DNA from: Eubacterium sp. 1001713B170207_170306_E7
GTDB lineage: Bacteria > Bacillota > Clostridia > Eubacteriales > Eubacteriaceae
Assembly (NCBI RefSeq): GCF_015547515.1
Contig: NZ_JADMVE010000007.1
Span: 62,001 to 126,000, forward strand
Length of the DNA: 64,000 nucleotides
Reading direction: 5' to 3'
Of this stretch, positions 1 to 64,000 are shown one piece after another; within the stretch, counting starts at the first letter, position 1; each line of letters starts with the position of its first letter. Under the pieces are notes generated by a model. That model worked only from the letters and a program-made list of their open reading frames with translations, was not told the DNA's origin and searched no databases. The position numbers were made by a program, and so were the translations under genes.

Positions 1-1
1 G

Positions 2-1138
2 CGTCTGGGGATGAAGACTGTGCTGGCTGCGCCCACGGGACGGGCCGCCAAACGCATTACAGAAACCACCGGGGAGCCGGCCAAGACCATTCACCGGCTT
101 CTGGAATACGACTATTCCGGCGACGATGATTTTCCGTCCTTCAACAGGGACGAGGAAAATCCGCTGGAGGTCGACGCCATCATACTGGATGAAGCCTCCA
201 TGATCGATATTGTTCTGCTCAACAGTCTGCTTGAGGCCATCAAGCCCGGCACCCGCCTGATTCTGGTCGGTGACGCCGACCAGCTGCCCTCGGTGGGGCC
301 TGGAAATGTCCTGCAGGATCTGATTGAGAGCGATGTGGTAAAGGTGGTGCGTCTGGACCGTATCTACCGGCAGTCAGAGGAAAGCATGATCTCCATAAAC
401 GCGCATGCCATCAATGAAGGGATGATGCCGGAAATCAACAACCAGTCGGATTTTATGCTCATCCGGACAATGGACCCCGACAAGGTGCTGGATACGATTT
501 TAGATTTGGTAGCCTGGCGTATTCCGGAAAAAAAGGGGTTTGACGCCATGAAGGATATCCAGGTGATCTCACCCATCAAAAAAGGAAAACTCGGCGTTAT
601 TTCCCTGAATAAGGAGCTGCAGGAGGTCCTGAACCCGGCGGCGGACTACAAAAAGGAAAAAGCTTTTGGGACAGTGGTGTTCCGCGAGGGGGACAAGGTC
701 ATGCAGATCAAAAATAACTACAAGCTCAAGTGGGAGGATATCCACGGCTTTGAGACAGGAGAAGGCGTCTATAACGGCGATATCGGCAACATCACACGCA
801 TCGACGAGTACAATAAAACCTTTGAGATTCTGCTGACTGACGATAAAAAGGTTCTTTACGAGTTTGATCAGCTCGATGAGCTGACACATGCCTATGCGAT
901 GACTGTCCACAAAAGCCAGGGCAGTGAGTTTCCTGTTGTGATCATGCCGATGGTGGGGGGGCCGCCCATGTTTTTAAATCGCAAGCTGCTTTATACAGCG
1001 GTCACCAGGGCCAAAAAGATGCTGATGCTCATTGGTCCTCAGAACTATTTTTACCGTATGGTAAAATCTGGCGATACCAATGAGCGGCGTACGGCGCTCA
1101 AACAGCGGATCAAAATGTACGGAGAGCTCAATGTCTGA
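2..1138 (+). CDS. recD2: RecD2-type ATP-dependent DNA helicase, C-terminal part (5' end outside window)
   Basis: The frame is open to the left edge, so this is the last ~378 codons of a gene that starts upstream. What remains is the SF1B helicase core after Walker A: motif Ia (APTGRAAKR) at the very start, Walker B IILDEAS about 55 residues in, motif III LVGDADQLPSVG, a UvrD-like C-terminal part with THAYAMTVHKSQGSEFP, and motif VI NRKLLYTAVTRA. This order is that of RecD2 (YrrC), a 5'-3' helicase acting in recombination and repair without RecBC. The N-terminal helix-hairpin-helix region is not in the window. comF starts 8 bp before the stop codon, suggesting coupled translation. The family call is confident; the exact role in this organism is not visible. 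Confidence 0.95.
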   Translation, partial: RLGMKTVLAAPTGRAAKRITETTGEPAKTIHRLLEYDYSGDDDFPSFNRDEENPLEVDAIILDEASMIDIVLLNSLLEAIKPGTRLILVGDADQLPSVGPGNVLQDLIESDVVKVVRLDRIYRQSEESMISINAHAINEGMMPEINNQSDFMLIRTMDPDKVLDTILDLVAWRIPEKKGFDAMKDIQVISPIKKGKLGVISLNKELQEVLNPAADYKKEKAFGTVVFREGDKVMQIKNNYKLKWEDIHGFETGEGVYNGDIGNITRIDEYNKTFEILLTDDKKVLYEFDQLDELTHAYAMTVHKSQGSEFPVVIMPMVGGPPMFLNRKLLYTAVTRAKKMLMLIGPQNYFYRMVKSGDTNERRTALKQRIKMYGELNV

Positions 1139-1871
1139 GCCTGGTTTTAAGAAGGGGCTGCGGGCGCTGCTCAGGGAAATGCTGTTTTTACCGAATGGGG
1201 TCTGCCCAGTGTGCGGCAAGGTGCTTTTCAGGACAGAGCGCTATTTATGTGAGCGTTGCGAGCAGTCATTGCCAAGGGTAACCATGCCTGCCTGCAGATA
1301 TTGCGGAAAGCCGCTGCCCGAAAAGGGACTGGATTTTTGCGGTGACTGCGGCCCGCTGGAGAACCCGGTGCTGGACGGCGGTGCCGTTTGGCTGCACTAC
1401 AGCGGCTCGGGTAAAAAGCTGGTGCACAGCCTGAAGTTCGGGCATTTACCCCAGCTCGGCGTCTGGATTGGCCGGCAGATGGCTGGCGCCGTAAAGGAAA
1501 GGGACTGGTCAGAGGAGCTGGAACTGGTGGCCGCCGTGCCCCTGCACGAAAAACGTCTGGAGGAGCGCGGCTATAATCAGAGCGACTGTCTGGCCGAGGG
1601 GCTGGCAGCCGCGCTGAAGCTGCCCTATGAGAGAAACGTCCTGAAGCGCCTTTACGATACGCCCCATCAAATCGGCCTGGGCCGCGAGGAACGCCTGGTT
1701 AATCTGACCGGCGCCTTTGGCGTCACAGAGAAAAAGGCTGTGGCCGGAAAGACCATACTGCTGGTCGATGACGTCAACACGACGGGCTCTACCCTGCGGG
1801 AGTGCGCAGAAATGCTGAAGCTGGCAGGTGCTGAGGCCGTGTACACAGCGGCCTGCGCCGGGGCGCAATAG
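1131..1871 (+). CDS. comF: ComF family protein (competence-type phosphoribosyltransferase-like)
   Basis: Product of 246 residues. The N-terminal third has zinc-finger Cys pairs (CPVCGK near residues 25-28, CERC near 40-43, CRYCGK and CGDCG at 55-75). The C-terminal part is a phosphoribosyltransferase fold with the PRPP-loop motif LLVDDVNTTGST. ComF proteins act with helicases in uptake or processing of single-stranded DNA; natural transformation here is unproven. I chose ATG 1131, which follows GGAGAG by 4 bp and overlaps the recD2 end by 8 bp. A start at 1080 would overlap recD2 by 59 bp without a clear ribosome site. Pairing with recD2 fits a DNA-handling unit. Confidence 0.9.
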   Translation: MSEPGFKKGLRALLREMLFLPNGVCPVCGKVLFRTERYLCERCEQSLPRVTMPACRYCGKPLPEKGLDFCGDCGPLENPVLDGGAVWLHYSGSGKKLVHSLKFGHLPQLGVWIGRQMAGAVKERDWSEELELVAAVPLHEKRLEERGYNQSDCLAEGLAAALKLPYERNVLKRLYDTPHQIGLGREERLVNLTGAFGVTEKKAVAGKTILLVDDVNTTGSTLRECAEMLKLAGAEAVYTAACAGAQ

Positions 1872-1913
1872 CAGGGCATAAGGTGCCGCAGCCCGAAGAC
1901 CTTTAAGTTTTCA

Positions 1914-1942
1914 TTGCGAATATCTGTAAATTCTTATATAAT
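1914..1942 (+). promoter_or_regulatory. sigma-A-type promoter
   Basis: TTGCGA (1914-1919), a 17-bp spacer and a perfect TATAAT (1937-1942) stand 31 bp ahead of the PHP phosphatase-like gene. This separates that gene from the recD2-comF unit. Confidence 0.7.
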
Positions 1943-1972
1943 AGGGTTAGCGAAACACAGGGGGACGATAAA

Positions 1973-2758
1973 ATGATTGATATGCATAATCACGTACTAT
2001 ATGGCGTGGACGATGGTGCTCAGAGCATTGAGGACAGTGTGGAGATGCTCCTTAAGGCAAAAGAGGTAGGCTTTTCAGGCGTTGTCTTAACACCGCATTA
2101 CATGTGTTATCAGAACTTTACCTCACCTGCAGTGGAGAACAGCAGACGCTGTGAAATCCTGAAAAAAATACTGGACCGTCTGGGGCTGGAGCTGGATTTA
2201 TATTTAGGAAGCGAGCTCTTATATGAATATAAGCTGGTCGATTTAATCGACAAAGAAGAATTTACGACCCTGGCCGATACCCCGTGGTTTCTTGTAGAGA
2301 CAATCCGGCACGGCGGCACCGCCATCGGTGTGCAGAATTTTATGCAGAAGCTTAAGGAAAAGGGCTATAAGGCCATTTTAGCCCACCCGGAGCGCTATGA
2401 TTTTGTCCAAGACGACCCCAATGTGCTGCTGGACTTTATGAAAAGCGGTGCGCTGATCCAGTGCAACTACCTGAGTCTTATTAGCTATTACGGTGAGCCG
2501 TCCAGACATACCCTTGAGATTTTACTCAAGCACCGGATGGTGCAGCTTATGGGGAGCGACGCCCACCAGGTAGAAGGCTACGAACGTTATCCTGAGGCCA
2601 GAGCCGCAGGCATTGCCCTTGTCGGAGAAGAGGAATGGGACCGGATCATGTGCCGCAATCCAGAGCTGCTGATTCGGAATGAAGGCGGTATCGCCGTTAA
2701 CCCGATTCCTTATACAGAGGAAGTGAAGAGTAGCGTTATTCCAAAAACGTTCTTGTAA
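1973..2758 (+). CDS. CpsB/CapC-type PHP-fold tyrosine phosphatase-like protein
   Basis: Product of 261 residues with the PHP metal-binding signature: HNH at residues 5-7 in MIDMHNHVLYGVDDG, TPHY near 44, HPERY near 139 and a C-terminal GSDAH. The MIDMHNH...GVDDGAQ beginning is typical of the CpsB/CapC/YwqE manganese-dependent protein-tyrosine phosphatases, which reset bacterial tyrosine kinases controlling capsule or exopolysaccharide synthesis. No CpsC/CpsD kinase or polysaccharide cluster is next to it, so its partner must be elsewhere or its target differs. The start is preceded by GGGGGA and a good promoter. A strong terminator follows, making it a single-gene unit. Confidence 0.85.
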   Translation: MIDMHNHVLYGVDDGAQSIEDSVEMLLKAKEVGFSGVVLTPHYMCYQNFTSPAVENSRRCEILKKILDRLGLELDLYLGSELLYEYKLVDLIDKEEFTTLADTPWFLVETIRHGGTAIGVQNFMQKLKEKGYKAILAHPERYDFVQDDPNVLLDFMKSGALIQCNYLSLISYYGEPSRHTLEILLKHRMVQLMGSDAHQVEGYERYPEARAAGIALVGEEEWDRIMCRNPELLIRNEGGIAVNPIPYTEEVKSSVIPKTFL

Positions 2759-2768
2759 ATCAGAGAAA

Positions 2769-2804
2769 AAAAAGCCAATCCTGTTAAAAGGATTGGCTTT
2801 TTTA
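2769..2804 (+). terminator. Rho-independent terminator
   Basis: Stem AAGCCAATCCT / AGGATTGGCTT with a short loop followed by a run of T. It closes the PHP phosphatase gene. Confidence 0.9.
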
Positions 2805-2828
2805 ATGTTATCGACGGCTTTAGTATGG

Positions 2829-2834
2829 TATAAT
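2829..2834 (+). promoter_or_regulatory. -10 box of the murB operon promoter
   Basis: TATAAT 41 bp ahead of murB. No convincing -35 box is seen at 16-18 bp. A start site near 2841 would place the alternative TTG codon at 2849 only 8 bases into the message, which supports ATG 2870 as the murB start. Confidence 0.5.
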
Positions 2835-2869
2835 AATACGGATACCCTTTGGAAGGAACGAGTAAGAGA

Positions 2870-3778
2870 ATGAATAAAGAAATGATCAAGAATAAACTAA
2901 TGGACGTCATTGCATCAGAAAGGATTTTATGCGATGAGCCCATGAAAAATCATATTTCCTTTAAAGTAGGAGGACCAGCGGATTTTCTGGTGGTGCCGGA
3001 GAGCTGTGAGGAATTTGTGAAGGTGTTAGCCTGTTGCCGTAAAAACAATGTTCCGTTTTATGTCATGGGCAATGGAACCAATCTTCTGGTGAGAGATAAA
3101 GGCTACCGCGGCGTCATGATAAAAACCCGTCAGCTCTGCAGAATTGCAGTAGAGGATAGCGGCATCAGCGCAGAGCCGGGATCATTGCTCAAGGACGTGG
3201 CCGAAGCGGCCCTTGAGGCCAGCCTAACAGGTATGGAGTTTGCCTCTGGAATCCCCGGGTCACTGGGTGGGGCCGTCGTTATGAATGCTGGCGCCTATGA
3301 CGGAGAAATGAAGGATATCATCCACTCCATCGAAGTTGTGACAGAGAACGGCGATATTTTGGAGCTGCCCATTGAAAATTGCCGTATGGGCTACCGAAAG
3401 AGCATTGTACAGGAAAATCCCTGGTTTGTCACAGGTGTAAATCTGTTGTTAAGAAAAGGGGATTACAATACCATTAAGGCAAAGATGGACGACCTGAACG
3501 CGCGCAGAAGAAACAAGCAGCCACTGGAATACCCCAGCGCGGGCAGCACCTTCAGACGTCCCGAGGGATATTTTGCCGGAAAACTGGTTCAGGACTGTGG
3601 CTTCAAGGGCTACTGCGTAGGCGGGGCACAGGTATCCGAAAAGCACAGCGGCTTTGTCATCAATAAAGATAACGCCACTGCTGATGACATCATCACCCTG
3701 ATTCAGACTATTCAAAAGAAAGTAAAACAGGACTTTGGTGTGGATATGCGCACCGAAGTAATCATGATAGGAGAATAA
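2870..3778 (+). CDS. murB: UDP-N-acetylenolpyruvoylglucosamine reductase MurB
   Basis: Product of 302 residues that reduces UDP-GlcNAc-enolpyruvate to UDP-MurNAc with NADPH and FAD, an early cytoplasmic step in peptidoglycan synthesis. The FAD-binding part shows NGTNLLV and a GMEFASGIPGSLGG-type loop. The C-terminal part has the catalytic Ser in SAGSTFRRP and the catalytic Glu in RTEV. The length and lack of the extra E. coli insertion indicate type II MurB. Start ATG 2870 has GGAAGGA 12 bp upstream; the longer TTG start (2849) lies upstream of that site. The stop overlaps the next ATG by one base, so murB, the PHP gene, rapZ, yvcK and whiA probably share a transcript. Confidence 0.95.
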   Translation: MNKEMIKNKLMDVIASERILCDEPMKNHISFKVGGPADFLVVPESCEEFVKVLACCRKNNVPFYVMGNGTNLLVRDKGYRGVMIKTRQLCRIAVEDSGISAEPGSLLKDVAEAALEASLTGMEFASGIPGSLGGAVVMNAGAYDGEMKDIIHSIEVVTENGDILELPIENCRMGYRKSIVQENPWFVTGVNLLLRKGDYNTIKAKMDDLNARRRNKQPLEYPSAGSTFRRPEGYFAGKLVQDCGFKGYCVGGAQVSEKHSGFVINKDNATADDIITLIQTIQKKVKQDFGVDMRTEVIMIGE

Positions 3779-4509
3779 TGAAACTACTCTGCGATATGCA
3801 CACCCATACTACCTACAGCCATGGCAAGAACACCATTGAGGAAATGGTAGAGCAGGCGCGTGCACTTGGCCTCAGGGCGATCGTAATTTCAGATCATGGC
3901 AGGAGCCATCCCATGTTTGGGGTGCGTAAAAAGAATTTCGAGAAAATGCGCCGGGAAATTGACGCGCTTAATGAAAAGTACGACGATATTGAGATTTACC
4001 TTTCGGTGGAATCCAATATCACCGGAGCCGACGGCAGCATTGATATCGGAAAAGAAGAACGGCAGTACTGCGACTGGATCTATGCCGGGTACCATTACGG
4101 TTACATACCAGCCAGCATAAAAGACGTTTTTCGCTTCGCCATCCGAAATTATCTGACCGTAGTATTCCCGTTTATGAAGGAAAAAACGCGGCGAATTAAT
4201 ACCGGCGCCTATCTGAAAATGATGGATCGTTATGCGCTTAAGATGATAACCCACCCGGGCGACAAGCTGCCGGTAGATATTGAGCCCATTGCCAAGAAAG
4301 CCGCTGAAAAGGGCGTGATCCTTGAGATTAACCCAAGACACAGCCACCTGAACAGCGAGGAGCTCAAAATTGCCTTAAAGTATAATGTGCGGTTTGCAGT
4401 CAACAGCGATGCCCACAGTATCCAGGCGCTGGGGCAGGTACAGTCAGCAGAGGCCATCATAAAAGAAGCCGGTGTTCCCTGTGAGCGCATTGTCAATATT
4501 GAAGCATAA
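3778..4509 (+). CDS. PHP domain phosphoesterase
   Basis: Product of 243 residues with a complete PHP metal-site set: DMHTHTTYSHG at the N terminus, ISDHG near residue 38, HPGDKLP near 160, and NSDAH near 205. These are the family's His/Asp/Glu ligands for a trinuclear metal centre. Related proteins hydrolyse phosphoesters such as histidinol phosphate or small nucleotides; the substrate here cannot be told from the sequence. It is translationally coupled to murB (TAATG) and lies 20 bp before rapZ. Confidence 0.85.
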   Translation: MKLLCDMHTHTTYSHGKNTIEEMVEQARALGLRAIVISDHGRSHPMFGVRKKNFEKMRREIDALNEKYDDIEIYLSVESNITGADGSIDIGKEERQYCDWIYAGYHYGYIPASIKDVFRFAIRNYLTVVFPFMKEKTRRINTGAYLKMMDRYALKMITHPGDKLPVDIEPIAKKAAEKGVILEINPRHSHLNSEELKIALKYNVRFAVNSDAHSIQALGQVQSAEAIIKEAGVPCERIVNIEA

Positions 4510-4529
4510 CACTACTTAAGGGAGAAACT

Positions 4530-5402
4530 ATGAAAACTATTATCGTCACAGGTTTATCAGGAGCAGGAAAATCACAGGCCATACAGATTTTAGAAGATCT
4601 GGGCTATTTTTGTGTCGATAATCTTCCGCCAAAACTGATTAAAACCTTTATCGAGCTGTGTGAGAATACCGGCGCCGAGATTGAGAAGCTGGCGCTGGTA
4701 ACCGATATCCGCGGGGATATTTTCTCAGAGGCCTTTCAGAACTCCCTTATCAATTTTAAGGGCGGCAGCAAGGACATTGAAATGCTGTTTCTGGAAGCCG
4801 ATGATGAGACGCTGATCACCCGCTATCAGGAATCAAGGAGAAAACATCCCCTGACAGGCATTGCCGGGAGCCTTTCCGAGTCCATCAGGCTGGAAAGAGA
4901 AAAAATGAGCACCTTCAGGCAGGAAGCCGACTACGTGATCAATACGACCGACATGAGCAATAAGGAGCTGAAGGCAACACTAGAAAAAATTTTGCAGTCA
5001 GAGAGCAGCGAAGCCTTTACACAGGTCAATATTGCCTCCTTTGGTTTCAAATATGGACTGCCCATGAGTGCGGATTTCGTTTTCGACGTCCGCTTTCTCC
5101 CCAATCCATTTTATAAAAAAGAACTCCGCAGCAAAACCGGTGAAGACCAGGAAGTACGCGATTATGTCATGTCCTTTGAGGAAGCGCGCGAATTTTATAA
5201 AAAGGTCGAAGATCTGATCGAATTCGTCATTCCCCAGTACAGAAAGGTCGGGAAGGAGCATCTGGAGGTTGCCTTCGGCTGCACGGGTGGACAGCACCGC
5301 TCGGTCACCTTTGCCTACCTTGTCGAGGAGGCTTTCCGGAAAAAAGGCTATCTGACCAAGATCAGCCACCGCGACATCACGAAGGACCGGGAAGCCAATT
5401 AA
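4530..5402 (+). CDS. rapZ: RNase adapter / nucleotide-binding protein RapZ (YvcJ)
   Basis: Product of 290 residues. The N terminus holds a Walker A loop, GLSGAGKS (residues 8-15), followed by EDLGYFCVDNLPP, a RapZ/YvcJ hallmark. The C-terminal domain ends with the conserved GCTGGQHRSV motif. In enterobacteria RapZ controls GlcN-6-P synthase through small RNAs; in Firmicutes YvcJ binds and hydrolyses nucleotides and affects competence and cell-wall precursor supply. The rapZ-yvcK-whiA order is the usual one in Firmicutes. AGGGAG precedes the ATG. Nothing unusual is seen. Confidence 0.95.
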   Translation: MKTIIVTGLSGAGKSQAIQILEDLGYFCVDNLPPKLIKTFIELCENTGAEIEKLALVTDIRGDIFSEAFQNSLINFKGGSKDIEMLFLEADDETLITRYQESRRKHPLTGIAGSLSESIRLEREKMSTFRQEADYVINTTDMSNKELKATLEKILQSESSEAFTQVNIASFGFKYGLPMSADFVFDVRFLPNPFYKKELRSKTGEDQEVRDYVMSFEEAREFYKKVEDLIEFVIPQYRKVGKEHLEVAFGCTGGQHRSVTFAYLVEEAFRKKGYLTKISHRDITKDREAN

Positions 5403-5434
5403 AAGCCTTACCAGGTTGTTAGGAGAAAAATACC

Positions 5435-6451
5435 ATGGAAATGAAAGAATATATCAGGGAGTTTACCCTGAAGGATATCGTCACCGTCCGTAACCCCAAG
5501 GTGGTTGCACTGGGCGGCGGGACGGGCCTGTCCGTTATTCTGAGAGGCCTGAAAAAGTATACCAACCGTCTCACGGCCATTGTAACCGTGGGAGACGATG
5601 GCGGAAGCTCCGGAATGCTGCGGCAGGATCTGGGCATTTTGCCGCCAGGCGATATAAGGAACTGTATTCTGGCGCTGGCTGACGATGAGAATGTTATGCA
5701 GTCCCTGTTCAATTACCGCTTTACCGAAGGCGGGCTGGAGGGACACAATTTTGGAAATCTGTTCCTGGCGGCCATGAATGGCATCAGCAATGACTTTTAC
5801 GACGCGGTCCGGCGCACCTCAGACGTTCTCCAGATCAAAGGGCGGGTACTGCCCGTTACCCTGGATGATATGACGTTGAACGCTACCCTGGACAATGGCG
5901 AGACCGTTGTGGGTGAGTCGCAGATACCAAAGGCCGTTTGTGAGAAGAGCTGCCGGATTAAAAAAATCTTTCTTAAGCCAGATAAAATCGAGCCCTTGGA
6001 AGAAACACTCGAGGCCATCAAAGTAGCTGATATTGTCATTATCGGGCCGGGAAGCCTTTATACAAGCGTCATTCCCAATCTGCTTGTGGGTGGGATTGAG
6101 TCGGCCATCAAGGAAAACAGAGGGCGTAAATTTTATGTGGGAAATATCATGACCCAGCCTGGGGAAACCGACGGCTATACCCAGTATGACCACGTCCGTG
6201 CCATTGAGGCGCACCAGAAAATAAAAGAGCGCAGGCTTTTCCAATACTGTGTTTTTAACAGCGGTGACCTGCCCGACTATGTGGCGCGACAGTATGAAAA
6301 ATACAACTCCGAAAAAGTGGCAATCGGCGAGATGCTGCCGGAATACCAGTACGTGACCGATGATTTTATCATCGTGGAAAACGGAAGAATCCGCCACGAC
6401 GCGGACCTTCTGGCAAGACGGATTTTTGAAGCTTATGTAAACAGTAAATAA
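5435..6451 (+). CDS. yvcK: YvcK family gluconeogenesis/cell-shape factor (CofD-like fold)
   Basis: Product of 338 residues. It has the glycine-rich ALGGGTGLSVILRGL segment near residue 27, VGDDGGSSGMLR near 53, PPGDIRNC near 71 and GPGSLYTSVIPN near 205, all typical of the YvcK branch of the CofD superfamily. YvcK binds UDP-sugars and is needed for normal cell shape on gluconeogenic carbon sources in B. subtilis. It sits between rapZ and whiA, as expected. The ATG at 5435 follows TTAGGAGAAA. Confidence 0.93.
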   Translation: MEMKEYIREFTLKDIVTVRNPKVVALGGGTGLSVILRGLKKYTNRLTAIVTVGDDGGSSGMLRQDLGILPPGDIRNCILALADDENVMQSLFNYRFTEGGLEGHNFGNLFLAAMNGISNDFYDAVRRTSDVLQIKGRVLPVTLDDMTLNATLDNGETVVGESQIPKAVCEKSCRIKKIFLKPDKIEPLEETLEAIKVADIVIIGPGSLYTSVIPNLLVGGIESAIKENRGRKFYVGNIMTQPGETDGYTQYDHVRAIEAHQKIKERRLFQYCVFNSGDLPDYVARQYEKYNSEKVAIGEMLPEYQYVTDDFIIVENGRIRHDADLLARRIFEAYVNSK

Positions 6452-6467
6452 TGGAAGGAAGATTTGC

Positions 6468-7424
6468 GTGAGTTTTTCATCAATGATTAAAAAAGACCTC
6501 AGCGCTTTGGAGCCTGAGTCCGATGGCTGCGCCCGGGCGGAGCTGTCCGGTATGATCGCTTCCACGGCGGTGATTGAGGTCGGAGAAAAATCCCGGATGT
6601 CCCTGAGCTTCAAGACCGAAAACCCAGCTGTGGCAGGGCGGATTTTTAAGCTGATGAAAAGGCTTTATAGCGTTGCGCCAGAGGTATTTATCAGAAAGAC
6701 CAGGAAATTTAAGGAACACCGCTATTATACCGTTGGACTTGAAGAAAATGACACGGTTCAGCGGGTGTTAAAGGATACGCGTATCCTCAGGCATAATGCC
6801 AAAGGACAGATTTTCTTTACCAATGAGGTACCCGGCCTTTTTTTGTCAAAGCAGCGCTACATGAAAAGCTATATCCGGGGGGTGTTCTTGGCCTGTGGGT
6901 CCATCTCAAATCCTGAGAAGACCTATCACCTGGAGCTGGTATGCCGCCAGAAAACCTATCTGAACAGTATCCGGGAGCTTTTGGAGCAGTACGATATCAA
7001 GGCGAGCCTGATCACAAGAAAGGGAAGCTGTGTTCTCTATATGAAGGAGAGCGAGAGTGTCGCCGGATTTTTAAATGTCATCGGTGCCCACAAAGCTTTG
7101 CTGGAAATTGAAAATATCCGCATTATTAAAGAAATGCGAAATGGCGTCAACCGCCAGGTCAATTGTGAAACCGCTAATATGAACAAAACCGCTGCGGCCG
7201 CCTACGAGCAGATTGACAACATTCTCTTGATCAAGGAAAAGACCGGGCTGCATAAGCTGCCCAAAAACCTCTTTGAGATGGCAGAGGTCCGGTTGAACTA
7301 TCCAGAGCTGACAATTAAAGAGCTGGGAGAAAAAATGGATCCCCCGGTAGGAAAATCCGGCGTATACCACCGTTTGAAAAAGCTCAATCAAATGGCAGAG
7401 GAGCTTCGGAACAGCGGAGAATAG
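6468..7424 (+). CDS. whiA: DNA-binding protein WhiA
   Basis: Product of 318 residues, start GTG 6468 with GGAAGGA 10 bp upstream. The first ~220 residues match the LAGLIDADG-homing-endonuclease-like fold of WhiA, with the YIRGVFLACGSISNP segment. The C-terminal ~90 residues form the helix-turn-helix part (KLPKNLFEMAEVRLNYPELTIKELGE, quoted only in its first residues: KLPKNLFEMAEVRL). WhiA is a sporulation regulator in actinomycetes and affects division and chromosome segregation in Firmicutes. It ends the murB-whiA run. Confidence 0.93.
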   Translation: MSFSSMIKKDLSALEPESDGCARAELSGMIASTAVIEVGEKSRMSLSFKTENPAVAGRIFKLMKRLYSVAPEVFIRKTRKFKEHRYYTVGLEENDTVQRVLKDTRILRHNAKGQIFFTNEVPGLFLSKQRYMKSYIRGVFLACGSISNPEKTYHLELVCRQKTYLNSIRELLEQYDIKASLITRKGSCVLYMKESESVAGFLNVIGAHKALLEIENIRIIKEMRNGVNRQVNCETANMNKTAAAAYEQIDNILLIKEKTGLHKLPKNLFEMAEVRLNYPELTIKELGEKMDPPVGKSGVYHRLKKLNQMAEELRNSGE

Positions 7425-7484
7425 CCCAAAACCTTAAGGAAAAAAGTTTTCGGTACCCCGGAGCCGTTATTGGATACAGAGGAC

Positions 7485-7513
7485 TTGCTGACCGGGAAAA
7501 TAGCGATTATAAT
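7485..7513 (+). promoter_or_regulatory. promoter of the 7.5-kb RNA
   Basis: TTGCTG (7485-7490), a 17-bp spacer and a perfect TATAAT (7508-7513). The expected start is about 7519-7520. Confidence 0.65.
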
Positions 7514-7518
7514 AAAAG

Positions 7519-7690
7519 TGAGATTGTATTGCCGTACAGGAAAGTTCACTTTTCCAATCTCTCATTACCTACCTACCTCGGATTTCTTTTCTGTACGGCT
7601 ATATCTTTATTCGGATGATAAAATGTGAGCGAAGCAGCAAAGCTTCGGAAAAAAGCAGGACAGGGGCAGCCACCCGTCCTGCTTTTTTTG
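7519..7690 (+). ncRNA. candidate structured non-coding RNA or leader RNA, ~170 nt
   Basis: A promoter and a strong U-tailed terminator bracket about 170 nt with no open frame. Four stems can be seen: GAGATTG (7520-7526) with CAATCTC (7555-7561); GCCGTACAG (7531-7539) with CTGTACGGC (7591-7599); GGAAA/TTTCC (7539-7555); and GAAGC/GCTTC (7631-7646). The 5' arm of the 9-bp stem lies in the loop of the first stem, so the two are either a pseudoknot or alternatives. I could match it to no riboswitch class or to 6S RNA with any confidence. It could be a free small RNA or a terminating leader of the nucleotidase gene 100 bp downstream. Confidence 0.55.
7654..7690 (+). terminator. strong Rho-independent terminator
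   Basis: AGCAGGAC / GTCCTGCT arms plus an inner GGG/CCC, then eight T. It ends the candidate RNA and may also act as an attenuator for the downstream gene. Confidence 0.9.
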
Positions 7691-7791
7691 TTTCAGGGTG
7701 AAAATTTACAAAGGGTTAACAGAGGAATTACCAGGGTACATTAAAAGAGTGATATAATGCCATTAAACTTTACAGGAAAGAAGACAGTCCG

Positions 7792-9726
7792 ATGAAACCC
7801 AGAAAAAGCCTGATTATTTTAACCACCAATGACCTGCACGGCGCGCTGGTAAGCAGCCCCGGGGTTATCGGTGCAGACTATACCGCAGCCCTTAAAAAAT
7901 ACTATAAGGATGCCCTTTTGCTGGATGCCGGCGATGCCATACAGGGCAGTGCGCTGGCAGCCCTGAGCAAGGGCAGAGATGTTATTACGCTGATGAACGC
8001 AGCCGGCTATGACGCCATGGCCGCCGGAAACCATGAATTTGGCTATGGCTTTGACACACTGGTCGCAAACGCGCGCCGCGCCGATTTTCCCATTCTTTCG
8101 GCCAACAGCTTTCGGGACAAAAAAACATTGCTGGCCGGAGAGGCTTACAGCCGCGGTCATAAAATCAACAATGGCGCCTATACTTTACTAAAAAGGCAGG
8201 GAATCACCATTGGTATCTTTGGCTTGACGACGCCGGAAACAGCCAACGGGGCAGGACAGGAAGAACCGAAGGAAATGCGGGGAATCCGTTTTAAAAGCCC
8301 TCTGCACATCAGCCGGGAGACCATTAAGAAATTAAAGGAGCTGGGCGCAGATATTATTATCTGTCTGGCCCATCTTGGAATAGACCCCGGCAGCGCGCCG
8401 GAGAACCAGAGCGTCGGGCTTGCTGAAGCCCTGGGAGAAAACAGCGGGCTTGACATCATCATCGACGGGCACAGCCACTCCGTATTTGAGGAAAAGAGGA
8501 TCAACGGCATTCTTTTACAGCAAAGCGGAAGCGGCGCCCAACGGATCGGGAAGATCACCATTGATCCCGAAACACATGAGACGAGCGGGGTCTTTTTAGA
8601 GGCGGAGACTGTCAGAAAAAGCTGCAGGCCAGACAAAAAGGTGGCCCGACTGGCAGACAGGCTGGTAAATGGCTACGCGGCCAAGCTGTCGCCTGTGGTG
8701 GCACAGATCCGGACAACCCTGTGGGGCGGTACAGTCAACGGGATCAATGAAGCCCGGATTGCCGAGACCAATCTGGGAGATGTGATAACCGACGCCATGG
8801 CAGACGCGGCCAGGGAACGCTTTAAAAACCAGATGACCGGCAGCTGTATTTTTGAAGCGGTGCCGGTCATTGCGCTGCACAACGGCGGCGGCATCCGTGC
8901 CAGCCTTCACCCGGGACAGATAACCGCCGGAGACTGCCTGGATGTGCTGCCCTTTGGCAACCGGATCTATTTCCGGGAGGCAACGCCAAAAATCCTGTAT
9001 CAGGCATTGGAAAATGGCGTGAGCCGCGTCAGGGGACAGAACCCGGAGACTGGCAGAATCATTGGAGCTGGCGGCGGCTTCCCCTAGATTTCCGGTATTC
9101 GCATGGTGTACAGTCCTGACCGGCCTGTGGGCAGGCGCGTATTGTCGGTAACGCCGGACGACGGACAGCCACTGGACCGGGAGGATCACAAAACGCCAGT
9201 GATTCTGGCCATTGACGAAGCAAAGATTAACGGCGGCGATGGCTACACCATGCTCATGAACCTTCCTGAGCTTGGCGACGCCGGTGTTCTGGAGGAGGTA
9301 TTCAGAGCTTATCTCACCAAAATGACAAAGGAAAAAGGCATAGTGGAGCGGTGGCCCTCCATCAGCCGCATTCGTACAGTGGGAGTATACGAGCCAAAGC
9401 CCTATGATGCGTCTGTCCACGTTACCCAAAACAATCGCCCGGCTCCGGGCCGACAGGTGGTCTGCTGCATTGATGGGACAGTCTCATTCCAGACCGTTCT
9501 GGGAAAAGACAGCACGCTGCGGCTGACAGGCCTTGTGGACGGACCGCACACCATTGGCGTAGAGGGCAGTGAGGTGCTGGTTAATAATTACAGCGGCGCC
9601 GGCCTGTTGGAAGGCGGAACAGCAGTCAGCGTCAGCATCAGTGAAAAGCTCGAAAACCAGAAAGAGCTGTGCAAAATGCGCAGAAGAACCGCGAAAAATC
9701 TAGAAAGTACACGGACACGGCGTTAA
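7792..9726 (+). pseudogene. 5'-nucleotidase / 2',3'-cyclic phosphodiesterase family gene interrupted by an in-frame TAG
   Basis: Both halves (7792-9087 and the frame continuing to 9726) lie in one frame and together give about 644 codons. The first part is the metallophosphatase domain: TTNDLHG near residue 11, DAGDAIQGS, GNHEFGYG near 80, HLGID, and DGHSHS near 226. The second is the 5'-nucleotidase C-terminal domain with NGGGIRAS before the stop and GDGYTM after it. The stop stands in GGGFP-TAG-ISG, where relatives have Gln, so one C-to-T change in CAG explains it. No signal peptide or wall anchor is seen, unlike most secreted members. It may be a recent pseudogene, a sequencing error, or read through by a suppressor. 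AGGAAAG precedes ATG 7792. Confidence 0.85.
9085..9087 (+). other. in-frame amber codon inside the 5'-nucleotidase gene
   Basis: CCC-TAG-ATT: the frame is open on both sides and the domain continues without loss. The position corresponds to the conserved Gln of the GxFPQxSG motif. Confidence 0.85.
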
Positions 9727-9902
9727 AAGAAACAACCAGAGCTCTTTTCTTAAATAAAAGAAAGAAGTTCTTTAGATATAAAAGTTGATACCGTTATCTA
9801 TGCAGTTATTTTGGGCAGAAAGGTTGAAAAAATCAGATATTAACGTTAAGATGGAAATAGAACGAAAAAGTTGGTTATTAATGCTGAAAGGAAATCAATA
9901 AA

Positions 9903-12350
9903 ATGGCAATTACAAATAAAAATACAAAGCATCAAGTAAAGACAAAGGACGCCTTTAAAAAGGCCTTCATAAAAAAAGTAGAAGAAGTCTCCGGCGAAGA
10001 CTTCAGCGAGTCCACCACCAGAAACCAGTACGAAGCGCTGGCAGAGCTGGTGATGGAAGAAATCACAGCCGAGTGGGCTGTAAACAACAGCCGCCTGCAC
10101 AAAATGGAGGAAAAACAGATCTACTTTTTCTCCATCGAGTTTCTGATTGGCCGTCTGCTGAAAGCCTACGTCAATAATCTGGGCTGGGATAACATGGTCG
10201 AGGAAACTCTGGACGAGCTGGGCGTTGATTACGAAGCCCTACAGGCCGAGGAGCATGACCCGGCGCTGGGCAACGGCGGCCTTGGCCGTTTAATGGCCTG
10301 TTTCCTGGACTCTACGGCAGCGCTTGGCTTCCCGGGCCACGGCAATGGCATCCGCTATAAATACGGTCTTTTCGAACAGAAAATCATTAACAATGAGCAG
10401 GTAGAGGTGGCGGATATCTGGCTCAAAAATGGCTATCCTTTTGAAATTGTAAAACCGGACAAGGCCGTTGTGGTTAAATACAACGGGGATGTGCGCGCAG
10501 AGGAAGTAAACGGAAAGATGCAGTTTATCCATGAAAATTACGATCCGGTTCTGGCAGTTCCCTATGATATTCCAGTAAAGGGCTACCGGAACGATACGGT
10601 CAATTCACTGCGCCTATGGAGTGCCAAACCTGTGGAAGACTTTGACCTGTCTACCTTTAATCAGGGGCATTTTCTCAAAGCCATGCAGCGTAAATCAGAG
10701 GCGGAATCCATCAGCCAGATCCTGTACCCAAGCGACCACGGCTTCGAGGGCAAGCTGCTGCGCCTGAAGCAGGAATACTTTTTTGTGTGCGCAGGCCTCA
10801 AGCGGATCGTACGCCGTTATAAAAAACACAATCACGGCTCAATGGACGGCTTCCCGGATAAAATCTGTATCCATATTAACGACACACACCCGGCGCTCTG
10901 TGTGCCGGAGCTCATGCGGATTTTAGTGGACGAGGAAGGCTATGACTGGGATGTTGCCTGGAATATGACCATCAAATCCATCAGCTTTACCAACCATACC
11001 GTGCTGCCCGAAGCGCTGGAAAAATGGCCCATCGACATGGTGCAGAAGCTGCTGCCCCGTGTTTACCAGATCATCGAAGAAATCAACCGCCGTTTTATTA
11101 ACGATATGAACTGGTTCTATCCAGATCAGGTAGACCGCAACTACAGCATGGCGATCTTAAAGGACGGACAGGTTCACATGGCACATCTGGCCATCATTGG
11201 CAGCCATTCTGTCAACGGTGTGGCAGAGCTGCACAGCAAGATCCTGCGCGAGGAAACCTTCAAAGATTTTTACGCCGTGTTCCCGGAACGCTTTACCTCG
11301 GTCACAAATGGCGTAACCCAGCGCCGGTTTATGATGGGCAGCAACCCGGGCCTCAAGACACTGCTGGATGATACCATTGGTACAGACTGGAAAAAGCCGG
11401 GTAATATGTGCAGTCTGGAGGCGCTTCTGCCCTACGCAGAGGACGCGGCCTTCTGTCAGAAGCTGGGAGACATCAAGCACGCCAACAAGGAACGTCTGGC
11501 GAAATATATCAAGGAAACCCAGGGCATTATCCTGAATCCAGATTCCATTTTCGACGTACAGGTCAAGCGTATCCATGAATACAAACGCCAGCTGTTAAAC
11601 ATTCTGCACGTTATTCTGACCTACAACCAGCTGCGCTCTAATCCGAATGCCGATATGGTGCCCAAAACCTATATATTTGCGGGTAAGGCAGCGCCATCCT
11701 ATGTGTATGCGAAGGAAGTTATCCGCCTGATCAACGTGGTTGCAGACCGTGTCAATAACGACCCGCTGGTCAAGGACAAGCTCAAGGTGGTTTTTGTACC
11801 AAACTTTAACGTATCCGTTGCCGAAATTATTTATCCGGCTGCCGAAATTTCAGAACAGATCTCAACCGCCGGTAAAGAAGCCTCCGGTACCGGTAATATG
11901 AAATTCATGATGAACGGCGCGCTGACGCTGGGTACCATGGACGGCGCCAATGTCGAAATCGCCGAGGCAGTGGGAATGGACAATATCTTTACCTTTGGTT
12001 TGTCCGATACAGAAGTGTACAATTACAATACCCACGGCGGCTACCGCTCATTGGAAGTTTACGAGTCCGATTCACGCCTGCAGGAGATCCTCGGACAGCT
12101 GATCAATGGCTTCTTTGGCGAAAGCGCGGGCTTCCAGATGATTTATGACTCACTGCTGCTTCATAACGACACCTACTTTGTTCTGAAAGATTTTGCCCCT
12201 TATGTCGATATCCAGGACATTGCCAGCAATGTCTATAGAGACCAGAAGCAATGGCAGAAAATGTCCACCATCAATATTGCCCACTCCGGTATTTTCTCAA
12301 GCGACCGATCCATCGAGGATTATGAAAAACGGGTTTGGAAAGTTAAATAA
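9903..12350 (+). CDS. glgP: glycogen/alpha-glucan phosphorylase
   Basis: Product of 815 residues, the usual length for GT35 phosphorylases. It releases glucose-1-phosphate from alpha-1,4-glucans in the cytoplasm. Clear landmarks are LGNGGLGRLMACFLDS near residue 120, the KRIHEYKRQLLN segment near 555, and the pyridoxal-phosphate loop EASGTGNMKFMMNGALT with Lys near 667. The ATG follows GAAAGGAAATC. No glycogen synthase or debranching genes are adjacent, so glycogen synthesis genes, if present, lie elsewhere. A terminator follows directly. Confidence 0.96.
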   Translation: MAITNKNTKHQVKTKDAFKKAFIKKVEEVSGEDFSESTTRNQYEALAELVMEEITAEWAVNNSRLHKMEEKQIYFFSIEFLIGRLLKAYVNNLGWDNMVEETLDELGVDYEALQAEEHDPALGNGGLGRLMACFLDSTAALGFPGHGNGIRYKYGLFEQKIINNEQVEVADIWLKNGYPFEIVKPDKAVVVKYNGDVRAEEVNGKMQFIHENYDPVLAVPYDIPVKGYRNDTVNSLRLWSAKPVEDFDLSTFNQGHFLKAMQRKSEAESISQILYPSDHGFEGKLLRLKQEYFFVCAGLKRIVRRYKKHNHGSMDGFPDKICIHINDTHPALCVPELMRILVDEEGYDWDVAWNMTIKSISFTNHTVLPEALEKWPIDMVQKLLPRVYQIIEEINRRFINDMNWFYPDQVDRNYSMAILKDGQVHMAHLAIIGSHSVNGVAELHSKILREETFKDFYAVFPERFTSVTNGVTQRRFMMGSNPGLKTLLDDTIGTDWKKPGNMCSLEALLPYAEDAAFCQKLGDIKHANKERLAKYIKETQGIILNPDSIFDVQVKRIHEYKRQLLNILHVILTYNQLRSNPNADMVPKTYIFAGKAAPSYVYAKEVIRLINVVADRVNNDPLVKDKLKVVFVPNFNVSVAEIIYPAAEISEQISTAGKEASGTGNMKFMMNGALTLGTMDGANVEIAEAVGMDNIFTFGLSDTEVYNYNTHGGYRSLEVYESDSRLQEILGQLINGFFGESAGFQMIYDSLLLHNDTYFVLKDFAPYVDIQDIASNVYRDQKQWQKMSTINIAHSGIFSSDRSIEDYEKRVWKVK

Positions 12351-12355
12351 ATATT

Positions 12356-12401
12356 AAAAAGCTGCCGTATCCGCACACAGGTGCTGATCGGCAGCTTTTT
12401 T
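12356..12401 (+). terminator. Rho-independent terminator
   Basis: AAAAAGCTGCCG / CGGCAGCTTTTTT stem after glgP. Confidence 0.9.
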
Positions 12402-12520
12402 CGATTACGGTGAGAGCCCTTACCGTTGCCGCAGGATAAATCTTGACAAAAATTTGAAAAATGCCCGGTCAAAATCAGGTTATAATAGAGCTAAAAGAAT
12501 GATTTATAAAGGAGTCCATC

Positions 12521-13345
12521 ATGAAGAAAATATTTCCGGAACGTTTTAACAATCAGGTCATTGTGCTGACAGGCGCGGCGCGGGGCATTGGCAGGGCGAC
12601 AGCCATAAGAGCGGCCAAAGAAGGCGCGAAGCTGGTTCTGGCAGACCGTCTTGAAAGAGAAGGCAGTGAAGTGCTGGCCGCCATAAAGGCAGACGGCGGC
12701 GAAGCGGTTTTTCTTTGTCTGGATTTATCGGTCGAAGAAAATGCGCAGAAAATGGTAAATGAAGCCGTGAGAATCTATGGTCAGATCAATATCGCCATCA
12801 ACAATGCCGGCGTGATGGGGAATCCAGACCCTGTGCACGCGCTCACAAAGCAACAGATGGATTACACCATGGCCAATAATTTCTATTCCGTTTTTTACAG
12901 CTGTAAATACGAGCTTCAACAGTTCATGAGACAGGGAAAGGGCGGCGCGATTGTTAATAACGCCTCCATCGCTGGCCTGACCGGTTTACCGGGAAACCCG
13001 GCCTATGTGGCATCCAAACACGCAGTCAATGGATTGACCAAAAATCTGGCGTTGGATTATGCCGGCTTCGGTATCCGCGTCAATTCCGTCAATCCAGCAG
13101 GGACGGATACGCCGATGGTAAAGGAAGCCTATGAATTTGTCATACAAAAACAGAAAGAAGCCCAGGCAAGCGGCGCCTCGGAGCAAGATAGCCAGTCTAT
13201 GGCAGGCCAGAAAACCGAATCCATGCTCAGGCGTGAAGCGCTGGCAGAAGAACAGGCCGCCTCCATTCTGTTTTTAGCGTCCGACGACGCAAGCCATATG
13301 ACCGGGGAAATTGTCGCCACTGATGGCGGCTGGACATCATTTTAA
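12521..13345 (+). CDS. SDR family oxidoreductase
   Basis: Product of 274 residues with a classical short-chain dehydrogenase layout: TGAARGIG (residues 17-24) for the dinucleotide, NNAGVMG near 92, a Ser in NNASIAG near 150, and YVASK near 166 (Tyr/Lys of the catalytic set). An Asp after the second strand (LVLADR) favours NAD over NADP. The substrate is not evident. An insert of about 25 residues before the C terminus (rich in Gln, Ala and Ser) is longer than in the most compact SDRs. AAGGAG precedes the ATG, and a TATAAT stands at 12481-12486. It is a single-gene unit. Confidence 0.9.
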   Translation: MKKIFPERFNNQVIVLTGAARGIGRATAIRAAKEGAKLVLADRLEREGSEVLAAIKADGGEAVFLCLDLSVEENAQKMVNEAVRIYGQINIAINNAGVMGNPDPVHALTKQQMDYTMANNFYSVFYSCKYELQQFMRQGKGGAIVNNASIAGLTGLPGNPAYVASKHAVNGLTKNLALDYAGFGIRVNSVNPAGTDTPMVKEAYEFVIQKQKEAQASGASEQDSQSMAGQKTESMLRREALAEEQAASILFLASDDASHMTGEIVATDGGWTSF

Positions 13346-13554
13346 GCCCATCACCAACGAAATTTTCAGAGACTGTCGGCTACGGCGGTCTCTTTTAGTC
13401 TGAAAAGCAGGAAAGCGTTAAAATCCACGATAATGTAAACCGCCAAAAGTCGTGACGAAAGGTGTTTTTTATGTTGGACTGAAATGATATAATATAACCA
13501 ATACTTTAAAACAGACAGTGCCCTGGAAAACACTGCCGGAAAAGGAAAAAGAAG

Positions 13555-14361
13555 ATGAAACAGGATGCCGTGGAGCTGACGCGCATGATTATGCGAAAGC
13601 ATTACGAACGAGATCTGGATTTTGTGATTGAGCAGATGGCAGAAGATATTATGTGGATCGGTCCGCTTAAAAGCCAGTTTATTAACGGTTTGGATAACTT
13701 TAAAAAAATACTGGAGATTGAACAGGGGATTCCTTTTCAGATCAAAGACGACGTTTATGAGCTTGTTGGGGAAAGTGAAGACGGCTGCGTTGTCAGCGGG
13801 AAGTACACTGTCTATAACGAAGGTGTCCAAAATTATACCATGCTGGCCGAACAGCGCTGCACCTTTGTGTACCGCAGGCAGGAGGGCAGACTGCGGGCCA
13901 TCCATATCCATGTATCCAATACTGCCGATAATCTGCTGAGCGACGATGAAAAATACTTTCCCTTTAAAGCAGGACACGAGAATTACGAGTATATGCAGAA
14001 ATTGATTCAGGAAAAAATCGGCAAAGAAAAAAAGGTCTGCTTTACCGGGCTGAATAAAGAAGAGTATTTTGTGGATATCAACCAGATCATCTACATCGAA
14101 GCCGGGCACCGTAAAAGTAAACTGCAATGTGTGGACAAAGCCATCAATATCCGGGTGCCCATCGGCGAAATTGAAGCAGAGCTGCCAGAGCAGTTTATCA
14201 GGATCCACCGCAGCTATATCATTAATCTGGATTATGTGTTAAACGTGCAGTACCGCGAAATAAATATGTACGATGGCAGCGCTCTGCCGGTCCCCGAAAA
14301 GCGCTACCCTGAAGTACTTAAGATTATACGGGAGTATCATGAGCATCGGGCATACATATAA
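13555..14361 (+). CDS. one-component regulator: NTF2/SnoaL-like domain plus LytTR DNA-binding domain
   Basis: Product of 268 residues. Residues 1-125 look like an NTF2/SnoaL-like alpha+beta cone fold (an N-terminal helix followed by FVIEQMAEDIMWIGP and later strands), a fold that often binds small molecules. Residues ~155-260 form a LytTR domain with EEYFVDINQIIYIEA and FIRIHRSYIIN. No receiver domain is present, so it is not a classical two-component regulator. The two parts together suggest a cytoplasmic sensor that acts directly on DNA. Targets are unknown; the flanking SDR and its own promoter are the first candidates. A TATAAT stands at 13488-13493 and a terminator follows. Confidence 0.85.
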   Translation: MKQDAVELTRMIMRKHYERDLDFVIEQMAEDIMWIGPLKSQFINGLDNFKKILEIEQGIPFQIKDDVYELVGESEDGCVVSGKYTVYNEGVQNYTMLAEQRCTFVYRRQEGRLRAIHIHVSNTADNLLSDDEKYFPFKAGHENYEYMQKLIQEKIGKEKKVCFTGLNKEEYFVDINQIIYIEAGHRKSKLQCVDKAINIRVPIGEIEAELPEQFIRIHRSYIINLDYVLNVQYREINMYDGSALPVPEKRYPEVLKIIREYHEHRAYI

Positions 14362-14390
14362 AAACAGATGAGTAAAACACGAGTTTAAAT

Positions 14391-14434
14391 AAAAAGCATG
14401 GCGCATAGTTCCTTACTATGTGCCATGCTTTTTA
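14391..14434 (+). terminator. terminator hairpin that shares its core with a hairpin beyond the recombinase gene
   Basis: AAAAAGCATGGC / GCCATGCTTTTT arms enclose the 17-bp core at 14404-14420 (CATAGTTCCTTACTATG). The same core occurs in reverse orientation at 15528-15544. Confidence 0.9.
14404..14420 (+). repeat. 17-bp inverted repeat, left copy
   Basis: CATAGTTCCTTACTATG, itself a palindrome with 6-bp arms and a 5-bp centre. Its exact reverse complement lies at 15528-15544 on the far side of the tyrosine recombinase gene. Weaker similarity continues on both sides over about 39 bp. Confidence 0.9.
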
Positions 14435-14518
14435 TTTAGTTTTATTATAGCATGAAAAGGAATTAAATGCTAGCATAAAATGAAATATAACAAATTTAAT
14501 AAAATTAAGGAGTTCAAG

Positions 14519-15532
14519 ATGAAAAGAATAAAAAAATTTATAAATTTTTTCGTAGGGACGGTAACAATGAACACATTATTTGACAAATGGTTAAAAAGCA
14601 AAAGGTATTTAAAGGCACAGACAAAAAGAACCTATGAACAATTAATAAATGGATATTTGCGTCCGGCATTTGGTGAGATGCCAGCTAAGGCCGTTTCAGA
14701 TGAAGCAGTTCAATTACTTATTAATAATATACAAAAGGAACTCAGCCCAAAAACCGTTCATGAGATTCACCGCTGTTTGCGGGCTGTGTTTGAACTGGCA
14801 ATAGAAAATAAAACGTTAGAAAAAAACCCCTGCGAAAAAATCATTTTACCTCAAAAAGAAAAGGCGAAGGCAAAAGCGTTAAGTGTAGAGGAACAGGAAA
14901 AATTAGAGAATGCTTTAGGCCAAAGCTCGAACTCATTGGATATTGCCATATTGCTGGCTTTGAATTTAGGTTTGCGGTTATCTGAGGTGATAGCGCTACG
15001 TTGGCAGGATATACATTTTTATGACAATGTAGTAATTATTAAGCATAGTATGGAGCGTACATCAACAGGAGAAGGGAATAAGACAGTCGCTCATCTGGGA
15101 ACACCAAAAACGCAGAATAGCCAGAGAAAAATTCCTTTGGAATCCAATTTTTCTAAATGTTTGCAAGAGTATTTTCAGAAGCGGACAACAGCGCAAAAAA
15201 AGGCTGAAGCCTTTGTGGTCGGGAAAAAGGATGGAAATTGCTATCATGGACGAACCATTCAGCGGCATTTTAAAAAAAGATTAAAACAGCTTATGATTTC
15301 TGACGAATATACCTTTCATTCATTGAGACATAGCTTTGCAACACGCGCTATGGAAAGCGGTGTTGCGGTAAAAGTTATCAGTGCTCTGTTAGGCCACAGT
15401 AGGACGGCCACAACAACGGATATTTATCTGCATTTAAGCGAGTCATTTATTCGCCAGGAGATGATGAAAATGAAAAATTTTAAAGCGAAAAAAGGGCGAT
15501 CAAAAAGAATGAGGGCAGAGCACGCCGCATAG
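14519..15532 (+). CDS. tyrosine recombinase / phage-type integrase
   Basis: Product of 337 residues. An N-terminal SAM-like core-binding domain (TLFDKWLKSKRYLKAQTKRTY region, residues ~17-100) is followed by the catalytic domain: Arg in LGLRLSEVIALRW, HSLRH, LGHS and the Tyr in TDIYLHL, the full R-HxxR-H-Y set. Start ATG 14519 has AAGGAG 6 bp upstream; an earlier in-frame ATG at 14480 lacks a ribosome site. The gene is clearly more AT-rich than its neighbours, which points to transfer. Its stop codon lies inside the right 17-bp inverted repeat. The basic C-terminal tail is longer than usual. Confidence 0.93.
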   Translation: MKRIKKFINFFVGTVTMNTLFDKWLKSKRYLKAQTKRTYEQLINGYLRPAFGEMPAKAVSDEAVQLLINNIQKELSPKTVHEIHRCLRAVFELAIENKTLEKNPCEKIILPQKEKAKAKALSVEEQEKLENALGQSSNSLDIAILLALNLGLRLSEVIALRWQDIHFYDNVVIIKHSMERTSTGEGNKTVAHLGTPKTQNSQRKIPLESNFSKCLQEYFQKRTTAQKKAEAFVVGKKDGNCYHGRTIQRHFKKRLKQLMISDEYTFHSLRHSFATRAMESGVAVKVISALLGHSRTATTTDIYLHLSESFIRQEMMKMKNFKAKKGRSKRMRAEHAA

Positions 15533-15544
15533 TAAGGAACTATG
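15528..15544 (+). repeat. 17-bp inverted repeat, right copy, overlapping the recombinase stop codon
   Basis: CATAGTAAGGAACTATG, the exact reverse complement of 14404-14420. Here the arms extend to 10 bp (GCCGCATAGT / ACTATGCGGC) around a 5-bp AAGGA centre, a geometry resembling a recombinase core site or a terminator stem. No clean T run follows. Confidence 0.9.
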
Positions 15545-15939
15545 CGGCACTTTTCAGATAAATAAATACCCGTTGTCAAAAAAATATAAATGACCAAAGG
15601 GATCGTAAAGGAACGTTCAAGAATTGATCTGATGATTTCATTCGAGAATTGTTCAAATGTGCTGAAAAAGAAGGCCAGACCTTCTTGTGACAGCGCATGC
15701 CCTGTGCAGTCTATTCCCGGCATAGCCTATTTCCAGCTAGCCGGTGATATAGAATCTCTCTATTTCTTGCACAGCTTGAAATACGGAGTCTCTTTTTCTA
15801 CCTTCAGGCGGTATCCGTGCCAATTGATACCGCCTATATCTACCTGTTCAAAATTAAGAATATTTCCCGCAGGGGACCATATATGGACCTGCTTTTAGAC
15901 AAGTGATCGCTTGCCTGAAAGCAGGTCTTTTTTGTTAGT
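15533..15939 (+). other. 407-bp non-coding stretch between recombinase and zinc-ribbon gene
   Basis: Short frames exist on both strands, but none has a recognisable protein or a ribosome site I trust. Two structures stand out: a hairpin GGCGGTATC / GATACCGCC at 15808-15836 and the terminator at 15886-15932. The stretch could be a decayed gene or an RNA ending at that terminator. Confidence 0.5.
15886..15932 (+). terminator. Rho-independent terminator
   Basis: GACCTGCTTTTAG...CTGAAAGCAGGTC arms (imperfect, 13 bp) with an inner CAAG/CTTG, then a T run. No gene ends just upstream, which hints at an upstream RNA. It lies directly before the gene at 15958. Confidence 0.85.
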
Positions 15940-15957
15940 ATGTCAAAGAGGAGAATG

Positions 15958-16500
15958 AAAATGGGTTATGCCGCAGTGATACAACGCTTAAAAAAGGAAA
16001 ATCTGGAACAATACATCAAGGACCGCCCCGATCAGTTCGAGGCCGTAGATACCGGTTATCTTGTGGAAGAAGGTAAAATATTGGTGGTTGAGCTGATCTA
16101 CCACGGTCATAATGAGCAGGTCTGCCGCCATTGCCAGAGCCCGCTGAAGCAGAAAACCATGCGCCTGAAGGAAAAGGGTGGTAAGACCTATGTGGTCAAT
16201 GGCCTGTCAAAAGAAATCGAAGATGGTGAAGGGCGGGTTTACGTACTCTGGGTGTGCAGCTGTGAGTGCGAGCGCTGTGCCAGACGCCAGCGGGTGCTTC
16301 CCGTCTTTGCAGGGCGCTGGATGCGCCACAGCCTGTTTACCGTGTCCTGCACTCTTTTACACCTGTTTGAAAACGATGAACTGGATGAAAAACCCCTGAA
16401 ATCCCGGCGTGGACGCCCAGTTCTCACCATGCCCTTTTACGGTGAACTAAGCACCGTCTACCGCTGGCGTCAAAAAATAAAAATAATTTTCGATTCATAA
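15958..16500 (+). CDS. zinc-ribbon protein of unknown function
   Basis: About 180 residues from ATG 15958 (an earlier in-frame start at 15940 is also possible; AGAGGAG at 15946-15952 lies between them and favours 15958). Cys pairs QVCRHCQSP near residue 48 and the CSCECERCARR cluster near 100 suggest a zinc ribbon. The C-terminal part is basic (KSRRGRP) with a possible helix-turn-helix (ELSTVYRWRQKI). This pattern resembles DNA-binding halves of some transposase-like or mobile-element proteins, but I do not recognise a family with confidence. It sits between the recombinase and phage-like genes. Confidence 0.6.
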   Translation, partial: KMGYAAVIQRLKKENLEQYIKDRPDQFEAVDTGYLVEEGKILVVELIYHGHNEQVCRHCQSPLKQKTMRLKEKGGKTYVVNGLSKEIEDGEGRVYVLWVCSCECERCARRQRVLPVFAGRWMRHSLFTVSCTLLHLFENDELDEKPLKSRRGRPVLTMPFYGELSTVYRWRQKIKIIFDS

Positions 16501-16624
16501 TAATAAAAAACACGTTTGCGCGTCTGTTAAAATCCTAATATCCTGTATTATAGAACCATCAGCAGAAGCCAGCACAAAGTGCTTTTGCTGAAATAAAACC
16601 ATTATATTTTACAGGAGGTTTACG

Positions 16625-17191
16625 ATGAATTGTAAGCAGACAACCCCAACAACCGCGGCAGAACAAAAAGGATTGCGCTTATGGTGTGTTTCATGCGCCT
16701 TAAATCAGAAAGACCGGATTTCGGGCAGCTTTGAGCGCCTGTCCAACATTGATATGCGCATTGAGCTGTGTTTTCTGGAAAAGCAGCTGACAGCCCTTCA
16801 GGAAGAATATGAGAAAAAAGCCAGAATCTATCTGGAGGACGACTGCGAGCGGCAGGCGTATAAGAGCGTCAGATATGAGGAGACCAAAGCATCAGAGGAT
16901 GATATCCCTGTATCCCGCCTGGCCGGGATCATGCGGCAGGAGGGTCTGAACATTGGAAGAAACCAGCTGTACGTCTGGCTTCGGGAACGGGGCTTTGCCT
17001 GTTTTAATATCCGGTGTAACCGTAATTTACCCACCCAAAAGTCCTTGGATAAAAAATACATGACCATTGTGTACAAAGACTATGTGGAGAAAAGGAGCGG
17101 CCGGCTCAAGCAGTCTCCCGAGCTCAGGATCACCCCTGCGGGCCAGGCCTTTTTTATCCGCGCGCTGGCAGAGGAAAGAAGCAGAGTATGA
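16625..17191 (+). CDS. phage antirepressor KilAC-domain-like protein
   Basis: Product of 188 residues with a strong AGGAGG 5-6 bp before the ATG. The C-terminal ~105 residues follow the KilAC pattern of phage antirepressors: VSRLAGIMRQEGLNIGRNQLY, quoted in part as RLAGIMRQEGLNIGRNQLY, then WLRERGF, NLPTQKSLDKKY and a final TPAGQAFFIRAL. The N-terminal part (residues 1-80) is not a Bro-N or AntA domain that I recognise. It has a coiled stretch around EKQLTALQEEYEKKAR. The stop overlaps the next ATG by 4 bp, so it is coupled to the DnaD-like gene. Confidence 0.8.
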   Translation: MNCKQTTPTTAAEQKGLRLWCVSCALNQKDRISGSFERLSNIDMRIELCFLEKQLTALQEEYEKKARIYLEDDCERQAYKSVRYEETKASEDDIPVSRLAGIMRQEGLNIGRNQLYVWLRERGFACFNIRCNRNLPTQKSLDKKYMTIVYKDYVEKRSGRLKQSPELRITPAGQAFFIRALAEERSRV

Positions 17192-17799
17192 ACTACCTGA
17201 CCGAACTTCTGGCCTTTTACAGATGGCTGGCCGGCAGCCCTGTGAGCCCGCTGCTCCAGGCCTACTGGCATCTGCTCATGTACACCAACAACCGGGCGGC
17301 CATCCAGACAGCGGAGGGCGTGTGGTACTGGCCGGCGGAGTTTAATCTGCCAAATACGGTAGCCATGCCCCTCTTAGGGATCAAAGACCGGCGGGTGCTG
17401 CTGCGACAGAGGGGGTACCTCATTAACCGCGGCCGTGTGACGTACCAGAAGGACGCTGGCCAGCGGGCAGGGGTTTACCGTATGGTGCCCTTTGATAAAA
17501 GCCTTGAGGCCATCTGGTTAAGGGACAAAAGAGAGGACCGTGTGACACAGGTCTGGGCACCGGCTGTCCCGCCAGCTGTGGGCGAGCTGTCCCCGTTAAT
17601 AAACATAAACACTAAACAGGCTTCTCCATTGTATGGTTATCAGGAGAACGCCGCAAGCGTCCACGGCTTTAATCTGCTTCCTCCTCTTACCGACGAGGAA
17701 AAGGCAGAAATCAAGGCCCGCTACCCAGAGGATGATGTCGCGGCCTTTAACGCCATGTGGGCAGCGCGGGAGAGAAAACAGATGGCGGGAAAAGGATAG
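17188..17799 (+). CDS. DnaD-like replication initiator (phage type), N-terminal domain
   Basis: Product of 203 residues. The first ~110 residues resemble the N-terminal winged-helix domain of phage replisome organisers/DnaD proteins: FYRWLAGSPVSPLLQAYWHLLMY, quoted in part as FYRWLAGSPVSPLLQAYWH, then a WPAEFNLPNTVAMPLLGI region and VLLRQRGYLINRGRVTY. The second half is low-complexity, followed by PPLTDEEKAEIKARYPEDDVA, of which PPLTDEEKAEIKARYP is the clearest piece. The classical DnaB_2 C-terminal domain is not evident. Coupling to a KilAC protein fits a phage early-replication block. The assignment is by pattern only. Confidence 0.65.
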   Translation: MNYLTELLAFYRWLAGSPVSPLLQAYWHLLMYTNNRAAIQTAEGVWYWPAEFNLPNTVAMPLLGIKDRRVLLRQRGYLINRGRVTYQKDAGQRAGVYRMVPFDKSLEAIWLRDKREDRVTQVWAPAVPPAVGELSPLININTKQASPLYGYQENAASVHGFNLLPPLTDEEKAEIKARYPEDDVAAFNAMWAARERKQMAGKG

Positions 17800-17824
17800 T
17801 ATTTTAAAATTATGGAGGAATGAC

Positions 17825-18025
17825 ATGAATCGATATGGCAAAGGACCTAAAATAATCAACCGCCGCCGGGGCTACAGAGTCGAGGCGGCGTGCCGGATGA
17901 ACGCGGGCTTTTACGCCCGCGACGCTGAGGAGGCTGAGGATTTGTTTAACGAGCTCAGCGCTGCGGTGGAGGACCGTTTCCCAGGCATTGTGCTTGAGGT
18001 TACAGACGTGTATGAGGATGACTGA
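17825..18025 (+). CDS. small protein of unknown function (66 aa)
   Basis: ATG 17825 follows GGAGG by 6 bp. The product has a basic N terminus (MNRYGKGPKIINRRRGYRVE) and an acidic C terminus (DVYEDD). There is no signal peptide, membrane segment or known motif. The spacing and strand place it in the phage-like operon between the DnaD-like gene and the sigma-like gene. The good ribosome site and tight packing support a real gene. Confidence 0.65.
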   Translation: MNRYGKGPKIINRRRGYRVEAACRMNAGFYARDAEEAEDLFNELSAAVEDRFPGIVLEVTDVYEDD

Positions 18026-18040
18026 AAAGGGGGAAGAACC

Positions 18041-18628
18041 ATGGATTACAAAGAAATTGACCGGTGGGTGCTTCGCGCCCAAAAGGGGGATGGAGAGGCC
18101 ACGGCCTTCCTGGAGCGCCTGTTCCGTCCGCTGATGCTCGCGTCGGCGGATAAGGCCAGGCCGGAGAATTACAGCTTTGAAGATTGCCTTCAGGACGCGC
18201 GGCTTTCTTTTCTGGAGGGCATCCGCTGTTACGACGGCACGCGGGGCAGTGGCTTTGCCGCTTATATTAAAACCTATCTTTACCGGGCGCTGCAAAACAA
18301 ACGCAGGAAATGCTGGCGCCGCCTGGTACGGGATATTTCCGGCGAGGGGAGCAGCCGTGAGGAGGATGAAGGAACCCTGTTCGATACGCTGCCAGACTTA
18401 TCAGCCGACATAGCGGGGAATTATATTCACGGAGAGGAGCTGGCGGCTTTATCAGAGGCTCTGGGTGAGCTGACGCCCGAGGAGCTGGCTCTGCTGAGGG
18501 CTGTTTACGGGCAGGGGCAGACACTGAGGGGCGCGGCCCAAAATCTGGGGGTGGGCTACAGCACAGTTCAGTACCGTCACCGCAGGCTTCTGGACGCCCT
18601 GAAAAAGCGGCTGACCGGGCGCCGTTAA
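18041..18628 (+). CDS. sigma-70 family RNA polymerase sigma factor-like protein
   Basis: Product of 195 residues with GGGGGAAG 8 bp before the ATG. Residues ~50-110 resemble sigma region 2 (YSFEDCLQDARLSFLEGI, then FAAYIKTYLYRALQNKRR). Residues ~140-190 form region 4 with a helix-turn-helix (LTPEELALLRAVYGQGQTL, then GVGYSTVQYRHRRLL). This two-region form is typical of sigma factors carried by conjugative elements and phages in Clostridia. It is the last gene of the phage-like run and could switch element genes on. No obvious target promoter was found in the window. Confidence 0.8.
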   Translation: MDYKEIDRWVLRAQKGDGEATAFLERLFRPLMLASADKARPENYSFEDCLQDARLSFLEGIRCYDGTRGSGFAAYIKTYLYRALQNKRRKCWRRLVRDISGEGSSREEDEGTLFDTLPDLSADIAGNYIHGEELAALSEALGELTPEELALLRAVYGQGQTLRGAAQNLGVGYSTVQYRHRRLLDALKKRLTGRR

Positions 18629-18778
18629 GAAAAGAACTGGCCAAAAAGGGGACTCAGAACAACTTATAGAAAAGGGCAGCTGCATTCTTCAAGAAAGCTT
18701 CAAGAAATGGAAAAAGGCTTTTATTTGCTGTGGTCAGGTGCTATGATAAGTTCATGCTAAATATGGAGGTAAATCGAT

Positions 18779-19567
18779 ATGAAAAAATTAGAGAATAAAG
18801 TAGCCATTGTAACAGCCGCCACCGCCGGGATTGGTCTGGCGAGCGCGAAAAAGCTGGCTCAGAATGGCGCCTTGGTTTATATTGCGGGGCTGGAGGATGA
18901 ACTGGCCCAAAAGGCCCTGGACGAATGCAGCGAGGAGAAGCTGAATGTAAAGTTTCACCCCTTTAACGCCTTTGACTATGAGGGATACCATGTGATGGTT
19001 GAGCACGTTGCCGGAGAGGAAGGACGCCTGGATATCCTGGTGAACAACTTTGGGTTCGGGATGCCTGCCAAGGATTTTGATATTCTGACCGGGGATCCTT
19101 ACGCGTTCTTCGATATTCTGCAAAAGAATATCGGCAGCGTGTACCTGCCCTGTAAGCCGGCCATCCGCTATATGGCTGAACACGGCGGTGGTAATATTGT
19201 CAATATTTCCAGCATTGGCGGGCTTCTACCGGATGTTTCCAGGCTGGGTTATGGGGTATCCAAAGCAGCGATTAATTATCTGACCAAGGCCATTGCGCTG
19301 CAGTTCGGAAGCAAAAATATCCGGTGTAACGCGGTAGCGCCGGGGATGATCGGCACCGACGCGGTCAGGAAAAGCATGTCGGGCGATTTTCAAAAGGCGT
19401 TTTTACGCCATGTGCCGCTGGGCCGGGTGGGCGAGCCGGAGGATATAGCTAACGCTGTGCTGTTCCTGGCGAGTGACGATTCCTCCTTCATTACCGGCCA
19501 TATTCTGGATGTGGCCGGCGGCTTTGGCATTGGCACGCCAGAGTATGCCGATGTGGTTAAGGGTTAA
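18779..19567 (+). CDS. SDR oxidoreductase resembling clostridial 7-alpha-hydroxysteroid dehydrogenase
   Basis: Product of 262 residues. It shares with clostridial 7-alpha-HSDH the opening KLENKVAIVTAATAGIGLAS, NNFG in place of the common NNAG, NIGSVY, VNISSIGG, the Ser145-Tyr158-Lys162 set (YGVSK), IRCNAVAPG and an ending close to GTPEYAD. Those enzymes oxidise the 7-alpha-hydroxyl of bile acids to 7-oxo forms in gut bacteria. The resemblance is from memory of the family, not from a search. No bai genes or bile-acid transporter lie nearby. A ribosome site GGAGG precedes the ATG, and a terminator follows. Another steroid or 3-oxoacyl substrate remains possible. Confidence 0.8.
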   Translation: MKKLENKVAIVTAATAGIGLASAKKLAQNGALVYIAGLEDELAQKALDECSEEKLNVKFHPFNAFDYEGYHVMVEHVAGEEGRLDILVNNFGFGMPAKDFDILTGDPYAFFDILQKNIGSVYLPCKPAIRYMAEHGGGNIVNISSIGGLLPDVSRLGYGVSKAAINYLTKAIALQFGSKNIRCNAVAPGMIGTDAVRKSMSGDFQKAFLRHVPLGRVGEPEDIANAVLFLASDDSSFITGHILDVAGGFGIGTPEYADVVKG

Positions 19568-19575
19568 ATGAAAAG

Positions 19576-19607
19576 AAAGCACCACTGTTGTTGCAGCGGT
19601 GCTTTTT
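19576..19607 (+). terminator. Rho-independent terminator
   Basis: AAAGCACC...GGTGCTTTTT stem just after the 7-alpha-HSDH-like gene, between two convergent genes. Confidence 0.9.
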
Positions 19608-19625
19608 GATTGCGTGCATAAAGAA

Positions 19626-20225
19626 TTATGGTGTAATCGCCATGATAATACCTGTATAAAGCCAGGTGCTCCCGGCAATCGGGGTTCCGATGGCTAAAAT
19701 CTGGTCAGGCTTTTCCTCGCCGTCCTCGGGGTCATAAACAGTGCAGGGGTCGCTCTGCTCCTGTTTTTTTATGAGCATGTAATGAAGAAACAGGTCGCAG
19801 TCGGTGAGGTCAAAGGTGTTGGCTGTAATGCTGATGGTGTACTGCCCGGGCTGCAGCGTCTTGAGCGGATCCTCGTGGGTAAAATTAAACAGAGGCTTCT
19901 GATCGTGGGTGTTGACAGACCGGATGAGCGCGGTAAACGGTGGATCGACGGGCATAAGGCACGTTGGCTTTAGTCCGCACTTCTTAAGATATTCAGCCAT
20001 TTTTAAGGGAGAGCAGGAATTTGCGTTCATGATCCCGCTTAAGGGATAGCCGAATTCATGGATGCTTTCGCCAAATCGTACTTGACGGTGAATCTGGTTT
20101 GCGAAAGCGATGGCGTCATCGGAATTGTCATAAGGGCAGGTGTGGTTTTCAAGCTCCCACAGCAGATAGGCAATGGAAAAGGCGCCGCAGTTGTATGGCT
20201 GGTCCTGTTGAATATATTTTGGCAT
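19626..20225 (-). CDS. C39-like (papain-fold) cysteine peptidase domain protein, orphan
   Basis: Product of 199 residues without signal peptide or membrane segment. The start QQDQPYNCGAFSIAYLL places Cys13 with an upstream Gln as in C39-type peptidases. FLHYMLI (His148) and TVYDPEDG (Asp165) give the matching His and Asp of a Cys-His-Asp triad. These landmarks are visible; activity is inferred. No double-Gly leader peptide gene or ABC exporter is nearby, so a bacteriocin-maturation role is not supported. It begins 13 bp after the end of the AbrB/BTAD regulator and is probably co-transcribed with it. GGAGAAGA precedes the start. Confidence 0.65.
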   Translation of the reverse strand: MPKYIQQDQPYNCGAFSIAYLLWELENHTCPYDNSDDAIAFANQIHRQVRFGESIHEFGYPLSGIMNANSCSPLKMAEYLKKCGLKPTCLMPVDPPFTALIRSVNTHDQKPLFNFTHEDPLKTLQPGQYTISITANTFDLTDCDLFLHYMLIKKQEQSDPCTVYDPEDGEEKPDQILAIGTPIAGSTWLYTGIIMAITP

Positions 20226-20238
20226 TTAATCTTCTCCT

Positions 20239-20822
20239 TTAGGGTTCGGTTATGATTTCCAGTTTTTTCTGGTAAATATTCAGCTGGCTGGCTTCTTTAC
20301 ACTGCTGCATCAGGATTTCAAGCAGCTCGGCACAGGATAGTTCGTAATGGGCTTCATGGGCAGAGATCCAGTTATACGGGGCTCCGGCCAGCAGCGGTCC
20401 AATGTAAAGATCGACTGCTTTCTGGCAGTTCTCAAGCTGTGAGCGGTTGAGATAGAGCACTTCAAACTCCCAGAGATCGCTGTAAATCTGGGTAGTATCC
20501 AGACCCAGGGTGCCGCGCTGTGTGATGAGAGGGATGCAGATCCCCTGCTCGCGCAGATTTTTAAACCATTCCAGCGTTTTATACAGGCAGTACATGGCCT
20601 GGCTTTCGGTACGGCCGGGCCAGATGGTCTCAGCAATTCTTTTCTTTGAAATGAGATTGCCTTTTTCACAGATCAGATAGGTCAGCAGCTCTTCTGCCTT
20701 TCTGGACTGGAGAACTAAGGGCTTTTGTGCATAGAAGATGCGCAGGGGGCCAAAGCAAAAGACGGCCAGCAGCTTGTCCGTCTTTTGAGATAAAAAGGGT
20801 TTGCCGGCATACTGGTGAATCC
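20239..20822 (-). CDS. winged-helix plus BTAD regulator part, reached by a -1 frame change from the AbrB part
   Basis: Read from the slippery site onwards, this frame encodes about 194 residues: a PhoB/OmpR-like winged helix (VFCFGPLRIFYAQKPLVL, RKAEELLTYLI, then KKRIAETIWPG) followed by a BTAD-type helical repeat region (QKAVDLYIGPLLAGAPYNWI). This is the SARP regulator layout. Its own frame has no ATG, GTG or TTG before the winged helix; the first ATG (20595) would remove half of the DNA-binding domain. Upstream, the AbrB domain lies in the neighbouring frame and runs straight into it. So it is one gene in two frames, either by frameshifting or by mutation. Confidence 0.75.
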
Positions 20823-20972
20823 GTTTTTTTTCATAAGATGGTTGACGGGGATCAAGCAGATGGTATTTCCAATAATTTCACATTCTAAAGCGTCGCCGGT
20901 GCGAAGCTCTAACTGTTCCACGACGGAAGAAGGTAGTGTGATTTGTGACTTTTCCCTGAATTTTATATTCAT
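20715..20972 (-). CDS. AbrB/SpoVT-type DNA-binding N-terminal domain (frame 1 of a two-frame regulator)
   Basis: ATG 20972 opens an 85-codon frame. Residues 1-48 form a swapped-hairpin AbrB domain (FREKSQITLPSSVVEQLEL, GDALECEI, CLIPV). After MKKN the frame leaves the conserved protein and reads out of phase with the winged-helix region, ending at 20715. A gene product limited to this frame would be an AbrB domain with a nonsense-like tail of 35 residues rich in Pro, Ser and Cys. A TATAAT box for this strand lies at 21054-21059. AAGGGACC stands before the start. Confidence 0.75.
   Translation of the reverse strand: MNIKFREKSQITLPSSVVEQLELRTGDALECEIIGNTICLIPVNHLMKKNGFTSMPANPFYLKRRTSCWPSFALAPCASSMHKSP
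20823..20829 (-). other. slippery heptamer A_AAA_AAC joining the AbrB and winged-helix frames
   Basis: In the AbrB frame the codons are ATG AAA AAA AAC. The phase A_AAA_AAC is the canonical one for -1 ribosomal slippage. After slipping, the next codons are CGG ATT CAC CAG, which enter the winged-helix/BTAD frame exactly. A one-base loss or gain in this A run is the simpler alternative. Confidence 0.65.
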
Positions 20973-21293
20973 AATATGAAGGTCCCTTTCTTGATACTAT
21001 TAATAAGGTTTGTCAATTTTATGCACGCATTATTAAAATAACATACTAATTGTATTATATCAGCAAAAATTGGAAGTTTTTTTGAATGATTTCAGAATTT
21101 AACGAATTCGCAGTAAGTTCACCGATGCTTGTTGCGTCCATTACCTTTTTACGCGATAAAAATTTAAACATTTACATCTAAAACATGAGAAAATTACAAT
21201 AAAAGAAAAAACGATTGCCTTTTTTCGACATTCTTAGGAAATACTTAAAACATAAAAATAGCGGAGGATGTTAATCCACCGCTATTCATATTA
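20973..21293 (-). other. 321-bp AT-rich intergenic region
   Basis: It contains the TATAAT for the AbrB/BTAD gene (minus strand, 21054-21059) and the terminator of the MBL-fold gene (21252-21286). Nothing else coding is seen. Confidence 0.6.
21252..21286 (-). terminator. Rho-independent terminator of the MBL-fold gene
   Basis: AATAGCGG / CCGCTATT arms with U run on the minus strand. Confidence 0.85.
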
Positions 21294-21989
21294 TTAATAG
21301 TTACCAATAACAACATTGCGTTCATTGAAAAGTGGAATCTCAGTGCCGCTGCCGGCCTCGCGGTCGGCCAGGGTCCGGATAACAGAGAAGTCCTCCCAGA
21401 AGTGCATGGGAATCAGAACCTTTGGATGCAGCTTGTCTATAAAGTATTCGGCGGCACGGTAGGCAGAGCCGCCCAGGCGGGAGTCCACAGGTACAAAGGC
21501 CACGTCCATTTTGTGGTTGCCGGTCTGCGCCTCAATTTTCTGGATAACGGCCTTGAAGTCGCGCTCCTCCACCTCTGGGTTAATGTTGGGGTGGGATTCG
21601 GTATCCCAGTCCCACCAGTTTAAATCGCCGGAATGGAAGATATTCTTACCCTCGGCCTTTACAAAGAAGGAAACGCCCAGGTCGGTCGAGCCAAAGGTTT
21701 CAATTTCAATGCCTGGAAAGCTTATTTTCTGGTAAGGTGCAATATAATGGATATTGCGGCCGCCCTTTTCAGGAATATCATCGCTGAAAATGTAGGTGGT
21801 GTCATAATCACTGCCATAGGAAAGGATCTTTTGTGAGAAATGATCCTGATGGCTGTGGGTGACAAAAAAGTAGTTTTTCCGACCTTTTCTCAGAAAATGG
21901 GGCGGAATATTCGTGATTGCATCAAAGATCAGTGTCATGCGCTCCAATTCTACGATGAAGCCACTGTGATGAAGATAAATAATTTTCAT
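21294..21989 (-). CDS. MBL-fold metallo-hydrolase
   Basis: Product of 231 residues. The HSHQDH metal motif (THSHQDHF near residue 47), FHSGDLNWWDWD near 113, and a late HFWEDF place it in the metallo-beta-lactamase fold, closest in style to UlaG/YtnP-like small hydrolases. The substrate is not visible. I chose ATG 21989, which has CCGGAGG 7 bp upstream, instead of the ATG at 22010 that precedes this ribosome site. A TATAAT on this strand lies at 22023-22028. It is a single-gene unit ending in a terminator. Confidence 0.88.
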   Translation of the reverse strand: MKIIYLHHSGFIVELERMTLIFDAITNIPPHFLRKGRKNYFFVTHSHQDHFSQKILSYGSDYDTTYIFSDDIPEKGGRNIHYIAPYQKISFPGIEIETFGSTDLGVSFFVKAEGKNIFHSGDLNWWDWDTESHPNINPEVEERDFKAVIQKIEAQTGNHKMDVAFVPVDSRLGGSAYRAAEYFIDKLHPKVLIPMHFWEDFSVIRTLADREAGSGTEIPLFNERNVVIGNY

Positions 21990-22106
21990 AAAATGCCTCC
22001 GGATAATCATAAATTTACTTTTATTATACCATAATTATGCCCAGGTGATGGAAGGGTTATTCAATCTTTAAGAAAAGAAAACTGAAAATGTTTACGGTTC
22101 AAAAAG

Positions 22107-22150
22107 GTATCCGAACGTTTTAAAAACCATTGAAAATAAAGTTCGGAAAT
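22107..22150 (+). promoter_or_regulatory. inverted PurR-box pair upstream of purL
   Basis: Two inverted boxes: CCGAAC centred at 22111-22116 and GTTCGG at 22141-22146. The second, read on the minus strand (ATTTCCGAACTTT), fits the B. subtilis PurR box AWWWCCGAACWWT at every position; the first has two deviations. The boxes are about 18 bp apart. The right box lies between -35 and -10 of the promoter, as expected for repression. Confidence 0.8.
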
Positions 22151-22158
22151 AGTAAAAT
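22130..22158 (+). promoter_or_regulatory. sigma-A promoter of the purine operon
   Basis: TTGAAA (22130-22135), 17 bp, TAAAAT (22153-22158). A start near 22165 leaves a 25-nt leader before GTG 22190. There is no room for a purine riboswitch, so control is probably by PurR. Confidence 0.8.
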
Positions 22159-22189
22159 ACAAGTATCATTAAACAAAGGTGGAAGAGTA

Positions 22190-25100
22190 GTGATCAAACG
22201 AATTTTTGTAGAGAAAAAAACGGGCTTTAATACCGAGGCCCAGGAACTGGCACAGACTTTTCAGCGCATTTTAGGCATCAAGGGTCTGGACAGTATTCGT
22301 ATCATTTACCGTTATGATGTTGAAGGATTAGAGGGAGACCTCCTGGAAAATGTTAAACGCACCATTTTTTCAGAGCCTAATGTAGACAACATTTATGAAG
22401 ACACCATGGCTTTTGGACCGGAGGAACAGGTCTTTGCCACCTCCTACCTGCCGGGTCAGTATGACCAGCATGCGGATTCAGCAGCTCAGTGTATTCAAAT
22501 TTCAGCAGGCGAAAAGCCTTTAATTAAGGTTGCGAAGGTCGTCGCGGTTAAAGGCGATGTGAGCAGCGAAGAACTCGGAAAAATCAAACAATACATGATC
22601 AACCCTGTAGACTCTCAGGAAACGGATCTCGGACCACGGGATACCCTGACGGACAAAATCAAACAGCCGGCAGATATTGAGAGGATAGAGGGATTTACTG
22701 ATTTTAGCGCAGAAGCGCTGGAGGCTTACCGCAAAAAGATGGGCTTTGCCATGAGTGAAGCGGATATTGCGTTTGTGCAGAAATACTACAGAGAAGACGA
22801 AAAGCGTGACCCGTCGCTGACAGAGCTGAAGGTTATTGATACCTACTGGTCGGATCACTGCCGTCATACGACGTTTTCAACCTGTATTGAGGCCATTGAC
22901 TTTGAGCGCGGCCCGGTAACAGAGGCGGTTGAAAAAGCCTTTGAAAGCTATGATGCAACCCGCGACGCCCTTTACGGTGAAGATACCGACCGGCCCATGA
23001 CCCTGATGGACATGGCGGTGATCGGCACCAAGGAAATCAAAAAACGCGGCTTGATCCCGGATTTGGATGAGTCTGAGGAGATCAACGCCTGCAGTGTCAA
23101 TATGACGGTTGACCACGATGGCGTAGATGAGGACTGGCTGCTCATGTTTAAAAACGAAACCCACAATCATCCCACAGAGATCGAGCCTTTTGGCGGCGCG
23201 GCCACCTGCCTGGGCGGCGCGATCCGCGACCCGCTGTCTGGCAGAAGCTACGTTTATCAGGCCATGCGCCTGACCGGGGCGTGGGACCCGAGAACACCGA
23301 TTGAGGATACCCTGCCGGGCAAGCTGCCCCAGCGCAAGATTTCGCAGGAAGCGGCTCACGGCTACAGCTCCTACGGGAACCAGATCGGTCTGGCCACCGG
23401 ACAGGTGGTTGAGGTCTATGATCCGGGCTTTCTGGCGAAGCGTATGGAGGTCGGCGCAGTGATCGCGGCGGCGCCTAAGGAAAATGTGGTCCGTGAACGT
23501 CCGCAGCCGGGAGATGTCATTCTTCTGGTCGGCGGTAAAACCGGCCGCGACGGCTGCGGCGGCGCCACGGGCTCCTCCAAGGCGCACACCGAGGAATCCA
23601 TTCACGAAAGCGGCGCAGAGGTGCAGAAGGGGAACCCGGTTGAGGAACGCAAGATCCAGCGTTTGTTCAGAAACGGTGATCTGGCCCGCATGATCAAGCG
23701 CTGCAACGACTTCGGCGCGGGCGGCGTGTCGGTTGCCATCGGCGAGCTGGCCGACAGCCTGGACATTGACCTGGATAAGGTGCCAAAGAAATATGAGGGC
23801 CTTGACGGAACCGAGCTGGCGATCTCAGAATCCCAGGAACGTATGGCAGTTGTCGTCGCGGCTGAGGATGTCGATAAATTCATTAAGATGGGCAATGCCG
23901 AAAATCTGGAGGTTACCCAGGTGGCAGTGGTCACCGATACGGGACGTCTGGTCATGAAATGGCGCGGCGAGGAAATCCTTAACCTTTCCAGAGCTTTCCT
24001 GAACACCAACGGAGCTGCACAGTACGCAGATGTTCTGGTTAAGGAACCGGAAGCCCTTGAAGAAAAAGCGGAAACCGTTGATTTTAAAACTAAAACCAAA
24101 GAAGTGCTCAGCAGCCTGAACGCTGCCAGCCAGAAGGGGCTGGCCGAAATGTTCGACAGCACCATCGGCGCGGGAACCGTGGTGATGCCCTATGGCGGTA
24201 AGTACCAGCTGACGCCGCAGGATGGTATGGCGGCTAAGATCCCAGTCATTCACGGGGATACCACCACATGCAGCATCATGACCTATGGCTACACGCCGGA
24301 ATTATCCAAATGGAGCCCGTTCCACGGCGGGATTTACTGCGTGCTTGAATCCTTATCCAAAATGGTGGCCATGGGCGGCGATTTCAGAAAAGCCCGCCTG
24401 AGCTTCCAGGAATATTTTGAGCGCCTGAACAAAGACCCTGAAAAGTGGGGCAAGCCCTTTGCGGCGCTGCTGGGCGCCTTTGAAGCCCAGAAGGCCTTTG
24501 GCATCCCGGCCATTGGCGGTAAGGACAGTATGTCCGGAACCTTTGAGGATATGACCGTCCCGCCGACCATCATCTCCTTTGCCGTCGAAGCCGATAAGGT
24601 TGAGTATGTTCTCTCCAATGAACTGAAAAAAGCAGGATCAAACCTGTACCTCTTTGAGGTGGAACAGGATGACAACAAGCTCATTGATTACAATAAGGTA
24701 ATGGCCATGTACGACCGTATCCGCAGCCTGAACGTTGAGGGCCGGCTGCTCTCGGCCAAAGCAGTGTCTGCCAATGGCCTGGTCGACGCGCTGGCTAAGA
24801 TGGCCTTTGGAAACAAGATCGGCGTGGATATTGCGGATATTGATGAAGCCCGTTTGTACGCGCCGCTTTACGGCAGCATTATCGTGGAAACCGACGAAAT
24901 TCTGGACGACGCTGAGCTCATTGGCAAGACCACTGAAGCCCCTGCCATCACCTGCAAGGGAGAAAGCGTGGCCATGGATGAACTGATCGAAGTGTGGGAA
25001 AGCGCCATGCGCAGTGTTTATCCAGAAAGCAGAACAACCGAGGGCAAGGTTCAGAACATCGAATACACTGGCGGCCCTGTCACTTTCGCCAAAGAGAAAT

Positions 25101-25903
25101 TCGCGGCGCCGCAGGTTTTTATCCCGGTATTCCCGGGGACTAACTGCGAGTACGATACCGCCAAAGCCTTTGAGAATGCCGGCGCCAAGCCGGAGATAGT
25201 AGTATTCAGAAACCGGACAGCCGACGACATTGCGGCATCCGTCAAGGAAATGGCGGATGCCATCAGACAGTCCCAGATGATCATGATTCCCGGCGGCTTC
25301 AGCGCTGGCGACCAGCCGGACGGCTCTGGTAAATTTATCGCGGCTGTTTTCAGAAATCCGGAGATCCGGGACGCGGTCATGGAGCTGATCAAAAACCGTG
25401 ACGGCTTAATGCTCGGGATCTGCAACGGCTTCCAGGCACTGATCAAGCTCGGGCTGGTACCCTACGGCGAAATTGTCGATATCGAGCCTGAAATGCCAAC
25501 CCTTACCTACAACACCATCGGCCGCCATGTGTCCACCATTCCGATGACAAAGGTGGTCTCCAACCTGTCACCGTGGCTTGCGGGCGCCCGGGTGGGCGAA
25601 ACCTACCGCATTCCAATGTCTCACGGCGAAGGCCGCTTCATTGCCAGCGATGCGGTAATGAAGGAGCTTATCGCAGGGGGCCAGGTGGCGACCCAGTATG
25701 TCGATTTTGACGGCAACGCCACCATGGACGGCGCCTTTAACCCCAACGGCTCTACCTGTGCGGTGGAAGGGATCACCAGTGCGGACGGCCGTATTCTGGG
25801 CAAGATGGGACATTCCGAACGTATCGGAAAAGGATTATACAAAAACATTCCGGGTGAGAAGGATCAGTTGATCTTTAAATCCGGTGTTGAATATTTCAAG
25901 TAA
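22190..25903 (+). CDS. purL: phosphoribosylformylglycinamidine synthase, fused large form
   Basis: Product of 1237 residues converting FGAR, Gln and ATP to FGAM. The single chain holds an N-terminal PurS-like part, the two AIR-synthase-like halves (DHCRHTTF near residue 222, ETHNHPTEIEPFGGAAT near 325, GGAGGVSVAIGE near 515), and a C-terminal glutaminase (FPGTNCEYD near 980, nucleophile Cys in GICNGFQAL near 1077, HGEGRF near 1145). B. subtilis uses three separate proteins; this fused form is known in Clostridia and enterobacteria. GTG 22190 is the start because the longer TTG (22130) is itself the -35 box. It heads the pur operon. Confidence 0.95.
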   Translation: MIKRIFVEKKTGFNTEAQELAQTFQRILGIKGLDSIRIIYRYDVEGLEGDLLENVKRTIFSEPNVDNIYEDTMAFGPEEQVFATSYLPGQYDQHADSAAQCIQISAGEKPLIKVAKVVAVKGDVSSEELGKIKQYMINPVDSQETDLGPRDTLTDKIKQPADIERIEGFTDFSAEALEAYRKKMGFAMSEADIAFVQKYYREDEKRDPSLTELKVIDTYWSDHCRHTTFSTCIEAIDFERGPVTEAVEKAFESYDATRDALYGEDTDRPMTLMDMAVIGTKEIKKRGLIPDLDESEEINACSVNMTVDHDGVDEDWLLMFKNETHNHPTEIEPFGGAATCLGGAIRDPLSGRSYVYQAMRLTGAWDPRTPIEDTLPGKLPQRKISQEAAHGYSSYGNQIGLATGQVVEVYDPGFLAKRMEVGAVIAAAPKENVVRERPQPGDVILLVGGKTGRDGCGGATGSSKAHTEESIHESGAEVQKGNPVEERKIQRLFRNGDLARMIKRCNDFGAGGVSVAIGELADSLDIDLDKVPKKYEGLDGTELAISESQERMAVVVAAEDVDKFIKMGNAENLEVTQVAVVTDTGRLVMKWRGEEILNLSRAFLNTNGAAQYADVLVKEPEALEEKAETVDFKTKTKEVLSSLNAASQKGLAEMFDSTIGAGTVVMPYGGKYQLTPQDGMAAKIPVIHGDTTTCSIMTYGYTPELSKWSPFHGGIYCVLESLSKMVAMGGDFRKARLSFQEYFERLNKDPEKWGKPFAALLGAFEAQKAFGIPAIGGKDSMSGTFEDMTVPPTIISFAVEADKVEYVLSNELKKAGSNLYLFEVEQDDNKLIDYNKVMAMYDRIRSLNVEGRLLSAKAVSANGLVDALAKMAFGNKIGVDIADIDEARLYAPLYGSIIVETDEILDDAELIGKTTEAPAITCKGESVAMDELIEVWESAMRSVYPESRTTEGKVQNIEYTGGPVTFAKEKFAAPQVFIPVFPGTNCEYDTAKAFENAGAKPEIVVFRNRTADDIAASVKEMADAIRQSQMIMIPGGFSAGDQPDGSGKFIAAVFRNPEIRDAVMELIKNRDGLMLGICNGFQALIKLGLVPYGEIVDIEPEMPTLTYNTIGRHVSTIPMTKVVSNLSPWLAGARVGETYRIPMSHGEGRFIASDAVMKELIAGGQVATQYVDFDGNATMDGAFNPNGSTCAVEGITSADGRILGKMGHSERIGKGLYKNIPGEKDQLIFKSGVEYFK

Positions 25904-25921
25904 AAGAAGGAGAATACAATT

Positions 25922-26416
25922 ATGCCAAAAGTAGCAGTTATCATGGGCAGCGACTCGGATTTTGATGTTGTAAAGAAATGCCTGATCGCTTTGGAAAAAT
26001 TTGATATTGAATATGACGCTGAGGTTATTTCAGCACACCGGAATCCGGACAAGATTTTCTCATACGTCCGTTCTGCCGAAGAAAACGGCATCGAACTGAT
26101 CATTGGCGCTGCCGGCAAAGCCGCTCATTTACCGGGGGTTATGGCAGGGCTTACCCCGCTTCCGGTTATTGGTATCCCCATTCAGACCTCTTTCCAGGGC
26201 GGCCTGGATTCCTTACTCTCCATCGTGCAGATGCCTTCCGGCGTACCGGTTGCCACTGTTGCGGTAAACGGCGCGGAAAACGCCGGGATCCTGGCAGCTC
26301 AGATGCTTTCCATCAAGTATCCTGAAATCCGTGAAAAGATGAAAGCCTACAAGGAAACACTGGACGAAGAAGTCACGGCTAAGAATGAAAAGCTTCAGGC
26401 CAAGATTAATGGTTAA
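25922..26416 (+). CDS. purE: 5-(carboxyamino)imidazole ribonucleotide mutase PurE
   Basis: Product of 164 residues. GSDSDFD near the N terminus, SAHRNPD, and GAAGKAAHLPGVMAG are the conserved loops. Class I PurE moves the carboxyl group of N5-CAIR to C4 and needs PurK to make N5-CAIR; no purK is in this operon. It lies elsewhere, or this PurE uses AIR and CO2 directly, which is plausible in a CO2-rich acetogen but cannot be decided here. AGAAGGAG precedes the ATG. Confidence 0.94.
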   Translation: MPKVAVIMGSDSDFDVVKKCLIALEKFDIEYDAEVISAHRNPDKIFSYVRSAEENGIELIIGAAGKAAHLPGVMAGLTPLPVIGIPIQTSFQGGLDSLLSIVQMPSGVPVATVAVNGAENAGILAAQMLSIKYPEIREKMKAYKETLDEEVTAKNEKLQAKING

Positions 26417-26449
26417 TTCATTATTTCAAATATAGAAAGAGGTATTAAA

Positions 26450-27157
26450 ATGCAGAAATTAGAACAGTTATATGAAGGCAAGGCTAAAAAAGTTTTCAAA
26501 ACAGAAGATCCGGACCAGTTTATCATCGAATACAAGGATGACGCAACCGCAGGAAACGGCGAAAAAAAAGGCACCATTGTGGGCAAGGGCGTCATCAATA
26601 ATAAAATGACCGCCACCATTTTCAAAATGCTGGAGGAACAGGGGATCCCGACACATTTCATCGAGCTGTTATCAGACAACGAACAGCTGGTAAAGGCAGT
26701 CACCATCTTCCAGCTGGAAGTGATCATCCGCAACACCGCTGCCGGCTCCATCTGCAAGCGCCTTCCATTTGAAGAAGGACAGGCTCTTGAAACACCCATC
26801 TTTGAATTCTGCTATAAGAATGATGACTACGGCGATCCTGTCATCAACGACAATCATGCCACTGCCCTGAAGCTGGCAACCCAGGAAGAGCTGGACGCTA
26901 TCCGTGAAATGACCATGAAGATCAATGATATCCTGAAAGCATATTTCCTGGAAAAGGGCATTAACCTGATCGACTTCAAGATTGAGTTTGGTAAAACCAA
27001 CGACGGACAGATCGTTCTGGCCGATGAAATCTCACCGGATACCTGCCGCTTCTGGGATGTCAATACCGGAGAAAAACTGGATAAGGACCGTTTCAGACGC
27101 GACCTCGGCGGTATTGAAGAAGCTTACGAAGAAATGTTAAAGAGAGTTAACGGCTAA
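26450..27157 (+). CDS. purC: SAICAR synthase PurC
   Basis: Product of 235 residues, which joins CAIR and aspartate using ATP. Landmarks are YEGKAKKV at the start, the [11 protein letters not shown] segment near residue 85, [12 protein letters not shown] near 120, and [12 protein letters not shown] near 190. Length and motifs are standard. It follows purE by 33 bp with AAAGAGG before the ATG. A GC-rich hairpin lies after it. Confidence 0.95.
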
Positions 27158-27194
27158 TCGCCCGCGCTCATTGCGATTTGTCAGCAGACTGCAC

Positions 27195-27221
27195 GGGGCG
27201 GGCGCCGGCGGTGCCTGCCCC
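27195..27221 (+). other. GC-rich imperfect hairpin between purC and purF
   Basis: GGGGC...GCCCC outer arms with GGC/GCC and CC/GG inside. No T run follows, so it is not a terminator. It may be an RNA-processing or stability element in the largest gap of the operon. Confidence 0.5.
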
Positions 27222-27303
27222 CAAGAGATATTTACGGAATACGGCATAGAGTGTGTTTCAATGGATGACAGCATGGATCCATTTTTGGAGGAAGAACGAA
27301 TCA

Positions 27304-28692
27304 ATGAGAGAAGACAAATTTCATGACGAATGTGGCGTCGTAGGTGTGTATTGTAACAGTCGTGAGACAAACTGCGCTTCTTATATTTACTATGGCCTGT
27401 ACGCGCTTCAGCACAGGGGCCAGGAAAGTGCGGGCATCTCGGTTAACCGTGACGGCAGGATCACAACTCATAAGGACCTCGGCCTGGTGGCGGATGTCTT
27501 TAAGGGCAATGTGCTGAAATCCATGAGGGGAAACCTGGGTATCGGCCATGTGCGTTATTCAACCTCGGGTGAGGGCGGCGTGACCAACGCCCAGCCGTTA
27601 ACGGTCAGCCTGAAATCAACCCAGATCGCCCTGGCGCATAACGGAAACCTGGTAAACGACAAAGCCTTAAGGGACATGCTGGAGGATTCCGGCGTTGTTT
27701 TCCAGACCACCATCGATACCGAGGTGATGGTAGACATTCTGGCCAGAGGTCTGCGCCATGGCGTGATCGAGGCCATTCAGCGCATGGTTGAGATCATCAA
27801 GGGCGGTTTTGCCTTGGTCATCACGCTGGAGGACAAGCTCATCGGCGTCCGCGACCCATACGGCCTGCGCCCCATCTGCCTTGGCAAAAAGGATGATATG
27901 TACATGCTCGCTTCGGAGAGCTGTGCCATTGACGCCATCGGCGGCGAGTTGATTCGTGACCTGAACCCGGGTGAGATTGTCGTCATTGACGAAAACGGCA
28001 TTCAGAGCTATGGGCAGAATAACTGGGCCAGCAAGAGGGCCTGTATTTTTGAGCAGATTTATTTTGCACGTCCCGACTCTGTCATGGAGGGCCGCAGTGT
28101 TTATCAGGCGCGCCATACCGCCGGACGCATCCTGGCTAAGGAAAGCCCTGTGGACGCGGACGTGGTTATCGGGGTGCCGGATTCCGGGATTCCGGCGGCC
28201 ATTGGCTATGCCGAGGAATCGGGCATTCCTTATGGCATGGGCCTGATCAAAAACAAGTACAGCGGCCGGACCTTTATCCAGCCGAACCAGAAGCTGCGTG
28301 AAGAAGGCGTGCGGCTGAAGCTGAATCCGCTGAGAGATACCATTGAGGGCAAGCGGGTCGTTATCATCGACGACTCCATTGTGAGGGGAACCACCTCCAA
28401 ACGGCTTGTTGAGATTTTGAGAAGCGGGGGCGCCAAAGAAGTGCATTTCCGCGTGACCAGCCCGCCGGTATCCCACACCTGCCATTTTGGCATTGACACT
28501 CCAAAACGCAAATACCTGATCGGCGCTAAGAAATCCGTGGAGGAAATCCGCGAGATTCTGGGCGCAGATTCACTAGCATATATCAGTCTTGACGGCTTGA
28601 ACGAGTCCGTCGGCGGCGGCACTGAGTACTGCCGCGCCTGTTTTGACGGCGATTACCCCATGGAAGTACCTGTATTAAAAAAGGATGATTAA
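27304..28692 (+). CDS. purF: amidophosphoribosyltransferase PurF
   Basis: Product of 462 residues, the first committed step of purine synthesis (PRPP + Gln to phosphoribosylamine). The start [14 protein letters not shown] shows a short propeptide before the catalytic Cys, as in the B. subtilis enzyme. The glutaminase part has HNGNLVN; the PRT part has [12 protein letters not shown]. Cys residues in SHTCHFG and EYCRACF match ligands of the oxygen-sensitive [4Fe-4S] cluster of the Bacillus type. ATG 27304 has GGAGG 12 bp upstream. A longer frame to 27253 does not match the family. Confidence 0.96.
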
Positions 28693-28706
28693 AAAGGAGA
28701 GAAAAT

Positions 28707-29735
28707 ATGGCACAAACCGATGCTTATAAGGCAGCCGGCGTAGACGTCGAAGCTGGCTATGAGTCTGTCAAATTAATGAAGAAGGACGTTCAAAGAACGT
28801 TTAACCAGTATGTATTATCCCATTTGGGAGGCTTCGGCGGCCTCATCGAGCTGCCGGAGGGCTACAAAAAACCGGTTCTGGTTTCCGGCACCGACGGTGT
28901 CGGCACCAAGCTGATGATTGCCTTTATGATGGACAAGCATGACACCATCGGGATTGACGCGGTGGCGATGTGCGTTAACGATATTTTATGCCAGGGCGCA
29001 AGGCCGCTGTTTTTCCTGGATTACATTGCCTGCGGCAAGAACTACCCTGAAAAAATCGCCCAGATTGTGAGCGGTGTGGCCGAGGGCTGTGTCCAGGGCG
29101 GCATGGCGCTCATCGGCGGCGAGACTGCCGAAATGCCGGACATGTACAGTCTGGACGACTACGATCTGGCCGGCTTTGCCGTTGGCGTTGTCGAAAAGGA
29201 TGAAATCATTACAGGGCAGAGTATTGCGGAAAGGGATGTTCTGGTAGGACTACCGTCCTCCGGCGTCCACAGCAACGGCTTTTCACTGGTGCGCAAGCTG
29301 CTTTTTAAGGACCTGAAAATGGACGTCCACACCAGGGTGGACGAGCTGGGCGGTACCCTGGGCGAAGCGCTGCTGACCCCGACCCGTATCTATGTGAAGG
29401 CCGTTGAGGATCTGCTGAAGCCCTACGGTGTGAAGGGCATGAGCCATGTTACCGGCGGCGGCTTCTATGAAAATATTCCAAGAATGATTCCGGACGGCCT
29501 GTGCGCCAGAGTGGACACCGCTGCCATCGAAACCCTGCCCATTTTCAAGTTTATCCAGGAAGCAGGCAGCGTGACAGATGAAGCCATGTACTCGACCTTT
29601 AACATGGGCATCGGGCTGGTTTCCGCGCTGCCGGCAGATCAAGCGGACGGTTTTGTACAGGCCTTAAAGGACAAGGGTGAAAAGCCTGTGGTGCTTGGCG
29701 AAGTGGTCAAGGGCGACGAAAAGATCGTGCTATGA
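28707..29735 (+). CDS. purM: AIR synthase PurM
   Basis: Product of 342 residues, which cyclises FGAM to AIR with ATP. Conserved parts are [35 protein letters not shown] and a late [10 protein letters not shown]. The length is normal. AAAGGAGAG precedes the ATG 15 bp after purF. The last four bases overlap purN (ATGA), showing translational coupling. Confidence 0.96.
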
Positions 29736-30352
29736 CCAAAATAGGCGTACTGGTGAGCGGCGGAGGTACAAACCTCCAGGCCGTCATCGACAGAGTTCAT
29801 CACAGGTCAGGCGAAATCGCGGTGGTTATTGCCAACAACGCAGACGCTTACGGGCTGACCAGAGCCCAGAACAGCGGGATTCCCACCGCGGTGGTGCTGG
29901 AGCGGGATTTTGAGGATTACGATGCCTTCAACGCTGAGATTATCCGGACCTTAAAGGATAAAGGCGTTGAGCTGGTCGTGCTGGCAGGCTACATGAAGAT
30001 CATCACCCCGGCCTTTGTAAAAGCCTATCCGAATAAGATTGTCAACATCCATCCGGCCCTGATCCCGTCCTTCTGCGGTGAGGGATACTACGGGATGCGT
30101 GTGCACGAGGCGGTCATAGACTACGGTGTTAAGGTTACGGGTGCGACGGTTCATTTTGTCAACGAGGAAGCGGACGCAGGTCCGATCATCGCGCAGAAAA
30201 CCGTTGAAGTTGCGGACGACGACACGCCCGAATCCATTCAGAAAAAGGTGCTCAAAATTGAGCACACGCTGCTGCCCTGGGTGGTGGAGCAGTACTGTCT
30301 GGGCCATATAACCGTGGAGGGCAGAAAAACGAGAATAACCAGCGAGCTGTAA
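29732..30352 (+). CDS. purN: phosphoribosylglycinamide formyltransferase PurN
   Basis: Product of 206 residues using 10-formyl-tetrahydrofolate to formylate [19 protein letters not shown] is the N-terminal nucleotide loop, [12 protein letters not shown] holds the catalytic Asn/His region, and [17 protein letters not shown] the Asp. In an acetogen the folate one-carbon pool is fed by the Wood-Ljungdahl pathway. That link is general knowledge, not something visible here. It starts inside the purM stop region (4-bp overlap). Confidence 0.95.
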
Positions 30353-30400
30353 GGCTCGCGGGTGCTTAAATAAAATGAACAAAAAATTGGAGGAGAAACT

Positions 30401-31933
30401 ATGAGAGCTTTAATCAGTGTATCAGACAAAACGGGTATTGTTGAATTCGCACAGAAGCTGGCCGGTATGGGCTGGGAAATTTTATCTACCGGCGGTACGG
30501 CAAGAGCCCTGCGCGAGGCAGGTGTGGATGTCATCGGTGTTTCCGACGTAACGGGCTTTCCAGAGTGTCTGGACGGCCGTGTTAAGACCCTGCATCCCAA
30601 GATTCATGGCGGTATCTTAAATATCCGCGACAACGAGGACCATCAGCGGCAGATCAGGGAGCTGGGCATCACCCCCATCGACCTGCTGGTCATTAACCTG
30701 TATCCTTTTAAAAACACGATTTTGAAGGAGGGCGTTGCCTTTGAGGACTGTATCGAAAACATTGATATCGGCGGACCGACCATGCTGCGTTCAGCCGCTA
30801 AAAACTTCAACGACGTGACCGTAGTGGTAGACCCTGAGGACTATGAGGTTGTGCTGAACGAACTGGATAAGGACGGCGCTACCAGCTATGATACCCGTTA
30901 CCGGCTGGCCTTGAAGGTGTTTGAAACCACTGCCGCCTATGATACCATGATCTCAGATTTTCTCAGAAAACGTGTTGACGGTGAGGTTTTAAAGGATACC
31001 GTCACCATGACCTATGAAAAGGTGCAGGACCTGCGCTACGGCGAAAACCCGCACCAGAAGGCCGCGTTCTACAAAGAAATCGGCGTGGCCAAAGGCGCTC
31101 TGACAGCGGCCGAACAGCTCCAGGGCAAGGAATTGTCTTACAACAATATCAATGATACCAATGGCGCCCTTGAAATCCTGAAGGAATACCAGGACGAGCC
31201 GACCATCGTTGCGGTTAAGCACGCAAATCCCTGCGGTGTCGCCAGCGCCGAGACCATTTCAGAAGCCTACAAAAAAGCCTATGAAGCGGACCCGACCTCC
31301 ATTTTCGGCGGGATCGTCGCGTCGAACCGTGAAATTGACGCGGATACGGCCAAACAGATGGTTGAGATCTTCCTGGAGGTCATTGTCGCACCGGGCTATA
31401 CCGATGAAGCGCTGGAGGTGCTTAAAGCCAAGGAAAACCTCCGCGTACTCAAGCTGGATGACATTCTGTACAGCGAACCGGGCTATGAAACCAAAAAGGT
31501 GCTCGGCGGCCTGTTAATCCAGGAACGCGACACCAAGGACTACGAAAAGCTGGAGGTAGTCACGGACCGCAAGCCCACCGACAAGGAAATGGAAGACCTG
31601 CTCTTTGCCTGGAAGGCTGTTAAGAATACCAAATCCAACGCCATCACTCTGGCCAAGGATAAATGTATGGTCGCCAACGGACCGGGACAGGTTAACCGGA
31701 TCTGGCCGCTGGAAAACTGTATCGAGCACGGCGGGAACAGGGTAAAGGGCGCGGTGCTGGCATCGGACGCGTTCTTCCCCTTTGACGACTGCGCTACCGC
31801 AGCGGCCAAGGCAGGCATCACAGCCATTATCCAGCCGGGCGGCGCGGGACGCGACGAGGACTCCATCAAGGTCTGTAACGAAAATGGCATTGCCATGGTC
31901 TTTACAGGCATGCGCCACTTTAAACACAGCTAA
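30401..31933 (+). CDS. purH: bifunctional AICAR formyltransferase / IMP cyclohydrolase PurH
   Basis: Product of 510 residues with the MGS-like cyclohydrolase domain first ([34 protein letters not shown]) and the transformylase second ([11 protein letters not shown] near residue 210, [10 protein letters not shown] near 274, [12 protein letters not shown] near 478). It carries out the last two steps to IMP. GGAGG stands 5 bp before the ATG. No deviation in key residues is seen. Confidence 0.96.
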
Positions 31934-31951
31934 GCACAGAGGAGAAACGAT

Positions 31952-33211
31952 ATGAAAGTATTAGTAATCGGCTCGGGCGGACGTGAGCATGTGCTCACCT
32001 GGAAAATTGCCCAGAGCCCAAGGGTAGATAAAATTTACTGTGCCCCCGGAAACGGCGGCATGGCCAAAATCGCCGAATGTGTTGACCTTTCGGTGGAGGA
32101 CATTGACGGCTGCGTGAAATTCGCCAAGGAAAAAGGCATTGACCTGACCGTTGTGGGCCCTGAGGTGCCCCTGGTAATGGGAATGACCGACGCCTTTGAG
32201 AAAGAGGGCATGCGGGTGTTTGGCCCCAACGCCAAATGCGCGGAGTTTGAGGGCAGTAAGGCCTTCACCAAGGATTTTCTTCTGCGCCATAGCATTCCGA
32301 CAGCTGCCTACAAAGAATACACAGATCTCAATGAGATCATGAAGGATATTGGCGTTTACGGCTTCCCGATGGTTATCAAGGCAGACGGCCTGGCAGCGGG
32401 CAAGGGTGTGCTGATCGTGGAAAACGAGCAGGAAGCCAGAGACGGCATCAACATGATCATGGCCGACCATGAATTCGGCGCTGCCGGGGATAAGGTGGTT
32501 GTTGAGGAGTTTCTGACGGGCCGCGAAGCCTCCATGCTGTGCTTTGTCGACGGCAGTGTCATTGTGCCCATGGAAAGCGCCCAGGATTACAAGCGTGCCT
32601 ACGATAACGATGAAGGCCTGAACACTGGCGGTATGGGCACCTATTCTCCGAACGTTTTGTTTGATAATGAAGTGTTAAACAAGCGCATTGAGGAAACCAT
32701 CCTGACCCCGATTATCGAGGGCTTTAAGGCGGACGGCATGGACTTTAAGGGGATTCTCTTTATCGGTCTGATGATCGAAAACGACATGCCAAAGGTTCTG
32801 GAATTCAATGTCCGCTTTGGTGACCCCGAAGCCCAGAGCGTGCTCATGCGCATGGACAGTGATCTGGTGGACATCATGGAAGCCTGCATTGACGGAAAGC
32901 TTGCAGACTGTGACATTAAGTGGAAGGATGAAGCGGCAGTAACCGTGGTGCTCGCCTCGGGCGGATACCCGGGACCCTATGAAAAGGGCCTTGAAATCAC
33001 CGGAATCGAGGATGTTGAGGGCTGTGAGGTATTCCATGCCGGAACAGCCCTGAAGGATGGAAAGCTGGTAACAGCCGGAGGACGCGTCCTCTGTGTTTCG
33101 GCTCTCGGCTCTGACCGTGAGGCGGCACGCGCCAAGGTCTACAGCCAGGTGGATAAAATTAAATTTGACGGTGCACGCTACCGGACTGATATTGCAAAAA
33201 TGGATGAATGA
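31952..33211 (+). CDS. purD: phosphoribosylamine-glycine ligase PurD
   Basis: Product of 419 residues with an ATP-grasp fold. The N-terminal VIGSGGREHVLTWK, the VIKADGLAAGKGV segment and EFNVRFGDPEAQ are all conserved. It makes GAR from phosphoribosylamine and glycine. The last gene of the operon, it is followed after 9 bp by a clear terminator. The operon thus carries all IMP steps except a possible PurK. Confidence 0.96.
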   Translation: MKVLVIGSGGREHVLTWKIAQSPRVDKIYCAPGNGGMAKIAECVDLSVEDIDGCVKFAKEKGIDLTVVGPEVPLVMGMTDAFEKEGMRVFGPNAKCAEFEGSKAFTKDFLLRHSIPTAAYKEYTDLNEIMKDIGVYGFPMVIKADGLAAGKGVLIVENEQEARDGINMIMADHEFGAAGDKVVVEEFLTGREASMLCFVDGSVIVPMESAQDYKRAYDNDEGLNTGGMGTYSPNVLFDNEVLNKRIEETILTPIIEGFKADGMDFKGILFIGLMIENDMPKVLEFNVRFGDPEAQSVLMRMDSDLVDIMEACIDGKLADCDIKWKDEAAVTVVLASGGYPGPYEKGLEITGIEDVEGCEVFHAGTALKDGKLVTAGGRVLCVSALGSDREAARAKVYSQVDKIKFDGARYRTDIAKMDE

Positions 33212-33220
33212 CAGCAGAGT

Positions 33221-33252
33221 AAAGGCACGCAATCTTATTTGCGTGTCTTTTT
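33221..33252 (+). terminator. Rho-independent terminator of the pur operon
   Basis: GGCACGCAA / TTGCGTGTC arms followed by TTTTT. Confidence 0.9.
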
Positions 33253-33276
33253 CTCAATGATCTGGAGGAAAGCAAC

Positions 33277-34518
33277 GTGTGGAGTAAAATAAAAAAGAGT
33301 ATTGCACTTGGAATTTTTATCGCTGTTTTAGGCGCAGTGGTGGGGGCCGTTGTGTGGTTCCTGCTGTGGCTGATGAATCTGGGCATTGACTTTTTCTGGA
33401 CCTGGCTGCCCGGAAAATTCAACATTCCAGCCTACAATCTGATTGTCTGCGGCGCCGGGGGACTGCTTGTGGGGCTTTTGCAGGCAAAATTCGGCCCCTG
33501 TCCGGGTGAGCTCAGTGAAGACATGGCGGCCATCAAACAGGGCAAACGCCTGCCCTACGATAATCTGCCAGTCATTGCAGTCTGTGCGCTGGTGCCCCTT
33601 ATTTTCGGCGGAAGCCTCGGGCCCGAGGCCGGGCTCACTGGTGTAATTGCCGGCCTGTGCTTTTGGCTGGCGGACCGCTTTAAATATGCCTATGAGGAAG
33701 TAGAGGATCTGGCTCAGGTTGGAATCGCCGCGACGCTGGGGGTTATTTTTCACGCGCCCCTTTTTGGCTTTGTCAATCAGGTCGAGGACGAAAAGGGTGG
33801 GCAGGCCATCCCTAAGAACTCGAAGATTTTATTGTATTTTATCGCGATTTTTGCCGGCTTTGGCATTTATATGCTGTTATCCAGACTGCTTGGCGGCGGC
33901 ATGGGGCTTGGCCGTTTCGGACACATTACCGTCGGGCGAAACGAGCTTCTGGCCATGTTACCCCTTGCCCTCGTGGGCGCTCTCTGCGGCATCCTGTATT
34001 TTTATTTTGCCAGGGGAGTGACGGTGATCACTGCTCCCATTGAAAAACACAGGGTGCTCCTGGGGGTTATCGGCGGTTTGGTTTTAGGCGGCGTTGGCAT
34101 GCTGCTGCCCTTTACCATGTTTGCCGGTGAACACCAGATGGGTGAAATGATGGAAATCTGGCAGACCCTGCCCATATGGATGCTGTTCTTAACAGGAATT
34201 GTCAAGCTTTTGATGATCAATATTTGTATTGGTACAGGCTGGCGCGGTGGGAATATTTTCCCCATTATCTTTTCAGCGGTCTGTATCGGCTACGGTTTTG
34301 CCGCTGTTTTTCCAATGGTCGACGCCACCTTCTGTGTGGCAGTGGTAACCGCAGCTGTGGCTGGGGCCATTATGCGAAAACCGATCGCGGTAGTGATGCT
34401 GCTGATCATCTGCTTTCCGGTGGATGCCATTATCCCCATGTGCGTGGGTGCCATCATTGCCGCCTCAATTCCACTGCCAAAGCAGTTCAGACAGCTTCCG
34501 GACGCGCAGGGAGAATAA
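33277..34518 (+). CDS. ClC-family chloride channel / transporter
   Basis: Product of 413 residues, start GTG 33277 with GGAGGAAAG 6 bp upstream. About ten hydrophobic segments are visible. The selectivity-filter region GGSLGPEAGLTG (near residues 110-121) is the ClC GxxGPE motif. Both the external gating-glutamate position (here E of GPEAG) and a later FAGEHQMGEMM segment are present. It could exchange chloride or another anion for protons; the ion cannot be fixed from sequence. It is shorter than typical ClC proteins with CBS domains and has none. A bidirectional terminator separates it from the CHAP gene. Confidence 0.85.
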   Translation: MWSKIKKSIALGIFIAVLGAVVGAVVWFLLWLMNLGIDFFWTWLPGKFNIPAYNLIVCGAGGLLVGLLQAKFGPCPGELSEDMAAIKQGKRLPYDNLPVIAVCALVPLIFGGSLGPEAGLTGVIAGLCFWLADRFKYAYEEVEDLAQVGIAATLGVIFHAPLFGFVNQVEDEKGGQAIPKNSKILLYFIAIFAGFGIYMLLSRLLGGGMGLGRFGHITVGRNELLAMLPLALVGALCGILYFYFARGVTVITAPIEKHRVLLGVIGGLVLGGVGMLLPFTMFAGEHQMGEMMEIWQTLPIWMLFLTGIVKLLMINICIGTGWRGGNIFPIIFSAVCIGYGFAAVFPMVDATFCVAVVTAAVAGAIMRKPIAVVMLLIICFPVDAIIPMCVGAIIAASIPLPKQFRQLPDAQGE

Positions 34519-34528
34519 ATGAACACAT

Positions 34529-34568
34529 AAAAAACACTCCGCTTTTTAGAAAGGGGAGTGTTTTTTTA
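34529..34568. terminator. bidirectional terminator between convergent genes
   Basis: AAAAAACACTCC / GGAGTGTTTTTTT with T runs usable on both strands. Confidence 0.9.
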
Positions 34569-34578
34569 TGTCTAAGTC

Positions 34579-36330
34579 TTATTCGCTTCTTTTACGTTTA
34601 ATCAGGGCGATCACACCAATGAGGATGCCGCCGCCTGCAAAGAGACCAATGATGGAGGGGATCATCCAGGCTGGAACCTCGCCGTCCATCAGGGCTGCAG
34701 TGGGGATACTGGTGTTTGGATTGGCACTTGTAACAGCGGCTGCAAGCTTTTGAATCACATTGCCGTCACCGCCGTTGCTGCCGTCATTGTAGGTCTGGGT
34801 GCTGCCTGCGCCTTCATCTGGATCCAGAGCCTTCACTTCGATTTCGCAGGTTGCAGTTTTGCCGTTGGCTGTCGTTGCGGTGACATCGGCAAGACCTTCG
34901 TTAACGGCTGTAACCTTGCCGTTTTCATCGACGGTCACAACGTTTGGATCACTGGAGCTCCAGGTCACGCTGGCGTCTGTGACATTCACAGGCTTAACGG
35001 TGGCCTTCAGCGTGGTGCTGGCATTCGGCTGGATTTTCAGATAGTCGTTGGACAGCTTGACCTCACTCGCGGCTACCGATGTTTTGACAGCCGCGTAATA
35101 GCTGAAATGCGGCGCTTCAAAGGAGACGGTTTTATTGTTGCTGTCGGCCTCAGTAGTATCCATTACTTTTACTTCGTCTGTATTTTCATCAAAATGGACA
35201 ACCTTGATGTCGCCATTGTCTTTGTATTTTTCATTCAGCTCCATCTCGACGGAAACGGTTCCGCCTTCTGGCTGTTTCTCTTGGTTTGTAGTCTTGTCAA
35301 TGGCTTTGATATCCAGGATTTCCAGGATTTCAGCTTCTGGATCCAGCTTGCTCTTCACAGCCTGATCCGCTTTATTCTTAACATCATCACTGACCGATGA
35401 AACCTTTAACTCGGCATCTGGCAGAACCTTACTGTCTGCGGAGACCTTTACCTGAGTTCCGTCCACATTTGCGGTGGTTTCGACTTTTTCAGGCTGAGGC
35501 GTGGGTTCAGGTGTCGGCTGAGCAGTTGGCTCAGGGGTTGGCGCTGCAGTTGGCTGAGGCGTGGGTTCAGGAGTTGGCGCTGCAGTCGGCTGAGGCGTGG
35601 GTTCAGGAGTTGGCGCTACAGTTGGCTGAGGTGTGGGTTCAGGAGTTGGTTCTGGAGTCGGCTGAGGTGTGGGCTCAGGAGTTGGTTCTGGAGTCGGCTG
35701 AGGTGTAGGCTCAGGAGTTGGTTCTGGAGTCGGCTGAGGGGTTGGCTCAGGATCTACATTGTCTAACAGGTAAATATAGCCTAGGAAATTGCCGCCCATG
35801 CTGTTGGCATTGTCGTAGTCCATATAAAAATCGCGATAGCTCCAGCCAGAGTTGGAGGTGACAACCTCGTTGCCATTGACTTCTTCAACGACAGCGACGT
35901 GGCCGCACCAGCCATTGGTAATTGAGCCGTCCCATACAGCAATAGCGCCGACAGCAGGCTCTGAGCCATAGGCAAAACCACCGCGGCCTTCGTCGTAAAG
36001 CTCTTTATTATCAGACCAGAAATACTTTGCATTGCTTCGGAAACTGCCCCATCCGTTTGGATTGCTGTTTACTTCGTTGTTTGGGAGGGGATAGCCCAGG
36101 ATTTCGTAGGCACGGCCCCATGCGTAGTAGGTGCAATTGCCTCCCGTTAAAGGATTTAGCTCAAACGGATTTCCACTGGACCGGCTGTAAGGATAAGAAT
36201 AGTAGTCCGGTTTATCTGTCCTCGGTGAGAATTCCGCAGCCTTTACGGTTGGTGCAAATTGGAGCGAATAGGCAAACAATAGGCAGACGCATAAAAGCGA
36301 AGGAATAAATCTGTGAATTAACTTTTTCAT
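34579..36330 (-). CDS. secreted CHAP-domain protein with Pro-Thr repeats, Ig-like (Big2) domain and C-terminal membrane anchor
   Basis: Product of 583 residues. A signal peptide (about 1-31, ending VKA) leads into a CHAP amidase/peptidase domain with Cys66 in [10 protein letters not shown] and His144 in WCGHVAVV. Residues ~193-285 are a stalk of [17 protein letters not shown] repeats. Then follow a mixed domain, a Big2-type domain (~440-520, [21 protein letters not shown], of which [19 protein letters not shown] is the diagnostic part) and a membrane helix (~553-575) with a KRKR end. No LPXTG motif is present. Probably a cell-surface peptidoglycan hydrolase that spans the wall. The repeat stalk is easily misassembled, so its exact length is uncertain. 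Confidence 0.88.
35490..35755 (-). repeat. tandem repeat encoding the Pro-Thr-Pro-Glu stalk
   Basis: Units of about 36 bp encode [12 protein letters not shown] variants, followed by [12 protein letters not shown]-type units. The repeats lie inside the CHAP gene and keep frame. Confidence 0.9.
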
Positions 36331-36582
36331 GCTGTGGTTCTCCTTCTAAAAATGATTTCGTTAAAATAATTAAAATAGTAATGTAAAATAATGAAGATCA
36401 GTCAACTGCTTGTAGAAAATATTATACCCTATTTCATACCGCATTTCCTTAAGATGTAACGAATTCTTAAAGAAGAAAATCTAATTGTAACGGAATTGCA
36501 AACAAGAAATATAGCCATTACTTTTTTAGTTTTCAATAAGGGGCGTTTAGAAAAACAAAAGTCAATTTAAAAAGCTGAAAGC

Positions 36583-37806
36583 CTATTTTTCACAGACGCG
36601 AAGGGTTTTGTTGTGATAAACGATAAAGCCGCACAGGGCGGTGAGGATACCGGTAGCGATAATGATAATGCGCACATCAATCATATCAGCCAGGGGGCCA
36701 AAAACGGTCATGCCGATGGGAAAGGCAGCAGCAGCCATAATTTGGACGAGGCTGAAAACACGGCCCTGCATGGCTTCTTCTACCCGCTCCTGAAGCAGAA
36801 CGGTGATAGGCGCAGTGATAAAGGGAACGGTTATGCCGACAAAGAGCATAAAGCCCAGAAAAACAAGAAAAATCGGTGAGAGCCCCAGCCCAAGGCAGAA
36901 GATGCCGCAGAGGGTGCTGAAGACCATGATGGTGGTCACGCGGCTCTTAAAGCCACCCCAGGCGGCAATGACAAGCCCGCCGATCATGGCGCCAACGCTG
37001 TAGATAACTTCGTTGGCGGTGAGATACCACACCTGTTCACCAAAGGTCCTGGCAATGAGCAGCGGTGTCAGAAAGGCCGTGGGGGTCACTAAAAACATGA
37101 GCAGGGCATAGAAAATCAGGAGCACCCTGATGAAGGGGTGCCGGTAGGCATAGAGGATGCCGGTTTTTAAGTCGGATACGGTGCCGGTGTCTTTGGCGGA
37201 CTGGGCCCGTTCGTGGGCTGGAATTTTGAGGATGGACAGCAGTGAGATGCCAATGATGGCAGTGACCACGTCAATGAAGAAGGTCGACTCGACAGAAACA
37301 GTGGCCAGCAGAGCCCCGCTGACGGCCGGAGCCACAATCATGGTCATGTTCTGGAGACTGCCGTTAAAGCCAGTGACCCGCATGAGCATGCTTTTGGGAG
37401 TGATCTGGGGAATGAGGGCGTTGACGGTGGGGGTCTGGATACCTGTGCCCACTGAGCGGATGGCGGATACCAGAAAGATAATCCAAAGCTCGCGGCAGCC
37501 CATGAAAAAGCTGATGGCCAGCCCCAGTGTGGACAGAGCAACCAGTGCGTCGGCGCAGATGATCAGCTTTTTTCGGTTATAGCGGTCTGCCCACACACCG
37601 GCGAACAGGGAGATGAGCACCTGTGGAATAAAGGTGACCAGTGTGGAAATGGTCAGCATGATTCCTGAGGTGGTCGTCAGGGTGACGTACCAGATAATGG
37701 CATACTGTGTGAGGGAAGAGCCGAGCAGGGAAACAGTCTGGCTGGTTAAAAAGAGGATGATCCGTTTCTTCCAGTCTTTATCGGTGATTGGAGTTTGCTG
37801 ATTCAT
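36583..37806 (-). CDS. MFS transporter (macrolide-efflux-like branch)
   Basis: Product of 407 residues with about 12 membrane segments. FAGVWADRYNRKK between helices 2 and 3 is the MFS motif A. The general pattern (SQTVSLLGSSLTQYAIIWY) resembles Mef/enterobactin-exporter-like MFS proteins. The substrate is not evident. It starts 26 bp after tupC with AGGAGG before the ATG, so it is likely to be read with the tungstate importer. A role in tungstate physiology is only an inference from that position. Confidence 0.85.
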   Translation of the reverse strand: MNQQTPITDKDWKKRIILFLTSQTVSLLGSSLTQYAIIWYVTLTTTSGIMLTISTLVTFIPQVLISLFAGVWADRYNRKKLIICADALVALSTLGLAISFFMGCRELWIIFLVSAIRSVGTGIQTPTVNALIPQITPKSMLMRVTGFNGSLQNMTMIVAPAVSGALLATVSVESTFFIDVVTAIIGISLLSILKIPAHERAQSAKDTGTVSDLKTGILYAYRHPFIRVLLIFYALLMFLVTPTAFLTPLLIARTFGEQVWYLTANEVIYSVGAMIGGLVIAAWGGFKSRVTTIMVFSTLCGIFCLGLGLSPIFLVFLGFMLFVGITVPFITAPITVLLQERVEEAMQGRVFSLVQIMAAAAFPIGMTVFGPLADMIDVRIIIIATGILTALCGFIVYHNKTLRVCEK

Positions 37807-37832
37807 GGGTTCCTCCTGAGGGCAGCGGCCCT

Positions 37833-38531
37833 TTAATTTAGAGTAATAAAGTCCTGGATAACGGAATCATCAGAGGCCCTGAAGGCTTCGACACTGCCGT
37901 GAAAGAGAAGTCTGCCCGAATCCATAAAGGTCAGGGTATCACAGATGCGGTAGGCCTGGCTCGGGTTATGGGTGATGATGATCACCGTCAGCCCGGCTTC
38001 ACGGTTCCTTTTAAGCAGCGCGGCTTCAATAATTTTCAGGCTCTGGGGGTCGATGTTGGCGGTGGGCTCGTCCAGAAGCAGTGTGTCCGGCGAAAAGGAG
38101 AGCGCCCTGGCCAGGGCTGTTTTCTGGGATTCGCCGCCGGAAAGCTTTTTCGCGTTCTGCTTTGCGATGTCCACGATTTTAAATTCGCGCAGCAGTCCGT
38201 CGACAATGGGGGCGGCGGCTGCCTTGCTGCACTTGCGGATTTTGAGCGGGTAAGCGATGTTGTCATAGACCGACATGGCAAAAAGGTAAGGCGTATGGCT
38301 GGCGTAGGTCAGCTTTTTCAGCACGGATTCGTCGCCGGGACGGCTGTCATAGGTGATGGCGCCGCTGGTGGGCGCAAGCAGTCCGGCCACGGATTTCATC
38401 AGGGTGGTCTTTCCTGATCCGTTTGGACCCAGAATCCCGTGGATTTTGCCGGACTCAAGGCACAGGCTGTCTAAGGACAGCACGGTTTTTCCATGATACG
38501 TCTTGGTGAGTTTTTCAATCGCGATTTGCAT
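37833..38531 (-). CDS. tupC: tungstate ABC transporter ATP-binding protein
   Basis: Product of 232 residues with Walker A GPNGSGKTT, signature LSGGESQKTALAR, Walker B LLLDEPTANIDP and a switch His (IITHNPSQ). It lacks the C-terminal molybdate-binding domain of ModC, as is normal for TupC. It overlaps the permease gene by 17 bp. Together with tupA and tupB it would import tungstate for tungsten enzymes such as formate dehydrogenase. Confidence 0.9.
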   Translation of the reverse strand: MQIAIEKLTKTYHGKTVLSLDSLCLESGKIHGILGPNGSGKTTLMKSVAGLLAPTSGAITYDSRPGDESVLKKLTYASHTPYLFAMSVYDNIAYPLKIRKCSKAAAAPIVDGLLREFKIVDIAKQNAKKLSGGESQKTALARALSFSPDTLLLDEPTANIDPQSLKIIEAALLKRNREAGLTVIIITHNPSQAYRICDTLTFMDSGRLLFHGSVEAFRASDDSVIQDFITLN

Positions 38532-39222
38532 AAGGATCTCCTACCATATATTTATACAGAATGGAATTGGTCACAAAGGAGATGACCAGCAGAATAATGC
38601 CCATGGCGATGGAAACCGCGTATTCGCCCATGTTATTGTTCATGGCAATGAAGGTGGTCATGACCCGCGTGTAATTTTTGATGTTGCCGCCCACGATCAT
38701 TACCGCGCCCACCTCGGACACGGCCCGCCCGAAGCCGGTGACCAGGGCGATCATGATACTGGCCTTCAGCTCCCGGATCAGCAGAAAGAGAATATCCCGG
38801 CCGCCTGCCCCAAGGGTCTTTCCCATGGTGACCACGACCTGTCCGTTGACGGTAGTGTCGTTAAACACAATGCCCATGATAATGGGGGTGACGAGGATCA
38901 CCTGGGCGATGATCATGGCAGTGGGCGTGTACATGAGCTTTAAATGCCCCAGGGGACCGGAGCGGGCGAGCACCAGCGAGGTGAACAGCCCGATGATGAC
39001 TGGGGGAAAGGACATAAAGGTATAGAGCAGCCGGGAGACGATCCGCTTTCCTCTGAATTCCTTGATGCCGAGCAGGATGCCCAGGGGCACGCCGAGAACC
39101 GTGGAGTAGATGGTGGAGGAAAAGGACACGTATAATGAGAGTCCGACGATCTGGTAGATTTCCGGGTCGCCGGAAACCAGCAGCTGGAAGGCTTCGATGA
39201 AGCCGTTGATAATATAATCCAT
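38515..39222 (-). CDS. tupB: tungstate ABC transporter permease
   Basis: Product of 235 residues with about five to six membrane segments. The EAA-like loop (MGKTLGAGGRDILFLLIREL, quoted from MGKTLGAGGR) and the FGRAVSEVGAVMIVGGN segment match TupB permeases. It lies 77 bp after tupA and overlaps tupC by 17 bp. The start carries TATGGATTATATT context with GGTTTCCT on the plus strand, i.e. AGGAAACC as the ribosome site. Confidence 0.9.
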   Translation of the reverse strand: MDYIINGFIEAFQLLVSGDPEIYQIVGLSLYVSFSSTIYSTVLGVPLGILLGIKEFRGKRIVSRLLYTFMSFPPVIIGLFTSLVLARSGPLGHLKLMYTPTAMIIAQVILVTPIIMGIVFNDTTVNGQVVVTMGKTLGAGGRDILFLLIRELKASIMIALVTGFGRAVSEVGAVMIVGGNIKNYTRVMTTFIAMNNNMGEYAVSIAMGIILLVISFVTNSILYKYMVGDPYANRD

Positions 39223-39299
39223 AGGAAACCTCGTGAGTCTGTCAATTCAAAATCAGCGCCCGAAAACGGACGCTGACAAATTTTAAATTCAGTTGATGC

Positions 39300-40166
39300 T
39301 TATTTGCTGGCGTTTGGCACAAAGGTGGCTTCGCCGTTGATCTTGTAGTTGGAGATTTCCTGCTGTACGGCATCGCTTAAAATCCATTCCTGGAATTTTT
39401 TGGCGCCGTCGGTGTTCAGCTCAGCACTGACCTTGTCAGGATTGACGACAATGACGCCGTATTGATTGTACAGGTTATCGTCCTTTTCCACGACCACCTC
39501 AAGGTCGAGGTTATCCTTCATGTTCAGCCAGGTAGCACGGTCAGACAGGGTGTAGGCTAATTTTTCATTGGCCATTTTCAGAGTGTCGCCCATGCCGGAA
39601 CCGGATTCGATGTACCAGGGCTGTCCTGCCGGGGTAACGCCTGCCTTTTCCCACAGGCCCAGTTCTTTGGTGTGCGTACCGGATTTGTCGCCTCTGGATA
39701 CAAATTCAGACTGGGTTTCAGCAATGGTCTGGAAAGCTTTTACCGCGTCGTTCGGAGCAACTTCCTTCAGCTTGGCCGGGTCATCCTTGCTGCCCAGGAC
39801 AATGAAGTCATTGTACATAACGTCGAAACGTTCAAGGCCGTAGCCTTCCTTGACAAAATCCTCTTCCTGAGATTTGGCATGAACCAGAAGCACATCGGCT
39901 TCGCCGTTTTTACCCATTTCGATGGCTTTGCCGGTGCCGACGGCCACAACCTTTACGGCAATGCCGGTTTCTTCTTCAAACTTGGGCAGAAGCACGTCGA
40001 GCAGGCCGCTGTCCTGTGTGCTGGTGGTGGTCGCCATGATGATTTCACCATTGGAGCCTGGTTCCAGCTTTTCCGTTTTAGCGGTATTGCTGCTGCACCC
40101 TGCCAGGCCCATGACCATGGTCAGCGTCAGCAGCGCAGCCAGCGCCAGTGTCAATTTCTTTTTCAT
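39300..40166 (-). CDS. tupA: tungstate-binding lipoprotein TupA
   Basis: Product of 288 residues. It has a lipoprotein signal peptide with lipobox GLAGC (Cys24), then ATTTSTQDSGLLD near residue 45, the anion-binding TTTSxxxSG motif typical of TupA. SRGDKSGTHTKEL near 157 supplies further ligands. This distinguishes it from ModA molybdate-binding proteins. GGAGGAAGAG precedes the ATG. A structured 130-nt leader and a promoter lie upstream. Confidence 0.92.
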   Translation of the reverse strand: MKKKLTLALAALLTLTMVMGLAGCSSNTAKTEKLEPGSNGEIIMATTTSTQDSGLLDVLLPKFEEETGIAVKVVAVGTGKAIEMGKNGEADVLLVHAKSQEEDFVKEGYGLERFDVMYNDFIVLGSKDDPAKLKEVAPNDAVKAFQTIAETQSEFVSRGDKSGTHTKELGLWEKAGVTPAGQPWYIESGSGMGDTLKMANEKLAYTLSDRATWLNMKDNLDLEVVVEKDDNLYNQYGVIVVNPDKVSAELNTDGAKKFQEWILSDAVQQEISNYKINGEATFVPNASK

Positions 40167-40203
40167 TTCTCTTCCTCCTTGATAATGAAAAATCTATATA
40201 AAA

Positions 40204-40294
40204 GGAATCCTTTTATAACGTGGGATTCATGCCCGTTTTACACAAAGCCGGCCGTTAAAATAAAAAACATCGCGTAGGCCGACTTTGTAAAACG
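40204..40294 (-). promoter_or_regulatory. structured 5' leader of the tungstate operon (candidate riboswitch or attenuator)
   Basis: On the minus strand the transcript would begin with a long hairpin (40294-40234), arms CGTTTTACA-AAGTCGGCC and its near complement (18 pairs, one mismatch, two bulged bases). A second hairpin follows, GAATCC / GGATTC (40229-40205), ahead of a short U-rich stretch. I could not fit this to the Moco RNA consensus. It may sense tungstate/cofactor, or the first palindrome may be a protein-binding site. Confidence 0.5.
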
Positions 40295-40308
40295 ATTTCG
40301 GCATAACC

Positions 40309-40337
40309 ATTTTAACAGAAAATGGCAGGAAATTCAA
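40309..40337 (-). promoter_or_regulatory. promoter of the tungstate operon
   Basis: On the minus strand TTGAAT (40337-40332), 17 bp, TAAAAT (40314-40309). The start site would be near 40302, just before the long hairpin. Confidence 0.6.
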
Positions 40338-40350
40338 GTGGCAGTATTAA

Positions 40351-40379
40351 TTGACAAGGGCTGTCAGGCGTGCTAGGAT
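40351..40379 (+). promoter_or_regulatory. promoter of the sensory hydrogenase operon
   Basis: Perfect TTGACA (40351-40356), 17 bp, extended -10 TGC-TAGGAT (40371-40379). It stands back to back with the tup promoter; the two -35 boxes are 13 bp apart. Confidence 0.75.
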
Positions 40380-40430
40380 TATTTTATCAGGATAAACACA
40401 GGTAAAAGAACAAGATTGAGGAGTAAAAGT

Positions 40431-40682
40431 ATGAGAGAAATACACATCTGTATTGGCAGCGCCTGCCATGTCAAGGGATCCTATCAGGTGGTGCAGCGCT
40501 TTAAGGAACTGGTAGCCGAACGCGGCCTCGAGGACGAGGTGGAGCTGATGGGCACTTTTTGTCTGGACGCCTGCAGCGACGGAGTGGCTGTCAAGGTTGG
40601 CGACCATATTTATACGGTTAAGCCGGAGGGCGTGGACCGGCTGTTTGATGAGATTATGGAGGGAAGCAATGGGTGTCATTAA
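40431..40682 (+). CDS. thioredoxin-like [2Fe-2S] ferredoxin domain protein
   Basis: Product of 83 residues. Cys pairs in CIGSACHVKGS (near residues 6-11) and GTFCLDACSDG (near 41-46) form the four-Cys set of the thioredoxin-fold [2Fe-2S] family (NuoE/HoxE C-terminal type). ATG 40431 has GAGGAG 6 bp upstream. Its 3' end overlaps the hydrogenase gene by 14 bp. It probably passes electrons to or from the sensory hydrogenase. Confidence 0.88.
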   Translation: MREIHICIGSACHVKGSYQVVQRFKELVAERGLEDEVELMGTFCLDACSDGVAVKVGDHIYTVKPEGVDRLFDEIMEGSNGCH

Positions 40683-42369
40683 CTTCACAAAGGCAAGCTG
40701 CCGGAATTGTTATAAATGTATCCGCTACTGCCCGGTAAAGGCCATTAAGCTCATGGACAACCAGGCCCAGATCGTGGAGGATCTGTGCATTGGCTGCGGC
40801 AACTGCTTTCGGATTTGTCCGCAGAACGCCAAGTATGTGGCCAGCGATGTGGACAGCATCCGCCAGTGGCTGAAGGAAGGGCCAGTGGTTCTGAGTCTGG
40901 CGCCGTCCTTTCCGGCAGCGTTCAGCACGGCCGATCCGCTGCAGGTGCTGAGCGGCCTGCGGGCGCTGGGCTTTACAGTGATTGAGGAAACCGCCATCGG
41001 GGCCGAGCTGGTCTCAAAATACTATGCCAAGGATTACTGGGGAACAAAACGCCATGTGATCACCACCTCCTGCCCGACGGTTAACATGATGATTGAAAAA
41101 TACTATCCCGACGTGGTGGAATACCTGAGCGAGGTGGTGTCACCCATGACCGCCCACGGCATGCTGCTGAAGGAAAAGTACCCTGGCGCCAGGGTGGTAT
41201 TCGCCGGCCCCTGCATCTCCAAAAAAATGGAAGCGGTTGACCGGACCGATCCGGTCATCGACGGTGTGCTGACCTTTGACGAGCTGGAGATGTGGTTTAA
41301 GGAAGAACACATTGCGGTATCTGAAATGCCTGCGGGCAGCTTTGACGCGGCAGGCTGTAACGTGGCGCGGTTTTATCCGCTGGCCGGAGGCGTTGAAAAG
41401 ACCAGCGTACCAGGTGTGCAGGGCGTCCGGCGCATCATAAAAATTGACGGCCTCAAAAACTGCCGTGATTTTCTGGACGATATCGGCAAGCTTACAGGGC
41501 AGTACTGGATTGAGATGAACGCCTGCGTCGAGGGCTGTGTCAACGGGCCGGGCAATACCCACAGCCCGCTGGTCAAATATGAGCGGATTGAGCGTGTGAC
41601 GGATTATATTAACAACAATGCCCGGAAAGACCCGGAAGCGCCCGTGCAGGCTCCGGATTTCAAACGTGGCTTTGCGTCTGAGAAAAAGGACCCCTTTGCG
41701 GGTGTGCCAGAGGAAGCCATTGAGGAAATCCTGCGGCAGACTGGGAAATTCACCCCGAAGGATGAGCTCAACTGCGGTACCTGCGGCTATGACAGCTGCC
41801 GTGAAAAGGCCGCGGCGGTTTACTGCGGCATGGCAGAGCTGGATATGTGCCTGCCCTTTATGCGCAACCGGAATGAGGCCATCTCCAATTTGATCATCGC
41901 GTCGACGCCAAATGCCATCGCGGTGCTGGACAAGGACTTCCGGATCGTTGATTTTAACGGGGCAGCCGAAAAGCTGTTTAAGACCGCCAAGAGTGATGTG
42001 CTGCACAAAGACTTTGTCGAAGTCTTTGACTACAACCCATTCAAAAAGCTGGATAATGTCGAGGGCAATTACTACAGCGGCAGAGGCCTCTATGCCCGCG
42101 GCAACATTCATTTTATGGAAATTCTGACGTATATACCGGGACAGAAGATGTACATGGGAATCTTTGTGGACATCTCCAGAGAAATCAAAAAGGAAAGGGC
42201 CTATCAGAAGATGCAGGAGGAAACCCTGGACATGGCCCAGAAGGTCATCGACAAGCAGATGCGCGTTGCCCACGAAATCGCCGAGCTGCTGGGTGAGACC
42301 ACTGCCGAGACCAAGGTCACGCTGACCCGGCTGCAAAAGGTTGTAGGCACAAGAGAGGAAGAGGAATAA
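40669..42369 (+). CDS. sensory (group C-like) [FeFe]-hydrogenase with PAS domain
   Basis: Product of 566 residues from ATG 40669 (GGAGGGAAG just upstream). Residues 1-60 carry two [4Fe-4S] ferredoxin motifs (CRNCYKCIRYC, CIGCGNCFRIC). Residues ~70-300 form the H-cluster domain with TTSCPT (Cys135), GPCISKKMEA (Cys182), and NACVEGCVNGPG (Cys286, Cys290). A further Fe-S domain (CGTCGYDSC ... MC) spans ~365-395. A PAS domain follows (~405-510) and then a helical tail. The proton-transfer Cys of catalytic enzymes (first C of TSCCP) is Ser134 here, and MPC is GPC. Both features suggest a sensor rather than a high-turnover enzyme. It is coupled to a SpoIIE phosphatase gene. Confidence 0.9.
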   Translation: MGVINFTKASCRNCYKCIRYCPVKAIKLMDNQAQIVEDLCIGCGNCFRICPQNAKYVASDVDSIRQWLKEGPVVLSLAPSFPAAFSTADPLQVLSGLRALGFTVIEETAIGAELVSKYYAKDYWGTKRHVITTSCPTVNMMIEKYYPDVVEYLSEVVSPMTAHGMLLKEKYPGARVVFAGPCISKKMEAVDRTDPVIDGVLTFDELEMWFKEEHIAVSEMPAGSFDAAGCNVARFYPLAGGVEKTSVPGVQGVRRIIKIDGLKNCRDFLDDIGKLTGQYWIEMNACVEGCVNGPGNTHSPLVKYERIERVTDYINNNARKDPEAPVQAPDFKRGFASEKKDPFAGVPEEAIEEILRQTGKFTPKDELNCGTCGYDSCREKAAAVYCGMAELDMCLPFMRNRNEAISNLIIASTPNAIAVLDKDFRIVDFNGAAEKLFKTAKSDVLHKDFVEVFDYNPFKKLDNVEGNYYSGRGLYARGNIHFMEILTYIPGQKMYMGIFVDISREIKKERAYQKMQEETLDMAQKVIDKQMRVAHEIAELLGETTAETKVTLTRLQKVVGTREEEE

Positions 42370-43541
42370 TGGCTTTTTTTGTCGATATTGCCCATGACAG
42401 CATTAACAAGCACCACCAGGAGCTGTGCGGCGACAATGTGGAAATCCGAATCAACGATGAGAGCGTGATCGTCGTTCTGGCCGACGGGCTGGGAAGCGGT
42501 GTGAAGGCTAATATCCTGGCCACCATGACCTCCACCATCGCGGCGACCATGCTGGAGGATAAGATGTCGCTCAAGGACGTGGTCGAGACCCTGGAAGCCA
42601 CGCTGCCGGTCTGTCAGGTCCGGAAGCTGGCCTACTCAACCTTTACCATTGTCCAGGTCTACTGGAAGACCCGAAGGCTTTACATTGTCGAATTTGACAA
42701 TCCGCCCATTGTCTATATCCGGGATGGGGAGATTTTAGAGCTTGAGCGCCACCCCATCGAGTTTCAGGGCAAGCAGATTTATGAAACCACCATGAGGATC
42801 GAGGAGAACGACGTTCTCGGCTTCTTCAGCGACGGCGTGATCCACGCCGGCGTGGGGACCCTGCTCAATTTCGGCTGGCAGTGGGAGGACGCGGCTGATT
42901 ATCTGCTGGCACGCACCTATGACGAGAAGATGATCACTGCCAAGGATATCTCCATGCGCATGATTGAAACCTGCAACGACCTGTACGGCGGGGAACCCGG
43001 CGATGACACCACGGTGGTGGTGATGAAGGCCGAGGAGCACCAGTACGTGACGCTGTTTTCTGGCCCGCCTCTGGACCGCACCAAGGACCAGATGATCCGG
43101 GAGATTCTGGACGGGGCCAAGGGCACCAAGGTGGTGTGCGGCGGTACTGCCAGCAATATTGTATCGCGGGAGTACGACGAGGAAATCGACATTGATCTTG
43201 AGACCATGTCGGAGCGGGTGCCGCCCGTGGGACGCATGAAATCCATCGATCTGGTGACCGAAGGGGTGCTGACCATCCAGGAAACTGTCAACATCATTGA
43301 GGATTACATCTACAAGCGCCGGGGCCACGAGGTCTTTGAGGGAAACAACGGTGCGTCCATTCTGGCCGACCTGTTGGTAAACCACTGTACCCATCTCGAC
43401 CTGATTCTGGGCAACTCCATCAACCCGGCGCACCAGAATCCGGATTTTCCGGACGCGCTCAGTTCGAAGTGGAAGATCACCCAGCGGCTGATCAATCTGC
43501 TCAGGGAGCTCAACAAATCCATCAATATCGTGTATGTTTAA
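42369..43541 (+). CDS. SpoIIE-family PP2C-type serine/threonine phosphatase
   Basis: Product of 390 residues. The phosphatase domain (residues ~1-220) shows metal-site segments VLADGLGSGVKAN, GFFSDGVIHAG and GEPGDDTTVVV. The remaining ~170 residues form an extra domain I do not recognise (FSGPPLDRTKDQMIREI region, with GGTASNIVSREY). Its start overlaps the hydrogenase stop by one base. Such phosphatase-hydrogenase pairs are found in anaerobic Firmicutes and are thought to turn hydrogen or redox state into a phosphorylation signal. The target protein is not in the window. Confidence 0.88.
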   Translation: MAFFVDIAHDSINKHHQELCGDNVEIRINDESVIVVLADGLGSGVKANILATMTSTIAATMLEDKMSLKDVVETLEATLPVCQVRKLAYSTFTIVQVYWKTRRLYIVEFDNPPIVYIRDGEILELERHPIEFQGKQIYETTMRIEENDVLGFFSDGVIHAGVGTLLNFGWQWEDAADYLLARTYDEKMITAKDISMRMIETCNDLYGGEPGDDTTVVVMKAEEHQYVTLFSGPPLDRTKDQMIREILDGAKGTKVVCGGTASNIVSREYDEEIDIDLETMSERVPPVGRMKSIDLVTEGVLTIQETVNIIEDYIYKRRGHEVFEGNNGASILADLLVNHCTHLDLILGNSINPAHQNPDFPDALSSKWKITQRLINLLRELNKSINIVYV

Positions 43542-43543
43542 AC

Positions 43544-43568
43544 AGCCGGCCTGCGGGCCGGTTTGTTT
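43544..43568 (+). terminator. terminator of the hydrogenase operon
   Basis: CCGGCC / GGCCGG hairpin with TTTGTTT. Confidence 0.75.
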
Positions 43569-43617
43569 AAGTTGTACTTAAGCGGTAAAATATAAACTTC
43601 TAACATGGCATTGATTC

Positions 43618-43646
43618 TTGACACTAAATTCAAAAAAGTATAAAAT
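43618..43646 (+). promoter_or_regulatory. promoter of rny
   Basis: TTGACA (43618-43623), 17 bp, TAAAAT (43641-43646). A second TATAAT lies at 43653-43658 without a clear -35. Confidence 0.75.
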
Positions 43647-43703
43647 AGACTTTATAATGAGTGTCTAAAAAAACAATAATAACAAAATATTTACTTTAGG
43701 GAG

Positions 43704-45248
43704 GTGAATGTTATAGACATATTAACTATATGCTTAATCGTTGGTATAGTCATTGCCTTTGGCGTTGGGTATTTTATCCGAAAAAACGTCGCTGAGGGCA
43801 AGATAAATAGTGCTGAAGAAACAGCCAAGAAAATCGTAAACGATGCAGTCAAAGAGGGCGAAGCCCAAAAGAAGGAAATGTTGTTTAACGCCAAGGAGGA
43901 ATCCTTAGCTTTAAAGGAAGCCATTGAAAAAGATAATCGTGAAAGACGCGCCGAGCTTCAGAAAACGGAGAACCGTTTAATCCAGAAGGAAGAAAACCTG
44001 GACAAAAAAGCCGCGAATCTTGAACGCAATGAGGACAAGCTCGAGAGAAAAAACAAAGAGCTTGATAAGAAACAGGAAAAGCTGGACAGCCTTTATGAAG
44101 AACAGGTCAAGGAACTGGAACGTATTTCAGGCATGACCTTTGAGGAAGCCAAGCAGATTTTACTGGATGATGTTGCAAAGGAAACCCGTGCTGAAGCGGC
44201 GGTAATGATCCGCCAGATCGAGGCCGAATCCAAAGCGACAGCAGACAAAAAGGCCAAGGAGCTGATTGCGCAGTCCATTCAACGCTGTGCGGCAGACCAT
44301 GTGGCAGAAAATACCATTACGGTGGTTAACCTGCCAAATGATGAAATGAAGGGCCGTATCATTGGCCGTGAAGGCCGTAACATTCGTACACTGGAAACCC
44401 TGACGGGCATTGACCTGATCATTGATGATACGCCGGAAGCCGTTATTCTCTCCGGCTTTGATCCGATCCGGCGAGAAGTGGCCCGTTTGTCACTGGAAAA
44501 ACTGATTATTGACGGACGAATCCATCCAGCAAGAATTGAAGAGATTGTTAAAAAATCTCAAAAAGAAATGGATGCTCAGATCAAGGAAGTTGGAGAACAA
44601 GCCTGTTTTGATACAGGTATCCACGGATTACATCCCGAAGTTGTCAAGCTGTTAGGACGTCTGAAATACCGTACCAGCTACGGTCAGAATGTGCTCAAGC
44701 ATTCCATTGAGGTTGCCCATCTGGCAGGCCTGATGGCCGCGGAGCTGGACGCCAATGTTAAAATCGCAAAACGCGCAGGACTGCTGCACGACATCGGTAA
44801 AGCCATTGACCATGAGGTTGAAGGAAACCATGTCGAAATCGGCGTAAATCTGCTGAAGAAGTATAAGGAAAACAAAAATGTGATCCACGCGGTAGAGGCT
44901 CATCACGGCGATGTGGAAGCAACGACCATTGAGGCAGTGCTTGTGCAGGCAGCGGATGCCATCTCCGCCGCAAGACCCGGCGCCAGGAGAGAAACCCTTG
45001 TTTCTTACGTGCAGCGTCTGGAAGAACTGGAAAAAATTGCCACCTCCTTTGACGGTGTCGAAAAGTCCTTTGCCATCCAGGCTGGGCGCGAGGTGCGCAT
45101 AATGGTTAAGCCAGACTCTGTCAACGACGACGACATGATGATGCTGTCTCGCGATATTGCCAAGAAGATTGAATCTGAAATGGAATACCCGGGAAATATC
45201 AAAGTCAATGTCATCCGCGAGACCAGAGCAGTCGAGTATGCCAAGTAA
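43704..45248 (+). CDS. rny: ribonuclease Y
   Basis: Product of ~514 residues. It has one N-terminal membrane helix (residues ~5-24), a long charged coiled coil (~30-190), a KH domain with [15 protein letters not shown] (~212-226), and an HD domain with [10 protein letters not shown] (~357). RNase Y is the membrane-bound endonuclease that starts mRNA decay in many Firmicutes. The only canonical start in frame is GTG 43704, which lies inside the GGGAGGTG ribosome site. No ATG, GTG or TTG follows before the membrane helix, so the true start may be non-standard. ymdB follows, the usual gene order. Confidence 0.94.
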
Positions 45249-45320
45249 CGCAGATGACGAAAAAGCCATCCTGAAAGGACAGAAAGGCTTTTGAAGAATC
45301 GGTGATCCGATTAAGAATTT

Positions 45321-45358
45321 AAAAGAGGGGGAGGGGCAGAGCCCCTTCCCTTTTATTT
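45321..45358 (+). terminator. Rho-independent terminator
   Basis: GGGGAGGGG / CCCCTTCCC arms and TTTTATTT between rny and ymdB. Confidence 0.85.
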
Positions 45359-45385
45359 ATGCACGAAAATAAGACTGGAGTAACG

Positions 45386-46171
45386 ATGAAAATACTAATG
45401 ATCGGCGATGTGGTCAGCCGTCCGGGGCGGACCGTGCTCAGGGAACAGCTGGTGAGCCTCATCGCGGAATATCAGATTGATTTTACCATTGTCAACGGCG
45501 AGAACGCTTCCGGCGGAAACGGCATTACCGAGAAGAACGCCCGAGAGCTGTTTAACCTGCCCATTGACGTCATGACCATGGGCAACCATGTCTGGCAGCA
45601 AAAGGAAATGGTCAATTACATTGAGAAATTCCCCAAAATCATCAGGCCTCTGAACTATCCGGAGCCCTGCCCGGGCAAGGGCTATGATTTTTTTGAGCAC
45701 GATGGCAGGACCATCTGTGTGATGAACCTGTCCGGCCAGATCTTCATGCCGGAGCTGGATTCACCCTTTGGCCTGTTCAGCCGGGTGTGGCCGGAGATCG
45801 AGGGTAAATTTGACCTTTTGATTGTGGACTTCCACGCAGAAGCCACCTCGGAGAAGATCGCCTTTGGCTATTACCTGGACGGAAAGGCCTCCGTGGTGGT
45901 GGGAACCCATACCCATGTCCAGACCGCAGATGAGCGGATTCTGCCCGGCGGCACCGCCTATATTACCGATCTTGGCATGACCGGCCCCCTGAATGGGGTC
46001 ATCGGTGTGGAAAAGGACATTATTATTGGGAACATGGTAACCAAGCGTCCAGAGCGTTTTGTCATCGAGAAGGCGCGCCCATGGCAGATTAACGGCATCG
46101 TGGTTGAGATTGATGACCGTACAAACCAGCCGGTTAAAATCGAACGGGTTTACCGGATTTATGAGGAGTAG
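45386..46171 (+). CDS. ymdB: YmdB-family metallophosphoesterase (TIGR00282 type)
   Basis: Product of 261 residues. GDVVSRPGR near residue 7, NGENASGGNG, MGNHVW near 65, DFHAEATSEK near 148, and GTHTHVQTAD near 175 are the conserved metal and active-site parts. B. subtilis YmdB is a 2',3'-cyclic nucleotide phosphodiesterase that influences biofilm and sporulation decisions and works near RNase Y. ATG 45386 follows CTGGAG. A longer frame starting at 45359 would begin inside the terminator. Its place after rny supports the call. Confidence 0.92.
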   Translation: MKILMIGDVVSRPGRTVLREQLVSLIAEYQIDFTIVNGENASGGNGITEKNARELFNLPIDVMTMGNHVWQQKEMVNYIEKFPKIIRPLNYPEPCPGKGYDFFEHDGRTICVMNLSGQIFMPELDSPFGLFSRVWPEIEGKFDLLIVDFHAEATSEKIAFGYYLDGKASVVVGTHTHVQTADERILPGGTAYITDLGMTGPLNGVIGVEKDIIIGNMVTKRPERFVIEKARPWQINGIVVEIDDRTNQPVKIERVYRIYEE

Positions 46172-46174
46172 ACA

Positions 46175-47359
46175 ATGAGAACGAGAGTATCGGAAAAAGT
46201 TGAGAATTGTGTGGATTCCCTGACACTGAGCCTGTCTGAAAAGGCCAAGGCCTTTCGCGAAGCAGGCGAATCGGTTGTGAGCTTTGGCACCGGCGAGCCG
46301 GATTTTACCACGCCGGATTACATCTGCGACGGCGCCAAGGCCGCCATCGATGCGGGCCATACCAAATACGACGCGGTAACCGGCGTGGCGGCGCTGCGCC
46401 GTGCCATTGCAAAAAAGCTGAAGGCGGATAATGGACTGAGCTACGGGCTGGACGAGATCATTGTCAACAGCGGGGCCAAGAGTAGCCTTTCGGTGGCTCT
46501 ACAGACCATTCTGAACCCGGGCGACGAGGTCATTATTCCCAAGCCCTACTGGGTCAGCTACACGGAAATGGTCAGGCTGGCGGGCGGCGTGCCCGTAGTG
46601 GTGGACACAGACCCCGAAAATGCCTTTAAAATGACCGCAGAACAGATGAAAGCCGCCATTACGGATAAAACCAAGGCCATGATGCTGAACACGCCTGTAA
46701 ACCCCACAGGGGTATTATACAGCCGTGAGGAGCTGCAGGCCCTGGCGGAGGTGGCAGTGGAGGCGGACATCCTGGTCATATCCGATGAAATTTACGAGGA
46801 ATTTGTCTACGACGGCAACAAAACCGTCAGCATCGCGTCTCTTGGTGAGGCGGTCAAAAACAACACCATTCTGGTCAACGGGTTCTCAAAGACCTATGCC
46901 ATGACGGGCTGGCGGCTGGGCTACGCTGCCGCACCCGCGGACATTATCGCGGGCATGAAGCGGATTCAGGGCCATACGATTTCCCACCCCTCCACCATTA
47001 CCCAGTACGCAGGCATTACCGCCCTCGAGGAGAAGGGTGAGGTGGTGGATGAGATCATCCGTATTTTTGACGGGCGCCGCAGAGCCATGATGGCGCGGCT
47101 GGACAGGATTCCGCAGCTCGGCTATCTCTATCCCCAGAGCACCTTTTATATTTTTGTAGACATCCGCCGGGTTATCGAGGATAATAGATACGGCATCGCG
47201 TCCGGATACGCATTTTCACAAAAACTGCTGGATGAGCAGAAGGTGGTCACCATACCGGGTGAGGCCTTTGGCGTTACCGGACACATCCGTTTATCCTTTG
47301 CGACCTCGATGGAAGAAATCGAGGAAGGGTTTAACCGGATCGAAGCGTTTTTAGCATAG
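46175..47359 (+). CDS. class I PLP-dependent aminotransferase (AspB-like)
   Basis: Product of 394 residues. NSGAKSSL near residue 99, [12 protein letters not shown] near 170, [11 protein letters not shown] near 202 and the PLP Lys in [16 protein letters not shown] near 234 are clear. The Arg near the C terminus (HIRLSFATS) binds the substrate carboxylate. This is the AspB/AspC-like Ib subgroup; aspartate is the likeliest substrate but not proven. It follows ymdB by 3 bp and precedes purB, where aspartate-derived adenylosuccinate is used. That functional link is inference. Confidence 0.9.
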
Positions 47360-47411
47360 GCGTGCCCTGCATGCCTGTATCAATAATACACAGGAGAAAG
47401 AGAGTAACAAG

Positions 47412-48845
47412 ATGAAAGAATTTTACGAGAGTCCACTGATTGAGCGCTATGCGTCCAAGGAAGTCTGCCGGATCTTTTCTGCCGATAACAAGTTTTCAAC
47501 CTGGCGCAAGCTGTGGGTTGCCCTGGCAGAAGCTGAACAGGAGCTGGGACTGCCCATCACCGATGAACAGATCGAGGAGCTGAAATCCAAGATTTATGAT
47601 ATTGACTACGAGACAGCGGCCAGAGAAGAAAAAATCCTGCGCCATGACGTGATGGCCCATGTGCACACCTATGGGGAGCAATGCCCCAAAGCCAAGGGCA
47701 TTATCCATCTGGGGGCTACCAGCGCCTATGTGGGAGATAACACCGACATCATCACCTACACCGAGGGGCTCGTGCACATCCGCAAATGCCTGCTGAACCT
47801 CATCAATGCCTTAAGCCGGTTCGCGCTGGAATACAAGGACCTGCCGACCCTGGGCTTTACCCATTTCCAGCCCGCGCAGCTGACCACCGTGGGCAAGCGC
47901 GCCAGCCTCTGGATTCAGGACCTGATGATCGACCTGGAGGATCTGGACCATCTCATCAGCATTGTGCGCCTGCGCGGCGCCAAGGGCACCACCGGCACCC
48001 AGGCCAGCTTTATGGACCTGTTTGAAAATGATCAGGAAAAGGTCAAGCAGATCGATAAGCTGGTGGCTGAAAAAATGGGCTTTAAGGCGACCTACGCCGT
48101 CACCGGACAGACCTATCCGCGTAAATTTGACAGCCAGGTTCTGGCAGTGCTCAGCGGTATTGCCCAGAGTCTGAGTAAATTTGCCACAGATATCCGCCTG
48201 CTGCAGCACCTGAAGGAAGTGGAGGAGCCCTTTGAGAAAACACAGATCGGCTCCTCGGCCATGGCCTACAAGAGAAACCCCATGCGCTCCGAACGTATCT
48301 GCTCGCTGGCCCGCTATATCATCGTCGATTCGCTGAATCCGGCCATCACAGCCGCGACCCAGTGGTTTGAAAGAACCCTGGACGATTCGGCCAACAAGCG
48401 TATTTCCGTGCCGGAGGCCTTTCTGGCTGCGGATTCCATCATCGCCATCGCCATCAATATTTCTGAGAACCTGGTGGTTTATCCAAAGGTGATCCATCAG
48501 CACATCATGAATGAGCTGCCTTTCATGGCGACTGAGAATATCATCATGGAGGGCGTGAAAAACGGCGGCGACCGTCAGGATCTGCACGAAAAAATACGGG
48601 TCCTCTCCATGGAAGCCGGCGCGACCGTCAAGGTGGAAGGGAAGCCCAATGACCTGATCGAGCGTATTGTGGCGGACGGCACCTTTGGCATCAAGGCGGA
48701 GGACATCGAAAGCATTCTTGACCCCGCCCTTTATATCGGACGCGCGCCGCAGCAGGTGGTGGACTTTATTGAGGAAGAGGTACAGCCTGTGCTGGACGCC
48801 AATAAGGATCTGCTGGATATGACTGAAATTGATTTGAAGGTGTGA
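47412..48845 (+). CDS. purB: adenylosuccinate lyase PurB
   Basis: Product of 477 residues. It cleaves both SAICAR and adenylosuccinate, serving IMP and AMP synthesis. Landmarks are the [11 protein letters not shown] segment near residue 78, the [12 protein letters not shown] loop near 97, and the signature [15 protein letters not shown] near 280 with the catalytic Ser loop. It is separate from the main pur operon and shows no PurR-box pair in the 50 bp upstream. AGGAGAAAG lies before the ATG. A terminator follows. Confidence 0.95.
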
Positions 48846-48856
48846 GGTTACGGATC

Positions 48857-48885
48857 AGAGCTGCCGTTTCAGGCAGCTCTTTTTT
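48857..48885 (+). terminator. Rho-independent terminator of purB
   Basis: AGAGCTGCC / GGCAGCTCT with TTTTT. Confidence 0.92.
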
Positions 48886-48934
48886 AACGCAGATTGTCCC
48901 GCGTAAAAAAAATAAAAAAATTTGAAAAAAGTAC

Positions 48935-48963
48935 TTGCATTCCGGCATCGATATGGCTATAAT
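48935..48963 (+). promoter_or_regulatory. promoter of the tRNA pair
   Basis: TTGCAT, 17 bp, perfect TATAAT, ending 33 bp before tRNA-Lys. Confidence 0.8.
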
Positions 48964-48996
48964 ATACGAGTACCTTAAATCTGAGGTCACGCAAAT

Positions 48997-49073
48997 GGGC
49001 CATTAGCTCAGTTGGCTAGAGCACCTGACTCTTAATCAGGGTGTCCAGGGTTCGAGTCCCTGATGGCCCACCA
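48997..49073 (+). tRNA. tRNA-Lys (CUU anticodon)
   Basis: A 77-nt cloverleaf: acceptor GGGCCAT / ATGGCCC, D-arm TAGCTCAGTTGGCTAGA, anticodon CTT at 49031-49033, T-loop GTTCGAGTC, and encoded CCA end. No intron. Confidence 0.97.
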
Positions 49074-49134
49074 TTTGATTTTAATACGCAGATAACAACG
49101 GTCGCTTTTGCTTTTGCAAAAGCCATTTTACTGT

Positions 49135-49210
49135 AGGGGTATAGCTCAGTTGGTAGAGCAGTGGTCTCCAAAACCACGTGCCGAGGGTTCAAATCCTTCT
49201 GCCCCTGCCA
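49135..49210 (+). tRNA. tRNA-Trp (CCA anticodon)
   Basis: A 76-nt cloverleaf: acceptor AGGGGTA / TGCCCCT, anticodon CCA at 49168-49170, T-loop GTTCAAATC, G discriminator and encoded CCA. It reads UGG and is co-transcribed with tRNA-Lys. Confidence 0.97.
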
Positions 49211-49222
49211 AATTTAATCATG

Positions 49223-49266
49223 AACTCTAAAATTGGCTAAGACAGCCAGGTTTTAGAGTTTTTTTA
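49223..49266 (+). terminator. terminator of the tRNA unit
   Basis: AACTCTAAAA / TTTTAGAGTT arms with an inner GGCT/AGCC and a T run. Confidence 0.9.
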
Positions 49267-49288
49267 TATTCAGCTTTAGCCGGGAAAA

Positions 49289-49317
49289 TTGACGTAACAG
49301 ATTTTTTATATTATAAT
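49289..49317 (+). promoter_or_regulatory. promoter of the dipeptide transporter operon
   Basis: TTGACG, 17 bp, perfect TATAAT, giving a leader of roughly 80 nt before the binding-protein gene. Confidence 0.8.
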
Positions 49318-49405
49318 AACCAACGGTTTGTAGCTTTTTTTAATCAAGTTTTAAGAATGCTGCTTATCCATATACTCAAAATAAAAAAAGAGAGAGGACA
49401 AAGAA

Positions 49406-50989
49406 ATGAAGAGTGTAAAAAAACTTTTTGCTCTGCTGCTTGTAGCCGTACTTGCCATCGGCGTTGCAGGCTGTGGAACTGGTGGAAGTTCTTCTGGGGG
49501 AACATCTTCAGACGGTAAGGTCCGTGTAGCAATGCAGGATCCTAATGTGCCGATTGATATGCAGAAACAGACGAACAGCTATTTGATGATGGTTGCTGAT
49601 CAGGTTACAGAACCTCTGATCAACCTTGATAACGATGGTCAGTTATCACCATTGCTGATCAAGGAGATGCCTAAGATTTCCGACGATGGTTTAACCTATT
49701 CTTTTGAACTGAAGGATAATGTTAAATTCCACAACGGAGATACTGTAAAAACATCAGACGTCAAGTATTCCTTTGAACGTTTGCTGACAAAGGGCGTTAT
49801 GGGGGCTATGATTGACCAGGTACAGGGCGCTCAGAACTTAATCGAGGGCACTGCTACTTCTCTGGAAGGCTTCAAAATCATTGATGATCAGAAGTTTGAG
49901 CTGGTATTGGAACAGCCATACAGCCCATTCCCATCTGCTCTGGCGACACCATACGTTTGCATTTTCCCACAGAAAGCCTGTGAAGAAGCCGGTGAAGACT
50001 GGGGTAGAACCGTACTTTATGGTACAGGCCCATACAAACTGGACAGCTACACAGCAGGACAGGGAATCGAAGTTTCAAAATTTGATGAATATCATGGCGA
50101 AGCCGCTAAAAACGCTGGCGTTTCCTTCAAATTCATCGAAGATATGAACACTCAGGTTATGGAATTCCAGAAGGGCAATGTTGATGTTTTACAGTTAGAT
50201 GCGACTTTATACCCACAGTACAAAGACAACGCAGACATCAAGGACTCTATTCACTCCTTCAATCCAGTCGGTCTTGTTTATATGGCTCCAAACATGGATA
50301 AGATCACCGAGCCTAAGGTAAGAGAAGCATTAAGCTATGCAATTGATCGAGAAGATATTTGCAATAACTTAATGAATGGAACAGCTACACCAGCTAAGAC
50401 CTTTATTCCAGAAGGATTAATTGGTTATGACGATTCTGTTCCTGCTTATGAATATAATCCTCAAAAAGCGAAACAGTTATTGGCTGAAGCCGGTTATCCG
50501 GATGGCTATACAGTAGACCTTCCGGTCTCCACCAAATACTCTTTCCTCGTTAAAGTTGCAACTGCCGTACAGGATCAGGCCAGAGAAGCCGGATTCACAA
50601 TTAACGTACAGCAGATGGATGGTGCAGCTTATTCCGATATGGCTAAGAGTGCAAATGTGCCGCTGTCTACAAGCAACTGGTATGTTGACTATATTGATCC
50701 TGATGGCATGATCTATCAGAGATTCTCAAGCACAACAACCATGAACAACTCCAGCAGCCGCTATAACAATCCTGAATTCAATGCCTTGATTGATGAAGCA
50801 AGACAGATCACCGATGAAGCAAAACGTCAGGAATTATACAGCAAAGCTGACAACATCTTAACTCGCCAGGATTACGGTGCAATTCCACTGTTCAACGAAA
50901 CCAAATACTACTTACAGAATTCTGCGATTAAGAACTTTGAAGTAACGGATATGTTCCGTTTCCACTTCAGCACAGCAGAATTATCCTAA
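49406..50989 (+). CDS. dipeptide/oligopeptide ABC transporter substrate-binding lipoprotein
   Basis: Product of 527 residues. It has a lipoprotein signal with lipobox GVAGC (Cys23), a Gly/Ser-rich linker, then the SBP family 5 fold (VTEPLINLDNDGQLSPLLI region, FHNGDTVKTSDVKYSFERL, quoted in part as FHNGDTVKTSDVKYSFER, and REALSYAIDR). This family captures di- and oligopeptides outside the cell. Codon use here is more A/T-ending than in the following genes, as often seen in highly expressed binding proteins. AGAGAGGAC precedes the ATG. An attenuator-like hairpin separates it from the permease genes. Confidence 0.92.
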   Translation: MKSVKKLFALLLVAVLAIGVAGCGTGGSSSGGTSSDGKVRVAMQDPNVPIDMQKQTNSYLMMVADQVTEPLINLDNDGQLSPLLIKEMPKISDDGLTYSFELKDNVKFHNGDTVKTSDVKYSFERLLTKGVMGAMIDQVQGAQNLIEGTATSLEGFKIIDDQKFELVLEQPYSPFPSALATPYVCIFPQKACEEAGEDWGRTVLYGTGPYKLDSYTAGQGIEVSKFDEYHGEAAKNAGVSFKFIEDMNTQVMEFQKGNVDVLQLDATLYPQYKDNADIKDSIHSFNPVGLVYMAPNMDKITEPKVREALSYAIDREDICNNLMNGTATPAKTFIPEGLIGYDDSVPAYEYNPQKAKQLLAEAGYPDGYTVDLPVSTKYSFLVKVATAVQDQAREAGFTINVQQMDGAAYSDMAKSANVPLSTSNWYVDYIDPDGMIYQRFSSTTTMNNSSSRYNNPEFNALIDEARQITDEAKRQELYSKADNILTRQDYGAIPLFNETKYYLQNSAIKNFEVTDMFRFHFSTAELS

Positions 50990-51020
50990 GAAATATTAAG
51001 GGTTATTTATAAGTTTAAAA

Positions 51021-51064
51021 ACACGGTAGGACAATGCTTAAGGTTTTGTTCTACCGTGTATTTT
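51021..51064 (+). terminator. hairpin between binding protein and permease genes (attenuator)
   Basis: ACACGGTAG / CTACCGTGT arms followed by ATTTT. The weak T run suggests partial termination, keeping the binding protein in excess over membrane parts. Confidence 0.7.
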
Positions 51065-51096
51065 AAATGGTTATAAATTAAAAGGAGGAAAACAGT

Positions 51097-52029
51097 TTGG
51101 GTAAATATATCCTAAAAAGACTTGGGCAGACACTGCTGGTGCTTTTCGCCATCAGTATCATTGTCTTCTTACTGATGAATGTGCTGCCCGGCGATCCTGT
51201 TGCGTTGATGCTTGAAAAACGTGCAGACCCTGCGACGATGGAACAGGTGCGACACTCGCTTGGATTGGACAAACCGTTGATTCAGCAATATTGGGATTTT
51301 CTCGTTGGAATTTTCCATGGTGATCTAGGAACATCCTACTTCACAAAAGAGCCGGTAATGGAAACATTAACCCGTAGCTTTTTCATTACGCTTCAGCTGG
51401 CAGCATGTTCTTTTGTGTTTGCCGTAATCATTGGGGTGACTTGTGGAATGCTGGCTGCTATCTACAGAGGTAAAGCACTGGATTCAACATTAATGACACT
51501 CTCTATCGTAGGTATTTCCGCACCATCTTTCTGGGTTGCCATTATTCTACAGATTATCTTCGGTTTACAGCTTGATTTACTGCCGATTTCCGGGTTCTCA
51601 TCGCCCATTTATTTTATCCTGCCGAGTATCGCCATGGGGACGCGGTACGCCGCATCCATTGCCCGTATCACGCGTACGAGCATGCTGGACGTTATCGGAC
51701 AGGACTACATCCGTACTGCGCGGGCGAAGGGCGTCAAGGAAAGCGTCGTGATGTGGAAGCATGCCTTCAAGAACGCGTTGATTCCGATTGTGACCCTGCT
51801 GGGGACACAGCTTGGCTACATGCTTGGCGGTTCAATGCTCATTGAAAAAGTATTCACAATTCCAGGCATTGGTAATGTTCTGGTTACGAGCCTTAACAAC
51901 CGTGACCTTCCGCTTCTGCGTGGCGCCATGCTTTACGTGGCGGTTGCCTTTGTACTGGTAAACCTTCTGGTCGATATTTCTTACGCATTCATTGACCCAA
52001 GAATTCGAGTTACGGAGGGTAAAAAATAA
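51097..52029 (+). CDS. dipeptide ABC transporter permease, DppB type
   Basis: Product of 310 residues, start TTG 51097 with AAAGGAGG 7 bp upstream. There are six membrane helices and the N-terminal GKYILKRLGQTLLVLFAIS, typical of DppB/OppB. The EAA loop is YIRTARAKGVKESVVMWKHA, quoted to YIRTARAKGVKES. The stop overlaps the next ATG by one base. Confidence 0.93.
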   Translation: MGKYILKRLGQTLLVLFAISIIVFLLMNVLPGDPVALMLEKRADPATMEQVRHSLGLDKPLIQQYWDFLVGIFHGDLGTSYFTKEPVMETLTRSFFITLQLAACSFVFAVIIGVTCGMLAAIYRGKALDSTLMTLSIVGISAPSFWVAIILQIIFGLQLDLLPISGFSSPIYFILPSIAMGTRYAASIARITRTSMLDVIGQDYIRTARAKGVKESVVMWKHAFKNALIPIVTLLGTQLGYMLGGSMLIEKVFTIPGIGNVLVTSLNNRDLPLLRGAMLYVAVAFVLVNLLVDISYAFIDPRIRVTEGKK

Positions 52030-52946
52030 TGAAGACACCAAATCTTGGATATAAACGAAACAACTACGCTGAGGAGAAGACCGAACAGGGAATCGTCGTC
52101 CAGTCAAAAAGCTACTGGAAGGACAGCTTTAACCGCCTGAAGAAAAATAAGGTCGCCATGGTTTGTATGGGGATCATTGTTCTTCTGGCGCTTGTGGCGA
52201 TTCTGGCTCCGCTCATCTCTCCCTATGATCCAAATCAGCAGAATTTGGCCATTGCCCTTCAATCGCCATCCGGCGCGCACCCTTTCGGGACCGATGAATA
52301 CGGACGTGATATTTTATCCCGTGTTTTTTACGGTACCCGCGTATCCCTTTCAGCCGGGATCGTCGCACAGATCATCGCGACATTTCTGGGTGTTACCCTT
52401 GGCTCGCTCGCAGGCTACTATGGCGGCAAGGTGGATACGGTTATTTCCAGAATCATGGAAATCTTCGCAGCCTTCCCGGACCTGCTGCTTGCGATGGCAA
52501 TTATGTTCGCTCTTGGTACCGGCCTCACCAGCCTGTTCATCGCACTTGCGGTGGTCAACTGGGTACAGACGGCCAGAATGGTCCGCGGGCAGGTTATGCA
52601 GCTCAAGGAAAAGGAATTCGTTGAGGCCTGTATTGCCAGCGGCGGCAGCGGCTTCCGTATCATCATGAAGCACATGATTCCAAACTGCATTTCAACCATT
52701 ATTGTATTGATAACCCTTGGTATTCCGAGCGCGATCCTGACCGAGGCGTCCTTAAGCTTCCTCGGTATTGGTATCCAGCCGCCAGATCCCAGCTGGGGCT
52801 CCATGATCAGCTACGCCCAGCCTTATATTAACAGCGACCCGCTGTACAGTATATTCCCGGGGATTGCCATTGTTATCACGGTTATTTCCTTTAACATGTT
52901 CGGTGACGGCCTCAGAGACGCCCTTGATCCGAAGTTGAAGAATTAA
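52029..52946 (+). CDS. dipeptide ABC transporter permease, DppC type
   Basis: Product of 305 residues. It has a cytoplasmic N-terminal extension of ~45 residues, then six helices. HPFGTDEYGRDILSRV near residue 86 and the EAA loop VEACIASGGSGFRIIMKH are typical of DppC/OppC. It pairs with the DppB-type permease to form the channel. Translation is coupled through the 1-bp overlap. Confidence 0.93.
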   Translation: MKTPNLGYKRNNYAEEKTEQGIVVQSKSYWKDSFNRLKKNKVAMVCMGIIVLLALVAILAPLISPYDPNQQNLAIALQSPSGAHPFGTDEYGRDILSRVFYGTRVSLSAGIVAQIIATFLGVTLGSLAGYYGGKVDTVISRIMEIFAAFPDLLLAMAIMFALGTGLTSLFIALAVVNWVQTARMVRGQVMQLKEKEFVEACIASGGSGFRIIMKHMIPNCISTIIVLITLGIPSAILTEASLSFLGIGIQPPDPSWGSMISYAQPYINSDPLYSIFPGIAIVITVISFNMFGDGLRDALDPKLKN

Positions 52947-52969
52947 GATCGGAAAGCGGTGATTACGAC

Positions 52970-53947
52970 ATGAAATTATTAGAAGTAAAAGACCTCAAGA
53001 CCTATTTCTACACCGATGAAGGTGTCGTTAAATCTGTTGATGGTGTTAGTTTTTCCGTAGATAAAGGCGAAACACTCGGGGTTGTAGGGGAGTCTGGCTG
53101 TGGTAAAAGTATCACGTCGATGTCGATTATGCAGCTGATTGGAAAGCCGGGGAAGATTGTCAACGGCGAAATTGATTTTAAAGGTGAAAACCTGCTGAAT
53201 AAAGATAAGGAAGAAATGCGGAAAATCCGCGGCAAGGAAATTGCCATGATTTTCCAGGAACCCATGACCTCTTTGAACCCGGTTTATACCGTTGGACAGC
53301 AGATTACTGAAGCGATTCTGATCCATGAGGATATGACCAAAGAGCAGGCCCGGGAACGCGCAATTCAGATGCTGGATCTCGTTAAGATCCCAGATGCCGA
53401 AAAGCGTCTTAATTCCTACCCCCATGAGTTTTCAGGCGGGATGCGCCAGCGTGTTATGATCGCCATGGCCCTGTCCTGTGACCCTGAGTTTTTGATCTGT
53501 GACGAACCGACAACCGCTCTGGATGTTACCATCCAGGCCCAGATTCTGAATCTGATCAACGAGCTCAAGGAAAAAACCGGCACCGCAGTCATGATGATTA
53601 CCCATGACCTTGGGGTTATCTCTGAGGTGGCCGATAACGTTATGGTTATGTACGCGGGCCAGGTGGTTGAGTACACCGATGTGGACACCGTGTTTGAAAA
53701 GCCTCTGCACCCTTATACCCAGGGCCTGATCAGCTGTATTCCTAAGCTGGGCGGCCAGGAAGAAAAGCTTTCGACCATCAAGGGCATGGTGCCGAGCTTT
53801 AACGATATGCCGGAGGGCTGCCTGTTCTGCCCGCGATGCGAGTACGCAAAGGATATTTGCCGCAGGGAGCGTCCGGAGCTTGTCGACCTTGACGGCCACC
53901 AGGTGCGCTGCTTTAAATATACCGATGGATGGGAGGAAGAAAACTAA
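52970..53947 (+). CDS. dipeptide ABC transporter ATP-binding protein, DppD/OppD type
   Basis: Product of 325 residues. Walker A is GESGCGKS near residue 39, signature [12 protein letters not shown] near 157, Walker [11 protein letters not shown] near 175, and switch MITHDLG near 207. The C-terminal Cys-rich tail ([15 protein letters not shown]) is typical of OppD/DppD and may hold an Fe-S cluster in some members. It ends at the start codon of its partner (1-bp overlap). Confidence 0.94.
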
Positions 53948-54924
53948 TGGCAGAAGAAAAAAACAATGTGTTGCTGGAAGTTAAAGACCTGAAAAAGTGG
54001 TTTCCCATCAAAGGCGGTTTCGGCAAGGAAAAGTCATTTGTCAAGGCGGTGGACGGCGTCAGCTTTACCCTTAACCGCAGTGAAACCCTCGGTATCGTAG
54101 GGGAGTCCGGCTGTGGTAAATCCACCATGGGCCGTTCGGTTCTCCGTCTGATCGAGCCGACGGAGGGCCAGATCATCTACGAGGGTGAGGACATCATGAC
54201 CCTGGACCGCAAGGCTCTGCGCACAAAGCGCAAGGAGTTCCAGATGATGTTCCAGGATCCTTACGCTTCGCTGAACCCGAGAATGACCGTCGGTGAAATC
54301 ATCGGCGAGCCTCTGGAGATTCAGACCGATATGAACAGCAAGGAGCGCGAGGCAAAGGTCCTTGAAATCATGGACCTGGTTGGGCTTAATACTCAGTATA
54401 TCCGGCGCTACCCCCACGAGTTCTCAGGCGGACAGCGCCAGAGAATCGGTATTGCCCGGGCAATTATTTTACAGCCAAAGCTTTTGGTATGTGATGAGCC
54501 CGTATCGGCCCTCGACGTTTCCATCCAGGCCCAGATCATCAATCTGATGGAGGACCTGCAGCACCATATGGGAATCGCGTTTATGTTTATTTCCCACGAT
54601 CTGAGCGTTGTGCGCCATATCTCAGATAAGGTTGCGGTCATGTACCTCGGCCATATTGTCGAGTATGCGGAAAAGGACGAGCTCTACAACAACCCGTCCC
54701 ATCCTTACACCATCGCGCTGTTGTCGGTTATCCCGACGGTTGAGAAAACCCAGAGGGAGAAGATCATTCTTCAGGGTGACCTGCCCAGCCCGGCCAACCC
54801 GCCGAGCGGCTGCTGCTTCCATACCCGCTGCTACAAAGCGCAGCAGATCTGTAAGGAATGCACCCCTGAGCTTAAGGATTTGGGCAACGGCCATATGTGC
54901 GCCTGCCACTTCCCGGGAAAATAG
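53947..54924 (+). CDS. dipeptide ABC transporter ATP-binding protein, DppF/OppF type
   Basis: Product of 325 residues from ATG 53947, with GGGAGGAAG about 8 bp upstream. Walker A is GESGCGKST near residue 57, the Q-loop [14 protein letters not shown], signature [13 protein letters not shown] near 158, and Walker [11 protein letters not shown] near 178. The C-terminal [15 protein letters not shown] mirrors its partner. The two ATPases form the heterodimeric motor of the importer. Confidence 0.94.
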
Positions 54925-54946
54925 ACCATTTACGATGAAGTTTGAC

Positions 54947-54970
54947 AAAAGCCTGGAAATCCAGGCTTTT
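54947..54970 (+). terminator. short hairpin before the epimerase gene
   Basis: AAAAGCCTGG / CCAGGCTTTT with a loop of four. The T run is only four bases, so it may end only part of the transcripts. Confidence 0.55.
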
Positions 54971-55017
54971 GCGCTGTATACAGGAACTTTAGCAGAATAA
55001 AGGGAGAAAGTATCTAA

Positions 55018-56082
55018 ATGAAAATTACGAAAATCAACACAAAACGTGTCAAGATTCCTTTGGTTGAACCGTTTCATATCTCACTGGGCGTTATCACCCA
55101 CGCGGAGCAGATTCTGGTGGAAATTGAAACCGATGAAGGCCTGGTGGGGATCGGCGAAGGCTCTGCCGCTGTTCTGATCAGCGGTGAAACCCTGGAAAGC
55201 ATTGAAGCCGGTATCCGCATCATGGAAAAGGATATTATCGGCTGCGATCCGATGGACATTGAAAAAATCTACTGGATCATGGACCGTGCCATTGCCCACT
55301 GTCCTTCGGCTAAAACCGCCATTGACCTCGCCTGCTATGATCTGATCGGTAAAATCACAAAAATGCCGTTATACAAGGTTTTAGGGGGAAATTCCAATAC
55401 CTTTGAAACAGACATGACGGTTGGGATCAACGATCCGGCTTATATGGCTGAAAAGGCGAGAACCCATGTGGCCGAAGGCTTTGACACCATCAAAACAAAG
55501 GTCGGCACCACGGTGGAGGCTGACGTGGCCCGCGTTAAGGCCATCCGCGACGCGGTGGGTCCGGACGTCAAAATCCGTCTGGACGCCAACCAGGGCTGGA
55601 CGCCAAAGGAAGCCATCTCTGTGATCAACAAGCTGGCCGACTACGACATCGAGCTCATCGAGCAGCCTGTACCTTACCATGACTTTGACGGTCTGGCATT
55701 CGTCACCGCCCATTCTCCGATTCCGATTATGAGTGATGAGAGCGTCTTTAATTCCAAGGATGCCATGCGCGCCATCAAAATGCACGCCGTTGACCTGATC
55801 AACATCAAGCTCATGAAGTGCGGCGGTATCCGCGAAGCGCTCAAGATCAACGCCATCGCAGAAGCGGCCGGCGTTGAGTGCATGCTGGGCTGTATGGCGG
55901 AAGAAAGCAACATTGGCGTGACCGCTGCCGCCAGCCTGGGCGCTGCCATGAAAAACATCACAAGAGCGGATCTGGACGCACACCTGACCCTGACCGACGT
56001 GGCCGTAAAGGGCGGCGTTATCATGGAAAACGGCAAGACCATGATCCTGCCTGAAAAACCAGGCCTGGGTCTGGAAAGATAG
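55018..56082 (+). CDS. dipeptide epimerase (enolase superfamily, L-Ala-D/L-Glu type)
   Basis: Product of 354 residues. The muconate-lactonising subgroup set is complete: TIKTKVG (Lys-x-Lys base, near residue 160), RLDANQGW (Asp, near 187), ELIEQP (Glu, near 213), MSDESVF (Asp, near 238) and NIKLMKCGG (Lys, near 264). Such enzymes epimerise L-Ala-D-Glu from peptidoglycan to L-Ala-L-Glu. Its place after a dipeptide importer supports a role in murein peptide use; the exact dipeptide is inferred. GGGAGAAAG precedes the ATG. Confidence 0.88.
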   Translation: MKITKINTKRVKIPLVEPFHISLGVITHAEQILVEIETDEGLVGIGEGSAAVLISGETLESIEAGIRIMEKDIIGCDPMDIEKIYWIMDRAIAHCPSAKTAIDLACYDLIGKITKMPLYKVLGGNSNTFETDMTVGINDPAYMAEKARTHVAEGFDTIKTKVGTTVEADVARVKAIRDAVGPDVKIRLDANQGWTPKEAISVINKLADYDIELIEQPVPYHDFDGLAFVTAHSPIPIMSDESVFNSKDAMRAIKMHAVDLINIKLMKCGGIREALKINAIAEAAGVECMLGCMAEESNIGVTAAASLGAAMKNITRADLDAHLTLTDVAVKGGVIMENGKTMILPEKPGLGLER

Positions 56083-56108
56083 GAAGAAAATTAAAGAATA
56101 AACGAAAA

Positions 56109-56150
56109 AACAGCCGCCAGCTGCTCTTTGCAGTCTGGCGGCTGTTTTTT
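56109..56150 (+). terminator. Rho-independent terminator
   Basis: AACAGCCGCCAG / CTGGCGGCTGTT with TTTT. Confidence 0.93.
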
Positions 56151-56159
56151 AAATGGAAA

Positions 56160-56293
56160 ATTGAGAATGGAAAATGGAGAATTACGAAACAAAATGCTAT
56201 GCATTTTGATTGGACGCGGCCTGCGGCCGCAATCTCAACCGCTTTTGCGCTGATAAAAGGGTTCGTAAATTCTCAATTCTGTATTCTCCATTA
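56160..56293. repeat. palindromic intergenic element (MITE- or REP-like)
   Basis: Inverted arms GGAGAATTACGAA (56176-56188) and TTCGTAAATTCTC (56262-56274), extended outward by ATTGAGAAT- and AATGGAGAAT-like words on both sides. A perfect inner hairpin CAAAATGC / GCATTTTG (56190-56208) and a GC-rich palindrome around 56216-56230 lie between. No coding frame. Confidence 0.6.
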
Positions 56294-56296
56294 TTT

Positions 56297-58642
56297 CTAT
56301 TCCGCGTTGACGACATCCACGATGTCCATACGGCGGATTTTTTGGGTTGGGCCGATGATGGACAAAAGGGTCGTGGCCAGGGCTAAGCCGATGATGATGG
56401 CCAGAGGCAGCCAGGGCAGGGCCCAGGCGTCGCCCCAGCGGGCGGTGATCATCTGGCCGTAGAGAAAGGCGTGCAGGGGCAGGCCCAGAACTGTGCCGGC
56501 CGCGCAGCCTGCCAGAGCGTAGGCGGCAGACTCGGAGGCGACCATCCGCACCAGCTGCCGGCCGGACATACCCACCGCGCGCATGACGCCGTACTGGCCC
56601 ATGCGGCTGGAGACGCTGATGTTCATGCTGTTGATGATATTGAACACGGTGATCAGGGCAATGATGAACAGAAAGCCGTAAACAAAGGTGGACATGGTGT
56701 AAAAGGCGGAGCGGGCCTCCTGATTGCTCTGCCTGGAATCGGCCACGGCGATGTCATAGCCCGGGGTACCGCTGTGGGTCTTTTCGGCGGACTGGACCAG
56801 GGCGTTGACCGCGTCGATGGTGCTGCTGCCCGCGGCGTCGCCGACCTGCAGGTCGATGACTGTATAGCCCTGGCGGCCCACGAGATGGTCAAAGGCAGCC
56901 TCGGAGCTGATGAGGATTTCGCCGCTGTCCCCGGCGTTAAAGGGCAGGGAGGAGAGCACCCCGCCCACGGTGACGGTTCTGGAGCCGCCGGGCAGTGCCA
57001 GGGTGATGGTGTCGCCGGTGGTCCAGCCCTGGCCGTTGTCATAGCTGACCAGCACCGTATCCGGCTTTTCGCGGATCGTGTCAAGGCTGCCGTCTACCAG
57101 AGTGGCCCCAGCCCAGTCAAGCTGCTGATCCTCGTAGGAGATCAGGCTGAGGTCCGGGCCGCCCTCCTGGGGCAGCGGGGCGTACTTCCGGCCAAAAACC
57201 CGCTCGACGCCCGGAACGGCGGCCAGCTGGGCAACCAGCTCATCGGGCAGATAAAGGCCTTCCTGCTCCAGCGCCACGGTGATGTCCGGCGTGCTTGGCT
57301 TGAGGGGGCGCATGGCATGGGACATAAAGTCGATGAATACCGTGAAGGACAGAAAGAGGATAATGCTGATGGCAAAGGAGGCAGCCATGAGGGCCATATT
57401 TTTCCGGTTTCCAAAGGCGTGGCTGGCGCCCATGGCCAGCTCCACGGGCAGGCGGCTGGTCCGGGCCGCCCTGTGCACCCTGGGCCGGCTGCTTTCCAGA
57501 TTGCCGGTAACCGCGTTCAGGGGAGAAACCCCTGACGCTTTTTTACAGGGGGACATGGCCGCCAGGAATACGGTCAGGAAGCCGACGACAACGCCGGCGG
57601 CCAGGCCGATGGGGCTGAGCTGAAACAGGGGCAGGCCGCCGTAAAAGGTCGGGTTGAAATGCCCCACCACCGCGCAGCAGATCCAGATAATGACCGTGCC
57701 GGCAAGCAGCCCCAGAGGGATGCCCCGCAGGCTGAAGCCAAGGCTTTCGCGGCGCACGTACCGGCGCACCTGCTTTTTCGACGCGCCCAGGCAGCGCAGC
57801 AGGCCAAAGAACCGGGTCCGCTCCAGAACGCTGATGTTAAAGCTGCTGGAAATCATGATGGTGCCTGCGGTCAGCACGAGCAGGAAAAGCACCAGCGCGA
57901 TGCCGTAAAGGGAATAGGCGTAGGGATCGCCGCTGACGCCGTAAAGCCCCAGGAGACGCTGGTTTTCCTGTATCTGGTCCGGGGACAGGCCGTAGGTGGC
58001 CTGAATATCCGCGATGCCGGGACGGATGTCAAGGGGGCTTTTGAACTGGACATAACAGGCGGACTGGGTATCCCGGCCCGAAAGGGCCTGGATGCCGGCT
58101 TCGTTGAAAAAGGCAGCGTGGCGGTCTTTTGATTTGAGGGCGGAAAAATCATTGAAGACGCCGCTGATGGTGAAGGTGACCGGCGGGCCGCCCACCGCCT
58201 CAGTGGTGATTGTGTCGCCGATGGACAGGCCCAGCTGCTCCAGGGCCTGACGGTCGATGAGGGCCTCGCCCGGCTGCATTGGAAAGCTTCCTTCGTTTAC
58301 CGTGAGGCCCATCTCCTGTGCGAGGGCTTCGCTGCTGCCCTGGAGCAGAAGTTCTTTGCCGTCCAGGGCTGTGCTGGCAGCGGCGGTGAGCTGGCCGGAA
58401 ACGGCCACGTCGGGCCGGAGGCTGATCATCTGGCCGGCGGCTGCGTCCAGGTCTTTAAGGATCACATGAAAATTGCCGACCTCCCGGATGGCCCGGTCCA
58501 CCTCGGCCCGGATAGCCATGTCGGCCATGCCGAAGATGGCTGTGACCAGGCAGACCGCAATGGTGATACAGAGCACGGTGATCCGGTTTTTCTTCCGGTG
58601 CGCCCTTGCGTACTGGGGGATGAGATCGAGATAGCTTTTCAT
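56297..58642 (-). CDS. FtsX-family ABC transporter permease
   Basis: Product of 781 residues. One membrane helix lies near residues 20-43, then an extracellular MacB-like part, three helices around 245-370, a helix near 415-440, a second periplasm-like part, and three helices near 665-770. This is the two-FtsX-domain layout of Gram-positive MacB/BceB-like or lipoprotein-release permeases. Its start overlaps the ATPase gene by 4 bp. The substrate could be an antimicrobial peptide or a lipid; nothing in the sequence decides. Confidence 0.88.
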   Translation of the reverse strand: MKSYLDLIPQYARAHRKKNRITVLCITIAVCLVTAIFGMADMAIRAEVDRAIREVGNFHVILKDLDAAAGQMISLRPDVAVSGQLTAAASTALDGKELLLQGSSEALAQEMGLTVNEGSFPMQPGEALIDRQALEQLGLSIGDTITTEAVGGPPVTFTISGVFNDFSALKSKDRHAAFFNEAGIQALSGRDTQSACYVQFKSPLDIRPGIADIQATYGLSPDQIQENQRLLGLYGVSGDPYAYSLYGIALVLFLLVLTAGTIMISSSFNISVLERTRFFGLLRCLGASKKQVRRYVRRESLGFSLRGIPLGLLAGTVIIWICCAVVGHFNPTFYGGLPLFQLSPIGLAAGVVVGFLTVFLAAMSPCKKASGVSPLNAVTGNLESSRPRVHRAARTSRLPVELAMGASHAFGNRKNMALMAASFAISIILFLSFTVFIDFMSHAMRPLKPSTPDITVALEQEGLYLPDELVAQLAAVPGVERVFGRKYAPLPQEGGPDLSLISYEDQQLDWAGATLVDGSLDTIREKPDTVLVSYDNGQGWTTGDTITLALPGGSRTVTVGGVLSSLPFNAGDSGEILISSEAAFDHLVGRQGYTVIDLQVGDAAGSSTIDAVNALVQSAEKTHSGTPGYDIAVADSRQSNQEARSAFYTMSTFVYGFLFIIALITVFNIINSMNISVSSRMGQYGVMRAVGMSGRQLVRMVASESAAYALAGCAAGTVLGLPLHAFLYGQMITARWGDAWALPWLPLAIIIGLALATTLLSIIGPTQKIRRMDIVDVVNAE

Positions 58643-59322
58643 TGCCGGGCACCTCCCAGATCGGTGAGTATGCCGTCGGAGACCTGGAGCACCCGGTCGG
58701 CCTGCTGGGCGATGGCCGGGTTGTGGGTGATCATGAGAATGGTCTGACGGTAGCGGCGTGAGGTCGATTTGAGCAGGGAGATGACCTCGCGGCTGTTTTT
58801 GCTGTCCAGGTTGCCGGTGGGCTCATCGGCCAGAATGAGCATGGGGCGGGTGATGAGGGCCCGGCCGATGGCCACGCGCTGCTGCTGTCCGCCGGAGAGC
58901 TGCCGGGGCAGATGGCTCCGGCGGTCCTTCAGCCCGAGTACGGTCAGCAGCTCCTCCACATAGGCCTGATCGGGCTTCTGGTAGTCGAGCAAAAGGGGGA
59001 AGATGATGTTCTGCTCCACATTGAGCTCGGGGATCAGGTTGTAGGACTGGAAGATAAAGCCAATGCTGCGTCTTCGGAAAACGGTGAGCTGCTCCTCCTT
59101 CATGGAGAAGATATCCTTGCCGTCGATGAGGATCTGCCCCTGTGTGGGGGTGTCCAGCGCGCCGAGGGTGTTGAACAGCGTGGTCTTTCCGGAGCCGGAT
59201 TCGCCCACCACGGCCACGAATTCGCCTTTGGCGATGTTAAAGGAGACGTTTTTCAGGGCTTCGACCCGGGCGTTGCCGTCTCCGTAGGTTTTGGTCAGTT
59301 TTTTTACTGTAAGCAGGTTCAT
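58639..59322 (-). CDS. MacB/LolD-type ABC transporter ATP-binding protein
   Basis: Product of 227 residues from ATG 59322 (a GTG four codons upstream lies in the ribosome site AAAGGTGG). Walker A is [10 protein letters not shown]-loop [12 protein letters not shown], signature [14 protein letters not shown], Walker [14 protein letters not shown]. The [11 protein letters not shown] segment and short length are typical of the MacB/LolD/FtsE group. It works with the FtsX-like permease. Confidence 0.92.
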
Positions 59323-59352
59323 ACTGTTTACCACCTTTCTTGATCTGCTGTC

Positions 59353-59395
59353 AGGATAACACGGTGAGCTTACGGGCAGGTGTCGGCAAGCTTAC
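59353..59395 (-). promoter_or_regulatory. candidate promoter and response-regulator site upstream of the ABC genes
   Basis: On the minus strand two direct repeats GTAAGCT start 22 bp apart (59395-59389 and 59373-59367), followed by an extended -10 TG-T-TATCCT (59358-59353). The repeats cover the -35 zone. Two-turn spacing is typical of OmpR-type regulators. The upstream repeat overlaps the kinase stop codon. Confidence 0.5.
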
Positions 59396-60639
59396 AATTC
59401 TGTCATCTTCAAAAAAGTCATGGTAAACAGAGCGCCCTGTCCGGGGCGGCTCTCCACCGAGAGCGTGCCGCTGTGGGCCTCGGTAACGGCCCGGGCCAGC
59501 GGGAGCCCCAGCCCGGCGCCCTGGGTATCCTGGGAGAAGCGGCTGCGGTAAAAGCGCTTGAAGATATGGTGGATATCCTCGGGGGCAATGCCGCTGCCGT
59601 CATCCTGTACCGTGATGCGGGTGAGGGCCGGGCTGGTATCCCAGCTAACTGTGATACAGCCGCCGGCGCGGGTGTGGTCGAGGGCGTTTTTGATCAGGTT
59701 GCTGACGGCCTCGGTGAGCCAGTCGGGGTCGTAAAGAAGCCTCAGGGACGGGTCTCCGGAAAAGCGCAGGGCTTTCTGCTCGCGCCGGGCCCTGGTCTCA
59801 AAGCTGAGGCGCAGGGCGTCCATCATGGTTTGGACGGGCAGCAGGTCTGGCTTCAGGGTGATGGCGCCCGCGTCCAGACGGGTGATCTTCAGCAGGTTCT
59901 GGATCAGGGTTTCCATGCGGTCCAGAGAGGCGGCGGCCTTGCCGGTAAAGCGGGCCAGCACAGCCGGGTCCGTTCCGTCTGCCTGCAGGATCTCGTTGTA
60001 CATTCTCAGGGCGGCCAGAGGTGTTTTCAGCTGATGGGAAATGTCGGAAAGGGTGTCCTTGAGGAAGGCCTTTGCCTTTTTCTCGGTATCGAGGTGGGCG
60101 GTGAGGGAGGTGGCAAGGCTGTTGATGTCCCCAAAGAGACGGTACAGGCTGCCCTCGGCGCTGTCCTCCAGCCGGGCTTCGGTGCAGCCGCCCATAAAGC
60201 GCTTAAGCTGGCAGCCGGCCCGGGTGATGGTGCGCTGCTGGGCCTGGAAGTACAGCCCGCTGAGCGCTGCGGCGCAGAGGGTGAAAAGCAGGCCGTAGGC
60301 CAGCAGCGTGAGCATGCCGCTGTGCCGGAAGGCAGACAGAAAAGGCAGGTAGGCGGACGGGGTGTCCGGCGTATAGCCGGCCTGGGCCAGCAGGGCGGCC
60401 CCGGCCTCCCCCTCTCCCGCGCTGAGGTCCTGGGTAAAGACCGCGGCCACCTCGGCGGCGGGCAGTCCCTTGTCGAGCAGGGCGCCGGCCAGCTCAGTAT
60501 CCCGGCTGTACAGGGCGCTCCGGGTGCTGCCAAAGAGGGAAAAGGCCATGAGCTGCCCCACGAGCAGCAGCAACCCGGCCGCGGCACCGAGGGCCAGATA
60601 AAAACGCCGGATGTCCCGGTTGCTGAGAATGGCGCTCAT
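59392..60639 (-). CDS. sensor histidine kinase (HisKA type)
   Basis: Product of 415 residues from ATG 60639 (CCGGAGG upstream; overlaps the regulator stop, ATGA). Two membrane helices (near 12-35 and 135-155) flank a ~100-residue outside part. A HAMP-like segment precedes the phospho-acceptor His in DISHQLKTPLAALR (near 205). The ATPase part has NLIKNALDHT, GSGIAPEDI and GAGLGLPLAR. It pairs with the adjacent OmpR-type regulator and probably controls the ABC genes. Confidence 0.92.
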   Translation of the reverse strand: MSAILSNRDIRRFYLALGAAAGLLLLVGQLMAFSLFGSTRSALYSRDTELAGALLDKGLPAAEVAAVFTQDLSAGEGEAGAALLAQAGYTPDTPSAYLPFLSAFRHSGMLTLLAYGLLFTLCAAALSGLYFQAQQRTITRAGCQLKRFMGGCTEARLEDSAEGSLYRLFGDINSLATSLTAHLDTEKKAKAFLKDTLSDISHQLKTPLAALRMYNEILQADGTDPAVLARFTGKAAASLDRMETLIQNLLKITRLDAGAITLKPDLLPVQTMMDALRLSFETRARREQKALRFSGDPSLRLLYDPDWLTEAVSNLIKNALDHTRAGGCITVSWDTSPALTRITVQDDGSGIAPEDIHHIFKRFYRSRFSQDTQGAGLGLPLARAVTEAHSGTLSVESRPGQGALFTMTFLKMTEL

Positions 60640-61337
60640 GCTCCGGCCTCCGGACCCGCTGCCTGCCATTTATAGCCCATGCCGCGCACGGTGACCAGCA
60701 GGCTGGGACGGTTGGGATCGTCCTCGATCTTGCTGCGCAGGCGTCTTATATAGACGGAGAGGGTGTTGTCGTCCACAAAATCACCGGAGCTGTCCCAAAG
60801 GCGCTCGAGAATGGTGCTCCGGCTCAGCACCAGGCCGGGGTTCTGTAAAAACAGCACCAGCAGGCGCTGCTCGGCGGCGGTGAGCTCCAGGGGACGGCCG
60901 TTTTTGGCCGCGCTGCCCCGCAGCAGGTCCACGGCAATGCCCCGGCTCTCAAGGGTGGTGGACTGAAGGCTTCTGGCCCGGCGCAGCAGAGCCTTTATCC
61001 GGGAGACCAGCTCGCCCAGATTAAAGGGCTTGGTGATGTAGTCGTCGCCGCCGATGTCCAGGCCCATGACCACGTTGACCTCCTCGTCGGAAGCGGTCAG
61101 GAATATGATGGGCACCTCGGAGCGGCGGCGGACGCTGCGGCAGATGTCAAAGCCGGTGCCGTCGGGCAGGGTGAGGTCCAGCAGCAGCAGATCAAAGGAC
61201 TCCTGGCCGAAAAGGGCCAGGGCCTCCTGCACGGTCCGGGCAATGCGGATGGCAAAGCCGTTTTTGACCAGGGTATATTCGAGCCCGTCAATGAGGCTTG
61301 TGTCGTCTTCAACTAAAAGGATACGGTTCTGGATCAT
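60636..61337 (-). CDS. OmpR-family response regulator
   Basis: Product of 233 residues from ATG 61337 (CAGGAGG 6 bp upstream). The receiver domain has VEDD near residue 8, the phospho-acceptor Asp in LLLDLTLPDG near 53 and a Lys in TKPF near 103. The C-terminal winged helix includes LELTAAEQRLL and DNTLSVYIRRLRSKI. The ribosome site is inside a 37-bp palindrome (listed separately). The gene ends in the start codon of the kinase. Confidence 0.94.
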   Translation of the reverse strand: MIQNRILLVEDDTSLIDGLEYTLVKNGFAIRIARTVQEALALFGQESFDLLLLDLTLPDGTGFDICRSVRRRSEVPIIFLTASDEEVNVVMGLDIGGDDYITKPFNLGELVSRIKALLRRARSLQSTTLESRGIAVDLLRGSAAKNGRPLELTAAEQRLLVLFLQNPGLVLSRSTILERLWDSSGDFVDDNTLSVYIRRLRSKIEDDPNRPSLLVTVRGMGYKWQAAGPEAGA

Positions 61338-61343
61338 AATAAA

Positions 61344-61380
61344 CCTCCTGTGCATAATAAATTTATTATAGCACAGGAGG
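61344..61380 (-). promoter_or_regulatory. 37-bp near-perfect palindrome containing the regulator's ribosome site and a -10 box
   Basis: CCTCCTGTGC-ATAATAAA meets TTTATTAT-A-GCACAGGAGG, with one unpaired base. On the minus strand it contains TATAAT (61370-61365) and, at its end, the AGGAGG used by the response regulator. In a read-through message CCUCCU would pair with AGGAGG and hide the ribosome site. A message started at the internal -10 would lack the first arm. Confidence 0.65.
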
Positions 61381-61400
61381 TCAAATGGATTGCTGAAAAA

Positions 61401-63293
61401 TCAGGAAAGGGGCACGCCGGAGTGAAGAATGACCGACAGGGTAAAGACACTATCCTGAACCTCATAACGCAGGGTGCCCTGGTATTTTTCGGCGATGGCG
61501 GCCATGCTGGTCAGGCCGATGCCGCAGTGGCGGCCGCCCTTGGAGGAGTGTCCCGGCGGGGGCACGGCGCCGGGACGGCACCGGTTGGTCAGGATAATGA
61601 CCAGATAGCGGCTGTTTCTTATGGAGATGCTCAGGTCCAGGAAAGGCTCTCGGGTATCCCGGCAGGCATCCACGGCGTTTTCCAGGGCGTTGCCCAGGAG
61701 CACGCAGAGGTCGGTGTCGGAAAAGGGCACGGTCTGGGGCAGCACCGCGCGGCAGGCAGCCGGCCAGCCCAGGGCCTTTGCCGTATCCAGGTAGTGGGCG
61801 ATGATGAGGCTGGCGCTGCGGTGGGCGCAGTACACAGAGGAGGGACCCTGCGGAATGGAACCAGAGCAGGCGTCGAGGTAGTCCCGAAGCCCCTCGTAAT
61901 CGCTGCAGTCCAGGCAGTGCCGCATGAGACGGTAATGCTGGCGCAGGTCGTGGCGGAGGCGGGCAGTGGCCTCAATGCTCTCCTTGAGCTCCGAATAGCG
62001 GTTTTCCTCCAGCCGCAGCTGGAGCTGAGTATAATGGTTCTGGGTCCTCAGCCGGTAAACCTCAAGGAAGGCGTGGGCGCTCTGAGCAAGGAGGATAGCT
62101 GCCAGAATCAGGATAAAGATAAACACAGCGGCCTCCACCATCCAGCCGCCCACAATGGGCTCGTACAGCGGGTAGAGGCGGTCGCAGACCAGGGCGGCGG
62201 CAAAGACCGCCAGGCCGCAGCCCAGAGCAGTCTGCTGCCAGCCGGGTTCCGGGTTTCCGGTAAGGAGCGCTGCCGCGAGGTACAAGACCACGCCCCATTT
62301 ATAAAAGTCGATGAGCAGGCTGAAGCCCGTCAGGGTTTTCAGGGTTCCCGCGCTACCCCACAGGGGAAAGAGCACAACAGCCAGGCAGATGAGCCCAGCA
62401 GCGGCCAGAGCCGGCGCCTGTTTTTTAAGGGACAGCCCGCACAGTTGCCCACAGACCAGCAGAAGCAGCAGGAACTGCAGGTAGCCGCACAGATGCTCCA
62501 GGCTGTACCAGAATTCGCCGCCTGGGGCCAGCATATGGACAAGGGGGTAGCCCGAGGCCCCGATAAACGCCAGACAGAGCAGGCCATAGGGAACCAGGGT
62601 GGAAAAGGCCCTTGTTTTCAGCCCGAGCACCAGGTAGAAAACACCGGCCAGCAGGGCGGTGCAGCCGGCAAAAAGAGTGGCGGCCAGCCGCTTGAGCCAC
62701 AGCAGGTTCAGGGCGTTCGCGGTGCCCAGGGCAGGCGGATAGGTCAGGCCGCTGTAAAAATGGTGGTCGTCGGAAACAGCCAGCAGCAGCTCAATTTTTT
62801 CAGTGCCCCGGGGCAGGGACACCATCCGGACAGCGGCGCCGTCATCCCCGGATTCGGCCGAGAGGACGCCGTTTATATAAAGCGCATAGGAGCCGTAGAC
62901 CTCCGGCACCTCAAGAAACAGGGCGGTTCCGGCCAGGGCGCTGTCCAGAAGCAGGGTCTGCCGGTAGGTGGCACTGCCGTGGGGCTCCTCGGCGCCCAGA
63001 TCAAAACCCTGAGCCTGGCCGATGGTGATGAGGGCATTGGGCAGCGGCTTGTCCTGGGAAAGACGCTCAGGGGTCAGGTACTGGTATTGGTAAAACTCCC
63101 AGCCTCTGGCGAGAAAAACAGCCTGGCTGTCCGACAGGTCCGGGGCCGTCAGGCGTGTGACGCCGCCGGTGGTACCGGGGCCTGGGGCGGTATATTTGTT
63201 GTTGAAGGTCGCGCTGGCGGTAAAGAGGCCAAAGGCCAGCGCCGCCGCTGCCAGAACAGGCAGCAGGAATGAATGCAGGGCGTGTTTTTTCAA
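61401..63293 (-). CDS. 7TM sensor kinase with GHKL ATPase domain
   Basis: Product of 630 residues. An N-terminal helix (7-28) is followed by an outside beta-rich domain (~40-195, resembling 7TMR-DISM extracellular modules), about seven membrane helices (~205-410), a coiled linker and a GHKL-type kinase part. RLRHDLRQHYRLM near residue 455 holds the probable phospho-His. NALENAVDAC near 550 and GIGLTSM near 600 are N- and G-box parts. The usual LytTR partner is absent; the next regulator is OmpR-type with its own kinase. Start overlaps the upstream gene by 4 bp. Confidence 0.85.
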   Translation of the reverse strand: MKKHALHSFLLPVLAAAALAFGLFTASATFNNKYTAPGPGTTGGVTRLTAPDLSDSQAVFLARGWEFYQYQYLTPERLSQDKPLPNALITIGQAQGFDLGAEEPHGSATYRQTLLLDSALAGTALFLEVPEVYGSYALYINGVLSAESGDDGAAVRMVSLPRGTEKIELLLAVSDDHHFYSGLTYPPALGTANALNLLWLKRLAATLFAGCTALLAGVFYLVLGLKTRAFSTLVPYGLLCLAFIGASGYPLVHMLAPGGEFWYSLEHLCGYLQFLLLLLVCGQLCGLSLKKQAPALAAAGLICLAVVLFPLWGSAGTLKTLTGFSLLIDFYKWGVVLYLAAALLTGNPEPGWQQTALGCGLAVFAAALVCDRLYPLYEPIVGGWMVEAAVFIFILILAAILLAQSAHAFLEVYRLRTQNHYTQLQLRLEENRYSELKESIEATARLRHDLRQHYRLMRHCLDCSDYEGLRDYLDACSGSIPQGPSSVYCAHRSASLIIAHYLDTAKALGWPAACRAVLPQTVPFSDTDLCVLLGNALENAVDACRDTREPFLDLSISIRNSRYLVIILTNRCRPGAVPPPGHSSKGGRHCGIGLTSMAAIAEKYQGTLRYEVQDSVFTLSVILHSGVPLS

Positions 63294-64000
63294 GATGCAC
63301 TCCTTTTTTTGGACCGCCGGTGCAGCAGGACGAGAACAGCGGCGGCAAGAGCCAGCAGTGCCACGGTGGTCAGCTCTCCGGCCAGGCCGGGCTCCGCCGG
63401 GGCCGGGGGGGCTGACGGTTCTGTCCAGGTGGAGCTCAGGGTATAAATGCCGGGTGCGGTGACCAGAAGCTCAAGCTGGCTGGTCTTTTCATCATAGGAT
63501 ACAATGCTGGCGGCGGCGCCGTCCCCGGTTTTGAAGCTGAGCTGGTCCGGGGTCTCGTTTTCCCGCAGGCGGCAGTTGATCCGCACCCGCAGGGGTGCTG
63601 CTGAAAAGGCTGCGGCTTCGGTTCCGTTTTTGATGAACGCGATCTGGTAGCGTCCGCCGCCGAGGGGCGTGCAGTAAACGGTCAGGGTGTCGTTTTCCCC
63701 GGAAACCGCTGCCGTCAGAGCCTGTGAAGACACAGAGGCCTGGATACCACTGCCGAAAAAGGTCAGGGTTTCCGGATTGGCGGCGGCCAGGTCAAGGAGC
63801 TGGCTGTGGCTGTAGGTTACAGGCGGGTCTGCAGCCTCGGACACCGTGTCCGGCGGGCTGTCCGGCAGGGCAGGGGTGGGCGTGACCACGTTGTCTCCCC
63901 GGTCGGAAAAGTCGCGGTCGCCGTTGAAATCATCAATCCGGAGCTCGCCGTCCGGGGACAGGTAAAGCTCCAGAATATTGGAGACACCGGAGATATCCGG
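63290..64000 (-). CDS. membrane-anchored surface protein, C-terminal part (continues beyond window)
   Basis: The frame runs off the right edge; a GTG at 63889 is internal. About 236 residues are visible. Near the edge is an Asp-rich loop with DFNGDRDFSDRGDN, which looks like a calcium-binding EF-hand/dockerin-type loop. A Pro/Thr linker follows, then a beta-rich region (~130 residues), then a membrane helix (TVALLALAAAVLVLL) and a basic RRSKKRSAS end. It is translationally coupled to the GHKL kinase, which suggests that the two work together at the surface. No known family is assigned. Confidence 0.75.
   Translation of the reverse strand, partial: PDISGVSNILELYLSPDGELRIDDFNGDRDFSDRGDNVVTPTPALPDSPPDTVSEAADPPVTYSHSQLLDLAAANPETLTFFGSGIQASVSSQALTAAVSGENDTLTVYCTPLGGGRYQIAFIKNGTEAAAFSAAPLRVRINCRLRENETPDQLSFKTGDGAAASIVSYDEKTSQLELLVTAPGIYTLSSTWTEPSAPPAPAEPGLAGELTTVALLALAAAVLVLLHRRSKKRSAS

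Follow-up and report, generated by a model that had tools for sequence, protein, structure and literature searches.

In Eubacterium sp. 1001713B170207_170306_E7, a putative transcription regulator is encoded in two overlapping reading frames that meet at a run of eight adenines. Is this a fused gene that was broken by an indel or a read error, or does slippage join two halves that are maintained in different frames? The question was addressed in the window, i.e., the whole 64,000-nucleotide stretch of DNA that was analysed, and by comparison with related loci from other Clostridia.

Layout of the locus and identity of the two halves

The AbrB-type ORF starts with an ATG at 20972 on the minus strand, preceded by AGAAAGGGA. 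The features of the locus are as follows.

21030 to 21102, minus strand: conserved upstream block with a TATAAT-like -10 element at 21059-21054 (by-eye comparison)
20715 to 20972, minus strand: frame-0 ORF, AbrB/MazE-type swapped-hairpin DNA-binding domain and tail, giving an 85-aa short product
20823 to 20829, minus strand: slippery heptamer A_AAA_AAC in the phase of the AbrB frame, kept in phase in 4/4 Eubacterium species
20773 to 20823, minus strand: inter-domain linker in the -1 frame, RIHQYAGKPFLSQKTDK, predicted to be largely disordered, with -1-frame codon constraint
20488 to 20772, minus strand: SARP/OmpR-type winged-helix DNA-binding domain in the -1 frame without its own start codon (AlphaFold and structure matches)
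20239 to 20487, minus strand: BTAD (helical bacterial transcriptional activator domain) in the -1 frame (AfsR/EmbR structure matches)
19626 to 20225, minus strand: 199-aa downstream gene, 13 nt past the regulator, with the RBS AAAGGAG, present in 4/4 species

The AbrB frame reads ...VNHLMKKN and ends at a stop at 20717-20715. The codons ATG AAA AAA AAC occupy 20834-20823. The preliminary description was right in placing an A8 run at the frame junction; the run is exactly eight and spans 20831-20824, not 20823-20831, since 20823 is a C. From 20877 to a TAA stop at 20241-20239 the -1 frame stays open; it encodes RIHQYAGKPF...ITEP, and the part from its upstream stop to the winged helix contains no ATG, GTG or TTG. 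If the reading frame shifts by -1 on A_AAA_AAC, the result is a continuous protein of 244 aa with zero residues missing. The arrangement proposed earlier, with an AbrB ORF from 20972, a start-less winged helix and BTAD in the -1 frame, the exact A_AAA_AAC phase within ATG AAA AAA AAC and a join that loses no residue, was therefore verified on the minus strand. A second A8 run is present in the window at 26562-26569, inside a plus-strand open frame (26417-27154).

The AbrB domain covers approximately residues 1-46 of the frame-0 ORF, and the remaining tail is non-conserved. This half matches Pfam PF04014 (E 6e-6, 26.5 bits, cut-off 24.7), as it does in 4/4 Eubacterium species, and its family profile matches AbrB-family entries of the PDB (AbrB and SpoVT structures, E 2e-5). 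The second half is barely seen by Pfam (Trans_reg_C 0.004; BTAD E 0.1 in one member). The AlphaFold model of the -1 product has a pLDDT of 90.4 and matches AfsR (8hvr) near full length with a Foldseek E of 5.6e-8, and EmbR (2ff4) with a Z of 15.2 over 176 of 194 residues. Residues 17-112 of the model match OmpR/PhoB-type domains with Z ~7, and the remaining OmpR-type structures match in the winged helix part only (Z < 8). The -1 half is thus predicted to have the SARP fold, a winged helix plus BTAD, and resembles the SARP family members AfsR and EmbR (Z ~15 to both). Both domain assignments of the preliminary description agree with these results, AbrB by Pfam and PDB sequence matches and the SARP part by predicted fold. 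In the -1 product, pLDDT is below 50 at residues 1-9 and 11-13; as the residues just past the slip site are predicted to be disordered, the slip falls in a linker.

AbrB-WH-BTAD genes (WH, winged helix) in a single open frame were identified as paralogues in two of the Eubacterium genomes, G003 (L028) and G002 (L029), and in other Clostridia (L079, L081, L092-L094, L134). These proteins have the same domain order and about 204-252 aa, and the longest A run in their linkers is 3-6 (L028, L029, L079, L092-L094). Their existence shows that the AbrB-SARP fusion is a real domain architecture. Beyond the AbrB-WH-BTAD proteins, the nearest sequence relatives are REC-WH-BTAD response regulators, which also predominate in evenly drawn class, family and phylum samples besides the split and in-frame AbrB cases. 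Compared with SARP proteins and the Firmicutes REC-winged helix-BTAD proteins, the regulator carries an N-terminal AbrB/MazE domain in place of REC or of nothing, and its gene is split between frames.

Conservation of the split in Eubacterium

Four Eubacterium species were compared (G000, G001, G002 and G003), comprising the window and three congeneric orthologues whose fused proteins share 88, 87 and 73% identity with it. A conserved A8 and split frames in relatives had been named beforehand as signs of programmed slippage; all three orthologues are split, including those in the single-contig genomes G001 and G002, and two of the three carry the A8. The site ATG AAA AAA AAC is found in G000, G001 and G003. 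The most divergent species, G002, has GTG GGA AAA AAC, an A6 produced by two A-to-G substitutions with no indel, and also gains an overlapping G_GGA_AAA. Because the run was shortened by substitution and not by an indel, the phase and codon of A_AAA_AAC are unchanged. The heptamer lies at the same codon in 4/4 species, at an offset of 143 (2 mod 3) from the ATG. The preliminary description regarded an uninterrupted frame with six or nine A as refuting slippage; an A6 does occur, in G002, but the frame there is still split, so slippage is not refuted.

The dS between the Eubacterium species is 0.3-3, and the median dN/dS is 0.05 for AbrB and 0.13 for the -1 part, indicating strong purifying selection on both. 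Over the 18 codons past the heptamer, the -1 frame is coding-like (pS 0.16-0.68, pN 0.05-0.21) and frame 0 is not (pS 0-0.33, pN 0.09-0.32). Judged from these substitutions, the conserved coding frame switches at the heptamer. Across the four species, the frame-0 product measures 85, 99, 85 and 68 aa in total. The long open frames of the window comprise 20,238 codons and contain four in-phase copies of A_AAA_AAC; the chance expectation per 55-codon overlap is ~0.011 for in-phase A_AAA_AAC and ~0.05 for any in-phase A_AAA_AAN. At the level of sequence comparison, the decisive support is the conservation of the split, the phase and the heptamer in 4/4 species, not the rarity of the heptamer.

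Split genes in other Clostridia

A class-wide search revealed a second split gene in G414, a genome of the genus g224. A total of 77 g224 genomes, which are drafts and in some cases incomplete, were searched, and 12 species were found to carry the gene. Shared assembly errors are unlikely, since the 12 species agree. All 12 genes are split with an exact, same-phase A8 in the linker, and none is in frame. The A8 forms eight consecutive invariant columns with variable flanks on both sides. Elsewhere in these genes, 120 of 194 lysine codons are AAA and 74 are AAG, and 0/5 of the other invariant lysines are AAA in all 12. The AbrB half of the g224 genes is too divergent to give a Pfam match, and profile-profile comparison relates it to the AbrB halves of the other genes with a probability of 96.6.

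The second half of the g224 genes occupies either of two frames. In eight species it is in the +1 frame, where the A8 is followed by T and the BTAD frame reads AAA AAA ATT/ATC/ATG. The other four species have -1 genes with A_AAA_AAC_TAG (two species), A_AAA_AAC_CGG and A_AAA_AAG_TAA. In the g224 gene tree, the -1 state arises twice within the +1 genes, through length changes outside the run. Genes of two further lineages are split at a C7, and both have a +1 second half. One is from G487 (L078:1489-1495; TCC CCC CCT, in a locus of 35% GC), and the other is from G1282 (L135:1487-1493; ATC CCC CCC TTT), which also has the in-frame paralogue L134. C or G runs of at least seven occur 15 times in the 474,430 bases of all loci compared, and some of these duplicate the two C7 sites. 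About three changes of split label were counted on the family tree, and the splits may have a single origin or several.

These comparisons bear on three alternatives to slippage. The first is decay or sequencing error, in which a homopolymer indel broke a fused gene; this was the dull alternative of the preliminary description. A8 and C7 runs are indeed prone to errors and indels, but the split is kept in four Eubacterium species, including all three congeneric orthologues of the window gene, and in 12 species of another genus, dN/dS is well below 1 on both sides, and the phase of the heptamer survives substitutions. Unless many independent assemblies share the same error, an indel or read error is rejected as the cause of the split, and we consider it hardly credible. 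The second alternative is phase variation at the DNA level, in which the run would change length at replication and the fusion would be ON in some cells. Contingency loci typically have a homopolymer at a frame junction, but a hypermutable tract should vary, and here the run is exactly eight in 15 of the 16 genes with an A run over deep divergence. None of the orthologues that carry the run is in frame, and the frame changes in g224 come from indels outside the run. Phase variation is thus very unlikely.

Alternatively, the two halves could be separate proteins, with the second translated alone by coupled or internal initiation (at ATT, ATG or another codon) past AbrB. In the second frame of the g224 +1 genes, the base that follows the A8 creates ATT, ATC or ATG (ATG in L089 and L091), and the overlap contains ATG in L078 and TTG in L135. 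By contrast, no ATG, GTG or TTG is available to start the second half in 3/4 Eubacterium species, nor at the corresponding place in the g224 -1 genes. The sole candidate start in G002, a GTG, falls within the first strand of the winged helix. No SD was seen, fused one-frame homologues exist, and separate translation would leave the conserved A8, C7 and phase unexplained. We regard it as improbable, though less so than phase variation; in the +1 genes, translation may conceivably begin internally at ATT or ATG.

Proposed slippage and its possible role

The split and the slippery site are kept in four Eubacterium species and a similar split occurs in other Clostridia, so the arrangement appears deliberate and not an error or a broken gene. 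With a probability of roughly 80%, the regulator is a single gene in which the AbrB and SARP halves are held in different frames and slippage at a conserved linker site joins them. We infer slippage itself, its mechanism and its level. Normal decoding would give the short AbrB-domain protein, and a fraction of slippage events would give the 244-residue protein with AbrB, winged helix and BTAD (SARP-like).

In Eubacterium, the join would most likely be a -1 ribosomal shift at A_AAA_AAC, to which RNA-polymerase slippage on the A8 may add. The ribosomal shift is favoured because the conserved unit is a phase-correct 7-nt heptamer and because the A6 of G002 is below the seven-A minimum for polymerase slippage in IS1447. 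Both A_AAA_AAC and G_GGA_AAA are inefficient shift sites in E. coli; IS elements do use A_AAA_AAC, and for one proven case no stimulator has been established (PMC4066793). Stimulators were searched for at the present locus. Pseudoknot-free folding of the four Eubacterium species revealed no compensatory pairs that would indicate a conserved downstream RNA structure, and the z-scores of the downstream fold are -0.01, -1.36, 0.09 and 0.13, near zero in 3/4. A conserved downstream hairpin was rejected, as the strong window stem AAAAGACGG...CCGTCTTTT is not shared by the other three species. No upstream SD-like or GGAG-like stimulator was seen in Eubacterium. Stimulators of -1 frameshifting (downstream structure, upstream SD-like sequence) are common in bacteria and not obligatory. 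Since A_AAA_AAC is weak in E. coli and no stimulator was found, the ratio of short to long product, and the 'switch' itself, remain putative. RNA-seq and Ribo-seq data of E. limosum have been deposited (GSE97613; PMC7873083).

Transcriptional slippage on the A8, with transcripts carrying one extra A, might instead join the frames in Eubacterium too. The A8 is common to three Eubacterium species and 12/12 g224 species, and the +1 or -1 frame of g224 with a constant A8 fits both shorter and longer transcripts. In Firmicutes, IS1447 slips in both directions on an A9 (about 16% each) and needs at least seven A (PMC6211511), and slippage is also assumed for IS elements with A8 (PMC1088944). The A6 of G002 (GGGAAAAAAC), however, is too short by the IS1447 measure, and the gene of this species is still split and under selection. 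For Eubacterium we therefore hold transcriptional slippage to be possible but clearly less probable than a ribosomal shift at the heptamer. In g224, RNA-polymerase slippage on the A8 would be the better explanation, serving both the +1 and -1 frames. A -1 ribosomal shift is unable to serve the g224 +1 genes, so a single mechanism may not cover the family; two-way polymerase slippage would explain a fixed run with a variable frame. The ribosome might also slip by +1 on AAA-A or CCC-C. The common denominator across the lineages is slippage in the linker. For the family as a whole, we lean slightly towards a junction that is repeatedly out of frame at A8, A6 or C7, where two-way slippage of the polymerase and/or the ribosome controls the activator dose and selection acts to keep the run and the out-of-frame condition, irrespective of which frame it is.

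The AbrB part would dimerise and bind DNA, and the SARP part would bind DNA and recruit RNA polymerase, as AfsR does. Given AbrB dimerisation and DNA binding together with SARP activation, slippage could cap the activator dose and set how much of it is made relative to the short form, a potential competitor of the long form. Likely targets would be the regulator's own promoter and the adjacent gene. This short/long role is inferred from AbrB dimerisation, AfsR-type activation and the analogy with IS OrfA/OrfAB. As its tail is non-conserved, the short form may be a mere by-product.

Transcriptional slippage at a U run in Shigella MxiE (mxiEa/mxiEb), an AraC-type activator, was reported by Penno 2005, as described in PMC1088944. 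Like the regulator studied here, MxiE is an activator in two overlapping frames whose long form arises via slippage. However, MxiE belongs to another protein family and its mechanism is RNA-polymerase insertion, whereas in the present gene a complete DNA-binding domain forms the first half and the Eubacterium signal is an A6-A8 with an in-phase -1 heptamer. It is the only precedent found for a transcription regulator split by slippage. The IS3-family OrfA/OrfAB (-1 shift, A_AAA_AAG-type) and IS1447 (A9) likewise yield a short product and a long fusion from an A run; in contrast to them, the Eubacterium locus is no transposon, encodes a SARP-type fusion and has no stem-loop or SD stimulator that was found. 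Slippage-split activators and short/long slippage products are thus already known, and no report of an AbrB/SARP case was found. A literature search revealed no link of AbrB/BTAD genes or Eubacterium limosum to programmed frameshifting, and the main text of the GeneTack paper does not mention AbrB, SARP or Eubacterium. To our knowledge, evolutionary support for programmed slippage exists for only a few chromosomal, non-mobile genes of bacteria. In the present case, the comparative evidence spans several lineages, and the in-frame homologues serve as natural controls. With a genus in which the same A8 precedes a +1 or -1 second half, ribosomal slippage could be told apart from polymerase slippage. 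Such genes would tend to be labelled as frameshifted pseudogenes by annotation pipelines, so the class may be under-counted.

By inspection, the block at 21030-21102 is conserved across G000, G001 and G003 and largely in G002, and is likely a candidate promoter or autoregulatory operator of the regulator. The downstream 199-aa gene is probably co-transcribed with the regulator and is possibly its target or partner. It has no significant Pfam or NCBIfam family (PF03412 at E 0.058 is below the Pfam cut-off) and its AlphaFold model has a pLDDT of 39. Its N-terminal NCGAF motif resembles C39/papain-like cysteine peptidases. The second gene 3' of the G487 regulator (L078:2801 onward) starts with MCGAYGLAYWKW, like NCGAFSIAYLLWE of the window downstream gene, and the two loci perhaps share a cysteine-peptidase-like partner.

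A protein of ~203 aa without a Pfam or NCBIfam match (MATPYVLNVDHQGTSCGDFCIYQTY... in g224) is encoded 3' of the split g224 regulators (L077, L082-L091, L096) at about 2150-2770. The same protein is encoded 3' of the split G487 gene (L078) and of the in-frame G530 gene (L079). At several g224 loci it is followed by a gene weakly similar to adenosine-deaminase-related growth factors. The in-frame paralogues L028:1495-2238 (G003) and L029:1288-2031 (G002) adjoin a DUF2589 gene (PF11655, E 6e-43) and a 168-aa partner. The surroundings of these two paralogues suggest that the regulator family sits beside small accessory-protein operons.
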